Shown in pieces: positions 1 to 64,000 of a stretch of DNA of 64,000 nucleotides; position 1 is the first letter of the stretch; each line of letters starts with the position of its first letter. The DNA is from Thermoplasmata archaeon. Lineage in GTDB: Archaea; Thermoplasmatota; Thermoplasmata; Methanomassiliicoccales; Methanomethylophilaceae. The stretch is taken from positions 1 through 64,000 of the forward strand of contig SUST01000001.1 in NCBI GenBank assembly GCA_015063285.1, read 5' to 3'. The position numbers were made by a program, and so were the translations under genes. The notes beneath the pieces are model-generated. The model saw only the letters and a program-made list of their open reading frames with translations, had not been told where the DNA came from and made no database searches.

Positions 1-619
1 GATGCCTCTGCTCGGACTCCGCGATCTCATAGGAGATGCAAGCGTAGTATTCCGTGTGCGTCCCCATGTCCTTCCTGATTATGATGCAGGTTTTCGGGAT
101 TCCCGGTATCGGTGTGCCCTGGTTGTAGCATCTTACGGTACCTTTGACCTTTCCGAGCTTGAGCCTTCTCACAATCTTCCCGTTCCCGTTCGTCGATTCA
201 ACTATGCCGAAATCCCTGTTGCTGAGATGAGCATACGAATCGTATCTGTTGCGATTCCTGTACCTCGGCCAGGTCATGGGCAGCGGATCTTCGGCGGACA
301 TGACGCCTTTGGCAACGGCCCTCCTCTTTTTGATAGCGGCATTGTCCATGCATTTCCTGCATGCCTGGTGCACCCTCCTCGATACATCGTTATGCGTCAT
401 GCTGTGCATGACGCGAAAACATGAGCATCTCCTTCTCAATATAGTGCATAGATTGTTCATCTCGAACTCGGAGAGCAACCTGCTCTCCTTAGCATAGGTC
501 AGTTTGTTAGCCGTGATCAGGAAATTGAAGACGTACCTGTTGTAATCGATCGTATCGTCTATCACCTTCCTCTGAGAGGAATTGGGCTCGATCCTCATCT
601 TCACGACTTTATAGCACAT
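1..619 (-). CDS. tnpB: TnpB (IS200/IS605 OrfB family), N-terminal part, cut by window edge
   Basis: Translating the minus strand from the ATG at 619 gives 206 residues with no stop before the window edge. Residues 8-35 (starting MRIEPNSSQRK and running into YNRYVFNFLI) match the TnpB N-terminus, and the stretch near residues 135-200 (KLGKVKGTVRCYNQG, then TCIIIRKD) matches the beta-rich wedge segment before the RuvC core. The catalytic DED residues, the zinc finger and any reRNA/right end would lie to the left of the window, so activity cannot be judged. TnpB proteins are RNA-guided DNA nucleases carried by IS200/IS605 or IS607 elements. No TnpA is visible upstream. An AT-rich TATA-like stretch (ataatataat, 641-650) lies about 22 bases before the start codon. 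An internal ATG at codon 8 is an alternative start. Confidence 0.8.
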   Translation of the reverse strand, partial: MCYKVVKMRIEPNSSQRKVIDDTIDYNRYVFNFLITANKLTYAKESRLLSEFEMNNLCTILRRRCSCFRVMHSMTHNDVSRRVHQACRKCMDNAAIKKRRAVAKGVMSAEDPLPMTWPRYRNRNRYDSYAHLSNRDFGIVESTNGNGKIVRRLKLGKVKGTVRCYNQGTPIPGIPKTCIIIRKDMGTHTEYYACISYEIAESEQRH

Positions 620-1191
620 CGTCGGATGAGTCCTCTCATCATAATATAATGGTATCCCCGCGCCGTTGGTTTTAGCCTTTACTAACAGAATCACCGCAGT
701 TAATTCGGAGTTCGGAGAATGTATGTATTTCAAGAAGACAGGGAATCGATTGCGGCAACTCTGAAAGGACGGTTTTCGGGAATCTGCTTCATTGGACAGT
801 TCTGACCGATATGAAAGGATGGAGGACGATCATTCGTGTGATTCACGCTGAAAACCGCCGAAAATGGACATCCTTCATGAATATCAAGTGTGATCAGAAT
901 CCTTTTTACACTTTGAACGAGGATAAAGACCTGACAAATCGGCAACTGTCCAATGACCTCATTTTTTCGAATTCTTCGGAAATGCCGGAAACGACCGCCG
1001 TACAGTCATTCCGGATAGTTAGATTTGATGAGCATATTTTGAGGGCAGATCCGGCTGATCCATCAAAAAGCGGCTAAAGAGGCAAAGTCAACTGTCCAGG
1101 TCAAGATCAAAAAAGACGGAAAACTGCTGTATCTGCCAATCTATATGGCCATATGCCTTTGACACCGTGTTATTGCGTCAAGTGGGGGCAA
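620..1191. other. gene-free stretch between tnpB and the ATPase gene
   Basis: I see no convincing gene here. It holds the likely tnpB promoter (TATA-like ataatataat at 641-650, read on the minus strand). Open frames of 71 codons (730-945, minus) and 88 codons (811-1077, plus) overlap each other and show no family motif. The base composition is more AT-rich than the flanking genes. It may be the left flank of the TnpB element. Confidence 0.5.
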
Positions 1192-2826
1192 TCATCTCTT
1201 CTGGATCGCAAGCATCTGAGGATGCCTGTTCACGACCGAAGCCAGGTCTATCGCCCTTATCTGGGCGTGATGCATCCCGGAACCGTTGTCTGTGGAATCA
1301 TCCTCGGCCTTCATCATCGCTATGACGGATTCGCAGACTTCCTTCATGCTCTTGGACCCATCCATCAGATCCTTCATCATGGCCACGGCGTCTGCTGCGG
1401 CATCGGCCTGCGAGATATCAAAGAAAGCAGCTGTGGGGACATGCACCTTGAACTCACCGATCTCGATCGTACGGATCTCCTGTGCATTCACATTCACATC
1501 CCTGTGGCCCTTCTGATACACGATACCTTTGGAAACCGGATGCCTTACGGCCGGTCTCGAGAATTGGGCATCTAATGCCTTCCTCTGCATTTCTGTCCTT
1601 GAAAGCCTGTGGTCTTTCATGACAAGGACCGTGTCCGCGGACCTTATCGCAGATTCGTCGCCGGAGATCATGATCATCGAGACCCCAGCCTCACCCATGG
1701 AATGTCCTATGTCGGAAAGCGGTGTGATCTTCTCATCGTCGGCCAGGAATCCCTTCCTCAACACACATGGGTTGGAGAACTCCTCGTCGACCAATATCAA
1801 TTCTGAGCCCATCTCTACTGCTTCCGATACCGACAGAAGCTCGGACATGGGAGAGGAAACGAACTCCCTCTTCGCCGAGGCCGTATCATCGAACTCGGAT
1901 GTCTCCTTCACGAAAGCGGAGATGTCCACCGAATCCGCAGGACGGTTGGGTTCTGATATGATGAATGCGGCATCAGGGGATGTGATGACATACTCCCTTC
2001 CGTCACCGGGAATATGATCGTACACTCCGGCATAGACCGCATCCATGAGAGTGGATTTCCCGCTCCTGCTGTTACCGGAAATCACCGTGAAACCCCTCGG
2101 TATCCCTACTCCTGCAATAGGCTCACCGTAAGGGACATCAAAGATGACTCTAAGGTCATCGGAGCATGAGAACGGGACGGCATCTATCATAGGTGCCAAA
2201 TCGTCATCTCTTCTGGGAAGGACAGCCCCGTCCGCTATGAATGCGACCAATCCTTTGGATTTGAGATTCTCCCTGATGAACTCCGCATTCTCATAGGTCT
2301 GAAGATGGTTGTAGACCTTCGACTGCTTGTAAGCTGAGAAGTACATGGATTCGGAGACTATCCTGTCGATCCTCTCCAGAAGGATGTTCATCGCCATAGC
2401 GCTGACCTTGTTCCCGTCCGCGGGAAGATCCACTGTGAAGCGTGCCTCCACGAAGTATTGGGTGATCGCTATGCTCCCTCTCTCCAGGATCTCCTGTCCC
2501 GGACGTGGTATGTACACCTCTCCTCCGGAGGTCTTCGGTATGGGCGACCTCGCATGGGTGCGAGCGGCCTCCCTGAAACGCCTGGCGATGAGGTCCCTTA
2601 GAGCGATCTCCCTCTTCTTGGTATCATACATGTCTGCCGGGAATCCGGCCTTCTTATGAGGCACCCTGACGCGCATGGCAGTGTGTCCTGCCCTGTCGTT
2701 CTGGATGTCGTCGAAAATGATCTCATAGTTCTCCAGCAAGAAGTTGTTCTGGAGTCCCTTGTATTTCTGGAAGGGTTTGCCGTCGGCATTCTTCAGGGTC
2801 TTTTGGAGTATCTCCTCGGAAGCCAT
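1192..2826 (-). CDS. ABC-class predicted ATPase (COG3044/PF09818-like)
   Basis: A 544-residue protein with a P-loop GNSRSGKST at about residues 251-259 and a Walker B-like strand ending LILVDEE near 343-349. The long N-terminal half (residues 1-240) has no recognisable motif, and the last 150 residues are probably helical. Length and motif order match the family annotated as predicted ATPase of the ABC class (COG3044), whose role is not known. The ATG is chosen because the next gene upstream on this strand (2841-3374) ends 14 bases before it. The two genes probably form a small operon in which the Lys/Pro/Ala-rich protein is made first. No membrane segments are evident, so a cytosolic location is likely. 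Confidence 0.65.
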   Translation of the reverse strand: MASEEILQKTLKNADGKPFQKYKGLQNNFLLENYEIIFDDIQNDRAGHTAMRVRVPHKKAGFPADMYDTKKREIALRDLIARRFREAARTHARSPIPKTSGGEVYIPRPGQEILERGSIAITQYFVEARFTVDLPADGNKVSAMAMNILLERIDRIVSESMYFSAYKQSKVYNHLQTYENAEFIRENLKSKGLVAFIADGAVLPRRDDDLAPMIDAVPFSCSDDLRVIFDVPYGEPIAGVGIPRGFTVISGNSRSGKSTLMDAVYAGVYDHIPGDGREYVITSPDAAFIISEPNRPADSVDISAFVKETSEFDDTASAKREFVSSPMSELLSVSEAVEMGSELILVDEEFSNPCVLRKGFLADDEKITPLSDIGHSMGEAGVSMIMISGDESAIRSADTVLVMKDHRLSRTEMQRKALDAQFSRPAVRHPVSKGIVYQKGHRDVNVNAQEIRTIEIGEFKVHVPTAAFFDISQADAAADAVAMMKDLMDGSKSMKEVCESVIAMMKAEDDSTDNGSGMHHAQIRAIDLASVVNRHPQMLAIQKR

Positions 2827-2840
2827 GGGCGCAACCCCCT

Positions 2841-3374
2841 TCAGCGGAATTTGCTGTACCTGTCGAGGAGCCTGCAGATCTTGTCATACTCGTCCTTTGT
2901 GAGGTCTCCCTCGTCGAGATATGTCTTTGCGAACTCCTTCGCGGTCTTGGTGGAGATACGTGAAGCCTTTGCGATAACCGAGGCTAAGAACGATGATGCC
3001 TTTGCGGGGTCCATCCTCGATACGGACAGGATCTCGTTCATGTCATACTTGAACGGGGCCAATTTATGGGTGTTCAGCATCGACTGCTTCTTCGTGGACT
3101 CCTTGGTCCTCACAGGCTTGTTCTTCTTCGCTCCAGATTTCTCGCCGGAATATGAGTTGGCCTGCGAAACTACCTTCTGAGGGACCGTTTTCGCAACGAT
3201 CACTTTAGGATTGGCAGGCTTAGGTGCTGCTGGCTTGGGCGCAGCTGGTTTCGGTGCAGCTGGTTTCGGTGCCGGTTTAGGTGCGGCGGCCTTCTGAGGT
3301 GCAGGTTTCTGTTGTGCGGCCGGTTTCTGAGCGGGCTTCTGAACAGGCTTTGATTTCTTTGTTTCACCAGGCAA
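2841..3374 (-). CDS. Lys/Pro/Ala-rich repeat protein with C-terminal helical domain
   Basis: This 177-residue protein starts with about 60 residues made almost only of Lys, Pro, Ala and Gln, including back-to-back PKPAA pentapeptides (DNA about 3215-3300, 15-base tandem units). The remaining residues (about 95-177) look like a compact helical domain containing SRMDPAKASSF and ending in YDKICRLLDRYSKFR. I do not recognise a family. The tail is strongly basic and probably disordered, as in nucleic-acid-binding or linker regions. It lies 14 bases upstream of the ATPase gene on the same strand, so the two may act together. The repeat tract could vary in length between strains. Confidence 0.6.
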   Translation of the reverse strand: MPGETKKSKPVQKPAQKPAAQQKPAPQKAAAPKPAPKPAAPKPAAPKPAAPKPANPKVIVAKTVPQKVVSQANSYSGEKSGAKKNKPVRTKESTKKQSMLNTHKLAPFKYDMNEILSVSRMDPAKASSFLASVIAKASRISTKTAKEFAKTYLDEGDLTKDEYDKICRLLDRYSKFR

Positions 3375-3487
3375 GCGTATTACTCCGTTGGGATTTCGAA
3401 TACCATCATCCTATTAAAGTTATTATAAAGAAAGAGGTGAAAACAACCTGTATTTCGCGGTTTCTCACTGCATCCGGGATCAGAAGT

Positions 3488-3569
3488 GCGGGGGATGGGA
3501 TTCGAACCCATGAACCACTAAGGACGGGATCTTAAGTCCCGCGCCTTTGGCCAACTCGGCTACCCCCGC
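3488..3569 (-). tRNA. tRNA-Leu (anticodon UAA)
   Basis: On the minus strand the 5' GCGGGGG pairs perfectly with the 3' CCCCCGC. The T loop reads GGTTCGAATCC and the anticodon arm GGACTTAAGATCC presents TAA. A long variable arm, typical of class II tRNAs, fits leucine. The terminal CCA is not encoded next to the acceptor stem. The length is 82 bases. Confidence 0.93.
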
Positions 3570-3660
3570 TTGATGAAGTCTATAGCCTTCCCGTTTTTAA
3601 TGTAATCGGGCACGAAACGGATGCCTCATCAGATTCTGAAAACAACATGAAGAGGTTTAA

Positions 3661-3680
3661 CCTCCCGGTCGCCCGGGAGG
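3661..3680 (-). terminator. GC-rich hairpin just downstream of the BspA-like gene
   Basis: CCTCCCGG, a four-base loop TCGC, then CCGGGAGG form a perfect 8-bp stem. It begins 7 bases past the stop codon of the minus-strand LRR gene, between that gene and tRNA-Leu. Its position suggests transcript 3'-end formation or mRNA protection; no long U run follows it. Confidence 0.45.
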
Positions 3681-3687
3681 GTTTTGA

Positions 3688-6600
3688 TCATCTAGACCTG
3701 ATGTAGAGGACTATCGCCACTACAGCGATAACCGCGACCACTACGACCACGATTATCCATAGATCGATTCCGGACGAAGGGGAATCCTCGGTGTAGAGGA
3801 GACCGTCGCCCAATCCTTCCCAGATCCTACCAGAGAGGTTCTTGGCGGTCGGCTCGACCTCCTTGTCTCCCACAAAGAAGCTCAGTCCTTCGAATGCACC
3901 GTCTCCGACAGTCTTTACCGACGGGAAGTTGATGTATTCGATCGCGGTGCATCCGGCAAATGCTTCCCTACCTATGGTCTTCAGGTCCTTTGGCAGAACC
4001 AAGTCAACCAATGAGATGCATCTGTAGAATGCGTAGTCGCCTATCTCCTCGATGCTGTCCGGGAACTGCATCTCAGTCACGGAACCGCAGTACACGAATG
4101 CGCATGAACCGATGTTGGTGATTCCTCCGTCGATTCCGATCTTCGAAATCTCGTACTCGGCCCAAGGTGCGGGGTTGTCGAAACTGTAGTCGTCCATCTT
4201 CGCCGTGGTGCTGTTGATGACCTTCACGATATCCAATGCACCGTCCGAATAGTACATCCACCTGACTCCGTTTCCGCAGTCTCCCTCATCCACGAGAGGC
4301 GACCTCTCCTGGTCCCTGACCATCTTCTTAACATCTCCGGAATAGGAGTGTCCGGGAAGGTTCGCATAACTCAGAGCGGTGGTACCGTCGGTATCATAGA
4401 ACTGCGTCTCTCCGAATGCGGAGGTTCCGATGGTCTTAACGCTGGCCGGGATCTTCACAGACTTGATCCCTTCCCAGAGCTCGAATGCGCTCGGACTTAT
4501 GGTCGTCACCGTCATGGGAATGGAAAGTTTACTGACGAATGCGCATTTGTAGAACGCATGGTCGCCGATGGTCTTCAGTCCCGAAGGCAATATCAGATTG
4601 AGCGTCCACAAGCACTCTGCGAAGGCATACTGCGGAATCTCGGTTATTCCAACGTTGATGGCGATCGTTGAAAGGTTCGTACAGCCGTAGAACGAGTACT
4701 CTCCTATCGATTTCACCGAATCGGGGAGCTGCAGGCTCTCAAGGTCCCCGCACTTGTAGAATGCCTTGTTACCAATGGTCTTCAGGTTAGAGGAGAGGGC
4801 GAGGGTCTTTGCGTGCATGCATCCGCTGAATGCCTCGTCAGCGATAGTGACGACACTGTCCGGAAGCAGTATGGCTTCCAGGTTCTGACAGTCTTGGAAT
4901 GCGGCCTTACCTATGGTCTTGACCCCTGCAGGGATGTTGACGGTCTTCAGAGCGTTACAGCTGCTGAATGCCTTCTCAGGAAGGGATTGTAAGGAAGAGG
5001 ACAGCTTCGCAGTGACCAGATACTTGCAGTTGCAGAATGCACTTTCGCCGATGGTCTTGACGGTATCGGGGATAGTGATCTCCGTTATGTCGATACCGGA
5101 GAAAGCGCTCGGACCTATGGTCTCCAGACCGCTGTTGAGCTTCACGGCCGTAAGGTCCCAATTGCTCTTGAAGGCACCTTCCCCTATGGTCTTGACCGAA
5201 CCGGGTATCTCTATACTTTCCAGGTCGCCCATGGCGAACGCTTCGGCACCGATGGTCTCCAATCCGGATGGCAATGTGATTGAATTCAGGTCCATACAGT
5301 CCTTGAACGCCCTGTCGCCGATCGACTTCAGCGAAGAGGGAAGAACGACCTGGCTGAGATCCATGCACATGTTGAATGCGTCCGCTCCCACGGTCGTCAC
5401 ACCTTCGGATATGACCACTTTTACGAGTCCACAGCTGTCGAACGGTTCATTACCCCATTTCTTGAGACTGCCCGGGATCGTTATCTCTTCCAGATTCCTG
5501 CAACCGGAGAACGCTTTGTCCCCCAGTGTCTCCAGGGTCGAAGGCAGGGAGACGTCGCTGAGCTTCATGCACCAATCGAATGCATTAGCGCCTATGGACG
5601 TCACTCCCTTGGGGATTTCGATCTCTGACAATTGGACACAGTATGCGAATGCCTTGTCCCCGATGGTCTTCACGGTCGAAGGTATCGACACGTACGTCAG
5701 GGTGGCGGCGCCGTTAAGCGCATAGTTCCCTATGCTGGTGACGCCTTCGTTGATCAACACTGTGTTAACCTGGAAACCCTGCTGATACCAGGGAGTCTTC
5801 TTCTCTTTGGTATCGTAGTCCCACATGGCACCGTTGCCGCTTCCGGTCTTGGAGATTACCAGATTGCCTGCGTCATCATAGGTCCACGTCACACCGTTTC
5901 CGCATTCTCCCTCGGCTATGATTATGCTCCTCTCGCTGACCCTCACCAGCTTCTCGTTCCCGCCCTTGTATTCGTATCCGGGAAGCTCCTTGTAGGAAAG
6001 AAGGGTGGTACCGTCCTTGTCGTAGAATGCGACACTGTCGAACGCACTCTCGCCTATATCCTTCACGGTCGACGGTATGTAGACCATCTCAAGGCCGTTG
6101 GACATGTAGAACATCGCCTCCGCTATCATCGTGCATCCCGGCATGAAGAGGGCATATTGCAGATCGGGGCAGTCCGCATAGGCGCATGGCCCTATCTCCT
6201 TGACCTTAGACGGGATCAATGCGGTGATGAGACTCTGACAGTCGGCGAATGCCTGTTCGCCAATGACTTCCAGATCTGCTGGGAGTTCTACATACGGAAG
6301 CGAATGACATCCGTAGAACGCATCCTCCCCGATCGAAGTGAGCGTTCTCGGAAGGTTTACCACCTCCAGTTTCACGCATTTGAGGAACGTTCCGTATTCG
6401 ATGGCTTTCACCGATGTAGGCACCTCAATCTCTTCGAGAGAACCGCACAGGGCAAAGGCACCCTCACCGATGGCGGCGACCGAATCCGCAATAGTGATCT
6501 CCACCATCTTCGATTCGCGGAATGCATAGTTGCCTATCGTCTTGACTCCGTCGCCGACAACTGCCTTGGAATAATCCATTCCATACCATGGCGGTTTGTT

Positions 6601-6852
6601 GTCCTTGTTGAAATCCGTCATCTCTCCGGTACCTTCACCTGTCTTTGAAATCTTTAGCGTGTCACCGCTAATTTCCCATGTCAAACCGCTGCCGCAGCTG
6701 CCGCCTTCCGCTTCCACCTGTACTCCGTCATCGACGAGGAGAACCATGGCGGATGCCATGACAAGCAATGCGATTACTGCGAACGGCATTATCATAGAAC
6801 GGTCCGATCCATTGCCGGACGTTCCTTTGTTCAGTCTATTGTCACTCATCAT
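3688..6852 (-). CDS. BspA-like leucine-rich-repeat surface protein
   Basis: A 1054-residue membrane-anchored repeat protein. Residues about 20-42 form a hydrophobic N-terminal segment, and a C-terminal helix (about 1028-1050, IIVVVVVAVIAVVAIVLYI) is followed by the basic tail RSR. Between them run some thirty LRR_5 (BspA/treponemal type) repeats of the form I-x-x-x-A-F-x-x-C-x-x-L. Three modules are visible, each opened by a CGNGVTW-like strand (near residues 52, 315 and 885) and closed by a linker of the form YDxDGTTxLSY...PGxxYxG. Proteins of this type mediate adhesion in gut bacteria and protists, and archaeal copies are usually thought acquired. It stands alone, with a hairpin after the stop. 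The extracellular location is inferred from the two end segments. Confidence 0.85.
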   Translation of the reverse strand: MMSDNRLNKGTSGNGSDRSMIMPFAVIALLVMASAMVLLVDDGVQVEAEGGSCGSGLTWEISGDTLKISKTGEGTGEMTDFNKDNKPPWYGMDYSKAVVGDGVKTIGNYAFRESKMVEITIADSVAAIGEGAFALCGSLEEIEVPTSVKAIEYGTFLKCVKLEVVNLPRTLTSIGEDAFYGCHSLPYVELPADLEVIGEQAFADCQSLITALIPSKVKEIGPCAYADCPDLQYALFMPGCTMIAEAMFYMSNGLEMVYIPSTVKDIGESAFDSVAFYDKDGTTLLSYKELPGYEYKGGNEKLVRVSERSIIIAEGECGNGVTWTYDDAGNLVISKTGSGNGAMWDYDTKEKKTPWYQQGFQVNTVLINEGVTSIGNYALNGAATLTYVSIPSTVKTIGDKAFAYCVQLSEIEIPKGVTSIGANAFDWCMKLSDVSLPSTLETLGDKAFSGCRNLEEITIPGSLKKWGNEPFDSCGLVKVVISEGVTTVGADAFNMCMDLSQVVLPSSLKSIGDRAFKDCMDLNSITLPSGLETIGAEAFAMGDLESIEIPGSVKTIGEGAFKSNWDLTAVKLNSGLETIGPSAFSGIDITEITIPDTVKTIGESAFCNCKYLVTAKLSSSLQSLPEKAFSSCNALKTVNIPAGVKTIGKAAFQDCQNLEAILLPDSVVTIADEAFSGCMHAKTLALSSNLKTIGNKAFYKCGDLESLQLPDSVKSIGEYSFYGCTNLSTIAINVGITEIPQYAFAECLWTLNLILPSGLKTIGDHAFYKCAFVSKLSIPMTVTTISPSAFELWEGIKSVKIPASVKTIGTSAFGETQFYDTDGTTALSYANLPGHSYSGDVKKMVRDQERSPLVDEGDCGNGVRWMYYSDGALDIVKVINSTTAKMDDYSFDNPAPWAEYEISKIGIDGGITNIGSCAFVYCGSVTEMQFPDSIEEIGDYAFYRCISLVDLVLPKDLKTIGREAFAGCTAIEYINFPSVKTVGDGAFEGLSFFVGDKEVEPTAKNLSGRIWEGLGDGLLYTEDSPSSGIDLWIIVVVVVAVIAVVAIVLYIRSR

Positions 6853-7039
6853 ATCCTTCCCTTTCAGAAGATTGCTGGATGTCTGACGACTGACATTCTA
6901 AAAAGTGTTACATTGGACTGGACGACAGATGGTTGATATCAGAGGATGAACGGTATATCGGTATCTTCCGTTATCTTTATTGATCGAGGTTATGTTCAAC
7001 ACCCTAAGAAGTTGAATCGGGCTGTAGATGGCCCGAATG

Positions 7040-7207
7040 TCACTTTGTTTGCTTGTCTTGTCTGTCCTTCTCATAAATCGAGATGGCTACGATGACTATA
7101 CCTGCGACCATTATGGCCAGCCAGCTGTACTTGAAAGAATCCAGATATCCCCAAATGAGCATCACCAGGACGCCGATCATAGCAACGACAGGAATCATCT
7201 TCCTCAT
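7040..7207 (-). CDS. small two-helix membrane protein (55 aa)
   Basis: Reading the minus strand from the CAT at 7205-7207 to the TGA at 7042-7040 gives a 55-residue protein. It starts MRKMIPVVAMIG and has two hydrophobic helices (about residues 5-20 and 28-44) with a short polar turn (DSFKYSW) and a charged C-terminus (YEKDRQDKQTK). The clean helix-turn-helix hydropathy and positive-inside ends argue that it is a real gene. No family is recognised. Its neighbours are the BspA-like gene downstream and the DUF3021 gene upstream on the same strand. Confidence 0.5.
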   Translation of the reverse strand: MRKMIPVVAMIGVLVMLIWGYLDSFKYSWLAIMVAGIVIVAISIYEKDRQDKQTK

Positions 7208-7304
7208 GTCCAAATCACATCACCTATCAATTGATTCTAAGGTAGTGAGATAAAGGTTTATTCCGACACAAAGACGGACGGTATCTTCATGAAGACGGGC
7301 GGTA

Positions 7305-7766
7305 TCATTCCTTGCCGGAATTCCTTCTTTCCAAGGCCTCGTTGATCTTCTGAATCTGGATACGGTACGACATGTAGACCGAGAACCATATCATCACATA
7401 CGCACAGATCCCCATCGCCAGGACGACAATGTTGCCCTCCATTACACGTCCGGTCCACCACAGGAAGTTGGAGATCGGAATCAGGGCCAGGAATGCGATC
7501 AGCATGTGAATGCAGGTAGCCGCAAGTATGCCGTATTCATCCTTGTAGTACACAATCGTGGCTCCGAAGCATATGCACCCCAATACCCCTGAGAGCAATG
7601 TCTGTATGATCACTGCGGGAACGTATCCGAACTCGTCGATGAGCTCAGGTGCTGCCAACGATATGCCTTCGGATGCGGTGAAAGCAACCACCAGAATATC
7701 GCCGATGAGCATCCCCAGAATGAACCCTAAGGCCGCCAGCCTGATCAGATCCTTGCTGACGTTCAC
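7305..7766 (-). CDS. DUF3021-like membrane protein
   Basis: This 153-residue protein has four hydrophobic segments (about residues 8-28, 45-70, 78-98 and 108-132) and a charged C-terminal tail (RIQIQKINEALERR). Size, topology and position directly downstream of a LytTR gene match DUF3021 (PF11457), which in Firmicutes is nearly always paired with a small LytTR regulator. The GTG start overlaps the stop of the LytTR gene by four bases (GTGA), so the two are probably translated together. It may sequester or tune the regulator at the membrane, as proposed for bacterial LytTR/membrane-protein pairs. The pair looks bacterial in origin. Confidence 0.65.
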   Translation of the reverse strand: MNVSKDLIRLAALGFILGMLIGDILVVAFTASEGISLAAPELIDEFGYVPAVIIQTLLSGVLGCICFGATIVYYKDEYGILAATCIHMLIAFLALIPISNFLWWTGRVMEGNIVVLAMGICAYVMIWFSVYMSYRIQIQKINEALERRNSGKE

Positions 7767-8197
7767 ATCAGCACCTCCTTCACCTTCGAGATGTATCTCC
7801 TGGAAACGCGTGTCTGGATGTCTCCCTGGAGATGTACCTTGATGGTCCCTGCCAGATTCAGATCCAATCTGATGATCTTGTCCGTGTTGACTATCTCCGA
7901 ATTAGAGATCCTTACGAACTGCCTGGGAAGGTTCTCCTCCAGCTGATAGAGCGTGCTCTTGATCAGATACGAGTCATCCAGAGTATCGGCATACACCCTC
8001 TTGTCCTTGGAATAGATGCGTATGATGGAATCCTTGTTCAGCTTGGTGACGACCCCTTCGGAATAACCGGAGAGCGGCGAGGGCGCATAGCTCTTTATGG
8101 CCTCTATCAGCTCGTCTACATCTTTAGAGCGGGAGGGGGCGTGCACGATGACACTGATGTCATCGGCGTCCTTGTCCTGTATGAAGTCGACACGCAT
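7763..8197 (-). CDS. LytTR-domain DNA-binding regulator
   Basis: Residues about 55-144 form a LytTR domain: an IIRIYSKDKRVYADT strand pair, then a helix and the segment FVRISNSEIVNTDKI that resembles the LytTR core FxRxHxSxLVN. The N-terminal 50 residues are a short helical extension and not a receiver domain. I take the ATG at 8197 (MRVDFIQDKD), giving 144 residues, the usual length of the stand-alone LytTR/DUF3021 partner; a longer upstream frame looks non-coding. The gene overlaps the DUF3021 gene by four bases. LytTR regulators bind direct repeats upstream of their own operon and are rare in archaea, so transfer from a gut bacterium is likely. Confidence 0.75.
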   Translation of the reverse strand: MRVDFIQDKDADDISVIVHAPSRSKDVDELIEAIKSYAPSPLSGYSEGVVTKLNKDSIIRIYSKDKRVYADTLDDSYLIKSTLYQLEENLPRQFVRISNSEIVNTDKIIRLDLNLAGTIKVHLQGDIQTRVSRRYISKVKEVLM

Positions 8198-8299
8198 GGG
8201 GATATGATGCAATGAACTGTTAAGCCTAAAAAGGTTTAGAATCATGAAACAACCCCCTCCATGGTAGAGACGATATATCCGTAACCCGATGTCTTCCCG

Positions 8300-8692
8300 A
8301 TGTCCTACAGGATCCCCAAAGACGATGATATCGCAAAAGCGATAGAGAACTGTCTGAGCCGTTCTCCCAGAGTCCGTTCCCAGAACGTCCTGAACGAGCT
8401 GGTCCTTACGGAGCTGATGTGCGTCGACGAGACATTCCGCGTCAGCGGGGAGAGGATACGCAAGGTGGGGATCGAGAGAGGCCTTTTCGATCTCGAGATA
8501 AGATATGCCCACAAGAACGGTTCCGTCCCGTATCAGGTCTGCCCGGTATGCAGAGGGAAGCTGGAATCCGTAAAGAACAGGACATTGGATTGGAAGACGG
8601 TGGAGATCTCCAGGGACTGCAAGAAATGCGGATACTCAGCGAAGAGCGATGCATCCAGGCCCGCAAGGTACATCATCACCAGGAAGGATTGA
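8300..8692 (+). CDS. winged-helix/zinc-ribbon protein of unknown function
   Basis: A 130-residue protein. Residues 1-70 look like a small helical or winged-helix domain (KAIENCLSRSPRVRSQNVL, then GERIRKVGIERGLFD). Residues about 78-120 form a zinc ribbon with two Cys pairs (CPVC and CKKC). The layout is common in archaeal proteins that touch nucleic acids, but I do not recognise a named family. It is divergent from the LytTR gene, and the next gene starts one base after its stop, so the two plus-strand genes are probably co-transcribed. Confidence 0.6.
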   Translation: MSYRIPKDDDIAKAIENCLSRSPRVRSQNVLNELVLTELMCVDETFRVSGERIRKVGIERGLFDLEIRYAHKNGSVPYQVCPVCRGKLESVKNRTLDWKTVEISRDCKKCGYSAKSDASRPARYIITRKD

Positions 8693-8693
8693 G

Positions 8694-8963
8694 ATGGACC
8701 GTGCAGATAAACTCCTAAAGGCGGAACAGCTGCTCAACGAGGCCGCCGACCTCATGGACGAGGCTCTGAAGATGTCCGGAATGGAATCCCGTTCCGGGAA
8801 CGACTCGGAGACCATCAGGAGGATAGCTTCCGACAGAGATTATGCGGGAAGCCTCCACAACATCGCCATGGACATCAGATATCAATCCGAGGAACAGCCC
8901 GTTTGGACGCGGCCTCTGACCTCGCCGAAGAATCAGTTCGAACTCTCCGGGAAGAAGAACTGA
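8694..8963 (+). CDS. small helical protein of unknown function
   Basis: This 89-residue protein starts at the ATG one base after the stop of the zinc-ribbon gene. It opens with a Leu/Ala/Glu-rich amphipathic helix (KLLKAEQLLNEAADLMDEAL), then a second likely helix around residues 48-66 and a polar tail. The first helix could pair as a coiled coil. No family is recognised. The last 31 bases overlap the 3' end of the convergent membrane-protein gene (8933-9952), so the end of one of the two may need adjustment. Confidence 0.5.
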   Translation: MDRADKLLKAEQLLNEAADLMDEALKMSGMESRSGNDSETIRRIASDRDYAGSLHNIAMDIRYQSEEQPVWTRPLTSPKNQFELSGKKN

Positions 8964-9952
8964 TCCTGATCATCTTCCTCATCGACTTCCATCATCTGTT
9001 CGAAATCGCTGACCAGCATCAGCTTGACGAAGTATCCTTCCCTGCCGTACAGATAGACGAACCTTCCGATGTCCTCATCCGCATACTGCACGGAACGTAT
9101 CTCGAAACCTGAACCGTATGAAAGCGCAGTGTCTTCGCGGTTCAACGACACACGGATGAAATCCTCGCCCCTCCATATCCTGCTGGTGCATTGGAACGTC
9201 TTCTTGCCGTCCACTATCTCCGACCTTCCCTCGGATGCCACAGGACCGTCCTCATAATTCGTCCAGGTCGTTCTGGTCTGGCCCAGCATCTCCGAGAGCG
9301 ACGATTCAGTTATGTAGATCGTGGAACGGGATATCGCCACAGCCTCCAGAGCACCGACACCTGTCCTCATCAGTACGTTTATAGAATCCTCCCTCACCGC
9401 CGGCTGCTGAAGAAAATAGATGAATACGCAGCAGAACACAATGGCCGCGATGTCCTCTAGACATCCGTCGAACACATTGTCCCATGATTTCGTCATATAC
9501 AGAACGAACAGGATGTTGGCGGCACAGTTCACGATGTGCACGATGACCAGGACCATGATCCTCCAGGCGTTGTGACGGTTACCAACGTAATACGAGATGG
9601 AACTCAGTATCAGTATGAAGCAGTACGCGGCTACCGGGATCGTGTAGGTCAGCGGACGATCGTTGATGGTATACAGCATCCTCACGAAGATGCACAGCGC
9701 CAGAGATATGCTCGTTACGAGTACGGCATTGCTGGCCGGCTTGTTGGAAAGGAGGATCACTAGAGCACCGGACACAATGAGGATCGGATAGGCGTTGAAG
9801 TCGATATGGCCCCCCATATCCATGATCATCTTGGTCAGGGTCACCAGACCTACGACGATCATCACCACTCCGAGAGCGACCATGACTGCCCTGGAATAGA
9901 GATTCAGGCCCTTGTTGGCCTGATGAACCTTCCAAGTTTCAGAAACCTTCAT
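8933..9952 (-). CDS. multi-pass membrane protein with C-terminal soluble domain (paralogue 1)
   Basis: A 339-residue protein with about six hydrophobic segments in residues 20-185. A soluble part of about 140 residues follows, containing WRGEDFIRVSL and ending in an acidic tract (DEEDDQDQ). The same layout, including a W-x-G-[DE]-D stretch near the same place, occurs in the adjacent 9954-10901 protein, so the two look like diverged tandem paralogues. One base separates the stop of the upstream gene from this start, which makes translational coupling likely. No known family is recognised. Sensing at the membrane with a cytosolic output domain is a possibility only. Confidence 0.55.
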   Translation of the reverse strand: MKVSETWKVHQANKGLNLYSRAVMVALGVVMIVVGLVTLTKMIMDMGGHIDFNAYPILIVSGALVILLSNKPASNAVLVTSISLALCIFVRMLYTINDRPLTYTIPVAAYCFILILSSISYYVGNRHNAWRIMVLVIVHIVNCAANILFVLYMTKSWDNVFDGCLEDIAAIVFCCVFIYFLQQPAVREDSINVLMRTGVGALEAVAISRSTIYITESSLSEMLGQTRTTWTNYEDGPVASEGRSEIVDGKKTFQCTSRIWRGEDFIRVSLNREDTALSYGSGFEIRSVQYADEDIGRFVYLYGREGYFVKLMLVSDFEQMMEVDEEDDQDQFFFPESSN

Positions 9953-9953
9953 G

Positions 9954-10901
9954 TCAATCCCTCACCCATATCGTGGCGTTGGTGCCGTCCTTTCCCACCA
10001 GGGTCAGCTTCCTGTCCGTCAGCCTGATGCCGTCCACTGCGAACCTGTTCGCGAACAGTATGCTCCCGGGGGAATCATGGACCGTGAAGAACAGCCTGTC
10101 GTCCCCGTACCATTTCTGCACGATGACGTAAGTGACCGTGCTGAATCCCTCGATGACGAAACGCATCTCCGCTTCCACAGGCTCCCCGGTACCAGGTTTC
10201 CATAGGGGAGAGCTGCGGTCCACCAAAGCCCTCGCGACCTCATGCGTAACGGCCGAACCGCGGTCATATTGGTATTCGTTGCGGAACGCCTCCAATGACC
10301 TGGAGTACCTAGCGTTCCTGGTGGAGTTCCTTATCAGATCCACGTCCATGAGTCCCGCTATGCACAGGTACATCCCGATGAGACATATCAGGTAAGCATA
10401 GTAGAGGCCCGCCTCACCTACCATAGGGGGAGCCGAGAAGAACTCCAGGACTATGAACTCGTATATGGCCATGAGTATCGAGGTCATCATCATCGAGTTG
10501 CGCCTGATGACCTTCCCGAACGTGAACGATATGCCTGTCACCATCAGATTGATGGCCAGACCCATGAAGTACAGGTCGAATAGGACGGTGTATGTGTTGT
10601 TGTCCCAAGAGAAACCCATGAGTTTGACATAGAATCTCTGGATGGCGAGCATCAGAGCGAACAGCCCTACCAATCTGAAGACGTCGATCTTCTTCGTGAA
10701 GATGGTCAGCACCGACATGATGGTTGTGATGGCGAAGGCCACAATGATGAGGTCTCCGCCGAACATATCTGAATCCAGCTGGAGGAAGATGCACGCGACC
10801 GAATAGACCAGCATGAACAGGGCCATGGCTATGACCAATACCTTCGTGGTATGGACGCTGAGCTTCCGAATGAACTCGGTCAGGCCGTAGGTATCAATCA
10901 T
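9954..10901 (-). CDS. multi-pass membrane protein with C-terminal soluble domain (paralogue 2)
   Basis: A 315-residue protein with six likely transmembrane segments between residues 15 and 205, followed by a soluble domain that contains WYGDDRLFFTV and a glycine-poor beta-rich end. It is the first gene of the pair, and the region to 11002 upstream holds divergent promoters (AT-rich ctttaagaattatag near 10904-10918). The domain order equals that of the downstream neighbour at 8933-9952. I recognise no family. A lineage-specific membrane pair is the most that can be said. Confidence 0.55.
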   Translation of the reverse strand: MIDTYGLTEFIRKLSVHTTKVLVIAMALFMLVYSVACIFLQLDSDMFGGDLIIVAFAITTIMSVLTIFTKKIDVFRLVGLFALMLAIQRFYVKLMGFSWDNNTYTVLFDLYFMGLAINLMVTGISFTFGKVIRRNSMMMTSILMAIYEFIVLEFFSAPPMVGEAGLYYAYLICLIGMYLCIAGLMDVDLIRNSTRNARYSRSLEAFRNEYQYDRGSAVTHEVARALVDRSSPLWKPGTGEPVEAEMRFVIEGFSTVTYVIVQKWYGDDRLFFTVHDSPGSILFANRFAVDGIRLTDRKLTLVGKDGTNATIWVRD

Positions 10902-11002
10902 GCTTTAAGAATTATAGAAAACATAGAAAAAAACTGCCATCGGTTCCACCAGGGCATAAGTTATATGATGAAAGATGCCAATCGGGTGTCGAAGGGTCTC
11001 CG

Positions 11003-11911
11003 ATGAAGATTTGGGAATTCGCGAAGGTAAGTGGCTCGTCCATAAAGGTTGACAACTGGATATCCGATACGATCGGTATCGTAGACGGAGGTTGCGTGTA
11101 CAGCACCCTCTTCAAGCATCCTGCTCATGGACCCAAGGATTACGAGATCATGCTCTCGATGTTCCCCCAGGAGAACTACCGTACCCTCACGCACATCACG
11201 ATGTACATGGACGACGTTCCCGGATCCAGTGCGCAGGCCGCCCATTTCCTCGCCGAGAAGGAGATCAACATCCTGAACTCCGTCTCGCTGAACGGCATTT
11301 CCGACACGGTCATCGTGTGGAAGCTCATGGCGGATATGAACTTCGCCGGAGAAGGGGAGCTCATACTCGAGCAGTTCAGGGCATTGAAGGCGGCGAACGA
11401 CCCCTCTGTATCGAAGATCAAGAGGATCGAGCTGAAACCCGCGGACATCGGAAGGCTATTCAAGGGTAAGGTGGATGAGACCGGAAAGGAAGAGGTCAGG
11501 CGCGGATATCCCATCACCATCGAGAACGGATGCTTCGACATCGGAAAGGTATACGGAGACCTCCTGCCCAACATCGACGGGAAGAATGTGCTGATCACCA
11601 TGGATGCGGACTCATGGATCTGCTCCATTACACTTTTCAAAGAGGAGACCAAGCTCGTGAAGGTCGGTCTCGAGATCCCCGACTGCCCCGGAAGCATCAC
11701 GGACTCCCTCGGAGTGCTAGCCGACTGGAACGTCAATCTCATATCAGTGTTCAGCAAGGTCAAGATCTGCTACGAGACCATGAGTCTCGAACTTGTGATG
11801 GACGTCGGCAAGAGCAACAAGACGATCCCGGAGATCAAGGAGCTCCTGCCGAAGGAGCTGGAAAAGCTCAACGGCATTTTCACTCTCAAAGAGTTCACAG
11901 AACTCGCGTGA
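11003..11911 (+). CDS. tandem ACT-domain protein
   Basis: This 302-residue protein has two ACT-like domains. The first is near residues 60-130 (HITMYMDDVPGSSAQAAHFL, then INILNSVSLNG) and the second near 215-295 (LVKVGLEIPDCPGSITDSL, then VNLISVFSKV). Both show the glycine and proline turn before the first helix (VPGSS and CPGS) used for ligand binding in ACT domains. No catalytic domain is attached, so a sensing or regulatory role is inferred. It is the first gene of a tight plus-strand cluster; the next gene starts 4 bases after its stop. A TATA-like stretch (ataagttatatga, about 10955-10967) lies upstream. Confidence 0.65.
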   Translation: MKIWEFAKVSGSSIKVDNWISDTIGIVDGGCVYSTLFKHPAHGPKDYEIMLSMFPQENYRTLTHITMYMDDVPGSSAQAAHFLAEKEINILNSVSLNGISDTVIVWKLMADMNFAGEGELILEQFRALKAANDPSVSKIKRIELKPADIGRLFKGKVDETGKEEVRRGYPITIENGCFDIGKVYGDLLPNIDGKNVLITMDADSWICSITLFKEETKLVKVGLEIPDCPGSITDSLGVLADWNVNLISVFSKVKICYETMSLELVMDVGKSNKTIPEIKELLPKELEKLNGIFTLKEFTELA

Positions 11912-11915
11912 TACG

Positions 11916-12749
11916 ATGCGTCTCCCCAAGACCTCCCGTACCTATGCGGCGGAGATCGAAGAACTCATAGTCGGCAGGGGAGACTATGTCATTGGCGGTG
12001 CGAGAAGCCCCGCCTTCCTGGACCTGGACAATGCGAGGCACAGAAGGCCGGTCATCTACGGAGAGGTGCTAGATACACTGGAAGGCTACCCGAAATCCGC
12101 AGCATCCATGTTCTCGGGACGCCAGACCAATCCCGAGGAATGGGCGGTCATGTGGAAGGAACTGGGTGCCGACGGCGTCTGCCTCAGATTAGGGAACAAT
12201 GGAACGCCCGAGATGGTTAAGAGGATCTTGGACAGGACAAGGCTCCCCGTCATGATTTGCGGGGACTCCAAACTTCTGAGGGAAGCAGCCACACTGGTGG
12301 ACGATTCGGTGATGATAATAGGATGCAGGGACAGAGAACAGAGCCTCGAACTGGCTGACTGCCCTAACCGCCACATCATAGTCGCCAAATGCGACGGCAC
12401 ATCGCCCCAGGAGCTATGCAGGGAGATGGCCTCCAAAGGCGCTGAGAGGATCATAGTGGACCTCGGCATTGGTATCATGGGGCCTGCCCTGAAGCGTCTT
12501 CGCGACAGGATAAACGCCTACAGATTGGATGGACTGAGCGGCCAGAAGGATTCGAACCGCAACATAATCTGCGATGTCACCTCCTCCTGGGATGTCCACG
12601 GCGAGGATGTGACTGCGAGGATGGCATCGATGCACGAGGCAACGGTCGCCCTGGCGGTGATGATGTCCGGAGCCGACATGGTGGTCATGAAAGGTCCTGG
12701 AGCGGCAGACATGGCCCGCGTATACGGAGAGGAGTTGGCAGATCTATGA
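11916..12749 (+). CDS. CdhD-like TIM-barrel protein (small CFeSP delta-subunit homologue)
   Basis: A 277-residue protein that resembles the delta subunit of the CO dehydrogenase/acetyl-CoA synthase corrinoid protein (CdhD/AcsD). It has an early GGARSPAF (compare GGExTLPF), then RRPVIYGEVLD, a WKELGADGVCLRLG segment, VMICGDSKLL, and late barrel strands (IIVDLGIGIMG; ADMVVMKGPG). Authentic CdhD is about 400-430 residues long. This version is trimmed and no CODH/ACS genes are in the window. Family members transfer methyl groups between a pterin and a corrinoid protein, and that role is inferred here. It starts 4 bases after the ACT gene and overlaps the CdhE-like gene by 4 bases (ATGA). Confidence 0.55.
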   Translation: MRLPKTSRTYAAEIEELIVGRGDYVIGGARSPAFLDLDNARHRRPVIYGEVLDTLEGYPKSAASMFSGRQTNPEEWAVMWKELGADGVCLRLGNNGTPEMVKRILDRTRLPVMICGDSKLLREAATLVDDSVMIIGCRDREQSLELADCPNRHIIVAKCDGTSPQELCREMASKGAERIIVDLGIGIMGPALKRLRDRINAYRLDGLSGQKDSNRNIICDVTSSWDVHGEDVTARMASMHEATVALAVMMSGADMVVMKGPGAADMARVYGEELADL

Positions 12750-13384
12750 TGGCCCTCACTATCTCCGACATGACCGATGCCAACACGGCATGCAAGAGGA
12801 TCGCAGAGCTCACTAAAAGGAACAGATCATCCAGGATCCCGGATGCGATCTGCATACGCAACGACAGCTTCGCTTCAGAACCGTTCTCATCGCTCGTCCA
12901 GCTGGTGGGTGAATTGTGGGATGGGAACATAATCATCGAATCGGACTATCCTGCGAACATTTCGAAGGCCTTGGTCCACGTCATGGACAGAAGGCCCATC
13001 GTAATCGGGGCCAATCAGGCGAATCTTGAGCAATTCGCGCTCATATCGAAGACCTTCAGTTGTCCTCTCTGCCTCAGCAGCGATAGTCTGGAAGGTCTTC
13101 TTGAACTGGCAGAACAAGCAGAGAAAATGGGGCTGGAGGACCTCATACTCGATCCCGTCCTGAGGAACATGAAGCAGTGCCTGGAGGTCTGCACAGACCT
13201 TAAGAGGTTGCAGGAGAAAGCCCCGATGGCCAGACATCCGATAGCGGTCAGGACCTGGTCCGGAGAGTATGCCATGACCATGGCGCTCGTATCGTTCCTT
13301 GTAGGCGATGCGATAGTCATAGCCGACGACCTGGATGCCGACAGTTGTGAGACGATAGGTGCGCTCATTAGATCCATAAGGTGA
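12746..13384 (+). CDS. CdhE-like TIM-barrel fragment (CFeSP gamma-subunit homologue without Fe-S or corrinoid domains)
   Basis: A 212-residue protein whose second half resembles the barrel of CdhE/AcsC: LEDLILDPV (compare VLDPG), then a conserved ARHPIAVRTWSGEY and SFLVGDAIVIADDLD. Full CdhE is about 450 residues with an N-terminal [4Fe-4S] domain and a C-terminal B12-binding domain. Both are absent here: there is no four-Cys motif, and the protein ends right after the barrel. It overlaps the CdhD-like gene by four bases and is followed 4 bases later by the UAG-containing gene. A pseudo-heterodimer with the CdhD-like protein is inferred. Confidence 0.5.
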   Translation: MMALTISDMTDANTACKRIAELTKRNRSSRIPDAICIRNDSFASEPFSSLVQLVGELWDGNIIIESDYPANISKALVHVMDRRPIVIGANQANLEQFALISKTFSCPLCLSSDSLEGLLELAEQAEKMGLEDLILDPVLRNMKQCLEVCTDLKRLQEKAPMARHPIAVRTWSGEYAMTMALVSFLVGDAIVIADDLDADSCETIGALIRSIR

Positions 13385-13388
13385 GTCC

Positions 13389-13949
13389 ATGCCCATCACC
13401 GGTTTCACCAGGATAGATACGGTCACTGTCAAGGACTAGTTCATGTCAGTGATCCATGTTTCGGATGGCGCGGAATCCGATATTGATAGTATAATATCAA
13501 TATTAGAGAGCGACAAGGGATCGATCGATTATCTCGGCATCTCATCCGATACCGATCCGCTTGCATTCCCCGACCTGTACAAGATGATCAAACAGGTCAG
13601 ACCACGCGGCCTCAAGGTCCTGATCATCACCGATGGCCGGGACCCCGGCAATCTGGACGACCTGATAGGAGCGGGATATACACATACAATAGACCTGCTC
13701 GTCGGTAAGAAGATCACGGATGCTCAGAGGAAGTGCATCTCCATACTGAACGACAACGGATGCAAGTATGCCGTCACGGTGAATGCGTGGGAGCACGATG
13801 AGGATTCCATATCCGCCATCGCGGAGGAATGCGAAGGGTGCTGCATGTTCCTCTTCAGACAGGATAGGCTCAAACCTCTGAACAGGAACGAGATGTCCCC
13901 TCTTACAGCTGCAGCGAAACGCTGCACATGGAATGTCAAGACGATATGA
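13389..13949 (+). CDS. radical-SAM-like protein lacking the cluster cysteines, with in-frame UAG (candidate pyrrolysine)
   Basis: The frame opens at the ATG at 13389, four bases after the previous stop, and runs MPITGFTRIDTVTVKD, TAG (codon 17), then FMSVIHVSDG to the TGA at 13949. It is 186 sense codons if TAG is read through. Both parts match one continuous family, the pyruvate-formate-lyase/anaerobic-RNR activase type of radical SAM protein: a GGFxKxSLIDYPGK-like N-terminus, then DYLGISSDTDPL, LKVLIITDGRDP and IDLLVGKKITDAQ. The CX3CX2C motif that should follow the N-terminus is missing. A restart at the ATG at 13443 would give 168 residues but leaves a 58-base gap unlike the rest of the cluster. 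Function is unknown; it may be a scaffold for the CdhD/CdhE-like pair. Confidence 0.6.
13437..13439 (+). other. in-frame TAG, candidate pyrrolysine codon
   Basis: The TAG is in the same frame as the ATG at 13389 and the long frame from 13443. Upstream and downstream residues both resemble the same protein family. No other gene I could close in this window uses TAG as its stop. Confidence 0.55.
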
Positions 13950-15341
13950 TCACTTGACGAACCTTTCCAGCCTGGCATCGAATGCGGGCTTCAGGCTGCG
14001 GCTGCTCTCGTTGATGAACTTCTGGGGCACGTCAACCTCGTTCTTGAAGCGCTCGATGAGCTTGGGGTCCTTGGTGAACAGACCTGCGGACTGCCCGCAC
14101 TCGCTGTCCTCGATCTCCTGGAAGAATGCATCGACGGAATCGACCACGACGATGTTCAGGATGGGCAGGGCGGTATCGATGTAATTGAGATCGTCCTCTT
14201 TTTCAAGACCTGTGATCGCTATGGGTGCCACATAGTTCTCGGGAAGGTCCTTTGGAACGGGCATGCCCTTGGCGATGGTGAACGGCATGTACTGAAGCGC
14301 AAGGTCCTTGAACCTCTTGGCCTCCGCATCGTTGATGAGAGGTCCGACATGGGTTGTATCGTTGACGGGATCGTCGGTCTTCAGATCCTTCATGTACTCG
14401 GCGAGGAGCTCTGTGAACTTGGTATGGTCCTCGCGAGTAATGATGACCTTGGAGCATGCGAATATGCTCTGTCCGCTGTATGCGAATGCAGAATCCATGA
14501 TGTTCTTCACAGTGGCCTTCATGTCCGACGGCCTGTACACTATGACCGGATTCATTCCCTTGAGCTCGTTGACGAATGACAAATCGTCATCGATCTGCAT
14601 GAACATCAGGTCCTCGAGCCTGTCCCCTCCTCCGGTGGCCACGACTCCGGCGATGCGTGCGTCGTCGACTAACTCGGACGTCGTGTACTCCTTCCTGTCG
14701 ACGATGAGGTTCAGCACTCCGTCGGGAAGCTGGTATTTCTCCATCAGGTTGTAGAATAGATGGATCGGCATGGGACAGAACTTCGAAGGGTTCATCACAA
14801 CTGCGTTTCCAGCTATCATGGCCGCTACCGCGAACGCTACCGGGGATGCGAACGGCGAGTTGGGCGAACTTATGACCGCCCAAACACCCATGGGCTTCCT
14901 CTTTCCGATCTCCGTTGCCTCTTTCAGGATCCTCTCGATCGCTTCGATCGCCGAATCGACCTCTTTCAAGGCATCCTGGCGGATCATTCCGCAGCTCACC
15001 GTTATCGCTGCTGCGTAATGCATCCTTCTGGCCTTTAGGACGCCTGGGATGGCCTGGAAGTATCTGGCCCTCTCCTCTATGGCAATCTTTCCCCAAGATT
15101 CGGCTGCTTTTACCGCTGCTCCGACCGCTTCCTCCATCGTGCCTTCCTCGGGCTCCTGGAAGATACCGTACTCAATTGTGGGATCGATTGGGCTGCATAT
15201 CTTGAACTCACGGCCGGAAGCGACCTTGAGTCCCCCGAAATAGTTGGGGTAATCCTTCTTCTCGGCACTGAGGATAATCATTACCTCGGTCTCATACTGC
15301 CTGCCTTCCTCGGTGGTCTGGAAATCGGGAACGTCTGCCAT
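13950..15341 (-). CDS. aldehyde dehydrogenase superfamily protein without catalytic Cys
   Basis: A 463-residue member of the aldehyde dehydrogenase fold. The barrel-lining Asn (SSPNSPF, N161) and the general-base Glu (NELKGMNP, E259) are present. The nucleophile motif, normally GQxC, reads GQSIFACSK, so the catalytic Cys position (293) is Ile. The cofactor-binding Lys of the KPS motif is Asn (VVMNPSK, N184). The nearest group by pattern is 1-pyrroline-5-carboxylate dehydrogenase-like. Normal oxidation of aldehydes is therefore doubtful; a binding, structural or altered role is inferred. It is single, convergent with the UAG gene (stops adjacent), and has a repeat-bearing upstream region (15402-15490). 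Confidence 0.7.
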   Translation of the reverse strand: MADVPDFQTTEEGRQYETEVMIILSAEKKDYPNYFGGLKVASGREFKICSPIDPTIEYGIFQEPEEGTMEEAVGAAVKAAESWGKIAIEERARYFQAIPGVLKARRMHYAAAITVSCGMIRQDALKEVDSAIEAIERILKEATEIGKRKPMGVWAVISSPNSPFASPVAFAVAAMIAGNAVVMNPSKFCPMPIHLFYNLMEKYQLPDGVLNLIVDRKEYTTSELVDDARIAGVVATGGGDRLEDLMFMQIDDDLSFVNELKGMNPVIVYRPSDMKATVKNIMDSAFAYSGQSIFACSKVIITREDHTKFTELLAEYMKDLKTDDPVNDTTHVGPLINDAEAKRFKDLALQYMPFTIAKGMPVPKDLPENYVAPIAITGLEKEDDLNYIDTALPILNIVVVDSVDAFFQEIEDSECGQSAGLFTKDPKLIERFKNEVDVPQKFINESSRSLKPAFDARLERFVK

Positions 15342-15401
15342 GATGGATGTACATGTCTATCACTTGGATAAAACTATGCAGTACATGGCAAACAAAGCAA
15401 C

Positions 15402-15490
15402 TGTGTCCACTCTTTTTTCGGCCGTTCACGAATTGGAGGAATAATAGGACGAAATGGACATAGTTTACTATGTAGGAAAATGTGTCCACT
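15402..15490 (-). promoter_or_regulatory. repeat-bearing upstream region of the aldehyde dehydrogenase homologue
   Basis: TGTGTCCACT occurs at 15402-15411 and again at 15481-15490. Between them lies an inverted repeat CATAGT-TT-ACTATG (15459-15472), preceded by ATGGACAT, which contains the reverse complement TGGACA of part of the repeated motif. The region sits 60-150 bases upstream of the minus-strand start at 15341. An operator is inferred. Confidence 0.35.
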
Positions 15491-15567
15491 AACTGATTGG
15501 AGTTTGTTGAAGAATTCTGTGAAATTGTATAAAAATATACATTGATAGTCGATGGATCATAAGAAAA

Positions 15568-15643
15568 TGGTGGACCCGGCCGGAATTGAACCGGCGGCCT
15601 TCGCCTTGTAAGGGCGACGTCATAACCCCTAGACCACGAGTCC
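15568..15643 (-). tRNA. tRNA-Val (anticodon UAC), CCA encoded
   Basis: On the minus strand GGACTCG pairs with CGGGTCC (one G-U pair). The anticodon arm TCGCC-CTTACAA-GGCGA presents TAC, and the T loop is GGTTCAATTCC. The discriminator A is followed by an encoded CCA (15570-15568). The mature body is 15571-15643. Confidence 0.9.
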
Positions 15644-15697
15644 GATATGTCACTGGAATAGGTTGCCGTATTTAATTATTGATAATTGGAGGGAGGC

Positions 15698-15741
15698 CGC
15701 GGGCGGGAAATGGTAAGGAAAGGAGGAATAAACCGCCCGCG
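15698..15741. repeat. hairpin repeat, copy A
   Basis: CGCGGGCGG (15698-15706) pairs perfectly with CCGCCCGCG (15733-15741) around a 26-base purine-rich loop that contains TGGTAAGGAAAGGAGGAATA. A related unit lies 213 bases further (15911-15952). Downstream similarity continues to a shared GATGGATG...TAATCC block near 15779-15795. Confidence 0.6.
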
Positions 15742-15910
15742 ACTTCATTACAACCGTCCATCTTGATGGAGACATGATGGATGGATGTATAATCCTAGTA
15801 AACGCTAGGATGTATATATAATGAACTGATTTATATCTAAAATAATGTACATATGTGTGCATTAGACATTGTAGAATGAATGTAAAGAAGCTCGAAAATA
15901 AGGTAGGAAA

Positions 15911-15952
15911 CGCGGGCGGGGAGTGGTGAAGTAGGAGGAATAACCGCCCGCG
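15911..15952. repeat. hairpin repeat, copy B
   Basis: This copy has the same 9-bp stem as copy A (15911-15919 with 15944-15952) and a 24-base loop with matching TGGTGAAGTAGGAGGAATAA. It is followed by a matching GGATGGATGCTTAATCC block near 15993-16009. The two units are diverged, but their stems are identical, which suggests selection on the RNA or DNA structure. Between the copies (15742-15910) I see no gene. Confidence 0.6.
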
Positions 15953-16101
15953 ATCTAGCATCCTCATGCTTTTTTGGCCCATCACAGCCACATGGATGGA
16001 TGCTTAATCCCACGTACTAATTGCTGATATTTAATAGCAACTACAAAACGAGCATAATAATGAACAAATGTGTACAAAACGAGTTGATTGATGGGATAAG
16101 A

Positions 16102-16177
16102 TGGTGGACCCGGCCGGATTTGAACCGGCGACCTCCGCCGTGTGAAGGCGACGTCATAACCCCTAGACCACGAGTCC
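16102..16177 (-). tRNA. tRNA-Val (anticodon CAC), CCA encoded
   Basis: The acceptor GGACTCG/CGGGTCC is identical to the other tRNA-Val. The anticodon arm TCGCC-TTCACAC-GGCGG presents CAC, and the T loop is GGTTCAAATCC. CCA is encoded at 16104-16102. Most of the body is shared with the UAC gene, consistent with a duplication. Confidence 0.9.
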
Positions 16178-16271
16178 GCAATCCTCCTAATGAACAAATG
16201 ATATAAAAATCGCTGGGACGACATTCTTCTGATAGCTTATCCATAAATACGCTGAGTTGGATGTTAATACG

Positions 16272-17096
16272 ATGAGCAGCATCCCTAGTTGGGTCAAGGC
16301 AATAGTATTGATCTGCCTCTGCGTGGCAGCCGGCTTCGTTACTCTATCCGCAATAGATGATGCGAACAAGGACGTTCCAACACCTGAGACGATGACTCTT
16401 GTGATCATACGTCACGGGGAGAGCGAATGGAACAGTCTGAACCTTTTCACAGGCTGGACGGATGTGGACCTCTCCGAGAAGGGAAGAACGGAAGCTGAGT
16501 TGGCCGGCAAAATGTTGAAGGAAGAGGGATTCGACTTCGATGTCTGTTACACATCGTATCTGAAACGCGCCATCCACACTCTCGATATCGTTCTGGACGA
16601 GATGGATCTCGAATGGCTCCCCGTTACCAAAGCATGGCAGCTCAATGAGAGGCATTACGGCGCCCTGCAGGGACTCAATAAGAAGGAGACTGCGGAGAAA
16701 TACGGCGAGGAGCAGGTCAAGATATGGCGCAGATCCTACGATGTTCCGCCGCCGGCACTGGATCCCGACGACGATAGGAACCCCGCCAAGCAGGAACAGT
16801 ACAGGGATGTCCCCGCGGAGAACCTCCCACTGACGGAGTGTCTGAAGGACACCGTTGCCAGGGTCGTCCCCTACTTCGATGACGTCATCAAACCAAGGAT
16901 GCTGGCGGGCGACAAGGTCATCATCGTCGCACACGGAAACTCACTACGTGCCCTGGTAAAGTACCTGGAAGACATATCTGACAAGGATATACCCGAGGTG
17001 GAGATCCCTAACGGAATACCTCTGGTGTACGAGTTGGACAGGGATTTCAACGTCATTTCGAAGAGATATCTCGGCGACCAGAATGCACTGACTTAA
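16272..17096 (+). CDS. gpmA: 2,3-bisphosphoglycerate-dependent phosphoglycerate mutase with N-terminal membrane anchor
   Basis: Interconverts 3- and 2-phosphoglycerate. The catalytic core starts at [13 protein letters not shown] (phosphohistidine in RHGE), followed by [14 protein letters not shown], the [12 protein letters not shown] block and a late [15 protein letters not shown] with the second His. These are the GpmA landmarks. The usual protein is about 247 residues and begins close to that RHGE block. Here the ATG at 16272 adds about 40 residues, of which 4-27 are a hydrophobic helix ([16 protein letters not shown]). An internal ATG at 16392 would give the standard soluble form. A TATA-like cataaata lies just upstream (16242-16249). 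A bacterial-type enzyme in an archaeon suggests transfer. Confidence 0.85.
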
Positions 17097-17176
17097 TCAC
17101 AGATACCCTTCCAAAACGGCAGATTCTCGGACTGGACGACATCTTTATTAGTCGAACTCATGATGACGATGGCGTT

Positions 17177-17248
17177 GCGATAGTGGTCCAACGGCTATGA
17201 TCGGTGCTTCCCAAGCACCTGACCCGGGTTCGACTCCCGGCTATCGCA
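17177..17248 (+). tRNA. tRNA-Gly (anticodon CCC)
   Basis: The acceptor GCGATAG/CTATCGC is perfectly paired. The anticodon arm GGTGC-TTCCCAA-GCACC presents CCC, and the T loop is GGTTCGACTCC. A run of seven T follows at about 17258-17264, a likely transcription stop. Confidence 0.93.
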
Positions 17249-17288
17249 CTCATACCCTTTTTTTAACTGTTAAGCATATGGTCGTCCT

Positions 17289-18344
17289 ATGACAGTCCTG
17301 GAGATCGACGGTTCAAGAGGCGAAGGTGGAGGACAGATGGTCCGCACATCAGTAGCCATGGCTACCGTCACCGGGATCACCACTCACCTCACCCGTATCA
17401 GGGAGAACAGGCCTACGAACGGCCTGTCCAAACAGCACTGTGCCGCCGTTGATGCGGTGGCCCAGATGGCTGGATCCACTGTAGAGGGTAACACCATCGG
17501 TTCCAGAGAACTTCTTTTCACTCCCGGGAACGAACAGAAGTACGATATCGATATGAACATCGGTACCGCAGGAAGCCTGAGCCTTGTCCTGCAGGCCATG
17601 ATGCTGGCAGGAAGGAACCACAGGAAGAGACTGACAGTCGACATCAGCGGAGGCACCAACGTCATGTGGGCACCCCCCATCGATTCGTATCAGACACTGC
17701 TGTTCCCTCTGATGAGAAGGATGGGGATCGAGGCGAACGTCAAGATCATCGACCGCGGTTTCTACCCCCAGGGAGGAGGCCGTGTTATCACCACACTGGA
17801 CCCCATCGATACCATCAAACCCCTCGACATCGAGGAACTGGGAGAACTGAAGAGGATCTCAGGGATCTGTTTCAGCCAGCGTCTCCCAGATTGGATCAAC
17901 AGGGACATGATCGTCAGCTGCAAGAAGGCCCTGGAACCTTATGCGGATGTCGAATTCGACATACAGAAGACGGACGGGGACTCCCGCGGAGCTGGAATCG
18001 TCCTGACCGCGGAATTCGAGAACGGTCTCTTGGGAAGCAACGCATTGACATCCCGCGGACACACAGCGGATAAAGCTGGTGAGGACGCGGCAGCGGATCT
18101 CATCAGGGAAATGACCAGCGGAGCCACCATGGATGTCCACACGGCCGACCAGGTCCTTCCGTACATGGCGATGGCCCAGGGAAAGAGCGGATTCAGCGTT
18201 TCAAGGATCAGCAAGCACCTTCTCAGTCAGATGGATACCCTCGAATCCTTCCTGGACGTTAAGTTCGGAGTCGAGAGGAAGGACAACATCTACAGATTCA
18301 CCGTAACTCCCGGGGAGAACAATGAGGCCATTCATCCACGTTAA
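17289..18344 (+). CDS. rtcA: RNA 3'-terminal phosphate cyclase
   Basis: Uses ATP to turn an RNA 3'-phosphate into a 2',3'-cyclic phosphate. The 351-residue length is typical. The N-terminal DGSRGEGGGQMVRT block is the family signature, FYPQGGGRV appears in the middle, and HTADQVLPYMA (His284) carries the expected nucleophilic histidine. The gene ends 23 bases inside the next one (18322-18954), so the two are probably co-transcribed although their functions are unrelated. It starts 40 bases after tRNA-Gly. Confidence 0.93.
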   Translation: MTVLEIDGSRGEGGGQMVRTSVAMATVTGITTHLTRIRENRPTNGLSKQHCAAVDAVAQMAGSTVEGNTIGSRELLFTPGNEQKYDIDMNIGTAGSLSLVLQAMMLAGRNHRKRLTVDISGGTNVMWAPPIDSYQTLLFPLMRRMGIEANVKIIDRGFYPQGGGRVITTLDPIDTIKPLDIEELGELKRISGICFSQRLPDWINRDMIVSCKKALEPYADVEFDIQKTDGDSRGAGIVLTAEFENGLLGSNALTSRGHTADKAGEDAAADLIREMTSGATMDVHTADQVLPYMAMAQGKSGFSVSRISKHLLSQMDTLESFLDVKFGVERKDNIYRFTVTPGENNEAIHPR

Positions 18345-18954
18345 CTGCGCCATGTCCGCCGACGGGAAGATAGCCGGCGATGACCGCACGCAGGTACGCA
18401 TCTCTTCCGATGAGGACAAGACCCGTGTTAAAGGCCTCAGGAAGCAATATGATTCAATCCTTGTAGGTGTAGGTACCGTCCTCGCCGACGACCCGCATCT
18501 CACCCTGAAAGACAGGGACTACGATACGAACCCCATCCGCATAGTCATCGACCCCCACGGAAAGACACCGGTCACCGCACAGGTCCTGAACGATCGCGCA
18601 CCTACGATAATGATAACCACCGAGAGATGCGACATCACTTGGGACTGCGACAAGATCATACGCGCTGGTACAGACACTATCGACCTTGACAAGGCCATGG
18701 AGGAACTGGCGGAGATGGGCATCGAGAACATCCTTGTGGAGGGGGGAGGGAAGACCATATCTTCGCTTTTCAGGAACAAGATGGTCGACCGTTACACCGT
18801 ATTCGTCGGAGGTCTCCTCATCGGCGGAAAGGATGCCCCTACTCCTTGCGACGGGGACGGATGGGTGGCCGAAGGCGGGATCAGACTAATCCTCGAGGAC
18901 TGCCAAATGCTCGGAAACGGAGCCTTACTCTCCTTCAAGCCCGCCTACGAGTAA
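18322..18954 (+). CDS. 2,5-diamino-6-ribosylamino-pyrimidinone 5'-phosphate reductase
   Basis: A 210-residue protein of the RibD C-terminal (DHFR-like) fold, the archaeal type that reduces the ribosyl side chain in riboflavin and F420 precursor synthesis using NAD(P)H. Landmarks are NCAMSADGKIAG at the N-terminus, SILVGVGTVLADDP near residue 45, LVEGGGKTISS near 140, and a final FVGGLLIGGKDAP. No deaminase domain is attached, as is normal in archaea (ArfC/Rib7-like). The start overlaps the rtcA end by 23 bases. The last 30 bases overlap the convergent MsvR-like gene. Confidence 0.88.
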   Translation: MRPFIHVNCAMSADGKIAGDDRTQVRISSDEDKTRVKGLRKQYDSILVGVGTVLADDPHLTLKDRDYDTNPIRIVIDPHGKTPVTAQVLNDRAPTIMITTERCDITWDCDKIIRAGTDTIDLDKAMEELAEMGIENILVEGGGKTISSLFRNKMVDRYTVFVGGLLIGGKDAPTPCDGDGWVAEGGIRLILEDCQMLGNGALLSFKPAYE

Positions 18955-19707
18955 GGGGATCCTGTGTTCCTTCGGCTCCAGTACGAACCTCACATAGTTG
19001 AAGTCGGAACCGAACACCTCGCTGCTTACCATCTCATATGGCTTCCCGGTAGCATCCTCCATTATCTTGGAGAAGAATCCTCCGCAGTATTGGATCAGAC
19101 ACTTCGCGGCACCTTCGGTAAGTGGCACGCTGTCCTTGACTATGATGGTCAGCGGCTTAGATGAGAATATACTGACCTCACCCAATCCCATCTGCTTGAA
19201 GTAATTGCGGGCGTTGTCCACGGTATCCTCCAGAGTAGGACCGTTCAGGGTACCTGACATGCTGGCGCCGTGTATAAATCCAAGAATGTTCGCCATGGGG
19301 TCGACGTTGAGGCCCATTCCATCGAATCCTAGGAATATGAAGCGGGGGAGGCTCTTGAGCATCTTCTCGGGATCCTGGGCGACCTTGGCCAGGATCTTGA
19401 ATGCGACCTCCCTGGATTCGTCCGATGAATCCACCGACTTCCCGAATGGCAGCGAGATCAGGGTATAGTACTTCTTACGGCTGTCCTGAAGATCGTCGTG
19501 GACGCTGATGAGCTGTTCTTCCACCATTGTGTCGAGGTGCACCGATACTGTGGACTGAGCCTTCGAGACCTTCTTGGCGATCTCCGTCAGAGAGAGATCC
19601 TTCTCGGCCAGTTCATGCAGGATCTTCAGCTTCACATCGTTGGAGACCTGCACCGTTCCTTTTGGAGTGATGTACAACTCAAAATTCCTGGAGCTATCCT
19701 CTGCCAT
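18925..19707 (-). CDS. MsvR-like transcription regulator (winged helix plus V4R domain)
   Basis: A 260-residue protein. Residues about 18-80 form an ArsR-type winged helix (KILHELAEKDLSLTEIAKK, then STVSVHLDTMVEEQL). Residues about 115-240 form a V4R domain with a Cys pair late in it (CLIQYCGGFFSKIME). The architecture is that of MsvR, a methanogen redox-responsive regulator that represses its own gene until thiols are changed. Two TTCGTA half-sites flank the TATA-like element upstream (see 19724-19744). It is convergent with the reductase gene and divergent from mtnA. Confidence 0.78.
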   Translation of the reverse strand: MAEDSSRNFELYITPKGTVQVSNDVKLKILHELAEKDLSLTEIAKKVSKAQSTVSVHLDTMVEEQLISVHDDLQDSRKKYYTLISLPFGKSVDSSDESREVAFKILAKVAQDPEKMLKSLPRFIFLGFDGMGLNVDPMANILGFIHGASMSGTLNGPTLEDTVDNARNYFKQMGLGEVSIFSSKPLTIIVKDSVPLTEGAAKCLIQYCGGFFSKIMEDATGKPYEMVSSEVFGSDFNYVRFVLEPKEHRIPLLVGGLEGE

Positions 19708-19723
19708 AAGACTCCGTATGCGG

Positions 19724-19744
19724 TTCGTATATTAAACTTTCGTA
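19724..19744 (-). promoter_or_regulatory. promoter with twin TTCGTA half-sites, candidate MsvR autoregulation site
   Basis: TTCGTA is found at 19724-19729 and 19739-19744. The AT-rich tatattaaac between them reads on the minus strand as a TATA box about 20 bases before the start at 19707. TTCG/CGAA-type half-sites are what I recall for MsvR boxes, so self-repression by blocking TBP is inferred. Confidence 0.45.
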
Positions 19745-19853
19745 CTCGTACAACCGTTCGACCGCAGATTTACAGAACGACGGAACCTACAATTCTGAAC
19801 TGATAACAACAATGTTTGTATATATCGGAACCAATCGACGGACAGGTGCAAAG

Positions 19854-20849
19854 ATGAAGGCCACAGTAGATGGACAGAAATGCGATATCAGAGCAGTATG
19901 GTATGAGAACTGTAAGGTCCGCATGATCGATCAGAGGGAACTCCCAGCAAAGATCGTCATTGTGGATTTCGATAATTATCTGGACATAGCGGAGGCCATT
20001 CGCAACATGACGACGCGCGGTGCGCCGTCCATAGGCGCCACAGCGGCATACGCGATGTGCATGGCGGCACTGAAGGGATGCGACCTGGACAAAGCAGCGG
20101 CGGACATCAAGGCCGCGAGACCCACGGCCAATGACCTGTTCTACGCCGTCGACTACATGTATGAGAAGCTGAAGCAGGGAGAGAAACCCGCCAAGGCAGC
20201 GAACGATTACGCACAGATGATGGTCGACAAATGCACCAAGATCGGAGAGTACGGGGCAGAGCTCATCAAGGACGGAATGACCCTCATGACTCACTGCAAC
20301 GCAGGAGCACTGGCCACCGTGGATGTCGGTACCGCCCTAGCACCTATGAGGAAAGCGAAGGAACAGGGCAAGAAGTTCTTCGTGTACGCATCGGAGACCA
20401 GGCCCCGTCTGCAGGGAATGCAGCTCACCGCCTGGGAGCTAAACCAGGAGGGCATCGACCATGCCATCATCCCCGATGGAGCATCAGCCTACTACATGTC
20501 CAAGGGAGTCGATATGATCATCACCGGAGCCGACAGGATAGCCGAGAACGGGGACTTCGCCAACAAGATCGGAACCTTCGACAAGGCCATAGTAGCGAAG
20601 CACTTCGGCATCCCCTTCTACGTCGCCGCACCCATCTCCACATTCGATTTCAACACCAAGACCGGAAAGGACATCGTTATCGAGGAGAGGTCCGAGACGG
20701 AGGTTACGATGCTGCAGGGCATCAGGATCGCGCCTGTGGGATCCAAGGCTAAGAATCCGGCCTTCGATGTCACACCGGCAGAACTGGTGACCGGATTCAT
20801 CACCGAGAAGGGCATACTGAAGCCCAGCGAGATCCATAAGGTGAGGTAA
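19854..20849 (+). CDS. mtnA: methylthioribose-1-phosphate isomerase (MtnA/aIF2B family)
   Basis: Isomerises 5-methylthioribose-1-phosphate (and probably 5-deoxyribose-1-phosphate) to the ribulose form. Landmarks are MTTRGAPSIGATAAYAM near the N-terminus, LMTHCNAGALATV with the catalytic Cys, and IITGADRIAENGDFANKIGT with the catalytic Asp. I prefer the ATG at 19854 (331 residues): the earlier ATG at 19812 overlaps a TATA-like tttgtatata, and 19854 has aggtg a few bases before it. The stop is directly followed by the class II aldolase gene, which acts next in the pathway. Confidence 0.9.
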   Translation: MKATVDGQKCDIRAVWYENCKVRMIDQRELPAKIVIVDFDNYLDIAEAIRNMTTRGAPSIGATAAYAMCMAALKGCDLDKAAADIKAARPTANDLFYAVDYMYEKLKQGEKPAKAANDYAQMMVDKCTKIGEYGAELIKDGMTLMTHCNAGALATVDVGTALAPMRKAKEQGKKFFVYASETRPRLQGMQLTAWELNQEGIDHAIIPDGASAYYMSKGVDMIITGADRIAENGDFANKIGTFDKAIVAKHFGIPFYVAAPISTFDFNTKTGKDIVIEERSETEVTMLQGIRIAPVGSKAKNPAFDVTPAELVTGFITEKGILKPSEIHKVR

Positions 20850-21458
20850 ATGAACGAGAGGTACGCCAGGCAGGAACTGGTGAAGATCTGCAAGATGCTG
20901 TACGACAGACAGCTCACGGTATCCGCCGGAGGCAACATGAGCGTCAAGATCAACGATTCCGAGATCCTCATCACCCCCTCCGGAAGGAACAAGGGCATGC
21001 TCGAACCCGAGGACCTGGTGCTCATCGATTCCAAGGGAAAGGTACTCTCCGCAGGGAAGCCCTCCATAGAGCATAAGTTCCATCTGGCACTCTACAATAT
21101 GAATTACGATACCAACGCGGTGGTCCACTGCCATCCCCTGCATTGCGTCACTCTCGCGGTCAAGGGGGAGAACATCAAGAGCAACATCACGCCTGAGGGG
21201 GTGCTCCTGCTCGGAGAGGTCCCCATGATAGACTACTACACGCCGGGGTCCAAGAAACTGGTGGAGGCCGTGAAGGAGCATGGGCAGTACAAGGCCATGC
21301 TCTTGGCTAGGCACGGAGCGATCACTCAAGGGAGGACCCTGGAAGAGGCCTACAACAGGATGGAGGAATTGGAATTCCAGGCCAGGCTCCAGCTGCTCTG
21401 CGGCGAGGACGTCACCGATCTCCCCAAGAGGGAGATAACCAAACTTTCCAAGATGTGA
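20850..21458 (+). CDS. class II aldolase (fuculose-phosphate aldolase-like)
   Basis: This 202-residue zinc aldolase has the family pattern: SAGGNMSVKIND, LITPSGRNKG with the phosphate-binding loop, a conserved Glu in SIEHKFH, the zinc ligands in VVHCHPLHC, and a third His in LARHGAITQG. The start codon follows the mtnA stop at once, so the two form one operon. In this pairing the aldolase splits 5-deoxyribulose-1-phosphate or methylthioribulose-1-phosphate into DHAP and an aldehyde (the DHAP shunt). This recycles the 5'-deoxyadenosine left by radical SAM enzymes, which is useful in an organism rich in them. Confidence 0.85.
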   Translation: MNERYARQELVKICKMLYDRQLTVSAGGNMSVKINDSEILITPSGRNKGMLEPEDLVLIDSKGKVLSAGKPSIEHKFHLALYNMNYDTNAVVHCHPLHCVTLAVKGENIKSNITPEGVLLLGEVPMIDYYTPGSKKLVEAVKEHGQYKAMLLARHGAITQGRTLEEAYNRMEELEFQARLQLLCGEDVTDLPKREITKLSKM

Positions 21459-21462
21459 TACC

Positions 21463-22545
21463 ATGGCGATACTGGTAACGAAATGGTTCGGAGTATTCCT
21501 CGTTGACGAGAGGTCGCACAGCATCGTCGACAAGAGGCTGATGCCCAAGGACGCACAGGCGGTCGCAGAGAAACTGGCCGCCGTCCAGAGAGGAGGCGTA
21601 CTCGACGAGGAGCGCGAACTGGCGGCATTGGTGCCCGAGAAGCTGATGGTAGGGGACAGGAGACAGTCCGAACTCGGAAAGCCCGAACTTTTCGATTCGT
21701 CCTTCCTAAACCCGCAGAAGTTCGGATACGACGATGCGTTCATGCACGAGGTCATGATGGGCCTCGGGAAGCTCAGGACGTCCGAACCCGTCCCCAGGGA
21801 CAAGAACCTGGTCCAGGCCATAAGGAACCTGGATGACCAGATCGCCACAATCAATCTTTACAACGAAAGACTCCACGAGTGGTACGGGATGCACTTCCCC
21901 GAACTCGCCGATTACGCCAAGGACTCGAAGTATGCGGACCTGATCGCACGTTACGGCGACAGGGAGGCCATAATCGAGGAGCTGGGCATAGACATACAAT
22001 CCATCGGAGCGGACTTCAACGACAACGATATGCGTGCCGTGATCGACCTCGCGGACACCCTTTACCGTCTCTATGACGACGAGGAGAGGACCGAGGCTTA
22101 CATCCAGGAGATCGTCGAGGAGACCTGTCCCAACATGTGCGCCATAGTCGGCGGCCCGTTGGCTGCCAGGCTCATATCGCTCTCGGGCGGACTCGAAAGG
22201 CTCTCCACACTGCCCTCATCGACGGTCCAGCTCCTCGGAGCGGAGAAGGCCATGTTCAGGCACCTGAAATCGGGCAAGAGGCCTCCAAAGCACGGAGTCA
22301 TCTATCAGCATCCCGAGGTGCACAAGGCCCCATACTGGCAGAGAGGGAACATCGCCCGTGCGCTGGCCGGGAAGATCCTCATCGCCGCCAAGGTCGACCA
22401 GTATCACGGGGAATTCTGCGGGGACAGGCTGAACGAGGAGTTCATGGCCAGGGTGGAGGACATCAAGCGCAGGTATCCCGAACCGCCCAAGAAGCCCCAG
22501 AAGAAGAACAAGCCCAGGAACAGAGGGAAACCGAGGAGACACTGA
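21463..22545 (+). CDS. nop5: Nop5 (Nop56/58 family) box C/D RNP core protein
   Basis: A 360-residue scaffold of the box C/D sRNP that directs 2'-O-methylation. It has an N-terminal domain (1-110), a coiled-coil region (about 115-215, NLYNERLHEWYGMHFPEL), and the Nop domain with CPNMCAIVGGPLAARLISLSGGL and LGAEKAMFRHLKSG. A Lys/Pro/Arg-rich tail (KKPQKKNKPRNRGKPRRH) is typical. Fibrillarin, often its direct neighbour in archaea, is not here. It starts 4 bases after the aldolase stop, so it may be read from the mtnA promoter. Confidence 0.92.
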   Translation: MAILVTKWFGVFLVDERSHSIVDKRLMPKDAQAVAEKLAAVQRGGVLDEERELAALVPEKLMVGDRRQSELGKPELFDSSFLNPQKFGYDDAFMHEVMMGLGKLRTSEPVPRDKNLVQAIRNLDDQIATINLYNERLHEWYGMHFPELADYAKDSKYADLIARYGDREAIIEELGIDIQSIGADFNDNDMRAVIDLADTLYRLYDDEERTEAYIQEIVEETCPNMCAIVGGPLAARLISLSGGLERLSTLPSSTVQLLGAEKAMFRHLKSGKRPPKHGVIYQHPEVHKAPYWQRGNIARALAGKILIAAKVDQYHGEFCGDRLNEEFMARVEDIKRRYPEPPKKPQKKNKPRNRGKPRRH

Positions 22546-22581
22546 TTTACTTACCATTTTTTCCGAAAGGAAGTAAGTCAG
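22542..22581 (+). terminator. hairpin after nop5
   Basis: CTGATTTACTT (from 22542) pairs with AAGTAAGTCAG (to 22581) with one G-U pair, around an 18-base loop that contains a run of six T. It begins within the nop5 stop codon. ACTTACCATT from this stem recurs 52 bases later (from 22600), so a regulatory role is also possible. Confidence 0.35.
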
Positions 22582-22620
22582 ACCGGCCTCCCCACAAATA
22601 CTTACCATTGAGGAAGAAAG

Positions 22621-23229
22621 ATGGATAGTATGGCGGACGGACCCGAAGTGATCCCAGACGATTTCCTGAACCTCGACAGGGAGGGTTTCAGACAATGGCT
22701 CGTCGACAACCATGAGACGGCCAAGGAATGCAGGGTCATAATCAGCGGCCTCGACTATCCGGCGAGGATGTCGTACCTGGATGCCGTAGAGGAGGCTCTG
22801 TGCTTCGGTTGGATCGATTCCACACACAACAAGATAGAAGGGATAGGCAACGTCCTGAGGCTGTCCCCCCGCAGGCCAAGGTCTAGATTCACCAGGCTCA
22901 ACATGGCCAGGTGCGAGCGTCTGGAATCCCTCGGGCTGATGACCGATGCGGGCAGGAAGGCGATCCCTGCGAAAGGGTTCAAGATCGACAGGTACGTCCT
23001 GAAGAGGATAAGGAACGATCCCGAGGTGACGAGGATGATCGAGACGCTTCCGAAGCTCTATGTGGAGATCAGGGCGGACAACATACAGAGCGTACGCAAG
23101 GACGATCCCAAACTGTACCGCGACCGCATGAAGAGATTCATGGACAACACCAGGGTTGGAAAGATGTACGGCAAATGGGATGACGACGGGAAACTCCCTC
23201 ATGAACCGCTCTTTTCCATGCCTGAATGA
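22621..23229 (+). CDS. YdeI/OmpD-associated family protein
   Basis: A 202-residue protein with the YdeI-like core: FRQWLVDNHETAKECRVII, then YLDAVEEALCFGWIDSTHNKI (the typical EEALCFGWID signature) and LRLSPRRPRSRFTRLNMARCERL. The second half holds a helical segment with YLKRIRNDPEVTRM-like spacing. The family is widespread in bacteria and of unknown role. The start at 22621 is an ATG close after gaggaagaaag; ATG at 22630 is also possible. It is monocistronic by its context, 75 bases after nop5. Confidence 0.75.
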   Translation: MDSMADGPEVIPDDFLNLDREGFRQWLVDNHETAKECRVIISGLDYPARMSYLDAVEEALCFGWIDSTHNKIEGIGNVLRLSPRRPRSRFTRLNMARCERLESLGLMTDAGRKAIPAKGFKIDRYVLKRIRNDPEVTRMIETLPKLYVEIRADNIQSVRKDDPKLYRDRMKRFMDNTRVGKMYGKWDDDGKLPHEPLFSMPE

Positions 23230-23273
23230 GCGAACGTATTGGTCAAGGGCGTCGTACAATCACGCGTCTTTTC

Positions 23274-23425
23274 CTAAATAATATTATAAGGACAGTCGAC
23301 ATAGTCCTTGCCAGATAACATGAGGTCAGTAAACGTTTACGGCTTACATGTGTTCGCTTCCAAGAGGGAAGTGAACTTCCGGCCATGAGTGTCGGATCGA
23401 GTATTTCCAAAGGATAGTGAAACCA
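23274..23425 (+). promoter_or_regulatory. promoter and long leader of the aIF5A gene
   Basis: A TATA-like aaataatattataa (about 23275-23289) lies about 140 bases before the aIF5A start. The leader between holds an inverted repeat AAGGAC/GTCCTT (23288-23309), a perfect 12-base palindrome GTAAACGTTTAC (23329-23340), an inverted repeat GGAAGTGAACTTCC (23367-23380) and a 22-codon open frame (ATG 23320 to TGA 23388). Most genes in this window have much shorter leaders. Confidence 0.4.
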
Positions 23426-23803
23426 ATGTGGGAGATGAAAGAGATCAGAGAGCTGAAAGAGGGAAGGTACGTCAACGTTGACGAGGAACCTTGTAAAATC
23501 GTCAAGATTACGACATCCAAGCCCGGAAAGCACGGATCCGCAAAGGCGAACATCGATGCAGTCAGCATCTTCACCGGCGCAAAGAAATCCATCGTTGGAC
23601 CTGTCAGCACAAAAGTTCAGGTCCCCATGATCGACAAGAGGAAGGGACAGATCCTGTCCATCACCGGAGACGAGGCACTCGTCATGGATCTCGAGACCTT
23701 CGAGAACCTCTCCATCGTTATTAACTCCGACGCGGAGCAGAAGATCGAGGAAGGAGCAGAAGTTCTGTACCTCGTCGCGATGGGCAGATACAAGTTCATG
23801 TGA
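23426..23803 (+). CDS. translation factor aIF5A (hypusine-containing)
   Basis: A 125-residue factor that helps the ribosome make difficult peptide bonds. The N-terminal SH3-like domain carries TTSKPGKHGSAK, whose Lys in PGKHG is the one modified to hypusine or deoxyhypusine. The C-terminal OB fold ends with LYLVAMGRYKFM. A GTG at 23417 would add three residues; I prefer the ATG (MWEMKEIRELK). The stop overlaps the GTG start of the agmatinase gene by four bases, linking the factor to the polyamine branch that feeds its modification. Confidence 0.93.
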   Translation: MWEMKEIRELKEGRYVNVDEEPCKIVKITTSKPGKHGSAKANIDAVSIFTGAKKSIVGPVSTKVQVPMIDKRKGQILSITGDEALVMDLETFENLSIVINSDAEQKIEEGAEVLYLVAMGRYKFM

Positions 23804-24678
23804 GGACTGGTAAAATATCATACGGACTCGGATATGCGGGAGCGGACTCGGAATACGAGGACGCTGACATCGTCATATTCGGAGTCCAGTATGACCATAC
23901 CGCCTGCTTCAAAGCGGGCGCAAGGGAGGGACCCACCGCCATCAGGCGGGCCTCCTATAATTTTGAAGAGATTCATTTCGAGCACGGCGTCCATCAGGAA
24001 CTGCCTGCGATATGCGATTACGGGAACGTCGACGACTTCGTCATGCCCGAGGACATGGTACAGGAAGTCGATTTCGCGGTCGGACCTGCCATCAGAGACG
24101 GCAAGTTCCCGATCACCATCGGCGGAGAGCATTCTGTGAACATCCCCGTCGTGAAGAACTTCAACGCAGATGACATAGCGGTGATATCCATCGATGCCCA
24201 CCTGGATTCCAGGGACGAGTATCTCGGAACACCCCTCAGCCATGCCTGCATCATGAGGCGTGCGGCAGACCATGTCGGTGTGGAGAACACCTACGTTCTA
24301 GGATGCCGCGCCATCGGAGAGGAAGAGCTGGACAGGGACGACGTGATCCCTTTCATCAGCGCCTATGACATCTTCGACAACGGCATCGAATGGGCAATAA
24401 AGAAGGCTCTCGACAGCGTCAAACACGAATACATCTACCTGACGATAGACATCGACGGCATAGACCCTGCTTATGCTCCGGGTACCGGAACTCCGGAGCC
24501 CTTCGGTCTGCACCCCTACGATGTCAAGAAGGTCATCAACGCAGTGGGCGACAGACTTGTAGGTTTCGATGTATGCGAAGTGTGCCCTCCGGCGGACCCC
24601 GCGGGAATAACATCAATTCTTGCCGCCAGACTCATCAACGAAGCGGTTGCGGTCCACGCCAAGAATCTCAGGCAGTGA
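23800..24678 (+). CDS. speB: agmatinase (ureohydrolase family)
   Basis: Hydrolyses agmatine to putrescine and urea. This 292-residue manganese enzyme shows the ureohydrolase ligands: GGEHSV (His111), SIDAHLD (Asp132, His134, Asp136) and TIDIDGIDP (Asp217, Asp219). It starts with GTG inside the aIF5A stop (GTGA overlap), so translation is coupled. In Haloferax an agmatinase-like SpeB is needed for aIF5A hypusination through an agmatine-modified intermediate (established knowledge). The same link is inferred here. It is convergent with the phosphohexomutase gene, two bases away. Confidence 0.9.
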   Translation: MRTGKISYGLGYAGADSEYEDADIVIFGVQYDHTACFKAGAREGPTAIRRASYNFEEIHFEHGVHQELPAICDYGNVDDFVMPEDMVQEVDFAVGPAIRDGKFPITIGGEHSVNIPVVKNFNADDIAVISIDAHLDSRDEYLGTPLSHACIMRRAADHVGVENTYVLGCRAIGEEELDRDDVIPFISAYDIFDNGIEWAIKKALDSVKHEYIYLTIDIDGIDPAYAPGTGTPEPFGLHPYDVKKVINAVGDRLVGFDVCEVCPPADPAGITSILAARLINEAVAVHAKNLRQ

Positions 24679-24680
24679 AC

Positions 24681-25991
24681 TTACAGATTCGATAGCTTAT
24701 TGATTGTCTCTTTCACGCAGACGTCAGCCTCTTCCTTCGACCTTGCCTGTGAATAGATCTTGACCGTACCTGCGACATTGGACTGCCTTACGAGCACCCA
24801 TCCTCCGTCGCGGAACACCTTCACTCCGTCGGTGAGGTCCATGTTGAACCCATCGTAGGAGGCCTTGAACCTCTTGAGAAGATCGGGAACTCCATCCAGA
24901 GGATAATCCATGGAACCCCTGGAGATGTAGTAGTCGGGGAAGTCCTTAATCAGCTGTGCCAGAGGACCTTCCTTGGCTATTATGGCGAGCATCCTCACCA
25001 TTGCCTCGATGGAATCGCATGTACAGAATGGGCCGGGGATGACGATGCATCCGAATATGTCTCCGCCCAGTACCGCCTGATTCTCCTGAACCTTCCTTAC
25101 GACGGTCTGCTCACCTATCGTACAGTGAATCACAAGACCTCCGTTCTGAGTGACGACATCCTCCATAAGGGTCGATGAATTGATCGGCATGACGACCTTT
25201 CCCTTGTTCTCTGCCAAGATGGACTTGACAAGCACCGCGAAGGACTTGTCTCCCTGTACGGGATCACCGTCGGCAGTGGTGAACAGACAGTGGTCCGCAT
25301 CCATCTCCAGAGCGACACCGAGATCCAATTCTTGGCTTTTCACCACATGGCCCAGCTTGATGAGCCTGGTGCCGTCCATGATGGATGTGTCCCCGCCTAT
25401 GAAGATACAGTCCACGGACAGCCTCATGAGGATGCTGTTGACTATGTTCGCCACGACACTGTTACGGCAATCCAGACAGATCTTAAGATTTGCATCCCTG
25501 ATCATATCCTCGTCGACCTCGGACAGGATGTAGTCGATGTACTTCTCCCTGAAATCCGCCACGAGATAGGACTCGCCGACCTGAAGGCCGGGGACCTGCG
25601 TGTTGTTGGCCATTATCTTCTCGATGGTGTACTCGTCAAAGATGGGATCCTCGATACCGTTGGCCTTCATCACCCTGAACCCGTTGATCTCCAAGCGGGC
25701 GAAGGATGCGGTGATAGTCACCCCTCCCTTGACCTCCGGATGGGAAACCATGTAGAACTGCATCAAGGGGGTGGGGACGGAACCGAGATCGTGGACGTCG
25801 CATCCGACCGACATTATACCGGCCAAGAGTGCGCTCTTGAGCATGATGTTGGAGTTCCTTCCGTCCATCGCGACCGCAATCGGGGAACCGTAAATCGTTC
25901 CCAGGGTTTTGCCCAGCTTAAGGGCGAACTCTACATCCAGACCATCATTGACGGTGCCTTTGACGGTGTTACTTCCAGCGATCAGGTACAT
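24681..25991 (-). CDS. divergent phosphoglucomutase/phosphomannomutase homologue
   Basis: A 436-residue alpha-D-phosphohexomutase fold protein. The phospho-serine loop is ITASFARLEING (Ser96 kept, but the His-Asn-Pro that normally follows is lost). The metal loop, normally DGDxDR, reads EMDADHC (229-235). The sugar-binding loop, normally GGExSGH, reads GGDIFGC (309-315). The C-terminal phosphate-binding region ends VRQSNVAGTVKIYSQA (compare RxSxTEP). The fold is clear, but three active-site loops differ together, so the substrate may be unusual or activity lost. It is monocistronic, with a TATA-like atatatac at 26072-26079. Confidence 0.75.
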   Translation of the reverse strand: MYLIAGSNTVKGTVNDGLDVEFALKLGKTLGTIYGSPIAVAMDGRNSNIMLKSALLAGIMSVGCDVHDLGSVPTPLMQFYMVSHPEVKGGVTITASFARLEINGFRVMKANGIEDPIFDEYTIEKIMANNTQVPGLQVGESYLVADFREKYIDYILSEVDEDMIRDANLKICLDCRNSVVANIVNSILMRLSVDCIFIGGDTSIMDGTRLIKLGHVVKSQELDLGVALEMDADHCLFTTADGDPVQGDKSFAVLVKSILAENKGKVVMPINSSTLMEDVVTQNGGLVIHCTIGEQTVVRKVQENQAVLGGDIFGCIVIPGPFCTCDSIEAMVRMLAIIAKEGPLAQLIKDFPDYYISRGSMDYPLDGVPDLLKRFKASYDGFNMDLTDGVKVFRDGGWVLVRQSNVAGTVKIYSQARSKEEADVCVKETINKLSNL

Positions 25992-26126
25992 TGGAACAGC
26001 CTTGTGCCGCCTACCAGCCCTCTACAATAATACGGGCCGATATATCGACTGGAATCCGAACTGAATCGTCCAATATATACCTTAGGAAGACGGACAGTCA
26101 GTTGTAACCGCCGATGGATGGGGACA

Positions 26127-26648
26127 TCATTCCTTGCCGGGCTCTTCCTGCAGGTTGGTGGCCCTCTCCTTGATCCATTTCTTGATGTCAGTGGGCCTGG
26201 TGCTGCCGATGCCGAAATACTCCGCGAACTTCTTGGTGGTGGTCAGTTCCCAGGTGTTCCCGGCCCTCTTCTTGGCGACGAAGTCCATGTCCACGAGGGT
26301 GTGAACATCGTCATACACGCGGGGCCCGCGCAGCTCCAGGAGCTTGGACTGGAGCACAGGCTGATAGTATGCGATGGCGGTCAGGGTGCGCAGTGCGCCT
26401 CCGGAGAGTTCCGCTTTGGCGAAGGTGCCGGTCACTTCGGTGTACTCGGGTCTGAGCATCATCCTGTACTCGGTACCTATCTTGGCGATCTGGATTGCGG
26501 AATCCCTCTCCTCGTATTCCCTGCGCAGGTCCAGGATGGCGGTCCTGACCTCCTCGACAGGGAATCCTGTCTTTGCCGCGATATCGGATATGCGGAGGGT
26601 CTCGGAACTGGAGTAGAGCGCCGCCTCGACTGCTCCCTTGACGTTCAC
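26127..26648 (-). CDS. scpB: ScpB, condensin-associated winged-helix protein
   Basis: A 173-residue kite subunit of the SMC-ScpAB complex. It has two winged helices: LYSSSETLRISDIAAKTGFPVEEV in the first and LSGGALRTLTAIAYYQPVLQSKLLELRGP in the second, which also shows the typical G-x-x-x-L-x-T pattern. It starts with GTG one base after the scpA stop. The C-terminal 20 residues are charged. The order smc-scpA-scpB on one strand supports a complete complex for chromosome folding and segregation. Confidence 0.88.
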   Translation of the reverse strand: MNVKGAVEAALYSSSETLRISDIAAKTGFPVEEVRTAILDLRREYEERDSAIQIAKIGTEYRMMLRPEYTEVTGTFAKAELSGGALRTLTAIAYYQPVLQSKLLELRGPRVYDDVHTLVDMDFVAKKRAGNTWELTTTKKFAEYFGIGSTRPTDIKKWIKERATNLQEEPGKE

Positions 26649-26649
26649 G

Positions 26650-27516
26650 TCACATCACCGCTTCGATGCGTCCCGTGCTGTCCTCGATGGTGCCTGATGC
26701 ACCCTCGGTGATGATCTCCACGAAGATGTCCCCGTAGGGCAGGGTCTCCTGCCATACATCGAGACGTCCTACCCTTACCAGGTGCAGTATGGATACGAAT
26801 GTCTTGAGGTTCTCCTTCAGGTCGTTGGTGTACAGGTCCTCGATGCATATCTGGCCCATACCGAGCTTCTGGATCCTCTCCCAGACCTCCTCGACGTCCC
26901 TCTGGTCGTCCTCCTCGTGAGCCTTGTTGTCGAACTTGGAGGGCTCCTTCGCCTTGAGCTCGCGCCTTACGCGCTCCCTCTCCTGCTGGACCTCGATCTC
27001 CTCCCTGGCCTCCTCGAAGGCGTCTATGAGCTCGTACATGGTGACCGGGCGCATCGGCTCCCTCTGGAATGCTCCGGTGAGCACGACCTCGGGAACGACC
27101 ATGTCGTCCTCGCTCTCGTAGAAGAAGCTGTCGTCGATGTCCATCTCGAAGTCCTGGACAGGGGGTTCCGACCTGACCCTGGTGGAATCCGACTGCATCC
27201 TGAGGATCTTCCATGCCATCAGCATCAGCTTTCCGGCCACGATCATGTCGAAGGAATCGGCCACCACCTTGTTGTTGTACAGTCTCACGAACTCCGACAG
27301 GTCGATCTCCCAGGGGTCGATCCCGTTCTCCAGCACCAGGCTGAATACGGACCTGATGGCCTCGTCGACCGGGTCGGGGAGCTTCTCCCCGGACTCCGCC
27401 TTCGACAGGATGTCCATGTATCCGCCTATCCTCTGATAGGTCTCGGTGTTCTCGCTCATTGCCTTGTGGAACAGCAGGTGCTGCTCCAAGTCCTCAATCC
27501 TAATGTTCCCATCCAT
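26650..27516 (-). CDS. scpA: ScpA kleisin
   Basis: This 288-residue kleisin bridges the SMC heads. The N-terminal part has LENGIDPWEIDLSEFVRLY, a clear ScpA signature, and a helix LIVAGKLMLMAWKILRMQS that contacts the SMC neck. A long charged middle (about 175-215) leads to a C-terminal winged helix (VSILHLVRVGRLDVWQE) that binds the SMC head. It begins one base after the smc stop and ends one base before scpB, so all three are translated from one message. Confidence 0.88.
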   Translation of the reverse strand: MDGNIRIEDLEQHLLFHKAMSENTETYQRIGGYMDILSKAESGEKLPDPVDEAIRSVFSLVLENGIDPWEIDLSEFVRLYNNKVVADSFDMIVAGKLMLMAWKILRMQSDSTRVRSEPPVQDFEMDIDDSFFYESEDDMVVPEVVLTGAFQREPMRPVTMYELIDAFEEAREEIEVQQERERVRRELKAKEPSKFDNKAHEEDDQRDVEEVWERIQKLGMGQICIEDLYTNDLKENLKTFVSILHLVRVGRLDVWQETLPYGDIFVEIITEGASGTIEDSTGRIEAVM

Positions 27517-27517
27517 T

Positions 27518-30500
27518 TCAGATCGCCTCTTTGTCGTTTACAGCCTCTTCCTCGTATCTCGAGACTTCAGCCAGATCGGGCTGTATTATAATCTTGCTGA
27601 TTCCCGTAGGTGGCCTGGTTACCCCGATCAGCTGATCGGCGACCGCTAACGCGACCTTCCTCAGGGACACCTGAATGAACTGTGCCTTCTGCGAACTCTC
27701 CTTCACCCTCTGAGCAACCATCTCGGAGTTGACCGAGTCCAGGAACATGTCGACCTCGTCCAGCACGTAGAAGGGCGAGGGCTGGTATTCCTGGATGGCG
27801 AAGATGAATGACAGTGCTGTGAGCGACTTCTCTCCTCCGGAGAGAGCTTCCAGCCTCAGGAGCTTTCCGTTCCTGGGCTTGGCATTGATTATCAGACCGC
27901 CGTTGAACGGGTCATCCTCGTCCTCCAGCGCCATGTACGCCTCTCCTCCGCCGGAGAGCTGTGCGTAGATCTTCTTGAAATTCTCGTCGACCGCCCTGTA
28001 GGACTCCATGAACAGGCCCTTCTTCTTGGCCGTGAGGGAATCTGTCAGCGATGTCAGGTCGGCGATGTTCTTGTTGAGGGCCATGACCTGCTCGTTGAGC
28101 ATGTCGAGACGGGCCTTCTTCTCCTCGTAGTCCTCGATGGCGCGCAGGTTGACGTTTCCTAGCTTCTCCAGTGAGGACTCGCAGTTCCTGATGGTGCGCC
28201 TGATCTCCTCCTCGGAGGGTATGGGCTGGGCCACCTCGAATGTAATGGCATCGACCTCGGCCTGGTATTGGGTGATATCCTGCACGATGATGCCCAACTG
28301 TGCGGAGAACCTCTGGACGGATGCGTTGGTGTTCTCGATGGAGGTCGCCTTCTCCCTGACCTGGTTCTCGAACTCGTACATCTCGGCCACGAGACCGTCC
28401 TTCTTGTCGCGGAGGTTGGTCAGACCGCTCTCCATCTCCGCCTCTATGGCGCGGAGAGCATCGAGGTCCACCTTGAGGCGGTTCATCTCCGCAGTGTTCT
28501 CCTCGATGGTCCTGTATCCCTCCTCGATGTCCTTTATGACGGCATCGAGCTGTATCTGGGTGGACTCGTTCTGCTTCCTGTATCCGACGATCTCGGTATC
28601 TACTCCCCCGATCTGCAGCTTCAGCTCGGATATGGCCTCGGTGAGCTTGTGGAGAGTGTCCCTGACCTTCTGTATCCTGTTCTGCAGGTCGGCCGGAGCG
28701 ATCTCGGCGATACGGTCCTTGACCCTGTTCTTCTGGTCGGTGTAGAGCGTCATGCGCTCCGTGAGCATGGTGAAGACCTTCCTGGTCTCCGCCAGTTCCG
28801 AATCTGCTGCGGCCACCTTGGCCCTGGCGTCCTGAAGGTCCTTCTGGGCATCCTTCTTGGACTTCTCCAGCTCCGTGATCCTAGCCTTGAGACCTGCGAC
28901 CTTCTCCCTCTGCTCCATTCCAGCAGTGGAGTTCGCCCTCATCTCGTCGTCGGCGGAGCGGATCTCGTCGCGGACCTTCCTGAGCTCCTGCCTCACGTTG
29001 TCCAGGGCATCGGATGCCTTCCTGAGCTTCTCGCCCAGCTCCGTGAGCTTGTCCTCGGAGGCCGCACCGAACTTCATCAGCTTCTGCTGGTTGATGGTAC
29101 CTCCGACCATTGCTCCGGATGCCTCTATGAGCTCTCCGGCCTTGGTGACTATCCTGATTCCGCCCATGATCCTGCGGGCGGTGTCCATGTCCTTGACGAC
29201 CAATGTGTCCCCGAGGACGTACCAGAATGCGTTGTAGTACTTCTGGTTGAAATCTATGAGGTCTATCGCATAGCCCTCCGAGTCCTTCTCACTCATGATG
29301 GCCTTCGCCCTCGGCTTTCCGCCCATCATCTTCGTGAGAGGAAGGAATGTGACCCTTCCGAGCCTCTCCTTCTTCAGGTATGCGATGGCATCCGCCGCGA
29401 CCTGGTCATTGTCCACGACGACGGCCTGCATCTTTCCTCCGGCGGCAACTGACAGTGCTGTCTCGAACCCGGGATCGACGGTGGCCAGCTCCTGGATCGT
29501 ACCGTGGATGCCGGGCATCTCTCCCCTGTTCCTCAGGGCCAGTATTGCCTCGACGGCCATGCTTCCCTGGTTCATCCTCTCGGAGACCTTCTTCTCGGCC
29601 TGGAGAGCCTTGTACTCCTCGTCCACCTTCCTGTAGACTGCGTTGAGCTCGGCCTCCTGCTTCTCCAGCTCGGACTCCTTCTTCCTAGCCTCCAATATCT
29701 TCTGGCCGTAGTCCTCCAGACTCGGCCCGGCCTCCGCCTTGATCTGATCAAGGCTCCATTTGGCATCCTTGATCTCGAAATCGATGTTCTGAATCCTCTC
29801 GTCCAGAGCGGCCACGTTCCTGTGGGCCTCCTCCGATGCGGTCTCCGCCTTGGAGAACTTGCCCTGGGCGTCCAACAGGTCGTTGGAGCATTCCTCGGCG
29901 TCGGCCTCGATCTTCGCCAGACGGTCCTGGAGCTCCTTCTGCTCCCCACCTGAACTGGAGATCATATCGGATATCTTGCACTCCTCCTCGGACTGGACAT
30001 CCTTGTCCCTCTCGGCCTGGAAGAGCTTGATCTCAAGGTCCTTCTTGTTCTCCTCGAGGGAGACTATGCTCCTCTCGTTCTCGGAGATGCGCTCCTCGAA
30101 GTTCTTCCTGAAGGTCTTGTTCTCCTCGATCTTCTCCTCTGTGAACTCCACCTTGTCCTTCTTGGTGGCATATGCGACCTTCACATCCTCGATCTTCTTC
30201 TTGAGCTCGGTGTACTCGGGGCCGGCCTTCGCGGCGATCTCCAGTTCAACGTCTGCGATCTCCTGCTTCTTACCGTCCCTCTTCTGCTCCAGTTCAGCCT
30301 TCTCCGCTGAGAAATTCTGGATGTTCGAATTGAGCTTTGTGATCTGTTCGGATGTCGCATCGTACGATGCCTTGGCCATCTGAAGCTTCCTGTGGGAGTA
30401 CTGGGCCTTGGCCATGTCCAACGTGTCCTTGAGCTCCACGTACTTCTCCGCCGCCTCGCGGTCCTTCTCCAGCCTCTTGACGTCCTCGGTGAGCTCACCG

Positions 30501-31099
30501 ACGACGATGTTGATCCTGTCGAGGTTGGCGTTGGCCTCGTTCCTCTCGGCCTGTGCCTTCTCGATATCCGCATCGAAACTGGCGATACCTGAGATGCTGT
30601 CTAGGATGCCTCTCCTCTGCGTGTTACCCATCTGGACGATCTGGGTGACGTCTCCTTGCTGGACCAGGTTGTATCCTTCCGCGCTGATCCTCGCCTTGGT
30701 GAGCAGGTTGTCGAACTCAGTGAGCGTGGACTTCTGATCGTTGATGTAGAAATATGAGTTGTAATCCTGTCCGTTATCGGACATCTTGATGTAACGGGTG
30801 AGCCTGACCTCATCCGCATCCCAGGGCATGATACGGTCCCTGTTGTCGAAGACGAGTGAGACTTTCATGAAGGATGCTTTGTTCTTGCTCCGTCCCCCAT
30901 CGAAGATGAGGTCGGTGAGTCTGCCGGCACGGACGGCCTTGGGGCTCTTAGGTCCGAGAACGAAAAGGATGGCGTCGGTGATGTTCGATTTACCTGAACC
31001 GTTGGGTCCGGTGACCGCAGTGTAACCTTCCATCAGCGGTACTACTACCTTCCCACCGAATGATTTGAAATTCTCCATCTCGACCGTCTTTAAGTGCAT
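27518..31099 (-). CDS. smc: SMC chromosome-condensation ATPase
   Basis: An ATPase of 1193 residues with the full SMC layout: head N with Walker A GPNGSGKSN (31-39), a coiled coil (about 170-500), a hinge (about 505-660, MPGIHGTIQELATVD), the returning coil, and head C with signature LSGGEKS (about 1086) and Walker B FYVLDEVDMFLD. I start at the ATG at 31099 (MHLKTVEMENFKSF) because it has GGGGGG just upstream and matches the family N-terminus; the longer frame upstream is not conserved-looking. A TATA-like atttatatatttaattg lies at 31209-31226. The gene is followed directly by scpA and scpB. Confidence 0.95.
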   Translation of the reverse strand: MHLKTVEMENFKSFGGKVVVPLMEGYTAVTGPNGSGKSNITDAILFVLGPKSPKAVRAGRLTDLIFDGGRSKNKASFMKVSLVFDNRDRIMPWDADEVRLTRYIKMSDNGQDYNSYFYINDQKSTLTEFDNLLTKARISAEGYNLVQQGDVTQIVQMGNTQRRGILDSISGIASFDADIEKAQAERNEANANLDRINIVVGELTEDVKRLEKDREAAEKYVELKDTLDMAKAQYSHRKLQMAKASYDATSEQITKLNSNIQNFSAEKAELEQKRDGKKQEIADVELEIAAKAGPEYTELKKKIEDVKVAYATKKDKVEFTEEKIEENKTFRKNFEERISENERSIVSLEENKKDLEIKLFQAERDKDVQSEEECKISDMISSSGGEQKELQDRLAKIEADAEECSNDLLDAQGKFSKAETASEEAHRNVAALDERIQNIDFEIKDAKWSLDQIKAEAGPSLEDYGQKILEARKKESELEKQEAELNAVYRKVDEEYKALQAEKKVSERMNQGSMAVEAILALRNRGEMPGIHGTIQELATVDPGFETALSVAAGGKMQAVVVDNDQVAADAIAYLKKERLGRVTFLPLTKMMGGKPRAKAIMSEKDSEGYAIDLIDFNQKYYNAFWYVLGDTLVVKDMDTARRIMGGIRIVTKAGELIEASGAMVGGTINQQKLMKFGAASEDKLTELGEKLRKASDALDNVRQELRKVRDEIRSADDEMRANSTAGMEQREKVAGLKARITELEKSKKDAQKDLQDARAKVAAADSELAETRKVFTMLTERMTLYTDQKNRVKDRIAEIAPADLQNRIQKVRDTLHKLTEAISELKLQIGGVDTEIVGYRKQNESTQIQLDAVIKDIEEGYRTIEENTAEMNRLKVDLDALRAIEAEMESGLTNLRDKKDGLVAEMYEFENQVREKATSIENTNASVQRFSAQLGIIVQDITQYQAEVDAITFEVAQPIPSEEEIRRTIRNCESSLEKLGNVNLRAIEDYEEKKARLDMLNEQVMALNKNIADLTSLTDSLTAKKKGLFMESYRAVDENFKKIYAQLSGGGEAYMALEDEDDPFNGGLIINAKPRNGKLLRLEALSGGEKSLTALSFIFAIQEYQPSPFYVLDEVDMFLDSVNSEMVAQRVKESSQKAQFIQVSLRKVALAVADQLIGVTRPPTGISKIIIQPDLAEVSRYEEEAVNDKEAI

Positions 31100-31251
31100 C
31101 CATTCCCCCCATCGGAGGACAACCGCTTCAGCAGCTGCATCCCTTTGTCGTGCGTCACTCGCTAGCGCGTGCATCCGAACGCTCGCGCGCACATCAAAAT
31201 AATATGCGCAATTAAATATATAAATGGGTGGAGGAAAGAACGTCCTTTGGC

Positions 31252-32022
31252 TCATTCCAGTAAGGAAGGAATATCCGCTACCGAATCCAACACGTGCGTC
31301 GGGACCACGTCCGAGCCTTCAAGATCTCCCCTGCTCGTCTCTCCGGATAGCACGAGGATCGTGGCGATACCGGCGAGATTGCCCATCCTGATATCGGTGT
31401 AGAGACGATCGCCCACCATGACGGTGCCTTTGGGATCCACTCCCATCTCGCGGGCGGCCATCTCGAGCATCAGCCTGCTCGGTTTCCCGATGACCACTGC
31501 TGTAGTCTGGCACATCTGCTCGAACAGCCTTATGAAAGGTCCGATATCGATGTCATAATCGGTCTCCGTAGGACAGACATCGTCGGGATGGGTGGCGATG
31601 AGTTCCGCCCCCTTGCAGAGCGCCTTGTACGCCTTGTTGATCTTGTCGTAATCGATGGTGCGGTCGAATGTGAGGTAAACTATGTCGGGATCCTCCTCGA
31701 CCACGTTGATGCCTGCGGACCTGACCTCCTCGATCACATCCGGGGCACCCACCACATACACCCTTTTACCTGGACGCTCCGAGAGCACGAACCTGATGGT
31801 CGCTATGTTGGACGTCAGCACGTTGTCGATCGAGACGTCGAAGCCCATACGGACCAGTTTGTTGTAGTAGTAATCCCTGGAATGGGATGAATTGTTGGTA
31901 AGGAACACGAAAGGTATGCCTTTGGCCTTGAGAGCAGCGATGAAATCTGTCGCTCCAGGAATGAGATCCCCGCCCTTGTACACCGTACCGTCCATGTCTA
32001 TCATGAATCCCGAATATCTCAT
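31252..32022 (-). CDS. HAD-superfamily phosphatase (NagD-like)
   Basis: A 256-residue HAD hydrolase of the NagD/4-nitrophenylphosphatase group (subfamily IIA). The catalytic aspartates are in MIDMDGTVYKGG, the Thr in FLTNNSSHSRD, the Lys in GKPSRLML and the acidic pair in VMVGDRLYTDI. It overlaps the uracil-DNA glycosylase stop by four bases (ATGA), so it belongs to the carS-pyrE-udg-HAD operon. Likely substrates are nucleotide or sugar monophosphates; the specificity cannot be read from the sequence. Confidence 0.85.
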   Translation of the reverse strand: MRYSGFMIDMDGTVYKGGDLIPGATDFIAALKAKGIPFVFLTNNSSHSRDYYYNKLVRMGFDVSIDNVLTSNIATIRFVLSERPGKRVYVVGAPDVIEEVRSAGINVVEEDPDIVYLTFDRTIDYDKINKAYKALCKGAELIATHPDDVCPTETDYDIDIGPFIRLFEQMCQTTAVVIGKPSRLMLEMAAREMGVDPKGTVMVGDRLYTDIRMGNLAGIATILVLSGETSRGDLEGSDVVPTHVLDSVADIPSLLE

Positions 32023-32549
32023 CTTAGCATCCCTCCAACCATCTCGATGGTCCTGCGCAGCTCCTCGCAGGAGGTCTTGTTGTAGATCGTGGCCGCGGGG
32101 TGGAATGTCGGGATGAACTTAACATCCCTGTCCCTCACGCGTATTGTGGTGGGGATGTTGACGATCTCGTCCATCTTTCCCTCGTAGCTCATGAGGTCCC
32201 TGCATGCCGATTTCCCCAATCCTATGACGACCTCGGCATCGTAGAGCTCCGATTCGAGAAACGGCCTGCACGCCTGCATCTCCTCATGGGTAGGATCCCT
32301 GTTTCCAGGCGGCCTGCATTTGACCGTATTCGTTATCAGGACGTCCGAACGGGAGAATCCCGCATCCTTCATCATGCCTTCCAGGATCTTGCCTGAACGG
32401 CCCACGAAGGGCCTTCCCTCGTTGTCCTCGTTCTCTCCCGGAGCCTCGCCCACGAACACTATGCCCGTGTCGTACGTACCGTCGGGGAGCACGATGTTCG
32501 TGCGTCCCTCGCACAGCCCGCACAGGCGGCAGTCTGGTTCGGGCCTCAT
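32019..32549 (-). CDS. family 4 uracil-DNA glycosylase
   Basis: A 176-residue [4Fe-4S] uracil-DNA glycosylase that removes uracil arising from cytosine deamination. Cys7 and Cys10 (CRLC) with later Cys residues (KCRPP and MQACRPF) give the cluster ligands. The motif GEAPGENEDNEGRPFVG is the family active site, and FIPTFHPAATI provides the conserved HP. It starts four bases before the pyrE stop and overlaps the HAD gene the same way. Confidence 0.9.
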   Translation of the reverse strand: MRPEPDCRLCGLCEGRTNIVLPDGTYDTGIVFVGEAPGENEDNEGRPFVGRSGKILEGMMKDAGFSRSDVLITNTVKCRPPGNRDPTHEEMQACRPFLESELYDAEVVIGLGKSACRDLMSYEGKMDEIVNIPTTIRVRDRDVKFIPTFHPAATIYNKTSCEELRRTIEMVGGMLR

Positions 32550-33079
32550 TTCTTTTCCTTCAGGATCTCTGATGCCTTCACCAGGGACAGGAACTTGACA
32601 CCGATCTCGGCGTAGTTCTCCTCTCCGCCGCTCTCGCGGTCGATGACGGACATCGCGGTGTCCACGACGGCCCCGTTCTCGCGGAGGGTCTTGATGGCGG
32701 CGATGCTCGATCCTGCGGTGGTGACAACATCCTCGACAACAAGGACCTTGTCCCCGGGGTTGAGGTCTCCCTCGATGAGCTTCCCGGTACCGTGGTCCTT
32801 CTTCTCCTTGCGGACCATGACATACGGGATGCCTGTAGCCAAGGACAATGCCGCAGCCAACGGAACGGATCCGAGTACGACCCCTGCGATCCTGTCGGGA
32901 CGGAGGTTCTCGTCCTGCATCTTCTCCGCCATGAGAATGGAGATCATGTAGAGCACCTTGGGATTCGTGCTCGCCTTCTTGATATCGATGTAGTATTCGC
33001 TCTTGGCACCGGATGCCAATGTGAAGTCCCCGAACTGGAGTGCTCCACAGTCCCTCAATGCTGTTGTCAATTCGCTCAT
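32546..33079 (-). CDS. pyrE: orotate phosphoribosyltransferase
   Basis: Transfers phosphoribose from PRPP to orotate in pyrimidine synthesis. I use the ATG at 33079 (MSELTTALRDCGALQFG), giving 177 residues, the usual archaeal length; the longer open frame upstream is inside carS. Landmarks are FTLASGAKSEYYIDIKKA, the catalytic loop MVRKEKKDHGTG and the PRPP motif VLVVEDVVTTAGSS. It lies five bases after the carS stop and overlaps the udg gene by four bases. Confidence 0.93.
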   Translation of the reverse strand: MSELTTALRDCGALQFGDFTLASGAKSEYYIDIKKASTNPKVLYMISILMAEKMQDENLRPDRIAGVVLGSVPLAAALSLATGIPYVMVRKEKKDHGTGKLIEGDLNPGDKVLVVEDVVTTAGSSIAAIKTLRENGAVVDTAMSVIDRESGGEENYAEIGVKFLSLVKASEILKEKK

Positions 33080-33084
33080 TTGAA

Positions 33085-33663
33085 TCACCACGGCTCCTTC
33101 TTGAGCCCCAATTTGAAACCGACTATGTTCGTTATGCGGTGCACGGCGAACATGATCACCAATATGAATATCAGGGCGGCCAGATGCCATCCCTCGATGT
33201 AATTCGCGTAGACCCAATCCGGGAAGAAAAGGGCCGTGATCAGAAAGGCTCCTGCCACGAAGTCGTACTGGTCGAGGATGGGCGCCTTCTGCCCCCTCTC
33301 CATTCCGAGCCTCCTCTTGATGAACGCTCCCGTCAGGTCTCCGAGCAGGGATCCGAACGCAAGGCAGATCAGGACGCCCAGATTGCTCCAGTACGGTCCG
33401 TATCCTCCGTCGTCCCCCACTCCGAAAAGGTTGTTGATGCCTATGATTAGGAAACCGAGCAGGACACCTGTCAGTGCCCCTCCGAAGAATCCTCCCCAGG
33501 ACTTACCGTCCCCGAATATCCTCTTGCCCTTCCAGGTCTTTCCAAAATCGATCTTGGTCTTTGACATCTTTCCGAAGAATACAGCGGTGGTGTTCGGTAT
33601 CATCGCCGGGAGGAAAAGCCAAATTCCGAAGAACATGATTCCAATTACTTCTAGGACATCCAT
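33085..33663 (-). CDS. carS: CDP-archaeol synthase
   Basis: A 192-residue membrane enzyme that joins CTP to unsaturated archaetidic acid (DUF46 family). Five hydrophobic segments are visible (about residues 5-25, 56-80, 92-112, 137-155 and 160-178). The signature KTWKGKRIFGDGKSWGGFF lies at residues 42-60, and a conserved LLGDLTGAFIKRRLGMERG follows. It is the first gene of the minus-strand operon that continues with pyrE, and is divergent from nob1. It belongs with the lipid genes at 34.2-36.2 kb and 60.6 kb. Confidence 0.92.
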   Translation of the reverse strand: MDVLEVIGIMFFGIWLFLPAMIPNTTAVFFGKMSKTKIDFGKTWKGKRIFGDGKSWGGFFGGALTGVLLGFLIIGINNLFGVGDDGGYGPYWSNLGVLICLAFGSLLGDLTGAFIKRRLGMERGQKAPILDQYDFVAGAFLITALFFPDWVYANYIEGWHLAALIFILVIMFAVHRITNIVGFKLGLKKEPW

Positions 33664-33741
33664 AGGCGTACCTTCTGACTCGATATCGGATTCTCATAAT
33701 AATGGGTATCGTTTTTCTATCCCTTCGTCGATGATGTGAAC

Positions 33742-34200
33742 ATGCTCGTATTGGACAGTTCCGCATTCTTTTCGATGGATGCCCTTCCCCAGGAGGACCA
33801 TGTATGCCCTCCGGGCGTCATCAGGGAACTGCAGAAGTACGAGGATCCCCGCCTCGCTCTCTGGGGCGACATGGTGCATGTGTCGGAGTGCTCTCAGGAA
33901 TCACTAGCAAAGGTCGAGGAATCAGCCAAGAAGAGCGGTGACCTGGGCAGGCTCTCCCCGGTGGACATGACCGTGCTGGCACTTGCTCTGGACGTCAACG
34001 GGACCATTTGGTCGGACGACTACTCGATACAGAACGTCGCTAAGATTATGGGCATAGGTTTCAAGCCCGTCGGGATGAAGGGGATAGAGAAGGTCGTCAA
34101 GTGGAATTACAAGTGCATCGGGTGCGGAAAATGGTTCAAAGAGAAGTATCCCGACTGCCCGATTTGCGGTTCCCCAATGAAGGCATGCAGGAAGAAATGA
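33742..34200 (+). CDS. Nob1-type PIN endonuclease with zinc ribbon
   Basis: A 152-residue nuclease of the Nob1 family that matures the 3' end of 16S rRNA. The PIN domain begins MLVLDSSAFF and has later acidic residues (SPVDMTVLALALD, then WSDDYSIQNVAK). The C-terminal zinc ribbon is CIGCGKWFKEKYPDCPICG. A GTG six bases earlier is an alternative start. It is divergent from carS and convergent with the geranylgeranyl reductase gene, with adjacent stops. Confidence 0.88.
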   Translation: MLVLDSSAFFSMDALPQEDHVCPPGVIRELQKYEDPRLALWGDMVHVSECSQESLAKVEESAKKSGDLGRLSPVDMTVLALALDVNGTIWSDDYSIQNVAKIMGIGFKPVGMKGIEKVVKWNYKCIGCGKWFKEKYPDCPICGSPMKACRKK

Positions 34201-35286
34201 TCATGGGAAGATCCTCTTGCACCTGATGAGATTGCCCATCCTGCGCTTTCCTAGGATCCCCATGCACATCTTTGTTGTGAAATCAGACCTGAATGCGAAC
34301 GTGTCCGCGAGCTTCTTGTTGAATGCGGCCAGTTTGAGGGGCTTCTCCATGATGTCCCTCCACTCGGTCTCGTATGCCTGAAGAGATGTGCCGTTGTTGA
34401 TGTTATCTGCAGCGACGTTACCGCAGATACGGCCTGCTATCATGGCGAGCGGGATCCCTCCTCCGTTGACGGAGATGACCTGTCCTGCGGCATCTCCGAC
34501 GACCATTCCGTTTCCGGATACCGTCTTTGGGATCGGTCCCTCGCTGGGAACGTACTTCCCCTGGACCTTGGTGACGGGTTCGAGACCGTTCTTGTCGACG
34601 AACTTATCGAAATATGCCCTCAGCGAGCCGTTCGAGAACTTGGGGGACATACCTACTCCGATGTTGGCGCGTCCGTCCTTGGGGATGATCCATCCGTATG
34701 CCCCGGGGGCGATTCCGCCGAAGAACATATGCGTATGGTTGCCGTAATCTCCCTTGACCTGTGCGGTCATCGCGGGATAGGGGTTCCTGTTCTTCTGGAG
34801 CCCCAGATTCCTTGCGACCATGGATCCGGGCCCGTCCGCACCTATGATGACCTTGTACTTGATGTCGCCCTTGCTTGTCCTGGCCACGCCATCCTCGATC
34901 TTCTGGAATGCATGGTCGGTACTGAGAACCGCACCCTCTTCCTGGGCACGCTTGGCAAGATACTGGTCGAATCTGTCCCTGTCGGTAGTGTATCCGTTGA
35001 AATCCAATACGGTGACCTTCCCGTCGGGGTTTATGAGGTCTATGCCGACTGTATTCAGACAGCGGAATTCCTCAGGGATGTCGAAAAGTGAATCCATGTC
35101 CTTCAGCTTTGGGAACATGTTCAGGATCTCCTCGTCGGATGGCATGAACTCGCCGCATCTGACGGGAACTCCCACTGTGGGGCGTCTCTCCAGGAACATG
35201 ACGCTGGCGCCTTTCATCGCCGCATATCTTGCAGCGACGCTTCCTGCCGGTCCGGAACCTACTATGAGAACATCGACCTCGTCCAT
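34201..35286 (-). CDS. geranylgeranyl reductase family flavoprotein
   Basis: A 361-residue FAD enzyme with the dinucleotide fold DVLIVGSGPAGSVAARYAA at the N-terminus, then KVIIGADGPGSMVARNLG and a late GMVVGDAAGQVISVNGGGI. The conserved PxxCxxY-type segment appears as VPVRCGEFMPSDE. This family saturates the isoprenoid chains of archaeal lipids or quinone-like carriers. A second member is at 60552-61697, so the two may serve different lipids. It lies eight bases downstream of the polyprenyl-synthetase-like gene and is probably in its operon. Confidence 0.85.
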   Translation of the reverse strand: MDEVDVLIVGSGPAGSVAARYAAMKGASVMFLERRPTVGVPVRCGEFMPSDEEILNMFPKLKDMDSLFDIPEEFRCLNTVGIDLINPDGKVTVLDFNGYTTDRDRFDQYLAKRAQEEGAVLSTDHAFQKIEDGVARTSKGDIKYKVIIGADGPGSMVARNLGLQKNRNPYPAMTAQVKGDYGNHTHMFFGGIAPGAYGWIIPKDGRANIGVGMSPKFSNGSLRAYFDKFVDKNGLEPVTKVQGKYVPSEGPIPKTVSGNGMVVGDAAGQVISVNGGGIPLAMIAGRICGNVAADNINNGTSLQAYETEWRDIMEKPLKLAAFNKKLADTFAFRSDFTTKMCMGILGKRRMGNLIRCKRIFP

Positions 35287-35294
35287 GTTATCCC

Positions 35295-36245
35295 TCAGAT
35301 GGTCTGCAGAAACTCCTTCAGAGCTGCTTTGTATTCAGAATCGGGAAGCCCATCGATGATGTCTGACGCATTCTTCTTGCATACTTCTATGGCCTGCTCG
35401 CATTTGGAGATTGTCTCGGAACCTTTTATCAGGTCGGCTACTGCCTTGGCCTGCTTCGGATCGAGGTTCTCATTCGTGTAAGCGTCCCTGACCTTCTGTC
35501 CGATGGATGCGTCATTCATGGCGTGATAGAGCGCCAGGGTGGGGTATCCTGTGACCAGTGTATGGCAGAGGGGTTTCTCCCCTTCGATACCGAACAGGTC
35601 ATCCATATCGCTGCGGATCTGGACAGCCGAACCTATGTACATTCCGCACTCCTTCATCCTTGCAAGGGCGTCCTCTCCGGCACCTGCCTGGTTGGCCGCA
35701 CTCTCCATTATGATCTGGAATTCGACCGCACTCTTCCTCTTCATCAGATCCCATACATCCTCTTCGGAGATCTCGGGATCACGCATCCTGTCGGTCAGAT
35801 CGAAGATGGCGTTGCTGATGGTGGCCGATGCCTGCATCATGTAGGGGACGGACTTGGGGGAGTGCGAATATGCTTGGCGGAATCCCATGACATACATGAA
35901 ATCCCCGGCTACTATGACCTTGGTGGTGGAGGGCTCCTTTCCGAAGAGTTTCTTCTTCCTGCCTGAAAGGACCTTTCCGTTGGAATCGATCCTGTCGTGC
36001 AGGTGAAGACCGTCGAAGGATGCCTCAAAACAGATGGCATTCGCCACTGCCTCGGAAGCGGTCTTGCCTCCATTCACATAGTATGTTAGAACGCTTATCG
36101 CTGGCCTGACCTCGTGGTAGCGGGAGTTTAGAGCGTTCTCGCACATCTCGTTAAGTTCGGGATACGAGGACCTTACTCCCTTCCTGATCATCTCGTCGAT
36201 GGATGCCATTTCTTCATCCACGACAGAATACCAGCTCTGAGCCAT
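35295..36245 (-). CDS. polyprenyl-synthetase-like protein with degenerate Asp-rich motifs
   Basis: A 316-residue all-helical protein with the trans-prenyltransferase outline: RPAISVLTYYVNGGKTASEAVA near residues 48-70, a first motif LHLHDRIDSNGK where DDxxD should be, and a second motif IRSDMDDLFGIEGEKP where DDxxD should also be. The first has an Arg in place of the second Asp, and the second has a Ser in place of the first Asp. Magnesium-pyrophosphate binding is therefore weakened or changed. It precedes a geranylgeranyl reductase gene, so a lipid role is likely. It could be a non-catalytic partner or an enzyme of unusual substrate. Confidence 0.6.
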   Translation of the reverse strand: MAQSWYSVVDEEMASIDEMIRKGVRSSYPELNEMCENALNSRYHEVRPAISVLTYYVNGGKTASEAVANAICFEASFDGLHLHDRIDSNGKVLSGRKKKLFGKEPSTTKVIVAGDFMYVMGFRQAYSHSPKSVPYMMQASATISNAIFDLTDRMRDPEISEEDVWDLMKRKSAVEFQIIMESAANQAGAGEDALARMKECGMYIGSAVQIRSDMDDLFGIEGEKPLCHTLVTGYPTLALYHAMNDASIGQKVRDAYTNENLDPKQAKAVADLIKGSETISKCEQAIEVCKKNASDIIDGLPDSEYKAALKEFLQTI

Positions 36246-36362
36246 TGTTGCAGTATCATCGTGCCGTACTTAATAATTTGGAGATTCCAGCGAGACGGTT
36301 TATTCAGATATTGCTGAAGAAGAGAATTAAGGGGTTTGGGAAAAGGTTTAGTGGACTGCCAC

Positions 36363-37850
36363 TTAAAACAGGAACAGCGTCGCGTCCTCGCAGAATCCGT
36401 AGATCAGGTCAGGGTATACTCCGAGAACGATGACGAACACCAGACAGATGACGATCGCGACGGTGAAGATCGTGGGGATCTTGACCTTCTCGGTCGACTC
36501 TCCTTTCTCGATGTACATGGCCTTGACCACTCTTGCGTAATAGTACAGCGAAATCGCGGAGTTCAAGATGGCAACGAATGCCAACCAGATCCAGGTTCCG
36601 TCAGCCTCTCCGGGGGTTCCCACGGCGGAAGCGAACAGGAAGAACTTGGATGTGAATCCTGCGAGCGGGGGTATTCCTGCCAATGAGAACAGGAACAACA
36701 TCATCGCTGCAGCAAGGAAGGGTGCTCTCTTTGCGAGTCCTCTGTAATCAGAGATCTTCTCGCCGATACCGGCACAGATGAGTCCTCCGACGATGAGGAA
36801 GGCTCCTCCCTTCATGAACACGTGGGTGAACATGTGGAAGATACCTGCCGCCTCTGCCTGAGGTGTCATGACCGCCAGGATGATCAGGATGTATCCTGCC
36901 TGTGCGATCGATGAGTAGGCCAACATCCTCTTGATGTTGCTCTGTGCGATTGCGACGACGTTTCCGACGGTCATTGTGATGGCCGCGAGAACCGCGAAGA
37001 TGTACTGTACCGTCAGTCCGGCGATGTCGCCGACTGTAGATGAGAGGATGAACATCGCCATGAAGACCTGGATGAACACTGCCAGACCCATCTTCTTCGA
37101 TCCTGTTGCCAGGAACATTGATACAGGTGTGGCCGCTCCCTCGTACACATCGGGTGCCCACATGTGGAAGGGCACTGCTGCGATTTTGAAACCGTAACCG
37201 GCGATCATACAGATTATTCCGACTGCAAATGCCCAGGAGAATCCGTCCGATGCCGCAACGACTACTGCGAGACGAGTGATATCGAGGGTACCTCCTACCC
37301 CGTAGACCATCGAGATACCGTACAGGGTCAGTGCAGTGGACATTCCTCCGATGATGGCGTACTTGACCGCTGCCTCGGAAGCCCTGCCGTCCCTCCTCTT
37401 CAGCGCGACGAGCGCATATGAGGAGATACTGGTAAGCTCGACTCCGACGAAGATCGTGAGCAGACTGCTGGAGCCTGCCACGAACAGCATACCGAGTGTT
37501 GCACCGAAGAGCAGTGCGTAGTATGCTCCGGAGTGGTTCTTGGTGGTCTCCGTGCTCACGTTGGAGACGAGGACTACCAGGAACAGCACGATCAGGAAGA
37601 GCATGCTCATCAGTGTGGTGTATGTGTTCAGCCTGACACCGAGATACTCTCCGGTGACATCGTTGGTCAGCAGGATGACATCGGCAAAGAAGGCCAACAG
37701 AACGAAGACGAGGGCGAGAGCCCAGGTCACTGTGTGCTTCTTGATGAACATCTGCACTCCGGGCATGATCAATGCGCCGATGAGCAGGAAGAACATGGCC
37801 GCCATAGGGGTCAGGTCTCCGAATATACTAGATATGATATCAGCTGCCAT
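36363..37850 (-). CDS. fpoN: Fpo-like complex subunit N
   Basis: A 495-residue antiporter-like proton channel subunit with about 14 membrane helices. It has the family core ALTLYGISMVYG, GYGFKIAAVPFHMWAPDVYEGAATPVSMFLATGSKK and LAYSSIAQAGYILI. It is the last gene of the Fpo-like operon; fpoO does not follow. One base separates it from fpoM. The complex pumps protons or sodium using electrons from reduced ferredoxin or a heterodisulfide reductase partner. That input is inferred, since FpoF is absent. Confidence 0.93.
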   Translation of the reverse strand: MAADIISSIFGDLTPMAAMFFLLIGALIMPGVQMFIKKHTVTWALALVFVLLAFFADVILLTNDVTGEYLGVRLNTYTTLMSMLFLIVLFLVVLVSNVSTETTKNHSGAYYALLFGATLGMLFVAGSSSLLTIFVGVELTSISSYALVALKRRDGRASEAAVKYAIIGGMSTALTLYGISMVYGVGGTLDITRLAVVVAASDGFSWAFAVGIICMIAGYGFKIAAVPFHMWAPDVYEGAATPVSMFLATGSKKMGLAVFIQVFMAMFILSSTVGDIAGLTVQYIFAVLAAITMTVGNVVAIAQSNIKRMLAYSSIAQAGYILIILAVMTPQAEAAGIFHMFTHVFMKGGAFLIVGGLICAGIGEKISDYRGLAKRAPFLAAAMMLFLFSLAGIPPLAGFTSKFFLFASAVGTPGEADGTWIWLAFVAILNSAISLYYYARVVKAMYIEKGESTEKVKIPTIFTVAIVICLVFVIVLGVYPDLIYGFCEDATLFLF

Positions 37851-37851
37851 T

Positions 37852-39348
37852 TCAAATCACCCCGAAGAGAGCGTCGACATAGGGGTCGATGAACTGAAGT
37901 GCCGCATCAGGCCATACTCCGAAGAGTGCGACAAGGATTGCGAGCACGAGCAGGACCGCGAACTCATAGTGTCCGACGTCGTGTGCTTTGTTGAGATCGA
38001 TCTTGGTGGTCTCAGGTCCGAACAGGGTCCTCTGCATGGCCCACAGGTAGTATCCTGCGGTGAGCATGAGGGACAGCATACAGAACAGGATCATCCAGAT
38101 CACATCGTTCTCGAGGATGAACTCGTAGAACGCCATGATGACAGGGAACTCTCCCCAGAATCCTACGAGTCCGGGAAGTCCAAGGGATGCCATGAATGCG
38201 ATCATCATGAATGTCGCGTATACGGGCATCCTTCCTGCCAATCCTCCGAGGAGAGGGATCTCTCTGGTTCCGACCTTGTGTCCGGTCATACCGCAGACCA
38301 TGAACAGCATTGCTGTGATGAGTCCGTGTGCGAACATCTGGAACACTGCAAAGGTTATTCCGGCGTCGGACAGACATCCGATACCGAGCATGACCATTCC
38401 CATGTGGCTGATTGACGAGAACGCGACCATCTTCTTGAGGTCGGTCTGTGCGATACATCCGTATGCACCGTAGATGATGGATATCAGCGCGATGACGATG
38501 ATGACCCACTGCCAGTAGGATGCTGCGTCGGGCAGAGCCTCGATACAGATACGGATGATACCGTATGATCCCATCTTAAGCATGACACCGGCCAGAAGGA
38601 CGGATCCCTCGGTAGGTGCCTCTGTGTGTGCGTCCGGAAGCCAAGTATGGAAGGGTACGGAAGGCATCTTGACCATGAATCCGAAGAACAGCAGTGCGAA
38701 GATCAGGGACTGAGTCGAGACTGCGACGGAAGCGATTCCGTTCTTGATTGCCTCGAAGCTGAAGTCGACGATTCCGGTTGCACCGGCTGCCTCGTATCCC
38801 ATTGCGAAGATACCGATCAGCATCACAAGTGATGCGACGTGTGTGTAGATGAAGAACTTGATAGCAGAGTAGTGCCTGCGGGGTCCTCCATACCATGAGA
38901 TCATGAAGAACATCGGAATGAGAGTGATCTCCCACATGATGTAGAACAGGAAGTAGTCGGCTGCCATGTAAACACCCATGAGACCGACTTCCATCGCCAT
39001 GATCAGTGCGTAGAAGTAGTTGTTGTTCTCCCTGTGCTCGTCGAGCGAGAACACGTTGACGAGGAGACAGAGCAGTGCGGTCAGGAAGACCATCAGGATG
39101 CTGAGTCCGTCAACGGACAGGGCGTAGTTCATGATGAACGTCGATGTACTGATCCATTCGAAGCTCTCTCCGAGTGTATCGAAGTCTCCGAAGAGACCGA
39201 ACATCAGGAGTGTTGCGATGACCAGAGTTATCGCGGAGAATCCGATTGCGACGTACTTAGCGTATGCCTCTCTCGCTCCTCCCATGAACAAGGCCACGAT
39301 GGCTCCAATCAAGGGGAGCAGGATCAGACTTGAAAGTATCATACTCAT
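37852..39348 (-). CDS. fpoM: Fpo-like complex subunit M
   Basis: A 498-residue antiporter-like subunit with about 14 helices. The core LIFALLFFGFMVKMPSVPFHTWLPDAHTEAPTEGSVLLAGVMLKMGSYG is characteristic of NuoM/FpoM (proton-path Lys and His). I start at the ATG at 39348 (MSMILSSLILLP), one base before the end of fpoL; the earlier in-frame ATG at 39384 adds 12 residues without similarity. It is in the operon between fpoL and fpoN. Confidence 0.93.
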   Translation of the reverse strand: MSMILSSLILLPLIGAIVALFMGGAREAYAKYVAIGFSAITLVIATLLMFGLFGDFDTLGESFEWISTSTFIMNYALSVDGLSILMVFLTALLCLLVNVFSLDEHRENNNYFYALIMAMEVGLMGVYMAADYFLFYIMWEITLIPMFFMISWYGGPRRHYSAIKFFIYTHVASLVMLIGIFAMGYEAAGATGIVDFSFEAIKNGIASVAVSTQSLIFALLFFGFMVKMPSVPFHTWLPDAHTEAPTEGSVLLAGVMLKMGSYGIIRICIEALPDAASYWQWVIIVIALISIIYGAYGCIAQTDLKKMVAFSSISHMGMVMLGIGCLSDAGITFAVFQMFAHGLITAMLFMVCGMTGHKVGTREIPLLGGLAGRMPVYATFMMIAFMASLGLPGLVGFWGEFPVIMAFYEFILENDVIWMILFCMLSLMLTAGYYLWAMQRTLFGPETTKIDLNKAHDVGHYEFAVLLVLAILVALFGVWPDAALQFIDPYVDALFGVI

Positions 39349-39349
39349 A

Positions 39350-41350
39350 TCAGAAACCTCCCAGTAATGCGTATACAACCACAATCAGGACGGAGAAGAA
39401 CGATACTCCGATCAGCACGATGGACGAGTAGTCCTGCACGTGTCCGGTCTGGACCTTGCTCATGACATCTCCTCCGCCGACGACGGCGCTTGACAGTCCG
39501 TTGACGGTTCCGTCCACGATCTGCCTGTCGACATAGTTGACTCCCTTTGCGACTCCGTAACCGAACTTCCAGGAAATCTGGTTGTAGAGGTCGGGGAACC
39601 ACCATCTCTTGGTGAGTGCCTTGTAAAGCCAGGACTCTCCTTCCTTGTTGAACTTTCCAGGGTTGATGGTCTTCTTCACGTACATCATGTATGCGATTCC
39701 GATACCGACGGCGGCCAGGATGATGGTGAGGTAGGTGAACGGGTTGGTGAAGAGCTCGATTCCGTGCTCGATTCCATCGATCGCCTCTCCCTCGAAGGCA
39801 AGCATGTCGGTGATTCCGCAGAACATGAAGAGTCCGCTGATGAGAGCGAAGACGGCCAGGATGACCAAGGGCATGGTCATGGTCTTGGGAGACTCGCCGT
39901 GGCAGTGCTGTGCATTCTCGCGGGGCTCGCCCATGAAGGTCATGAACCACATGCGGAACATGTAGAATGCTGTCATGAATGCTGTGATGACTGCGAGCAG
40001 CCAGAGGATAAGGAACCAAATGGCCGCTGTGTCTATTCCGTTGTTGAATGCGTTCATTGCAGTGTCTATGACAAGATCCTTGGACCAGAATCCGCTGAAG
40101 ATAGGGATTCCTGCGATGGACAGACATCCGAAGAGCATGGTTGTTGCTGTGATCTTCATCTTCTTGAAGAGTCCTCCCATGAGCCTCATGTCCTCTGTTC
40201 CGCATCCGTGGATGACGGAACCGGAGCCCATGAACAGAAGGGCCTTGAAGAAAGCGTGGTTGACCATGTGGAAACATCCTGCGAAGAATCCGAGTGCTCC
40301 GAGCTCCTCGTAACCGAGTGCCCAAAGGTATCCTCCTGCTCCGAGCGAGAGAATCATGTATCCGAGCTGGGAGACGGTGGAGTAGGCCAGGACCTTCTTG
40401 ATGTTCATGTTGTTGAGCGCCATCGTAGCTGCGATGAACGCTGTGAGACCTCCGATGATTGCCACGAAGAGCATGACATCGGCGTCCTGTACGTACAGGG
40501 GGAACGCCCTTGCGACGAGGTAGACTCCGGCCTTAACCATAGTTGCGGCGTGGATCAGCGAGGAGACCGTTGTAGGTCCGGCCATCGCATCCGGGAGCCA
40601 GTCGTGCAGGGGGAACTGGGCGCTCTTACCGATGACTCCGCCGAATACGAGACAGAGACCAAGGGTCATGAGACCGGGGTTGGCTGCTGCCACTGCCTCT
40701 GCGGACTCGAACATTGAAGCATAGTCCAGGCTGTGGAACAGGTTGAGGAGGATGAACAGTCCACCCATGAGGCACACGTCTCCCATACGGGTGACGAGGA
40801 AAGCCTTCTTTGCTGCGGAAGCAGCGTTGGCGGATGCGGCATCTCCGAGATCGTGCCTGAAGGACCAGAATCCGATGAGCAGGTAGGAACAAAGTCCCAT
40901 GACCTCCCAGAAGATGAAGAGCTCCAGGAAGTTGCTCGAGACGATGAGTCCGAGCATACCGGTCAAGAAGAGCGAGACCTCGGCATAGTACCTGTTCTTC
41001 CTCTCACCCTGGTCGTGCATGTAGCCGAGAGAGTAGATGAAGATCAGTGTCGAGATGAAGGACGAGAACAGCATCATTACGCATGTCAGTCCGTCGACGT
41101 AGTATCCGAGGTTGATTGTGTAGCCGCCGATGTCGAACCAGCGGATAGAGCTCTCGATCGCCTGGCCGTTTGCGAACTCATCGCTGCCAAGGTACTCGAA
41201 CGAGATAGCGAGTGCGATCAGGAACGACAGGAGTGCTCCGGCGATCGCGATGTATCCGCCCTTCTCAGGCGTCTTCTTTCCTATTATACCTATGATAAGG
41301 AAACACATCATAGGGATGAAGGGGACGAGCCAGGTGAATTCTGAGATCAT
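39350..41350 (-). CDS. fpoL: Fpo-like complex subunit L
   Basis: This 666-residue subunit has about 16 membrane helices and a long lateral helix region near the C-terminus. Landmarks are GVIGKSAQFPLHDWLPDAMAGPTTVSSLIHAATMVKAGVYLVAR (the L-family core) and LAYSTVSQLGYMILSLGAGGY. Length matches FpoL/NuoL. Its stop overlaps the fpoM start region, and its start is one base after the end of fpoK. Confidence 0.93.
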   Translation of the reverse strand: MISEFTWLVPFIPMMCFLIIGIIGKKTPEKGGYIAIAGALLSFLIALAISFEYLGSDEFANGQAIESSIRWFDIGGYTINLGYYVDGLTCVMMLFSSFISTLIFIYSLGYMHDQGERKNRYYAEVSLFLTGMLGLIVSSNFLELFIFWEVMGLCSYLLIGFWSFRHDLGDAASANAASAAKKAFLVTRMGDVCLMGGLFILLNLFHSLDYASMFESAEAVAAANPGLMTLGLCLVFGGVIGKSAQFPLHDWLPDAMAGPTTVSSLIHAATMVKAGVYLVARAFPLYVQDADVMLFVAIIGGLTAFIAATMALNNMNIKKVLAYSTVSQLGYMILSLGAGGYLWALGYEELGALGFFAGCFHMVNHAFFKALLFMGSGSVIHGCGTEDMRLMGGLFKKMKITATTMLFGCLSIAGIPIFSGFWSKDLVIDTAMNAFNNGIDTAAIWFLILWLLAVITAFMTAFYMFRMWFMTFMGEPRENAQHCHGESPKTMTMPLVILAVFALISGLFMFCGITDMLAFEGEAIDGIEHGIELFTNPFTYLTIILAAVGIGIAYMMYVKKTINPGKFNKEGESWLYKALTKRWWFPDLYNQISWKFGYGVAKGVNYVDRQIVDGTVNGLSSAVVGGGDVMSKVQTGHVQDYSSIVLIGVSFFSVLIVVVYALLGGF

Positions 41351-41351
41351 C

Positions 41352-41660
41352 TTACCACCTCATCGTTGTGAGCTTGGCATCGTCAAGCTCTGTGGTCTTC
41401 CTCATCTTATAGGCGTTGAGCAGGATGGCGATACCGACTGCAACCTCTGCAGCTGCGACGGAGATTGACATGATGACGAACGCCTGTCCGGCTATGTCGT
41501 AGTTGTAAGCAGCGAATGTCACGAAGTTGATGTTCGCGGCATTGAGCATGAGCTCGATACACATCAGCACGACGATCGCGTTGCTCTTTGTGAGCACACC
41601 GTACGCACCGATGACGAACAGGATGGCTGCGAGGACGAGGAAATACTCCATCGGGATCAT
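41352..41660 (-). CDS. fpoK: Fpo-like complex subunit K
   Basis: A 102-residue small membrane subunit (NuoK/MrpC family) with three helices. It contains the two conserved membrane glutamates, in VLMCIELMLNAANINFV and in SVAAAEVAVGIAIL, used for proton relay. Its ATG overlaps the stop of the FpoJ C-terminal gene by four bases. Confidence 0.93.
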   Translation of the reverse strand: MIPMEYFLVLAAILFVIGAYGVLTKSNAIVVLMCIELMLNAANINFVTFAAYNYDIAGQAFVIMSISVAAAEVAVGIAILLNAYKMRKTTELDDAKLTTMRW

Positions 41661-41959
41661 TCTTCGACCTCCTCTTTGGAAATAACGACTCCTCCGACCA
41701 TTGCACCGAACATCAGAACGGCCAAGGGGATGAGTACGAATCCGTACTGCTCGAAGATGGCGTAGGGGAGACTGTTCTCCACGAGCTCATCGCCATCGAA
41801 TATGCTCTCTCCGCTGTGCCCGTCAGGGAACGTAGGCAGTTCCTGAGGGGTGTCGAAATACGGGTCAAAGTCGGTAGTCATGATCGCTGCGACGAGCACA
41901 AAGACCAGGACCCCTGCGACTATGAGGCCTTTGGTGCTTCTCTTACTCATCGGAATCAT
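41657..41959 (-). CDS. Fpo-like complex subunit J, C-terminal half
   Basis: A 100-residue protein with one N-terminal helix (about 10-27), a periplasm-side loop rich in Asp, Pro and Phe, and a second helix near residues 75-92 (FVLIPLAVLMFGAMVGGVVI). It corresponds to the last two helices of NuoJ. FpoJ is also split in Methanosarcina operons, so the split is not a frameshift artefact. Start at 41959 overlaps the first FpoJ gene by 17 bases; the ATG at 41950 is an alternative. Confidence 0.8.
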   Translation of the reverse strand: MIPMSKRSTKGLIVAGVLVFVLVAAIMTTDFDPYFDTPQELPTFPDGHSGESIFDGDELVENSLPYAIFEQYGFVLIPLAVLMFGAMVGGVVISKEEVEE

Positions 41960-42284
41960 CCTCCTTTGTTACTATGTATCTTCTGGTAAGCATGACGCTG
42001 AATGCGAACAGGATGGTGATTGCACCGACGTACACCAGCATCTGTATTACTCCAAGGAACTCCGCTTCAAGGAAGAAGTAGAAGAGTCCCACGCAGAGGA
42101 ACACGAGGGCCAGATAGAACGCGCTGTGCATGACCTCCTTGTCATGAACCACGTATAATGCAGCAAGGATTGTGATTGCTGCGAGGATAAGGAACGCTAC
42201 GAGGTCGAGGTTCTCGATCGCATATGAAGCGAAATCCACGACTCCGGTCCAAATATCCACAATGAAATCATAAATAATTCCCAT
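41943..42284 (-). CDS. Fpo-like complex subunit J, N-terminal half
   Basis: A 113-residue protein with three hydrophobic helices (about 27-45, 52-72 and 80-100). It ends in the NuoJ/FpoJ signature GVIQMLVYVGAITILFAFSVMLT and a charged tail. It starts on the last base of the fpoI stop and overlaps the second half-gene. The pair makes the proton-channel element between FpoK and FpoH. Confidence 0.85.
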   Translation of the reverse strand: MGIIYDFIVDIWTGVVDFASYAIENLDLVAFLILAAITILAALYVVHDKEVMHSAFYLALVFLCVGLFYFFLEAEFLGVIQMLVYVGAITILFAFSVMLTRRYIVTKEDDSDE

Positions 42285-43024
42285 CAGAGCACCTCCTTGA
42301 TCTGAAGAGCATCCTTAGGACATGCGTCCACACAGTTCTTGCATGAGATGCACTTCGCGTTGTCGAACTCGGGACGCACGATGGGCCTTCCCTTGTCGTT
42401 GACTCCCTTCTCGACCATGGTGATGGCCTCGACGGGGCAGACCTTGGAGCACTTCTTACAGCCGATACATTTGCTGTCTGTGAGCTCGGGCTTGTCGACA
42501 TCGAAGATGAAGACACGCCTCTCAGGGTTGCCGTTCGCGATATCGGAGGGAAGTGTAACTTCCAGCTTGACCTCCATACCGGGAGTCGTGTTGGGGTAGT
42601 TGAGCCTCCTAGGTCCATAGAGCAGGTCGTACCTTGTGTACTCGGCCAGCTCGTACTCGGGCGTGACGGTCATTGCATCGACGGGGCAGTACTCTGCGCA
42701 GTATCCGCAGAATGCGCACCTTCCGACGTTGACCTGGGGTCTCATTACCTTGTTGCCGTTGTCGTCATCCACCTCGATGAGCTTGATCGCCTGTGTGACG
42801 CACATGCGTGCACACATACCGCATCCTACGCACCTGTCGAACCTGAGTCCGGGGCGTCCGCGGTAGTTCTCGGGAATCCACTCCTTCTCGTAGGGGTAGA
42901 GGACTGTAACGGGCCTGTGGACGACTGTCTTGCAGAAGAGCTTGAAGGCTGTCCATACAGGCTTCATGATCCAAAGGCTCTTGGCGAGGTTCTTCGGATA
43001 CTTATCAAGATATTTCATTGCCAT
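42284..43024 (-). CDS. fpoI: Fpo-like complex subunit I, extended with a second pair of [4Fe-4S] motifs
   Basis: A 246-residue iron-sulfur subunit. The first 130 residues are a normal FpoI/NuoI with CVGCGMCARMC and CAFCGYCAEYCP. A further domain of about 100 residues carries two more clusters, CIGCKKCSKVCP and CISCKNCVDACP, separated from the first pair by a beta-rich linker. The FpoI/NuoI I know has about 140-180 residues and two clusters. Because no FpoF is encoded nearby, the extra ferredoxin-like domain could be the electron entry point; this is inference. It starts on the last base of the fpoH stop and shares a base with FpoJ. Confidence 0.9.
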   Translation of the reverse strand: MAMKYLDKYPKNLAKSLWIMKPVWTAFKLFCKTVVHRPVTVLYPYEKEWIPENYRGRPGLRFDRCVGCGMCARMCVTQAIKLIEVDDDNGNKVMRPQVNVGRCAFCGYCAEYCPVDAMTVTPEYELAEYTRYDLLYGPRRLNYPNTTPGMEVKLEVTLPSDIANGNPERRVFIFDVDKPELTDSKCIGCKKCSKVCPVEAITMVEKGVNDKGRPIVRPEFDNAKCISCKNCVDACPKDALQIKEVL

Positions 43025-44187
43025 CAGTAGATCCCTCCAATCTTAAGGAATACAGCGATTGCGAGGTTGAACACTGCCAAAGGCATGAAGACCTTCCAAC
43101 CGAGGTTAAGGATCTGATCGGGCCTGACACGAGCGATTGCTCCTCTGACGAGGATCATCAGGAAGAACACGAACCATGCCTTGATAAGGAACACGATCTC
43201 AGGAAGGGCTGTTCCGCCGATGAAGGGGAGAGTCCATCCTCCGAGGAACATGATGGCGACCATACCGCACGAGACTGAACCTCTGAGGTAGTCTGCGAGC
43301 ATGATAAGTCCCCACTTCATTCCTGCGTACTCGGTCTGCCATCCCTCGACCAGCTCAGTCTCTGCTTCGGCGATGTCGAAGGGGGGCCTCTCACACTCTG
43401 CGATTGCGCAGAAGAAGAAGACGATGAAACCGAGGGCCATCGGGATGATAAGCCAAACTGTGTCCTGAAGTGCAACGATTTCGCCGATGTTGAAGCTTCC
43501 TGCGAGCAGGGAGACGGTGGCGATGATGATGAGCATCGGGACTTCGTAAGAGATCATCAGTTCTGCTGCCCTGATTCCTCCGATAAGGGAGTACTTGTTG
43601 TTCTGTGCCCATCCGGAAACCAGGATGAAGAACGGGGCAAGGGCGTAGAACGCCATGATGATCAAAAGTCCGGTGTCATAGTTCACGACATACCATCTGT
43701 CGGACAGGGGCACCATACAAGCGACAAAACAAGAAAGACCGACGATAAGCGAGACACACCAGATGTATGTCATCTTGTCGACTTTCGCGGGGATTGTGTT
43801 CTCTTTCATGAAGGTCTTAAGACCGTCCGCGACACACTGAAGGAATCCCTTCATTCCGATCATTGTTCCGCGCCTGTCCATCAGCCTTCCGAGGACCTTA
43901 CGCTCCATCCATAGATTGAGCAGGACCACGACGAATGCCACGATGAAGACGACGAGCATGAAGAGGACCAATGCGAAGATGACCAATACCTGGTCGCACA
44001 CCAGCCACTCGGAGACCGGGTTGCCAGGGAAGAGCAGGTCGATAAGCCATGCGATTGTTCCGCCGATGATCTCCCAGAGTCCGTAACAGATATCGTACGG
44101 AAGGTTGTCCGTCAGGAAAGGTGTGAAGGGGTTGGCGTAGGGATCCCTGAAGTTGATCCAATCCAATATAGATACGTAATCTGCCAT
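43024..44187 (-). CDS. fpoH: Fpo-like complex subunit H
   Basis: A 387-residue membrane subunit with nine or more helices (NuoH family) at the junction of the membrane arm and the iron-sulfur arm. It contains the WMERKVLGRLMDRRG block, LISYEVPMLIIIATVSLLAGS and the cytosolic loop ECERPPFDIAEAETELVEGW, which are family hallmarks. A longer N-terminus (about 60 residues before the first family helix) is present. It sits six bases after fpoD. Confidence 0.93.
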   Translation of the reverse strand: MADYVSILDWINFRDPYANPFTPFLTDNLPYDICYGLWEIIGGTIAWLIDLLFPGNPVSEWLVCDQVLVIFALVLFMLVVFIVAFVVVLLNLWMERKVLGRLMDRRGTMIGMKGFLQCVADGLKTFMKENTIPAKVDKMTYIWCVSLIVGLSCFVACMVPLSDRWYVVNYDTGLLIIMAFYALAPFFILVSGWAQNNKYSLIGGIRAAELMISYEVPMLIIIATVSLLAGSFNIGEIVALQDTVWLIIPMALGFIVFFFCAIAECERPPFDIAEAETELVEGWQTEYAGMKWGLIMLADYLRGSVSCGMVAIMFLGGWTLPFIGGTALPEIVFLIKAWFVFFLMILVRGAIARVRPDQILNLGWKVFMPLAVFNLAIAVFLKIGGIY

Positions 44188-44193
44188 TCTCCC

Positions 44194-45348
44194 TCACCTG
44201 TCAGTCTCTCCGAGACACATGTCGATCTGGGCCAGAACTGCAGGAACATCTGCGATCCTGACTCCCTCGCACATTACCTTGGAGCATGAAACGTTCGTAA
44301 AGATCGGACTGCGCACCTTAAGCCTGTAAGGCTTGTCTGTACCGTCGGATACGAGGTACATGATGGACTCTCCACGGGGATCCTCGAGCCTTCCGAATGT
44401 TGTTCCGGCGGGGACCTTTGTGGGGGTCTTGATCCTGTAGGGTGCGTTCTTTCCGATTGCCTCGATCTTCTTGACTGCCTGCCTGATGATATCGCAGGAC
44501 TGGAACATCTCCTCGATACGGATCATGTACCTGTCGTACGTGTCTCCGACCTTGGTGTCCTTGTTGAGGACCGGGACCTCGAAGTCGACCTTGTCATAGT
44601 TGTCGTAGGGGTCGTCACGGCGGATATCGAAATCGACACCGCAACCCCTCATTGCGGGACCAGTGAGACCCATGTTGGCACACTGCTCGCGTGTGAGGTA
44701 GCTGATCTTCCTCATCCTTGATACGAAGACTGAAGAGTCGTCGATGAGGTAGATGATGTCCCACATTGCCTTCTCGAAACGGTCGACTGTCCTCAGAATA
44801 TCCCTGTCGAACAGCTCGGTCGTGTCGTTCCTGACTCCTCCGATACGGGGGAAGTTCGTGGTCATCCTGGCACCGCACAGTTTGACGTTGAGGTCCAGGA
44901 AGTACTCCCTCTCCCTCATTGCCCAGAGGAACACGGTCAGGTTACCCATGTCGGTTCCGACTGCAGCGAGCCACATGAGGTGCGACTGGATACGGCACAC
45001 CTCGTCAGCTACGATTCTGATGTATTTGGCCTTCTCAGGAATATCGATTCCGAGGGCCTTCTCCACTGTCATGCAGTAGAGGTGAGAATATGTCATTGAT
45101 GCACAGTAGCAGAGACGGTCGGTCATGGGGATGATCCTTGCGTAGTCCCTGTTCTCAGTCTCCTTCTCCCAACCGCGGTGAAGATATCCGACGATAGGAT
45201 CTGCGTCAACGCAGAACTCTCCGTCGATCTTCAGCTTGAGTGTCCAAAGACCGTGAGAGAACGGGTGCTGGGGACCCCAGATAACCCACATCTTGTCTGT
45301 GTCCATCTTCTCTTGTGCTTCTAATACGGGTACAAGCGAATCTGCCAT
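44194..45348 (-). CDS. fpoD: Fpo-like complex subunit D
   Basis: A 384-residue soluble subunit (NuoD family, related to [NiFe]-hydrogenase large subunits). It shows GPQHPFSHG, then DADPIVGYLHRGWEKETENRDY and LTGPAMRGCGVDFDIRRDDPY. I start at the ATG at 45348 (MADSLVPVLEA), five bases after the fpoC stop; the longer open frame upstream lies inside fpoC. Hydrogenase nickel-ligand cysteine pairs are absent, as expected. Confidence 0.93.
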   Translation of the reverse strand: MADSLVPVLEAQEKMDTDKMWVIWGPQHPFSHGLWTLKLKIDGEFCVDADPIVGYLHRGWEKETENRDYARIIPMTDRLCYCASMTYSHLYCMTVEKALGIDIPEKAKYIRIVADEVCRIQSHLMWLAAVGTDMGNLTVFLWAMREREYFLDLNVKLCGARMTTNFPRIGGVRNDTTELFDRDILRTVDRFEKAMWDIIYLIDDSSVFVSRMRKISYLTREQCANMGLTGPAMRGCGVDFDIRRDDPYDNYDKVDFEVPVLNKDTKVGDTYDRYMIRIEEMFQSCDIIRQAVKKIEAIGKNAPYRIKTPTKVPAGTTFGRLEDPRGESIMYLVSDGTDKPYRLKVRSPIFTNVSCSKVMCEGVRIADVPAVLAQIDMCLGETDR

Positions 45349-45353
45349 GGTTC

Positions 45354-45818
45354 TCACTCCTGACTCCTGAGTTTGTATGACTTCCTGAAGGGGAAGAATT
45401 CGTAGGACTGCGGTGTGAGCAGCCTCTCCAGCCTCGGGTGGTTGTCGAAGACGATTCCGAACAGTTCCCATGTCTCCCTCTCATGCCAGTTCGCTCCCTG
45501 CCAGATGTCGGTGACACAGGCGATGTGGAGATCGTCGGCCGGGACGTCGACGTCGAGGTCGATCATGATTCCGTTGTAGTAGTTGGACAAGAGGTAAACG
45601 ACCATCAGATGGTCGATGTAGTCCACGGCGGTCACGACGGAGCAGTGCTCGAACGTGAGGTTGTCGTGGATGAATTGGCAAACATCATGGGAGATCTCCC
45701 TGGGGCATTTTGCCTTGACCCTGCGCTCCTCTGTGGAGATGATCTCCACTCCGGAGAAGTTTGTTGTGAGGGCGTTTGTGATCTCCTCGATTGAAGGACT
45801 CTGATAGACTTCTGCCAT
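45354..45818 (-). CDS. fpoC: Fpo-like complex subunit C
   Basis: This 154-residue NuoC-type (30 kDa) subunit has YIDHLMVVYLLSNYYNG in the middle and the typical end ANWHERETWELFGIVFDNHPRLERLLTP. It starts at the ATG at 45818 (MAEVYQSPSIEE), two bases after the fpoB stop region. It supports FpoD and FpoB in the peripheral arm. Confidence 0.92.
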   Translation of the reverse strand: MAEVYQSPSIEEITNALTTNFSGVEIISTEERRVKAKCPREISHDVCQFIHDNLTFEHCSVVTAVDYIDHLMVVYLLSNYYNGIMIDLDVDVPADDLHIACVTDIWQGANWHERETWELFGIVFDNHPRLERLLTPQSYEFFPFRKSYKLRSQE

Positions 45819-45820
45819 GC

Positions 45821-46378
45821 TCAGTCCTCCATGAAGTTTCCTCTGCGGAAGTATGCCTCGATCTTCTTCTGAAGGAGCATGAATCCGTCGATCATCGCAT
45901 CGGGACGTGCGGGACAACCGGGGATGTACACGTCGACGGGGACGATCTGGTCAAGTCCCTGGATACAGTTGTAGGAATCGTACCAAGGTCCTCCAGAAAT
46001 GGCGCACTCTCCCATTGCCACGACCCACTTGGGGTTGGGGATCATCTCGTAGAGACGCCTAAGGTCGGGACGGATCTTCTTCGAAATCCAGCCGTTAACG
46101 AGCAGGATATCGGTCTGCCTGGGCGATGAACGGTAGATCATACCGTAACGCTCTGCATCGTACCTGGGCGCGGATGCGGCCGCCATCTCGAGAGCACAGC
46201 AGGCCAGTCCCCAGTGAAGGGGGTGCATGGAGTTCTTCATTCCCCAAGCCCAGATGGGACCCGTCAATTTATCCACTGATTTCTTTGTTCCGGTGCTGAG
46301 CAGGTCATTGATGATCGCGTCCGACCATGTCATGAACTCGTCAGCACTCATTGCTACTGCATGGGGGTAAAGGCTCAT
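45821..46378 (-). CDS. fpoB: Fpo-like complex subunit B
   Basis: A 185-residue subunit that carries the last [4Fe-4S] cluster (N2) before the membrane carrier. The ligands appear as the Cys pair in GLACCALEMAAAS, one in VAMGECAISGG and one in VYIPGCPARPDA. The ATG at 46378 (MSLYPHAVAMSAD) overlaps the fpoA stop by four bases (ATGA) and is therefore preferred over the ATG two codons earlier. The membrane acceptor in this lineage is not settled. Confidence 0.92.
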   Translation of the reverse strand: MSLYPHAVAMSADEFMTWSDAIINDLLSTGTKKSVDKLTGPIWAWGMKNSMHPLHWGLACCALEMAAASAPRYDAERYGMIYRSSPRQTDILLVNGWISKKIRPDLRRLYEMIPNPKWVVAMGECAISGGPWYDSYNCIQGLDQIVPVDVYIPGCPARPDAMIDGFMLLQKKIEAYFRRGNFMED

Positions 46379-46737
46379 ATCCATACTTCTGCCTCCTTTT
46401 TGAGAGAGTATGCCACTCCGAGGACCATGATTCCGAAGAAGATGATCATCATGAGCTGAGCGGTAGCGCTCAATCCTGAGAAGGCGATTGCCCAGATCAG
46501 GAGGAAAGTCGCTACTAAGTCGAAGACGACGAAGATAAGAGCGAACGTGTAGTACTGGAATCTGAACTGCACGTGCGCTTCTCCGATAGGCTCCGAACCG
46601 CACTCATAGGTCTGCTCCATCCACTCTGTGGGTTTCTCAGGCCTAAGGAACCTCGATACCAACCATGCGAGAGGGCCAAATGCGAACGTCAAAAGCGCCA
46701 CAAAAGCCAACGGCATGTAGTACATTATTAGTAACAT
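46375..46737 (-). CDS. fpoA: Fpo-like complex subunit A
   Basis: A 120-residue NuoA-type membrane protein with three helices (about 5-25, 60-82 and 88-108). The conserved loop EQTYECGSEPIGEA contains the Cys-Gly-x-Glu-Pro motif. It is the first gene of the operon. The ATG at 46737 (MLLIMYYMPL) is used; one at 46725 (MYYMPLAF) is also possible. The tataataggg-like AT-rich stretch at about 46788-46797 is a likely promoter element on this side, shared in part with divergent proC. Confidence 0.9.
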   Translation of the reverse strand: MLLIMYYMPLAFVALLTFAFGPLAWLVSRFLRPEKPTEWMEQTYECGSEPIGEAHVQFRFQYYTFALIFVVFDLVATFLLIWAIAFSGLSATAQLMMIIFFGIMVLGVAYSLKKEAEVWI

Positions 46738-46853
46738 TGGGCGATTGGATACTTTATTGGTACATAAAGATAACCGCACACGCGTTCCTATAATAGGGCG
46801 TTGTTAGACGGTTTAGACCACAGTTTTAGTACTGAATCAACGATTAACGGACC

Positions 46854-47660
46854 ATGTCTAGCCATATCGGATTCATCGGTGCCGGGAAGATGGCAGAGGC
46901 CCTCATCGGAGGGCTGATCGCCAAGAAAGTGTTCTCGAAGGACGAGATCATCGCCTGCGCCCCGAGTCAGAAGACGAGAGAACACATCGAGACCGTCTAC
47001 GGCGTCAAGACCTATGCGAAGGCCGCGGACATGGTGAAGGATGCGGACCTCATCGTGCTCGCCGTCAAGCCCAAGAACGTACCCGGACTGTTCGAGGACG
47101 AGGGCGTGAAGATAGGCAAAGGGAAGATCCTCATCAGCATCGTCGCCGGACTCTCGCTCGAGAAGATGAATCGTTATGTGCCAGACGCTAAAAAAGTTAG
47201 AGTTATGCCCAACCATTGCTGCATGGTCCTCGAAGGCGCCATGGGCTACACGTGCGATCCTACGCTGAAAGCGGCGGACAAGAAGAAGATAGAGAAGATT
47301 CTGTCCTCTGTAGGATTAGCGGTCGAGGTGCCCGAATCTCAGATGGATGCAGTGACGGGAATCGCAGGAAGCTCTCCCGCATTCCTCTATATGGTGATCG
47401 ATGCCATGGCGGATGCAGGTGTCCTGAACGGCCTCAGCCGCGAGCAATCCATAAAATTGGCAGCACAGTCCATGCTCGGAGCGGCCAAGATGGTCCTGGA
47501 GACCGGAAAGCATCCGGATCAGCTCAGAGACGAGGTATGTTCACCCGGAGGAACCACAATCGTCGGAGTGAAGATACTCGAGGACCTCGGAATGCGCTCG
47601 GCCATGTCCAACGCAGTCGATGGGACGATAGCGAAATCCCGCGAGATGTCGCAGGAATGA
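46854..47660 (+). CDS. proC: pyrroline-5-carboxylate reductase
   Basis: Reduces 1-pyrroline-5-carboxylate to proline with NAD(P)H. The 268-residue enzyme has the Rossmann start GFIGAGKMAEALIGGL, then VLAVKPKN, and the dimer-domain hallmark GIAGSSPAFLYMVIDAMADAGVLNG followed by EVCSPGGTTI. It is divergent from the Fpo operon and convergent with the B12/radical SAM gene. It is the last step of proline synthesis; the aldehyde dehydrogenase homologue at 13950 resembles the opposing catabolic enzyme but is degenerate. Confidence 0.93.
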   Translation: MSSHIGFIGAGKMAEALIGGLIAKKVFSKDEIIACAPSQKTREHIETVYGVKTYAKAADMVKDADLIVLAVKPKNVPGLFEDEGVKIGKGKILISIVAGLSLEKMNRYVPDAKKVRVMPNHCCMVLEGAMGYTCDPTLKAADKKKIEKILSSVGLAVEVPESQMDAVTGIAGSSPAFLYMVIDAMADAGVLNGLSREQSIKLAAQSMLGAAKMVLETGKHPDQLRDEVCSPGGTTIVGVKILEDLGMRSAMSNAVDGTIAKSREMSQE

Positions 47661-47663
47661 AAC

Positions 47664-49388
47664 TCACTTTCTGAAAAACGACCTTACCAGACCGATACCG
47701 ACGCGGGGTGCGTTGCTCCATATGGAGCCCGCATCCCAGTCGAGGTCCTTTTTGTTAGCTATCGTGGAGTTCATCATACGGGTACCCTCGTCCTTGGTCT
47801 CCCAGAGGCGGGCGTTCCTCTCCTCGGCATCCTCGATCTTCATGATTTCGTCGACCTTGTGCATCAGCTCACGGGCGAACTCGGTCCTCTGACATCTGTC
47901 GTTCTTGACGCTCTCCTCGATACGGCCTGCCTCGAACTCCTTCTGGGCAAGCACCAATGCAGCATCGTAGGACACTTCTGCTATGTCATCGCGGGTCATC
48001 CACTTGGTCTCATAGGACAGGACATGTTTCCAAGAGGGGTTGTCCAACAGCTTCCTGTGATCTTCCAGGGTATGTGCCCTTAGGGTGTATCCCCACTTCT
48101 CGGGTTCCTCGAAGATTCTGCTCCCGGGATCGACGAAGGGTGCGAACGGTGCATTGTAGATGAATAGCCCGTCATCCCTGCCTACCAGGCTCCACAGCCT
48201 CTCTGCCGATTCCACGCTGTACAGGGCGGATGCTCTGTCCTGGTAGGGGAGTCCGTTCATGTAGAACAGGTCCATCCTGCTGCACCCGTTGTTGAATGCC
48301 GCCGGCAGCGTCTTCTCTATGGCCTCGTTCGTGTAACCCTTTCCCAGGTTCAGGCGAACCTGCTCGTCATGGGAATCGGGCGAAAATTCGATAGACCAAC
48401 CTCCATCGAAGGTGTCGTTGATCTTCTTGAAGTATTCCGGCGTTCCGCCGTTGAACAGCTCGATGACGACATGGTTCTTGATGCGCCTCTCCTTGCATTC
48501 CTTGAGGAATCTGTCGGCATAATCCATACTCTGCTGCCTCAAATCGCCCACGATGAATATGGGTGTGTCCAGATAGGACTGGATGACATCCATGTCCTCC
48601 GCCAGTTTCTCAGGGCTCCTGTAAGCGGGGGCCTTCCTACAGACCACTTTGCCGTTGGCGTGATGGGAACCTCCGCACTCGGCGCAGTTTATGGAGCAAC
48701 CCCTGACGGTGAAGACCGATGTCAGGGGGAGCTTGTCCCATCCGAACCATGGCAGGGCTCCGGAGATGTCCATGTTGCGCATGACGCACTTGATCATGGT
48801 CCCGTAATCGAACTTTATCTCGTCAAGGGACTGTAGCGAATATGAGACCAGGTTCTCGTGCACGTTCCCGTTTCCGTCCTTCCATGTGAGGTTCGGGACC
48901 TCGGAGAGGTCGCCTCCCTTCGAGAGGGCCTCCATCATCATCACAGTGGGGACCTCCGTAGTGTCCCCTCTCATAACCAGGTCAATCTCGGGACGCTGGA
49001 TGAGCTCCCTGTAGAAGTACGAGGAAGTGAGCCCTCCGAACTCCACAAGGGCATCGGGATGGTATTTCTTGACGATCTTCGCCAGCTCTATCGCACCATG
49101 AGCATGGGGCATCCAGTGGAGGTCTATGGCGAAGACCTTGGCATTGAGCTTGCTGATCCTCTTCTCCACGTCGAACTTGTCGCTTTGGAGCATCTGGACC
49201 GCTATGTTGACGATCCTGGTCTTGAAACCGGCAGCCTCCAGATGGGAGGAGATCGTCATGAATCCTATAGGATACATCTCGAAGACCGGCGACGACGGTA
49301 TAACATCGCTGACCGGCCCGTAGAATATCGGTTTCTTGCGGAAGTCATAGACGGACGGCGCATGCATGAATATGATGTCCGAGCTCAT
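47664..49388 (-). CDS. B12-binding/radical SAM protein (Ta0216-like family)
   Basis: A 574-residue protein with an N-terminal B12-binding-like Rossmann domain (about residues 40-170) and a radical SAM domain whose cluster motif is VRGCSINCAECGGSHH (CX3CX2C). The family is known from Thermoplasma Ta0216 and related archaea and has no assigned reaction. Members of the larger class methylate unactivated carbons or cyclise lipids. It is the last gene in the operon folD-kptA-mmp11-uppS, three bases after uppS. The methanogenesis marker in the same operon hints at a role in cofactor or MCR modification; this is inference. Confidence 0.75.
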   Translation of the reverse strand: MSSDIIFMHAPSVYDFRKKPIFYGPVSDVIPSSPVFEMYPIGFMTISSHLEAAGFKTRIVNIAVQMLQSDKFDVEKRISKLNAKVFAIDLHWMPHAHGAIELAKIVKKYHPDALVEFGGLTSSYFYRELIQRPEIDLVMRGDTTEVPTVMMMEALSKGGDLSEVPNLTWKDGNGNVHENLVSYSLQSLDEIKFDYGTMIKCVMRNMDISGALPWFGWDKLPLTSVFTVRGCSINCAECGGSHHANGKVVCRKAPAYRSPEKLAEDMDVIQSYLDTPIFIVGDLRQQSMDYADRFLKECKERRIKNHVVIELFNGGTPEYFKKINDTFDGGWSIEFSPDSHDEQVRLNLGKGYTNEAIEKTLPAAFNNGCSRMDLFYMNGLPYQDRASALYSVESAERLWSLVGRDDGLFIYNAPFAPFVDPGSRIFEEPEKWGYTLRAHTLEDHRKLLDNPSWKHVLSYETKWMTRDDIAEVSYDAALVLAQKEFEAGRIEESVKNDRCQRTEFARELMHKVDEIMKIEDAEERNARLWETKDEGTRMMNSTIANKKDLDWDAGSIWSNAPRVGIGLVRSFFRK

Positions 49389-49391
49389 GCA

Positions 49392-50171
49392 TCATGCTCC
49401 GTAACGCCTCTTGCGCTGCTGATATGTCCTGATGGCCCTCAGGAAGTCTATGTACCTGAATCCCGGCCAGTAGACATCCGTGAAATACAACTCGGAATAA
49501 GCCATCTGCCAAAGCAGGAAGTTGGAGATCCTGATCTCCCCGGATGTCCTCAGCACGAGGTCTGGATCCGGTATGTCGCTTGTAGAGATGGCGGATGATA
49601 TCATGTCCTCGTCTATGTCGTCGACAGTGATCTCACCTTTCTGGACCTTCTTCACGATGCACCTCACAGCCTGGGCGATGTCCTGCCTTCCGCCGTATCC
49701 TACCGCCATGTAGACTGTGACCTCGTTGTAATCCTTGGTCTTCTCCTCCGCGTATTCGACCGCTTTGAGGAGTTCCGGGGAGAAAAGGCTCCTGTCCCCG
49801 ATGACCCTGATACCTGCGCGGCGCTTATGGACCTCCTCCGAGTCAGCATACTCGTAGAAGGACTTCTCCATCAACTCCATGATGTACTCCACCTCCTCCG
49901 GATCCCTCTTGAAGTTCTCCGTGGAGAATGCGAACAAAGTGAGATGGCTGATCCCCAGATCCGTGCACCACTCCAGGACCTCCTTGAGCTTGTCCCTGCC
50001 CATGGTATGTCCCTTGATGGTGGGTTCCCCGAGGACCTCCTCCGCGTATCTGCGGTTGCCGTCCATGATGATGGCGATATGCTTGGGGATCGCCCCGTTC
50101 ATGACCTCCTTTCTGAGCGAGGATTCGTAAGCCGTATATGCTGCATCCTTGACCAGATTGGGCATCGCCAT
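49392..50171 (-). CDS. uppS: cis-prenyltransferase (polyprenyl diphosphate synthase, UppS family)
   Basis: A 259-residue enzyme that extends geranylgeranyl diphosphate with cis isoprene units for the dolichol-like carrier. It has HIAIIMDGNRRYAEE (catalytic Asp), GHTMGRDKLKEVLEW and the C-terminal block LVLRTSGEIRISNFLLWQ followed by ELYFTDVYWPGF. The ATG at 50171 (MAMPNLVKDAAY) begins five bases after the mmp11 stop; the longer frame upstream lies inside mmp11. The extra 25 N-terminal residues before the family core are usual in archaea. Confidence 0.92.
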   Translation of the reverse strand: MAMPNLVKDAAYTAYESSLRKEVMNGAIPKHIAIIMDGNRRYAEEVLGEPTIKGHTMGRDKLKEVLEWCTDLGISHLTLFAFSTENFKRDPEEVEYIMELMEKSFYEYADSEEVHKRRAGIRVIGDRSLFSPELLKAVEYAEEKTKDYNEVTVYMAVGYGGRQDIAQAVRCIVKKVQKGEITVDDIDEDMISSAISTSDIPDPDLVLRTSGEIRISNFLLWQMAYSELYFTDVYWPGFRYIDFLRAIRTYQQRKRRYGA

Positions 50172-50176
50172 GTCTA

Positions 50177-51130
50177 TCACTCGAAGTCTTGAGGAACGCC
50201 TGCGGCCTTCTCGCCCATGTCGAAGCAGCCTATGGCCGCCACGGCGCCGATGACGCCTTTGGTCCCGCCGTTGAGCGAGATGATCTGCACCCCGTTCTCT
50301 TCCGCTACCTTGACCGCATCCTCCGGTTTGAAGAGGATGCTCTTGCAATCCCACCCGAAATCCGCCAGGCTCTTGGGAATCTCCAGACCCTGGAAGACCG
50401 TCATGATAGCATCTTCGGAATAGCTCTCTTTGCGGATGAAATCCGCAGCATACTCGATGAGCGCCGGAATCTCCGACTCCTTGACGGCGAAGGACACTGC
50501 GGTACCGCAGCAGTTCGTCGTCTTGTTGGGTGCATCGGGATTGAGCTGGACGATCTTGTGCTCGATGAACTTGCCGATAGGGCACTGTGTTCCGAGCTTG
50601 AGTCCCGCGACCCATGTGGCCCCCTTCTCCTTCGTATCGGTATCGTCGATACCGATGATCACACGGACCAGCTTAGGGGTTATGATGTCCACGTGGGTGG
50701 TGTGTCCGCCTCCCATCTTGAAATCGTCGGGGAATTCGGTGCGGAGGACGTCAGGGCATGCAGGCATGCATGCTCCGATCCCTACGGATGCTCCTGCCAT
50801 CCCGTACCATGTGGAACGGACCTCGTCACCCTCGATCTTGATGGATTTGATACCCATCGCGCCAAGCTGCTGTGAGACCGGACCGAATCTGAGCTCCCCC
50901 TCGCCGATTTCCGCTGTGGTGATCAGCATGGTGGACTTCAGCTTCACGGACTTGATGACACCGCCTGTACGGCGCCTGTTGACCGCATCCCATTCCGCTG
51001 GACCGACGGACGAGCATGTCTCTATGAACTGGACCTTGCCGCTCTTCTCGTCGACCATCGTCAGGAAGCGCTTGCAGAACATCCTTCCTGTCCTGGCCTG
51101 TACCTCTTCCGGCGTCAGTATCTGCACCAT
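50177..51130 (-). CDS. methanogenesis marker protein 11
   Basis: A 317-residue protein of the methanogen-restricted marker 11 family. The core is VIIGIDDTDTKEKGATWVAGL, a segment shared with the tRNA-Ile2 agmatidine synthetase fold, then NCCGTAVSFAV. Its biochemical role is not established. It lies between kptA and uppS on one strand, 25 bases after kptA and five before uppS. Presence of this family supports a methanogen host. Confidence 0.88.
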   Translation of the reverse strand: MVQILTPEEVQARTGRMFCKRFLTMVDEKSGKVQFIETCSSVGPAEWDAVNRRRTGGVIKSVKLKSTMLITTAEIGEGELRFGPVSQQLGAMGIKSIKIEGDEVRSTWYGMAGASVGIGACMPACPDVLRTEFPDDFKMGGGHTTHVDIITPKLVRVIIGIDDTDTKEKGATWVAGLKLGTQCPIGKFIEHKIVQLNPDAPNKTTNCCGTAVSFAVKESEIPALIEYAADFIRKESYSEDAIMTVFQGLEIPKSLADFGWDCKSILFKPEDAVKVAEENGVQIISLNGGTKGVIGAVAAIGCFDMGEKAAGVPQDFE

Positions 51131-51155
51131 ATTAACACCAATTCCTCTGGAAGGG

Positions 51156-51815
51156 TCAGTCCTCTTCCTCTTCCGATCCGTACTCGTCCGGGTCAGCGAC
51201 GAACAGTGCCTCGGCGGGAACGTTCCTGCAGAGGTAGACGGTGCGTGCGGCCTTTCCGATGTCGTAACCTGCGTCCATACAGATGTCCGTGTCGATTCCG
51301 AGGATTATGGGGTCCTCGGTGTGCACGAGACCTGCGCGCATGGCATCCTGGAATGTCCTCGAGAGATGGACCATGGAGCGGTCGCCAGGTACGATTCCGT
51401 TCTCGAGCAGGTCCTCGACCTCCTCCTCGTTGGTGGGGTAGAAGAGCTCCTCGGGTATGTTCTCACAGTCCAGCTTGATGTCGAGCTCAATCGTGTGGCC
51501 GTAGGTTGCCCTGATCTTACCGGCGGAGATGCTGTACCTTCCCTTGGGGTCGGTATCGACCAGCGCTTCCAGGTGTCTGATCCTGAGCCATCCCATGCGG
51601 GGGTTCAGGTCCTTGATCTTGTCGAGCACGTCGCGGGTAGAGACGTATCCCTGGGAGTCCATCCTGAGATTGTACTTCCCGTGCCTCAGGATTCCTGCCA
51701 ATGTCCTTCCAATCTTCTCAACCTCGAAATCGGACATTATGAATTTGCCTTCTTCGCCGCAATAGGGGCAGCGTTCGTTACGGAAATATCCGTGCTCCTC
51801 GCATTCTCTTATCAT
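51156..51815 (-). CDS. kptA: RNA 2'-phosphotransferase (KptA/Tpt1) with N-terminal zinc motif
   Basis: A 219-residue enzyme that moves an RNA 2'-phosphate to NAD. A short zinc motif (CEEHGYFRNERCPYC) comes first, as in many archaeal copies. The catalytic domain shows ILRHGKYNLRMDSQGYV (Arg-His), then ISAGKIRATYGHTIEL and a late SMVHLSRTFQDAM. The usual YHGT is replaced by FYPT. I use the ATG at 51815, which overlaps the folD stop by four bases. Confidence 0.85.
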   Translation of the reverse strand: MIRECEEHGYFRNERCPYCGEEGKFIMSDFEVEKIGRTLAGILRHGKYNLRMDSQGYVSTRDVLDKIKDLNPRMGWLRIRHLEALVDTDPKGRYSISAGKIRATYGHTIELDIKLDCENIPEELFYPTNEEEVEDLLENGIVPGDRSMVHLSRTFQDAMRAGLVHTEDPIILGIDTDICMDAGYDIGKAARTVYLCRNVPAEALFVADPDEYGSEEEED

Positions 51816-52699
51816 GGTTTCACTTCCGAAGCCTTCTCGGCCGCTTTGACCGCGTTGGCCATGAGCATACAAATTGTCATCGGACCCACTCCTCCGGGGA
51901 CCGGCGATATTGCTGATGTCTTGTCTTTGACATTCTCGAAATCCACATCCCCCACGAGCCTGCTGCCCTTGGGATGTGTCGGGTCATCAACCCTGTTGGT
52001 CCCCACGTCTATGACGACTGCGCCGTCCTTCACCATTTCCGCCGTTACGAAGCGGGGCTTGCCTATGGCGACTATGAGGATGTCGGCCTGCCTAGTGATC
52101 TCCGGCAGGTTCTTGGTACGGGAATGTACGATGGTGACTGTTGAATCCGCGCCTGCACCCTTCTGGACCATCATCGCGGCCATGGGTTTTCCCACGATAT
52201 TGCTGCGTCCGATGACCACGACATGTTTCCCCGAAGTCTCGATACCGGACCTTATGAGCATCTGCTGGACCCCTGCCGGTGTGGCGGGAAGGAAGTCCGG
52301 GTTGCCTATGAGCACGCGTCCGACGTTGCTGGGGTGAAAACAGTCCACATCCTTCTTGGGATCGATGGCGTTGATCACCGCTTCCTCGTCAAGATGCGAC
52401 GGGAGAGGCAGCTGGACGAGGAATCCGTGTATCGATGGATCCTTGTTGAGCTCGTCCACCTTCGCCATGAGCTGTTCCTGAGTAGTATCTGCAGGCATGC
52501 GCACCGTGACGGATTTCATCCCAAGCTCCTCGCACATCTCGCCCTTTTTCCTGACGTAGACTTGCGAAGCGGGGTCGTCACCGACAAGGACGACTGCTAG
52601 ACCGGGCGTCACACCCTTTGCCTTGAGGTTTTCTATCCTTGTCCTGAGCTCGGCATAGATCTCGGCCGATACATCCTTCCCTAGTATGAGCTTGGTCAT
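51812..52699 (-). CDS. folD: methylene-tetrahydrofolate dehydrogenase/cyclohydrolase
   Basis: A bifunctional enzyme (295 residues) that links methylene- and formyl-tetrahydrofolate. The catalytic Lys is in SQVYVRKKGEMCEELG, with VQLPLPSHLDEEAV, DVDCFHPSNVG and the NADP fold block VVIGRSNIVGKPMAAMM. The Methanomassiliicoccales lack the complete H4MPT C1 route, so a folate-type route for biosynthesis is reasonable (established for related genomes, inferred here). It is the first gene of the folD-kptA-mmp11-uppS-B12/radical SAM operon. A TATA-like gattatatacg lies on the minus strand about 32-42 bases upstream. Confidence 0.93.
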   Translation of the reverse strand: MTKLILGKDVSAEIYAELRTRIENLKAKGVTPGLAVVLVGDDPASQVYVRKKGEMCEELGMKSVTVRMPADTTQEQLMAKVDELNKDPSIHGFLVQLPLPSHLDEEAVINAIDPKKDVDCFHPSNVGRVLIGNPDFLPATPAGVQQMLIRSGIETSGKHVVVIGRSNIVGKPMAAMMVQKGAGADSTVTIVHSRTKNLPEITRQADILIVAIGKPRFVTAEMVKDGAVVIDVGTNRVDDPTHPKGSRLVGDVDFENVKDKTSAISPVPGGVGPMTICMLMANAVKAAEKASEVKP

Positions 52700-52953
52700 G
52701 CTTGATCACGGTATGCGCGCCATATTTTCATGCGTATATAATCGTGCGCCCGTTCTTTTTAAGGTTGGATTCCATTAAAGTCCACTAAACGAATGAATCC
52801 GCCTACGTGAAGTCATTCTTCCCTGCGGCTTCGAATGGAAAGGAACTTGCGCAACAGCCTGCTCCGATGCAGAAAATCGACTGCATCAACATAAACTGGC
52901 ACATTAAGATGATTCATCCATCAGCTTCTGGTCCCGGTTCTGTTTACGGCAGG

Positions 52954-53718
52954 TCACTCAATGATCGTCGCGGGTTCGAATCCCTCGTCGATGATCAGTT
53001 TGAGAGTCTGCTCGACGGCCTTCTTGTTGTGCTCCATCTCCGCCCAGGTCATGATCCCTTTGTCACGGGATTCCACCATATGCCATGAATGTGTGCCCAG
53101 CACCAGATCGCCGTCGCCGACTGACCTTGCAAGGGAAAGGTAGTCGGAAGGTTCCCTCTTACCCTCGTGCATAGGCCAAAGATATGCTGCAATGTTCTTC
53201 CCTCTGAGATCCTTGCCCTTCGCGACTGGATGCTCCGTCACTCCAGACACCTCATAGGGCCTCTTACCGGGATCGGCATAAACCGATGAATCGTGCTTTA
53301 TTCCCAGCCTCCCCAGCTCTCCGTATACCTGGTCGGACATCTGCATGAATGGTGCGCGGAAGCACGTCGGTGCCTTCAGGTTGTCCTTCACTGCGGAATA
53401 CCCCTTTTCCATGACCTCTCTGAGGTCGTCCGGTCCGAGTTTTGTCATATCCTCATGGTCGTAGCCGTGGAATCCGACGCAGTGGTCGGCCAATACAGAA
53501 CAGTCCAGGACCTCGGCGGTATGGCCTTCCACGAAGAATGTGGCCTTGATACCGTAATTATGCAGTATATCCAATAGAATCTCCAGACCCTTCTCGGCGG
53601 ATTCGAACCTGGGGGCGGTCCCCTGCCCGCGGTCAATGGAGCCTGCGGCCCTTGAACCGTCGACCTCGATGTTAACATCACGGTCCAGATCCACTGTGAA
53701 TATGAGCCTGCGGGTCAT
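52954..53718 (-). CDS. polysaccharide deacetylase family protein
   Basis: A 254-residue carbohydrate esterase 4-like barrel. The first metal-binding motif is FTVDLDRDV, the second VGFHGYDHEDM, then CFRAPFMQM and a late VLGTHSWHMVES with the general-acid His. No signal peptide or membrane helix is visible, so it acts in the cytosol. Its ATG overlaps the AMP phosphorylase stop by four bases, so it belongs to the RuBisCO operon although no link to AMP breakdown is known. It may deacetylate a sugar or a nucleoside-like compound. Confidence 0.8.
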   Translation of the reverse strand: MTRRLIFTVDLDRDVNIEVDGSRAAGSIDRGQGTAPRFESAEKGLEILLDILHNYGIKATFFVEGHTAEVLDCSVLADHCVGFHGYDHEDMTKLGPDDLREVMEKGYSAVKDNLKAPTCFRAPFMQMSDQVYGELGRLGIKHDSSVYADPGKRPYEVSGVTEHPVAKGKDLRGKNIAAYLWPMHEGKREPSDYLSLARSVGDGDLVLGTHSWHMVESRDKGIMTWAEMEHNKKAVEQTLKLIIDEGFEPATIIE

Positions 53719-55226
53719 CTGGGTTTGACCTCCGTGACTCTCTTGATCAGCATTCCCTCGATGTCGAACGGGTTATTGCTCATCGCCAGTTCCTGAGCAC
53801 GCTTGAGTTTCGCATCGCTCTCGGCGTATATCGTCATCAGCACATCGCCGGCCTCCACCCTCTGGCCCTTCTTCTTGTAGATCAAGAGTCCGGCGCCCTT
53901 GTCGGAAGGCGATCCTGCAGCCTTCGCAATGTTGACTATCTCCTTGTTGCGGATGGCATGGACATATCCGGGGTTCGTGGCCTTCAGATCGAACGAGTGG
54001 TCTCCGGGCTTCAGGTCGGATGACTTGAGATCGGGCCTTCCGTTCTGGGCCACCACTATCTCCAGGAACTTCTTGTGGGCCTCTCCCGAATCCAGGATCT
54101 CCCTTGCTCTGGTCGCCCCGTTGGGGACGCCTGCCATCTCGAGGATGATCCCTGCGCACTCGCATGCCTTCTCGATGACACTGGACGGGTGCTTCTCCCC
54201 CTCCAGTATGGAGATGCATTCCCTGGCCTCGAGATTGGGTCCGATGGCCATTCCGATGGGTTGATCAGCGTATGTGATGGCGCACTCCACGTGCATTCCG
54301 ATCCTCTCGCCCAGATCCATCAGGTCGCGGGCGTATGCCTTGGCCTCCTCCAATGTGGGTACCTTTGAACCAGAACCGGTCGGGATGTCAACCAACAGGT
54401 GCGTGGAACCCATGGCGACCTTCTTGCTCATGATCGAGGCCAGCATCTGCGCCCTCGGGTTTATTCCCAGAGGGTGCTCTATCTTGATTACCATATCGTC
54501 CACGGGGGCCAGATTCATGGATCCTCCCCATGCGAACACACCTCCGACCTCCTCGGATATCGCCATCAGTTTGCTTGACGAGAGCTCCACGTCGCAGAAC
54601 GTCTCCACGAAATCGGATGTCCCGCATGCACTGCTTATGGCACGGGATGATGTCTTGGGGATCATCAGTCCTGCCGCCGCGACTATGGAGATGACTATAG
54701 GTGTGATCTTGTTACCCGGTACTCCTCCCAGACTGTGGAAGTCGAACACCGGCGTCCTCGAGAACTTGATGATGTCCCCTGTGTTGGCCATGGCCATGGT
54801 GAAATCGGCGATCTCATCGATATCCATACCGTTGATGTATAGGGCAGTCAGCCATGCGGACACCTCTATCCTGGATAGTCTGTTGTCCAAGATGTCCCTG
54901 ACGATGGCCTCGATCTGCTCCTTGCTGAGCCTCTCGCCGTCCATCTTCATACGGATATATCTTACCGAATCGGGATTGTGGGCGTATGTTATGTTGACCG
55001 TGCCGTCCTTGTTGAGGCCGGTCTTCTCGACTATGTTCTTGGGAACTATCGCCACTCCCTTCTCGACTATGTTGTCTGCATAGGATACCAACGATATTGC
55101 GGACCTCTCTCCCGTGATGCTCACACGGTCGTTCTCCTTCACGCCAAGCTCTATGCAGTCCTCCTCGTCCAAAAGGATCTGGGGCTCCAGAGAGCGGACG
55201 TCCACCGTCTTGATCTTGAACTTCAT
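53715..55226 (-). CDS. deoA: AMP phosphorylase
   Basis: Splits AMP with phosphate into adenine and ribose-1,5-bisphosphate. The 503-residue length equals that of characterised archaeal enzymes. An N-terminal beta domain (about 1-85) precedes the thymidine phosphorylase-like core with FDFHSLGGVPGNKITPIV, SRAISSACGTSDFVE and VDIPTGSGSKVPT. The ATG at 55226 (MKFKIKTVDV) overlaps the RuBisCO stop by four bases. Together with the two genes upstream it forms the complete archaeal AMP pathway. Confidence 0.93.
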   Translation of the reverse strand: MKFKIKTVDVRSLEPQILLDEEDCIELGVKENDRVSITGERSAISLVSYADNIVEKGVAIVPKNIVEKTGLNKDGTVNITYAHNPDSVRYIRMKMDGERLSKEQIEAIVRDILDNRLSRIEVSAWLTALYINGMDIDEIADFTMAMANTGDIIKFSRTPVFDFHSLGGVPGNKITPIVISIVAAAGLMIPKTSSRAISSACGTSDFVETFCDVELSSSKLMAISEEVGGVFAWGGSMNLAPVDDMVIKIEHPLGINPRAQMLASIMSKKVAMGSTHLLVDIPTGSGSKVPTLEEAKAYARDLMDLGERIGMHVECAITYADQPIGMAIGPNLEARECISILEGEKHPSSVIEKACECAGIILEMAGVPNGATRAREILDSGEAHKKFLEIVVAQNGRPDLKSSDLKPGDHSFDLKATNPGYVHAIRNKEIVNIAKAAGSPSDKGAGLLIYKKKGQRVEAGDVLMTIYAESDAKLKRAQELAMSNNPFDIEGMLIKRVTEVKPR

Positions 55227-56452
55227 TTGGATCCCCACGTCTCAAGTGCTACGGCCAGTTCCTTGTGGTCCTTGGCATACTCCTCCTTGGGGATGCCCAG
55301 GAATGCGGCGTCCACAGCTTGACTCATTCCCATGGCCCCTGCCCTGACGCCTCCGGGGTGTCCTGCGACACCGCCTCCGGCCTGAATCTGTACGTTGTTC
55401 CCTGCCTTCTTCACGATGGCCTCGACTATTCCGGGGTAGACTCCGCCGGAACATACGGGCATGACCGTCTTATAGGGCACATCGTTCCCGAGGCATGCCG
55501 TGAGGTTCGAATCCTCCTTCGTGCTGCCGGACATCTTCCCGACTCCGAGGGTACCTATGTGCAGAGCATCTCCTCCGCACATCCTGGTCAGCTTCGTGAG
55601 CGGGAGCATAGCGACACCGTGTAGCGGATCCTTGGTGAATGCTCCGTGCATGGTCCTGTGGACATGGATGGGCACCTTGATGGACGGGTCCTCTGCGAGA
55701 GCCTGTACGGCTCCGAATCCGCATGTGATGACATCGACCATCAGTTCCCTCGCACCCCATGACTGGACCTTCTCCGCCAACTCCACGATCCTGTCGCCGC
55801 GGGTGCTGACGTTGATGGCGTGCATCATCTTGTGGCCCTCGCTCTCCAGCCTGTCCAGTGCCTCTGCGACCGCAATCGTCCTGTCCTCTATCGGGCAGAA
55901 CGCCTGGTCGACCAGGGTCTCGTCGTCCTTGGAGTTAGTGAGCCCTCCCGATCCGGCCTCGTATACGTATTCCGCGGTCTTTTTTGGATTGAGACCGATC
56001 TTGGGCTTGACTATAGTTCCCACCAACGGTTTCTCGGGACGGTCAAGGGCCTTCCTGATACCGTCGGCACCGAACTTCGGACCCTTGAACTGGTTGAGGA
56101 TCTCCTTGGGGAACGTCACATCCTCCAACCTCACACCCTTCAGTGCTCCCAGACCGAACAGGTTCCCGGCTATTACGCTGAGGATCTGCGGTACGGCACC
56201 GACCTCGATGCTGAAGTCCTCCGTGGGGAATTCGACTATGATCTCGTCGCCGGAGATGTCCACGACTCTTGCTCCCAGGGAATCGAATATGTCCTTGTCC
56301 AGAGTGGAGATTCCGGTCCATGTCCCTGTGGACTGTTCTGCCGCTATCGCCTCCGCCGCCTTCTCCATCGGTAGGTCTGTCGTCACGCGGTATTTGCAAA
56401 CAACGTACTTGTCCGGGTCCACCGGCTCTCCAAGATGCAGATATGAATCCAT
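55223..56452 (-). CDS. rbcL: form III ribulose-1,5-bisphosphate carboxylase large subunit
   Basis: A 409-residue RuBisCO. The active site is intact: VGTIVKPKIGL (catalytic Lys149), GGLTNSKDDE (carbamylated Lys175 with Asp and Glu), HVHRTMHGA (His265 and neighbours) and the loop-6 HIGTLGVGKMSG (Lys306). No phosphoribulokinase is nearby; its substrate comes from AMP through the isomerase encoded just upstream. It makes two 3-phosphoglycerate, which the phosphoglycerate mutase at 16272 could process. It is five bases after the isomerase stop and overlaps AMP phosphorylase. Confidence 0.96.
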   Translation of the reverse strand: MDSYLHLGEPVDPDKYVVCKYRVTTDLPMEKAAEAIAAEQSTGTWTGISTLDKDIFDSLGARVVDISGDEIIVEFPTEDFSIEVGAVPQILSVIAGNLFGLGALKGVRLEDVTFPKEILNQFKGPKFGADGIRKALDRPEKPLVGTIVKPKIGLNPKKTAEYVYEAGSGGLTNSKDDETLVDQAFCPIEDRTIAVAEALDRLESEGHKMMHAINVSTRGDRIVELAEKVQSWGARELMVDVITCGFGAVQALAEDPSIKVPIHVHRTMHGAFTKDPLHGVAMLPLTKLTRMCGGDALHIGTLGVGKMSGSTKEDSNLTACLGNDVPYKTVMPVCSGGVYPGIVEAIVKKAGNNVQIQAGGGVAGHPGGVRAGAMGMSQAVDAAFLGIPKEEYAKDHKELAVALETWGSK

Positions 56453-56456
56453 TTGA

Positions 56457-57383
56457 TCACTCCTTCATTAATTCCGTTCCGAACTTCTTCTCCAGGATGT
56501 CGTAGACCGAGCCCGGCGATATCAGGCCTAGCTCGGTGATTATTCCGTCGATGTATTGCGAGGGTGTCACGTCGAAGACTGGGTTGAATACCTTGACGGA
56601 ATCAGGGATCTCCCCTGGCCTGACGACCTCCGAGATCTCGCGCTCCTCGATCTTCACCAGATCCCCTTCGAGGGTCAGCGGCGAGAACTTGTAGGTCTCG
56701 CTGCAGACGTAGAATTGGACCCTGGCCTCCTTTGCGGCTAATGCCACCTGAGAAGTCCCGATCTTGTTCACGAGCGCACCGTGGGATGTTATGGTGTCGG
56801 CCCCCACGAAGACCTTGTCGACCTTCTTCATGACGAGACGGACGGCGCTGTCGATGATCAGCGTGGTGTCTATCCCCTCTCTGGAAAGGTCGTTGACTGT
56901 AAGTATGCCCTGCCTCCAGGGGCGGGATTCGGTGGCGTACACCTTGATGTCCTTTCCCTGCCTGTGGGCTTCGGATATCACACCGATGGCGACGCTGCTG
57001 TTGCAGTGCGTCATAATCGTGTCACCGTCCTCGATCCTCTTCGCACCAATACGTGCGATGTTCTGGACGGCCTCGTTGGACTCTGCTATGAACTCGTTCG
57101 AGTTCCTGATGAGGATCTCCTTCGCCTCTTCCACGCCGGAAGCTTCCTTGACCCCCTTTATGGATGCGTGGACACCGTTCCACAGCGATACTGCCGTCGG
57201 CCTGGAGTCCAAGATTACCTTCACGGCGTCATCCAGATCCCTGCTGAAGGATGTCAGATCGGTCCCCGAGTACCCCTCTGCGAATCTGCAGACGGCGGTG
57301 GCCCCTGCCCTGGCGATCCTTCCTGCACCGCGTATCTTCATATCGCGGATATCCTGAGAAATCGAAACGACGTTCTGGTCCAT
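56457..57383 (-). CDS. ribose-1,5-bisphosphate isomerase
   Basis: A 308-residue protein of the aIF2B/MtnA family that turns ribose-1,5-bisphosphate into ribulose-1,5-bisphosphate. The catalytic Cys is in TIMTHCNSSVAIGV and the Asp in KVFVGADTITSHGALVNKIGT. The N-terminus IRDMKIRGAGRIARAGATAV is typical of the R15P isomerase branch. It is the first gene of the rbcL-deoA-deacetylase operon, 49 bases downstream of RNase III on the same strand. Confidence 0.93.
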   Translation of the reverse strand: MDQNVVSISQDIRDMKIRGAGRIARAGATAVCRFAEGYSGTDLTSFSRDLDDAVKVILDSRPTAVSLWNGVHASIKGVKEASGVEEAKEILIRNSNEFIAESNEAVQNIARIGAKRIEDGDTIMTHCNSSVAIGVISEAHRQGKDIKVYATESRPWRQGILTVNDLSREGIDTTLIIDSAVRLVMKKVDKVFVGADTITSHGALVNKIGTSQVALAAKEARVQFYVCSETYKFSPLTLEGDLVKIEEREISEVVRPGEIPDSVKVFNPVFDVTPSQYIDGIITELGLISPGSVYDILEKKFGTELMKE

Positions 57384-57432
57384 GGGTGTGTATCGGGCCT
57401 GTGCCTATTATAATATTCTAATATAGCGCGGT

Positions 57433-57921
57433 TCAGAGCACCACGGCTCTGACCACCCTGCGGGCCTCGTCTAGTCCGTATGAGAGATAGACGGCGGCGA
57501 TCAATGCTTCGAAGCAATCCGCACGCATGTTCTCCTCAATGGACTTGGTCTGACCCCTCAGATGTCCCTTCCCGACCCTCATTACAGCGTCTATCCCCAC
57601 ATTCTTCACGAGGATGCGCTGAGAGAGCATATGGTTGGCAACCTTGTCCTGCTTATAATCCGTCATAGGGCCTTCGCTGATGTTCGTATCCTTGTAGACG
57701 TGCTCGCAGACAAGGAACTCCAGGATAGCGTCCCCAAGGAACTCGAGACGCTCGTAGGACTCCACATGCCTGGGCGGATCCATGTCCAGTGCCTCATTGG
57801 AATAACTATCATGAGTTAGTGCTGCGCAGAACAGTGCCAGGTTCTCCTCCGAAACCTTCCTCAGACAGAATGGTTCCTTGGCGAGGAACTCACGGACGCT
57901 CTTCTCGAAGTCGGACTCCAT
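57433..57921 (-). CDS. rnc: ribonuclease III (catalytic domain only)
   Basis: A 162-residue RNase III domain with the signature ESYERLEFLGDAILEFLV and the second acidic motif SIEENMRADCFEALIAAVYL. The double-stranded RNA-binding domain of bacterial RNase III is missing; the protein stops right after the catalytic fold. RNase III is rare in archaea and known in Thermoplasmata-related lineages. It is divergent from the unknown gene at 58035. Processing of structured RNAs is inferred. Confidence 0.88.
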   Translation of the reverse strand: MESDFEKSVREFLAKEPFCLRKVSEENLALFCAALTHDSYSNEALDMDPPRHVESYERLEFLGDAILEFLVCEHVYKDTNISEGPMTDYKQDKVANHMLSQRILVKNVGIDAVMRVGKGHLRGQTKSIEENMRADCFEALIAAVYLSYGLDEARRVVRAVVL

Positions 57922-58034
57922 GGACGGTCAATCATATGATCGGTATATAGCCGTGAGGACGTTCCGTCCGTGTTTCCCGACTTTCCGCGCATGCGATAGT
58001 GAGGTATTAGTAAAAGAGATACAATCGAGAGGGC

Positions 58035-59540
58035 ATGCCCGGCAAGAAACGCGTGAGGATGAGAGGAGTTAAGCACACCTCCAAAAAGTTGGAGGATGAC
58101 CTCCTGGAACGCTCCAGGAACCTAGCGGAGAACCCCAGCCTCCTCAGGCCCATGTGCGCAGGCAACTGCAGGAAATGCCATTTCGACAAGGTCTTCAAGA
58201 GCATCGACTCCCTCCAGAAGATCCGCAACAACGCGGATGCGCTCGTGAAGGAAGCCGGCAAGATGTTCAACGACGACATCACGAAGGCCTATGCAGGTAC
58301 CATCTCCCTCGCAGCATCCGGTTCGGTCCCGCTCCTGGCCAGCGCCAGACTCGGTGAGGACACCGTATCCTATGCGGTCAGGGGAAGCGTCGGTGCCGAC
58401 AAGCTCATCGGATGCCAATACTACACCGATCCGAAGATCAGGCTCCTGCTCTACAACCAGTTCATCAAGAAGAACGGACTGTACCTGTACTCTTTCGAGG
58501 ACACCCTCGTCTGTTCTGACAAGTTCAACATGCCGGAGGACTATCTTTACGACACCTTCTGGGAGACCCCGTACGAGTTCCCCGATGACGGGCTCCAGTG
58601 CGGCCACGATGCATCCGCTGTCCTCGAGATCGAGATCAAATCCATCGGAGAGACCATCAAGATCTGCGAGAACTGCGCCAAGAACGTCTCCACCGCACAG
58701 TACCTCCTGTCGAGGGTCGCGGGAACGGATCCCTGGAAGGACCTCACCGTCCGCATAAGACACAAGTATCACAAGCCCGGGGAGAAGGACTACGAGGAGA
58801 TAGACGACGACAAGCTCAAAGATTTCATGTTCGGGAAGTTCACCGACGCCTCCCTCATAAACGAGGTCAAGAGGTCCAAGCTCGGGGACCTCAGGGGCAG
58901 TTCCGTCGCCACTTACATCATAGGCACCAAGAACTACGGGGATTCCCTGGACGAGTTCATCAATGACATAGTCGGAGCGGATGACGTCAAGGCATGTCTG
59001 AAGAGGTTCCTCGCAGAGAACCCCAGGGCCATCGTGGCCAAGGGAAACAGGATCACAGATGTCCTCGGTATCCTTTGGGAGGCCGACTGGAAAGAGATCA
59101 TCACAGTCTATACCGATGCTGAAACCGCTGCCAAGATGGGGGACCAGACCAACGTCCAGCCCCTTCAGTCGCTGGAAGCGGCCCACAACATCCAGATCTC
59201 CGCTTCGGTCGTCGACTCGCTGCCCGTATTCAACAGACCTGGGCCCATCACATCACTGGCGGATTCCCTGGCCAAGGCAGCGAAGGTCGGAGGCCAACAG
59301 ATGGTCGAGAAGACACTTCAGAACACCGGACTGAAGAACAACAAAGCACGCAGCGTCGCCGCAGCCTTCGTCATGTCCACGGGTGCGACCGAACTCCCCA
59401 TCAAGCTCAGCAACGAGGAGAAAGACTTCGCAGAATATCTCCTGCCCTTCGTCAAAGCCGTGGTTGCGGCCAACGGCGACAAGTACCGCGAGACCATGAA
59501 CACCCTGCTCACTGCATCAGGTTCTGGAGAGAAGGTCTGA
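58035..59540 (+). CDS. protein of unknown function with N-terminal CX3CX2C motif and zinc-ribbon-like Cys pairs
   Basis: A 501-residue protein I do not recognise. The N-terminus is very basic (KKRVRMRGVKHTSKKLEDD), followed at about residues 36-44 by CAGNCRKCHFDK (CX3CX2C). A beta-rich region has ISLAASGSVPLLASARLGED and DKLIGCQYYTDPK. Near residues 190-220 a CGHD and a CENC may form a zinc site. The last 150 residues appear helical. ATG at 58035 has gagaggg just upstream. It is divergent from RNase III and overlaps the convergent Taw2-like gene by 32 bases. A nucleic-acid role is suggested only by charge and neighbours. Confidence 0.6.
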   Translation: MPGKKRVRMRGVKHTSKKLEDDLLERSRNLAENPSLLRPMCAGNCRKCHFDKVFKSIDSLQKIRNNADALVKEAGKMFNDDITKAYAGTISLAASGSVPLLASARLGEDTVSYAVRGSVGADKLIGCQYYTDPKIRLLLYNQFIKKNGLYLYSFEDTLVCSDKFNMPEDYLYDTFWETPYEFPDDGLQCGHDASAVLEIEIKSIGETIKICENCAKNVSTAQYLLSRVAGTDPWKDLTVRIRHKYHKPGEKDYEEIDDDKLKDFMFGKFTDASLINEVKRSKLGDLRGSSVATYIIGTKNYGDSLDEFINDIVGADDVKACLKRFLAENPRAIVAKGNRITDVLGILWEADWKEIITVYTDAETAAKMGDQTNVQPLQSLEAAHNIQISASVVDSLPVFNRPGPITSLADSLAKAAKVGGQQMVEKTLQNTGLKNNKARSVAAAFVMSTGATELPIKLSNEEKDFAEYLLPFVKAVVAANGDKYRETMNTLLTASGSGEKV

Positions 59541-60555
59541 CCCTTATATCGGCCACATAATGCGAGACGGACGGGGCGTATGATTTTACCTCGTGAATCC
59601 TGAGGATCTCGTACCCGTCCTTTCCGCAGTTCTCATCGAAGATCGATCTGATCCTATCCTCGTATTCGGTGACATAGAATGTGTCGTGATAGTGTATGAT
59701 CCCACCGGGACGTATCATCGACAGCGCCTTGGGGACGAATTCGGAGGTCGTCTGGACATATCCCATGAGGATACGGTCGGCGAAATGCTTCCCCAGAAGG
59801 TTCCTGTTATCGGATAGGATGGGGATGACCTTGTCCTGGAGCCCGTTGTCCCTGATGTTCCTGCAGAGGAACTGATATGATTCCGGATTCTTCTCGCATG
59901 CAAATACGCGCCTCGCACCCGAGTATTTTGCAAGAGGGAGGGTGAAGTAGCCTATCCCCGCGAACATGTCCACCACGGTCTCCCCGGTGCAGTCCAGCTT
60001 CCTCATGCGCATCCTCTCGTCGGTGTTCCCGGAAGCGAACATCACCTTGGTGACATCGAAACCGTATCTGATCCCGTTCTCGAGACGGACCGACTCCGTG
60101 TCGGTACCGTATATGACCTCCATGCTTGGCTGCCTGAATTCCCCCGAGACGCCTCTGACGTCCGCACAGACGGTCTTGGCATCGAGGACCTCCGCATATG
60201 TCTTGCCTATCAGTTCCTTATAAGGTTCGCAGGCGGGATCCATCCTAACTATCACGATGTCCCCGACATACTCCCACTTCTCGGGGATGATCCCTTCCAA
60301 TTCGGGATGGTCCGAGAGGATGTCATGTATCTTCTCCTGGGGGCTCCTGCGGTCCAATGTATGGGCGTCCCCCTCGGCCGTCTCGATGCCCATGGCCCTG
60401 ACAGTATCAATGAACTCAGGCAATACTGGCACATAACGGAAACATTCATCCTTGCCTATCTTCGCGTGAAGGTCGACATACTCCTTTGACATAAGGTCGC
60501 GGATGATCGGGCCGGCCTCTTCCGATGGCAGTTTGGCGAACGTTACCCTCTTCAT
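59509..60555 (-). CDS. taw2: Taw2/Trm5-like tRNA wybutosine-pathway enzyme
   Basis: A 348-residue class I SAM-dependent enzyme of the Trm5/TYW2 family. It has the SAM motif VVDMFAGIGYFTLPLAKYSGA, then RVFACEKNPESYQFLCRNI, and at the motif that separates methyltransferase from aminocarboxypropyl transferase it reads ILMGYVQTT instead of NLP. This favours Taw2, which moves the 3-amino-3-carboxypropyl group of SAM to 4-demethylwyosine at tRNA-Phe position 37. The ATG at 60555 (MKRVTFAKLPSEE) overlaps the geranylgeranyl reductase stop by four bases; the open frame further upstream lies inside that gene. Confidence 0.82.
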   Translation of the reverse strand: MKRVTFAKLPSEEAGPIIRDLMSKEYVDLHAKIGKDECFRYVPVLPEFIDTVRAMGIETAEGDAHTLDRRSPQEKIHDILSDHPELEGIIPEKWEYVGDIVIVRMDPACEPYKELIGKTYAEVLDAKTVCADVRGVSGEFRQPSMEVIYGTDTESVRLENGIRYGFDVTKVMFASGNTDERMRMRKLDCTGETVVDMFAGIGYFTLPLAKYSGARRVFACEKNPESYQFLCRNIRDNGLQDKVIPILSDNRNLLGKHFADRILMGYVQTTSEFVPKALSMIRPGGIIHYHDTFYVTEYEDRIRSIFDENCGKDGYEILRIHEVKSYAPSVSHYVADIRVRPSLQNLMQ

Positions 60556-61697
60556 TTGACTGACCTCAAGGCCAGAGGGATGGCGGAAAGCAGCCTGGAC
60601 GGACTCTTGAGAACCTTCTTGATGACCTCGCTCGGATGATCGATATCGATCTCCTGGACGAACGGAACGAGGTCGTTCTTCATGATGTAATCGTAGAATC
60701 TGTTGAAATCGTTGTCCGTGAGCTTCTTGTACCTCTTCCTCAGCTGATAGGAATGGTCCAGCTCGCGGCCGAAATCCTCCATGCATGCCCTGGTGTACTC
60801 GGACAGGTCCCTGGAGTACAGGGCATCGGAATCCAACCCGTTGGTGATGGTGTTGACGAGATGCGTATTGGCCCTGAACGTGGGATAGAGTCCTCCTCCG
60901 GAGAGGGGTTTGACGAAACCGGCGGCATCCCCGTTCAGCAGGCACCTGTCCCCGCAGAGGAACGGACGTATACCGAGGGGGATCTTTCCAGAATGCACCC
61001 TTAGCACCTTGTCATGGAATCCCATCTGGACAAGGATGTCCGAGAGGTATTCCGAAGGGGGTCCTGCCGACCATGTTGAGCAAAGACCTATGCGTGTGAA
61101 TTCGCCGCAGGGGATCGCCCATGCGAAGAATCCGGGGGCGACCTTGTTGCCGAGATAAAGGTTCAGCATCTCCTGGTCGTCCATCTTGTAATCGACATCT
61201 GCCTGGATTCCCCTGATGTACTCCTTGGGTTTGTTATCGCCCAGGGACATGGCCACCTGGGAGTTGACCCCGTCAGCGCCTATGATTATCTTCCCTCTGT
61301 GGGGACGGACACTGGTGTCCACGACTACAGCGTCTCCGACGGTATGGCCGTTATAGCGCTCGTTGAAACAATAATCGGCACCGGCATCCTGTGCGGCCTC
61401 GGCCATCTTGACCTCAAGGTCCACACGGTCGATCATCTTCGCCTTGGGCTTATCCGAACGTATCTCTAGGGACTCTCCGTTGGGGAAGACGACATGTGCA
61501 CCGTACAATGTGCTGTATTCCACCGGCCTGACGCCGGACATCTTTATTGTCTCTTCGGAAACCAGACCTGTGCAGTGCTGGGGGATTCCGGGGGACTCAT
61601 GCTCCTCGAGCACCAGCACCTCGTACTTCTTCTCCGACAGTCTTCTGGCTGCCAGGCTCCCAGCCGGTCCGGCACCGACCACGATTACGTCGTGCAT
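60552..61697 (-). CDS. digeranylgeranylglycerophospholipid reductase
   Basis: A 381-residue FAD enzyme that saturates the isoprenoid chains of archaeal membrane lipids. The N-terminus is DVIVVGAGPAGSLAARRLSE, then PGIPQHCTGLVS (the conserved Cys motif), GKIIIGADGVNSQVAMSLG and CLLNGDAAGFVKPLSGGGLYP. These match the characterised reductases better than the 34201 paralogue does. The ATG at 61697 begins five bases after the transaldolase stop. It is probably transcribed with the pentose genes upstream and the Taw2 gene downstream. Confidence 0.9.
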   Translation of the reverse strand: MHDVIVVGAGPAGSLAARRLSEKKYEVLVLEEHESPGIPQHCTGLVSEETIKMSGVRPVEYSTLYGAHVVFPNGESLEIRSDKPKAKMIDRVDLEVKMAEAAQDAGADYCFNERYNGHTVGDAVVVDTSVRPHRGKIIIGADGVNSQVAMSLGDNKPKEYIRGIQADVDYKMDDQEMLNLYLGNKVAPGFFAWAIPCGEFTRIGLCSTWSAGPPSEYLSDILVQMGFHDKVLRVHSGKIPLGIRPFLCGDRCLLNGDAAGFVKPLSGGGLYPTFRANTHLVNTITNGLDSDALYSRDLSEYTRACMEDFGRELDHSYQLRKRYKKLTDNDFNRFYDYIMKNDLVPFVQEIDIDHPSEVIKKVLKSPSRLLSAIPLALRSVK

Positions 61698-61702
61698 CGC
61701 GA

Positions 61703-62350
61703 TCAGTTTTTCTTGGATTTCTCGTAATCGGCTATGAACTTCTGGATACCCTCGTCGGTCTTGGGGTGTCCGACCATCTTCTTGAGGGTGTCGTAGGGGA
61801 TCGTGGCGATGTCGCATCCGTTGAGTGCCGCTTCGAGCACGTGGTTGGGTCCGCGGATGGATGCTGCGATGACCTCTGTGGGGTAGCCGTAGTTCTCGAG
61901 GACTGTCATGATCTGGGCGACGAGATCGCCTCCGAACTGTCCGATATCGTCGAGACGTCCTACAAAGGGAGAGACGAATGCTGCTCCGGCCTTTGCTGCT
62001 AGCAATGCCTGCAGAGGAGAGAAGATGAGGGTGACGTTGACCTTGATTCCCTCGGAGGAGAGGATCTTGGTGGCCTTCAGTGTCTCCACGCACATAGGCA
62101 GTTTGACATTGATGTTGGGGTGGATCTTGGCGAGCTCGCGGCCCTCCTTGACCATTTCGTCGCAGGTCATGGACATTGCCTCTGCGGAGATGGGTCCGTC
62201 GACGATCTCAGCGATCTCCCTTACACGGGTCCTCACGTCGACTCCTTCCTTGGCGATGAGACTGGGGTTGGTCGTCACTCCGTCCAGGATTCCCCAGCTG
62301 TTGATTTCCTTGATCATGTCCAGATTTGCAGTGTCTATGAATATCTTCAT
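61703..62350 (-). CDS. tal: transaldolase (TalC/fructose-6-phosphate aldolase-like)
   Basis: A 215-residue class I aldolase barrel of the small transaldolase type. It starts [20 protein letters not shown] and has the Schiff-base Lys in [24 protein letters not shown] and [13 protein letters not shown] are family landmarks. It acts with the split transketolase upstream to interconvert pentose and hexose phosphates by the non-oxidative route. Four bases separate it from the transketolase C-terminal gene. Confidence 0.92.
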
Positions 62351-62354
62351 CTCG

Positions 62355-63296
62355 TCACATCCTTGAAATCGATCTCTTGGCGGCAGCGATTATATCCTGC
62401 GTGGTAAGACCGTATTTGACCATCAGGTCCGCGGGTTTGCCGGATTCACCGAAGGTATCCTTGGTTCCGACCCTCTCCAGAGGCACACAGGTGCTGTCGC
62501 AGAGAGCCTCCGCAACGGCTGAACCCAATCCTCCGATGATACTGTGCTCCTCGGCGGTGACGCAGCATCCTGTCTTGGTTACGGACGAGATGAGCGTCGC
62601 GGTGTCGAGAGGCTTGATTGTTGACATGTTTATGACTTCGGCGTTGATTCCCTCGATCGCGAGGAACTCTGCCGCCTCGAGACAGAATGAGACCATCTGT
62701 CCGCATCCGATGATGGTGACGTCTCCGCCCTCCCTCAGGACCTGCGCCTTACCGATCTCGAACTCAACGTCGGGCTCGAGAATTGTGGGGAAGTCCGCAC
62801 GGCCCATCCTCATGTATGCCGGACCGTCGTAGGCGGCCAGGACTTTGGTGGCTGCGAATGCCTCGTAGGCGTCAGCAGGCGCGATTACCACCATGTTCGG
62901 AAGACTGCGCATGATAGAGATGTCCTCCAGGGCCTGATGGGAAGCCCCGTCCTCACCCACGCTGATTCCGCAGTGGGTGGCTACGATCTTGACGTTCAGC
63001 TTAGGGTATGCGACTCCGAGCCTGATCTGTTCCCAACACCTTCCGGTGGCGAACACTCCGAATGTCGATGCGAAGACCGTCTTTCCGGAAGCCGCGAGTC
63101 CTGCTGCGATACCGATCATGTTGGATTCGGCGATTCCGACCTCGACAAACCTCTCGGGACATACCTTCTGGAAGTCCGAGGTCTTTGTGGATCCTGCCAG
63201 GTCAGCATCCATGACGACGACGTTGGGGTTTTCCACAGCAAGCTCTGCAAGAGCCTTTCCGTAGTAATTGCGCTGAGCGAGCTTCTCTCCTGTCAT
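62355..63296 (-). CDS. transketolase, C-terminal subunit
   Basis: A 313-residue subunit with the pyrimidine-binding and C-terminal domains of transketolase. It begins [20 protein letters not shown], has [13 protein letters not shown] (compare the DADLxxS motif), [16 protein letters not shown] with the catalytic Glu, and the active-site [17 protein letters not shown]. The ATG at 63296 overlaps the N-terminal subunit stop by four bases. Split transketolases are the norm in archaea. Confidence 0.93.
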
Positions 63297-64000
63297 TGGA
63301 TCACCGCCCTGAGCTCTTCGACCGCTTTCGCATACTCCTCGTCGTTGCATGCCTTTCCGTGGAATCCGGCGTTGTTCTCCATGAACGATACGCCCTTTCC
63401 CTTCACGGTCTTCATTATGATAACGGTAGGCCTGGTCCTTGCGGCCGCTGCCTTGTCCAGGGCCTCCAGGATCTGACGCATGTTGTGTCCGTCGATTATG
63501 ATAACGTTCCATCCGAACGCCTTCCATTTCTCGGGAAGGGGTTCGAGACCGACGGCACCCTCGGTGTCGCCTGTGATCTGCAATCTGTTGCGGTCCACAA
63601 TGGCGATGAGGTTCGTGAGCCCTGCCTGGCGGGCGAACATTGCCGCCTCCCAGTTCTGTCCTTCCTGGAGCTCTCCGTCGCCCAGCATGCAGATGGTCCT
63701 GTAGTCCTTGCCGTCCATCTTGCCTGCCAGTGCGATACCGCATGCCATGCTGAGCCCCTGACCGAGGGATCCTGTGGACATCTCCACTCCGGGGACCTTT
63801 CCGCGTACGGGGTGTCCCTGCAGTTTCGATCCGATCTGCCTCAGGGAGGTGAGTTCCTCGACGGGGAAGTACCCCGACTCGGCCAATGCCGCATAGAGGA
63901 TGGGTGCCACGTGGCCCTTGGAGAGCACGAATCTGTCCCTGTCCTCCCACTGGGGGTTCATAGGGTCGTGCCTCATGAATCTGAAATAGAGAGCGGCCAT
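63293..64000 (-). CDS. transketolase, N-terminal subunit (5' end outside the window)
   Basis: The visible 235 residues are the thiamine-diphosphate-binding half of transketolase. They include the cofactor motif GDGELQEGQNWEAAMFARQAGL and Asn in VDRNRLQITGDTEG, plus HPVRGKVPGVEMSTGSLGQGLSMACG. The apparent first Met at the window edge (MAALYFRFMRHDP) is internal: about 35-45 residues of the family, including the GHPGG motif, should lie beyond position 64000. It overlaps the C-terminal subunit by four bases. Confidence 0.9.
   Translation of the reverse strand: MAALYFRFMRHDPMNPQWEDRDRFVLSKGHVAPILYAALAESGYFPVEELTSLRQIGSKLQGHPVRGKVPGVEMSTGSLGQGLSMACGIALAGKMDGKDYRTICMLGDGELQEGQNWEAAMFARQAGLTNLIAIVDRNRLQITGDTEGAVGLEPLPEKWKAFGWNVIIIDGHNMRQILEALDKAAAARTRPTVIIMKTVKGKGVSFMENNAGFHGKACNDEEYAKAVEELRAVIQ

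Follow-up and report, generated by a model that had tools for sequence, protein, structure and literature searches.

Gene layout at the locus

The window (the whole stretch of DNA analysed, 64,000 nucleotides) spans positions 1-64,000 of the forward strand of contig SUST01000001.1 and comes from a gut methanogen, a Thermoplasmata archaeon of the Methanomethylophilaceae (GCA_015063285.1, here G000). Two relatives are referred to by label, namely the sister species G011 and a second, non-sister species with the TAG, G008. An ATG at 13389, a TAG at 13437-13439 and a TGA at 13947-13949 lie in a single common frame, which occurs in one copy in the source genome. The features of the locus are as follows.

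11003..11911, plus strand: ACT-domain-like protein, first gene of the cluster, conserved
11916..12749, plus strand: CdhD-like protein, 277 aa
12746..13384, plus strand: CdhE-like protein, 212 aa, usual upstream neighbour of the TAG gene
13379..13384, plus strand: Shine-Dalgarno-like GGTGA, overlapping the stop codon of the upstream gene
13389..13949, plus strand: candidate pyrrolysine (Pyl) CDS, the TAG gene; its product, with residue 17 as Pyl, has 186 aa and a radical-SAM-like fold but no Fe-S cysteine motif
13389..13436, plus strand: 16 codons 5' of the TAG, a conserved N-terminal block; in the model, strand 3-10 and a loop before strand 19-24
13437..13439, plus strand: in-frame TAG, most likely a pyrrolysine codon; orthologues vary here, with AAG in the sister species and TAG in G008
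13443..13445, plus strand: alternative ATG two codons 3' of the TAG, rejected as a normal start
13950..15341, minus strand: aldehyde dehydrogenase family protein, convergent neighbour of the TAG gene, conserved

As an earlier note on this DNA had stated, ATG 13389 follows the end of the CdhE-like gene (stop 13384) after four bases, and ATG 13443 would leave a gap of 58 bases. Its remark that every other junction in the cluster is alike was roughly right, the remaining ones being a gap of 4 bases at 11911/11916 and an overlap, also of 4 bases, at 12746-12749. A GGTGA(T) of similar kind precedes the starts of most close orthologues. The sister orthologue (L002:1491) has no ATG, GTG or TTG at its start, and an ATT after the GGTGAT site is seemingly used.

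Conservation of the codons upstream of the TAG

When contigs were searched with the single protein no match was obtained; with the alignment as query, 21 loci were recovered. Homologues of the TAG gene were present in 30 of the 31 genomes of the genus, to which the protein family is confined among the genomes searched. Matches in other genera of the archaeal family begin only at about residue 17 to 65 and mostly belong to frames longer than 230 codons, which is what true NrdG2-like proteins should look like.

The 16 codons upstream of the TAG encode a protein block that is conserved in 26 same-genus orthologues (IxxFSRIDTVTVPD-X-FMSV), and over the 27 aligned members, source gene included, the consensus reads MxISxFSRIDTVxxPG, followed by a variable residue and then FLSVV. 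The residue at the TAG position (X) is K, S, M, R, W, L, V, Q or F, nine in all across the family, the K count including both TAG rows since the program writes TAG as K. In an eight-row codon view of close relatives, X was encoded by AAG (three rows), TAG (two, G000 and G008) and TGG, AGA and GTG (one each), with AAG in G011. At position -2 relative to the TAG, the source gene has lost the conserved proline (TVKD vs TVPD), which could hint at a slight relaxation.

The orthologue alignment that had been suggested as a check came out in favour of readthrough: the 16 codons are in frame, sense codons stand at the TAG position, and none of the 27 aligned members begins at the position of 13443. 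This bears on the possibility that the UAG terminates translation and that the protein, whether by direct initiation or by re-initiation (UAG UUC AUG), begins at ATG 13443 and so lacks the first strand. The ATG does lie two codons past the TAG, with an AAGGA 7 bases 5' of it. However, the upstream block is present in all 27 members, whereas Met at this position is found only in the nine closest orthologues, which keep the block too; on these two grounds ATG 13443 was rejected as a normal start. In addition, strand 3-10 is part of a confident model and TAG hardly serves as a stop in the source genome, so that we consider termination, with either kind of downstream start, quite improbable.

We scored the upstream block on an orthologue profile built without both TAG genomes (G000 and G008). 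The source peptide (15 residues after the first Met) reached 31.0 bits, with 41.0 bits for G008 and 38.2 bits for G011, whereas the next best among 127,906 six-frame windows had 10.4 bits, a margin beyond chance. The frame from ATG 13389 through TAG 13437 to the TGA ending at 13949 was confirmed. When neutral drift from the sister sequence was simulated at 0.3 substitutions per site, the source score was kept in 0.35% of cases (P = 0.0035), and stronger drift would likewise rarely preserve it; at 0.1 to 0.2 substitutions per site P was 0.27 to 0.046. The dS between G000 and G011 is saturated (about 3.5). On these data, either translation covers the upstream codons or the TAG has arisen very recently, the latter being compatible with the conservation of the block given the simulations at 0.1 to 0.2 substitutions per site. 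The codon-position test was weak, with 14 codons only (p 0.02 to 0.26).

The frame 3' of the TAG is intact, and relative to G011 its pN is 0.19 vs a pS of 0.74. Both observations speak against a recent nonsense mutation in a gene that is being lost, or an assembly error, as does the TAG at the homologous codon in G008, a separately assembled MAG. Such an origin would fit the fast evolution of the gene, the possible youth of the TAG and the single MAG that represents the source species, but in view of the intact frame and the second genome we regard it as very improbable.

Pyrrolysine genes and the use of UAG

Of the pylSTBCD set, whose presence the earlier note had proposed to check, pylB, pylC and pylD scored over the cut-off in the source genome, and part of pylS was found as well: contig C13 opens with the last 86 residues of pylS, followed by pylB, pylC and pylD. 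A search of the draft source genome with a relative's tRNA gave no pylT; pylS, its usual neighbour, is cut at the end of C13. A tRNA-Pyl was identified in G008 (ARAGORN), and an Rfam search of the pyl loci gave no match. Two MtmB genes in the source genome, with one in-frame TAG each, served as positive controls. The claims that UAG is a sense codon here and that pyrrolysine is the residue are supported both by the Pyl genes and by orthologues whose frame is the same and which have K, R, W, V, S, M and others at this position.

None of the gene calls within the 64 kb window ends in TAG, as had been noted before. TAG statistics covered one 279 kb source contig and samples of two relatives (G008 and G006). 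The 236 standard-code gene calls on the 279 kb contig stop with TGA (213), TAA (19) or TAG (4), and three of the four TAG ends look like sense codons (two coding-like extensions and one TnpB with the RuvC motif continuing past the TAG), the fourth being doubtful. With TAG read through, the same contig yields five good in-frame cases, the source gene included, and one doubtful case. In G008 (114 kb) TAG ends 6 of 106 calls, several of which extend past it within known domains (those of MtmB, citrate synthase and a pterin-binding enzyme), and in G006 the figure is 1 of 149. The frequency of in-frame TAG is about 1 per 13,000 codons. Folding z-scores of -0.36 and -0.02 in both TAG genes gave no support for a downstream, PYLIS-like RNA signal, which agrees with the view that an RNA signal after the UAG is unnecessary (PMC9499178).

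Other genes with an in-frame TAG were observed. Three TnpB (IS605-type) copies in G000 (C1:147748-148905, minus strand; C11, about 7000; C20, about 1100; loci L127, L131 and L134) share a TAG that directly follows DRD in the last RuvC motif (DRD[TAG]NAACNIL), where related copies have V or I; judged from these sequences, this mobile-element nuclease seems to depend on Pyl readthrough. In a flavodoxin-ferredoxin protein of G000 (C1:243091-243834; L056:19091-19834) the TAG lies between the two domains. Core metabolic genes of G008 (L113:8360-9709, L116:15087-15887 and L116:2995-4968, all on the minus strand) have TAGs in the domains for citrate synthase and pterin binding and in a frame that fuses CbiJ with a TP-methylase, and a YdeI-like protein of G008 (L114:13295-14323, minus strand) has two.

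Recurrence of the TAG in two non-sister species

In a tree of four neighbouring genes G000 groups with G011 (support 100/99), and a clade of G000 and G008 was rejected (p-AU 0.00012). This implies that the TAG was gained twice, or once with several losses. What is most unusual about the locus is that TAG recurs at one codon in species that are not sisters, for which the tolerance of the site is the only explanation offered. Since in-frame TAG is otherwise so rare, one might suppose that Pyl is functionally favoured and that at least two gains were driven by selection, not drift, for example through a reactive contact with the corrinoid-protein-like neighbours. However, the orthologues show nine different residues at the position, AAG is one step from TAG, codon bias makes a coincidence likelier, and one gain with several losses is an alternative; we therefore regard a favoured Pyl as quite unlikely.

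Protein family, fold and cluster

The AlphaFold model of the product (mean pLDDT 93) places strand 3-10 before the TAG and residue 17 in the loop preceding strand 19-24. A Foldseek structure search on the model pointed to a radical SAM barrel fold, the matches being radical SAM enzymes (NifB, DesII, TYW1; best NifB, E 6e-6, TMq 0.68). NrdG2 (TIGR02495), the anaerobic ribonucleotide reductase activase, was the sole NCBIfam match at E <= 0.001, with 23.4 bits vs a cut-off of 131, and 17 of the 27 members match it at this threshold; no MtmB, MtbB or MttB family match was found for the product (Pfam, NCBIfam). None of the 27 members has a CX3CX2C-like motif, so that binding of a [4Fe-4S] cluster of the usual type is unlikely. 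The TAG gene product differs from NrdG2 in this respect as well as in its score and its restriction to one genus. Rather than a radical SAM enzyme, it is probably an NrdG2-derived, genus-restricted relic of the radical SAM fold; the earlier assignment to a PFL-activase-like radical SAM family thus holds for the fold and the NrdG2 ancestry, not for the enzyme.

The order ACT, CdhD-like, CdhE-like, TAG gene and, on the opposite strand, aldehyde dehydrogenase is conserved in the genus. A CdhD/CdhE-like gene was undetected in L071, L073, L074 and L075, where the TAG-gene orthologue and the ACT-like gene are still there. For the proposed partnership with CdhD/CdhE-like proteins, the link is accordingly one of gene-cluster conservation only, and even this does not hold for certain relatives. 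We infer that the protein is probably a binding or structural partner in a cluster with corrinoid-protein (CdhD/CdhE)-like genes.

Discussion

We consider it very probable that the in-frame UAG is read as pyrrolysine without an RNA signal, that it derives from a lysine codon and that the change was near neutral. Translation would start at ATG 13389 on the GGTGA ribosome-binding site, tRNA-Pyl would decode UAG 13437 as pyrrolysine, with no special RNA signal, and translation would go on to the UGA at 13947. The TAG, in a loop position where many residues are tolerated, most likely goes back to a lysine AAG in which one A became T. It could persist because in this lineage UAG has almost fallen out of use as a stop and the Pyl genes are present. 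At this site Pyl would probably replace lysine in a near-neutral manner and have no catalytic role.

The genes of the methylamine methyltransferases MtmB, MtbB and MttB likewise contain an in-frame TAG and occur alongside pyl genes. There Pyl is conserved in the active site, whereas its position is variable in the TAG gene family. Archaea that read all TAG codons as Pyl have reportedly been described in a 2025 paper.

According to a 2024 review Pyl is exclusive to a few methyltransferases (PMC11363022). The earlier note had held a non-methyltransferase Pyl protein to be new, which was overstated: such proteins were predicted earlier in the order, and more cases occur in the source genome and a relative. 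For 'Ca. Methanomethylophilus alvus', 16 predicted non-methyltransferase Pyl proteins and 1.6% TAG stops were given (Borrel 2014, PMC4153887). Those candidates resemble ours in belonging to the same order, in having an in-frame TAG in ordinary genes and Pyl-free homologues, and in the low use of TAG stops; the TAG gene is unrecognisable among the 16, and here, unlike in that set, two non-sister species have TAG at one and the same codon. Pyl in tRNA-His guanylyltransferase, a different protein and likewise no methyltransferase, was credited to neutral evolution (Heinemann 2009, as cited in PMC4153887).

The TAG gene is one of several in-frame-TAG genes in the lineage and adds to the already known non-methyltransferase Pyl candidates. 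Genes of this kind are truncated or shortened by standard gene calling. Together with the citrate-synthase-domain, pterin-binding, cobalamin-synthesis and TnpB cases, it indicates that these gut methanogens as a group use UAG as a rare sense codon, in which case ordinary proteins would depend on the supply of pyrrolysine.
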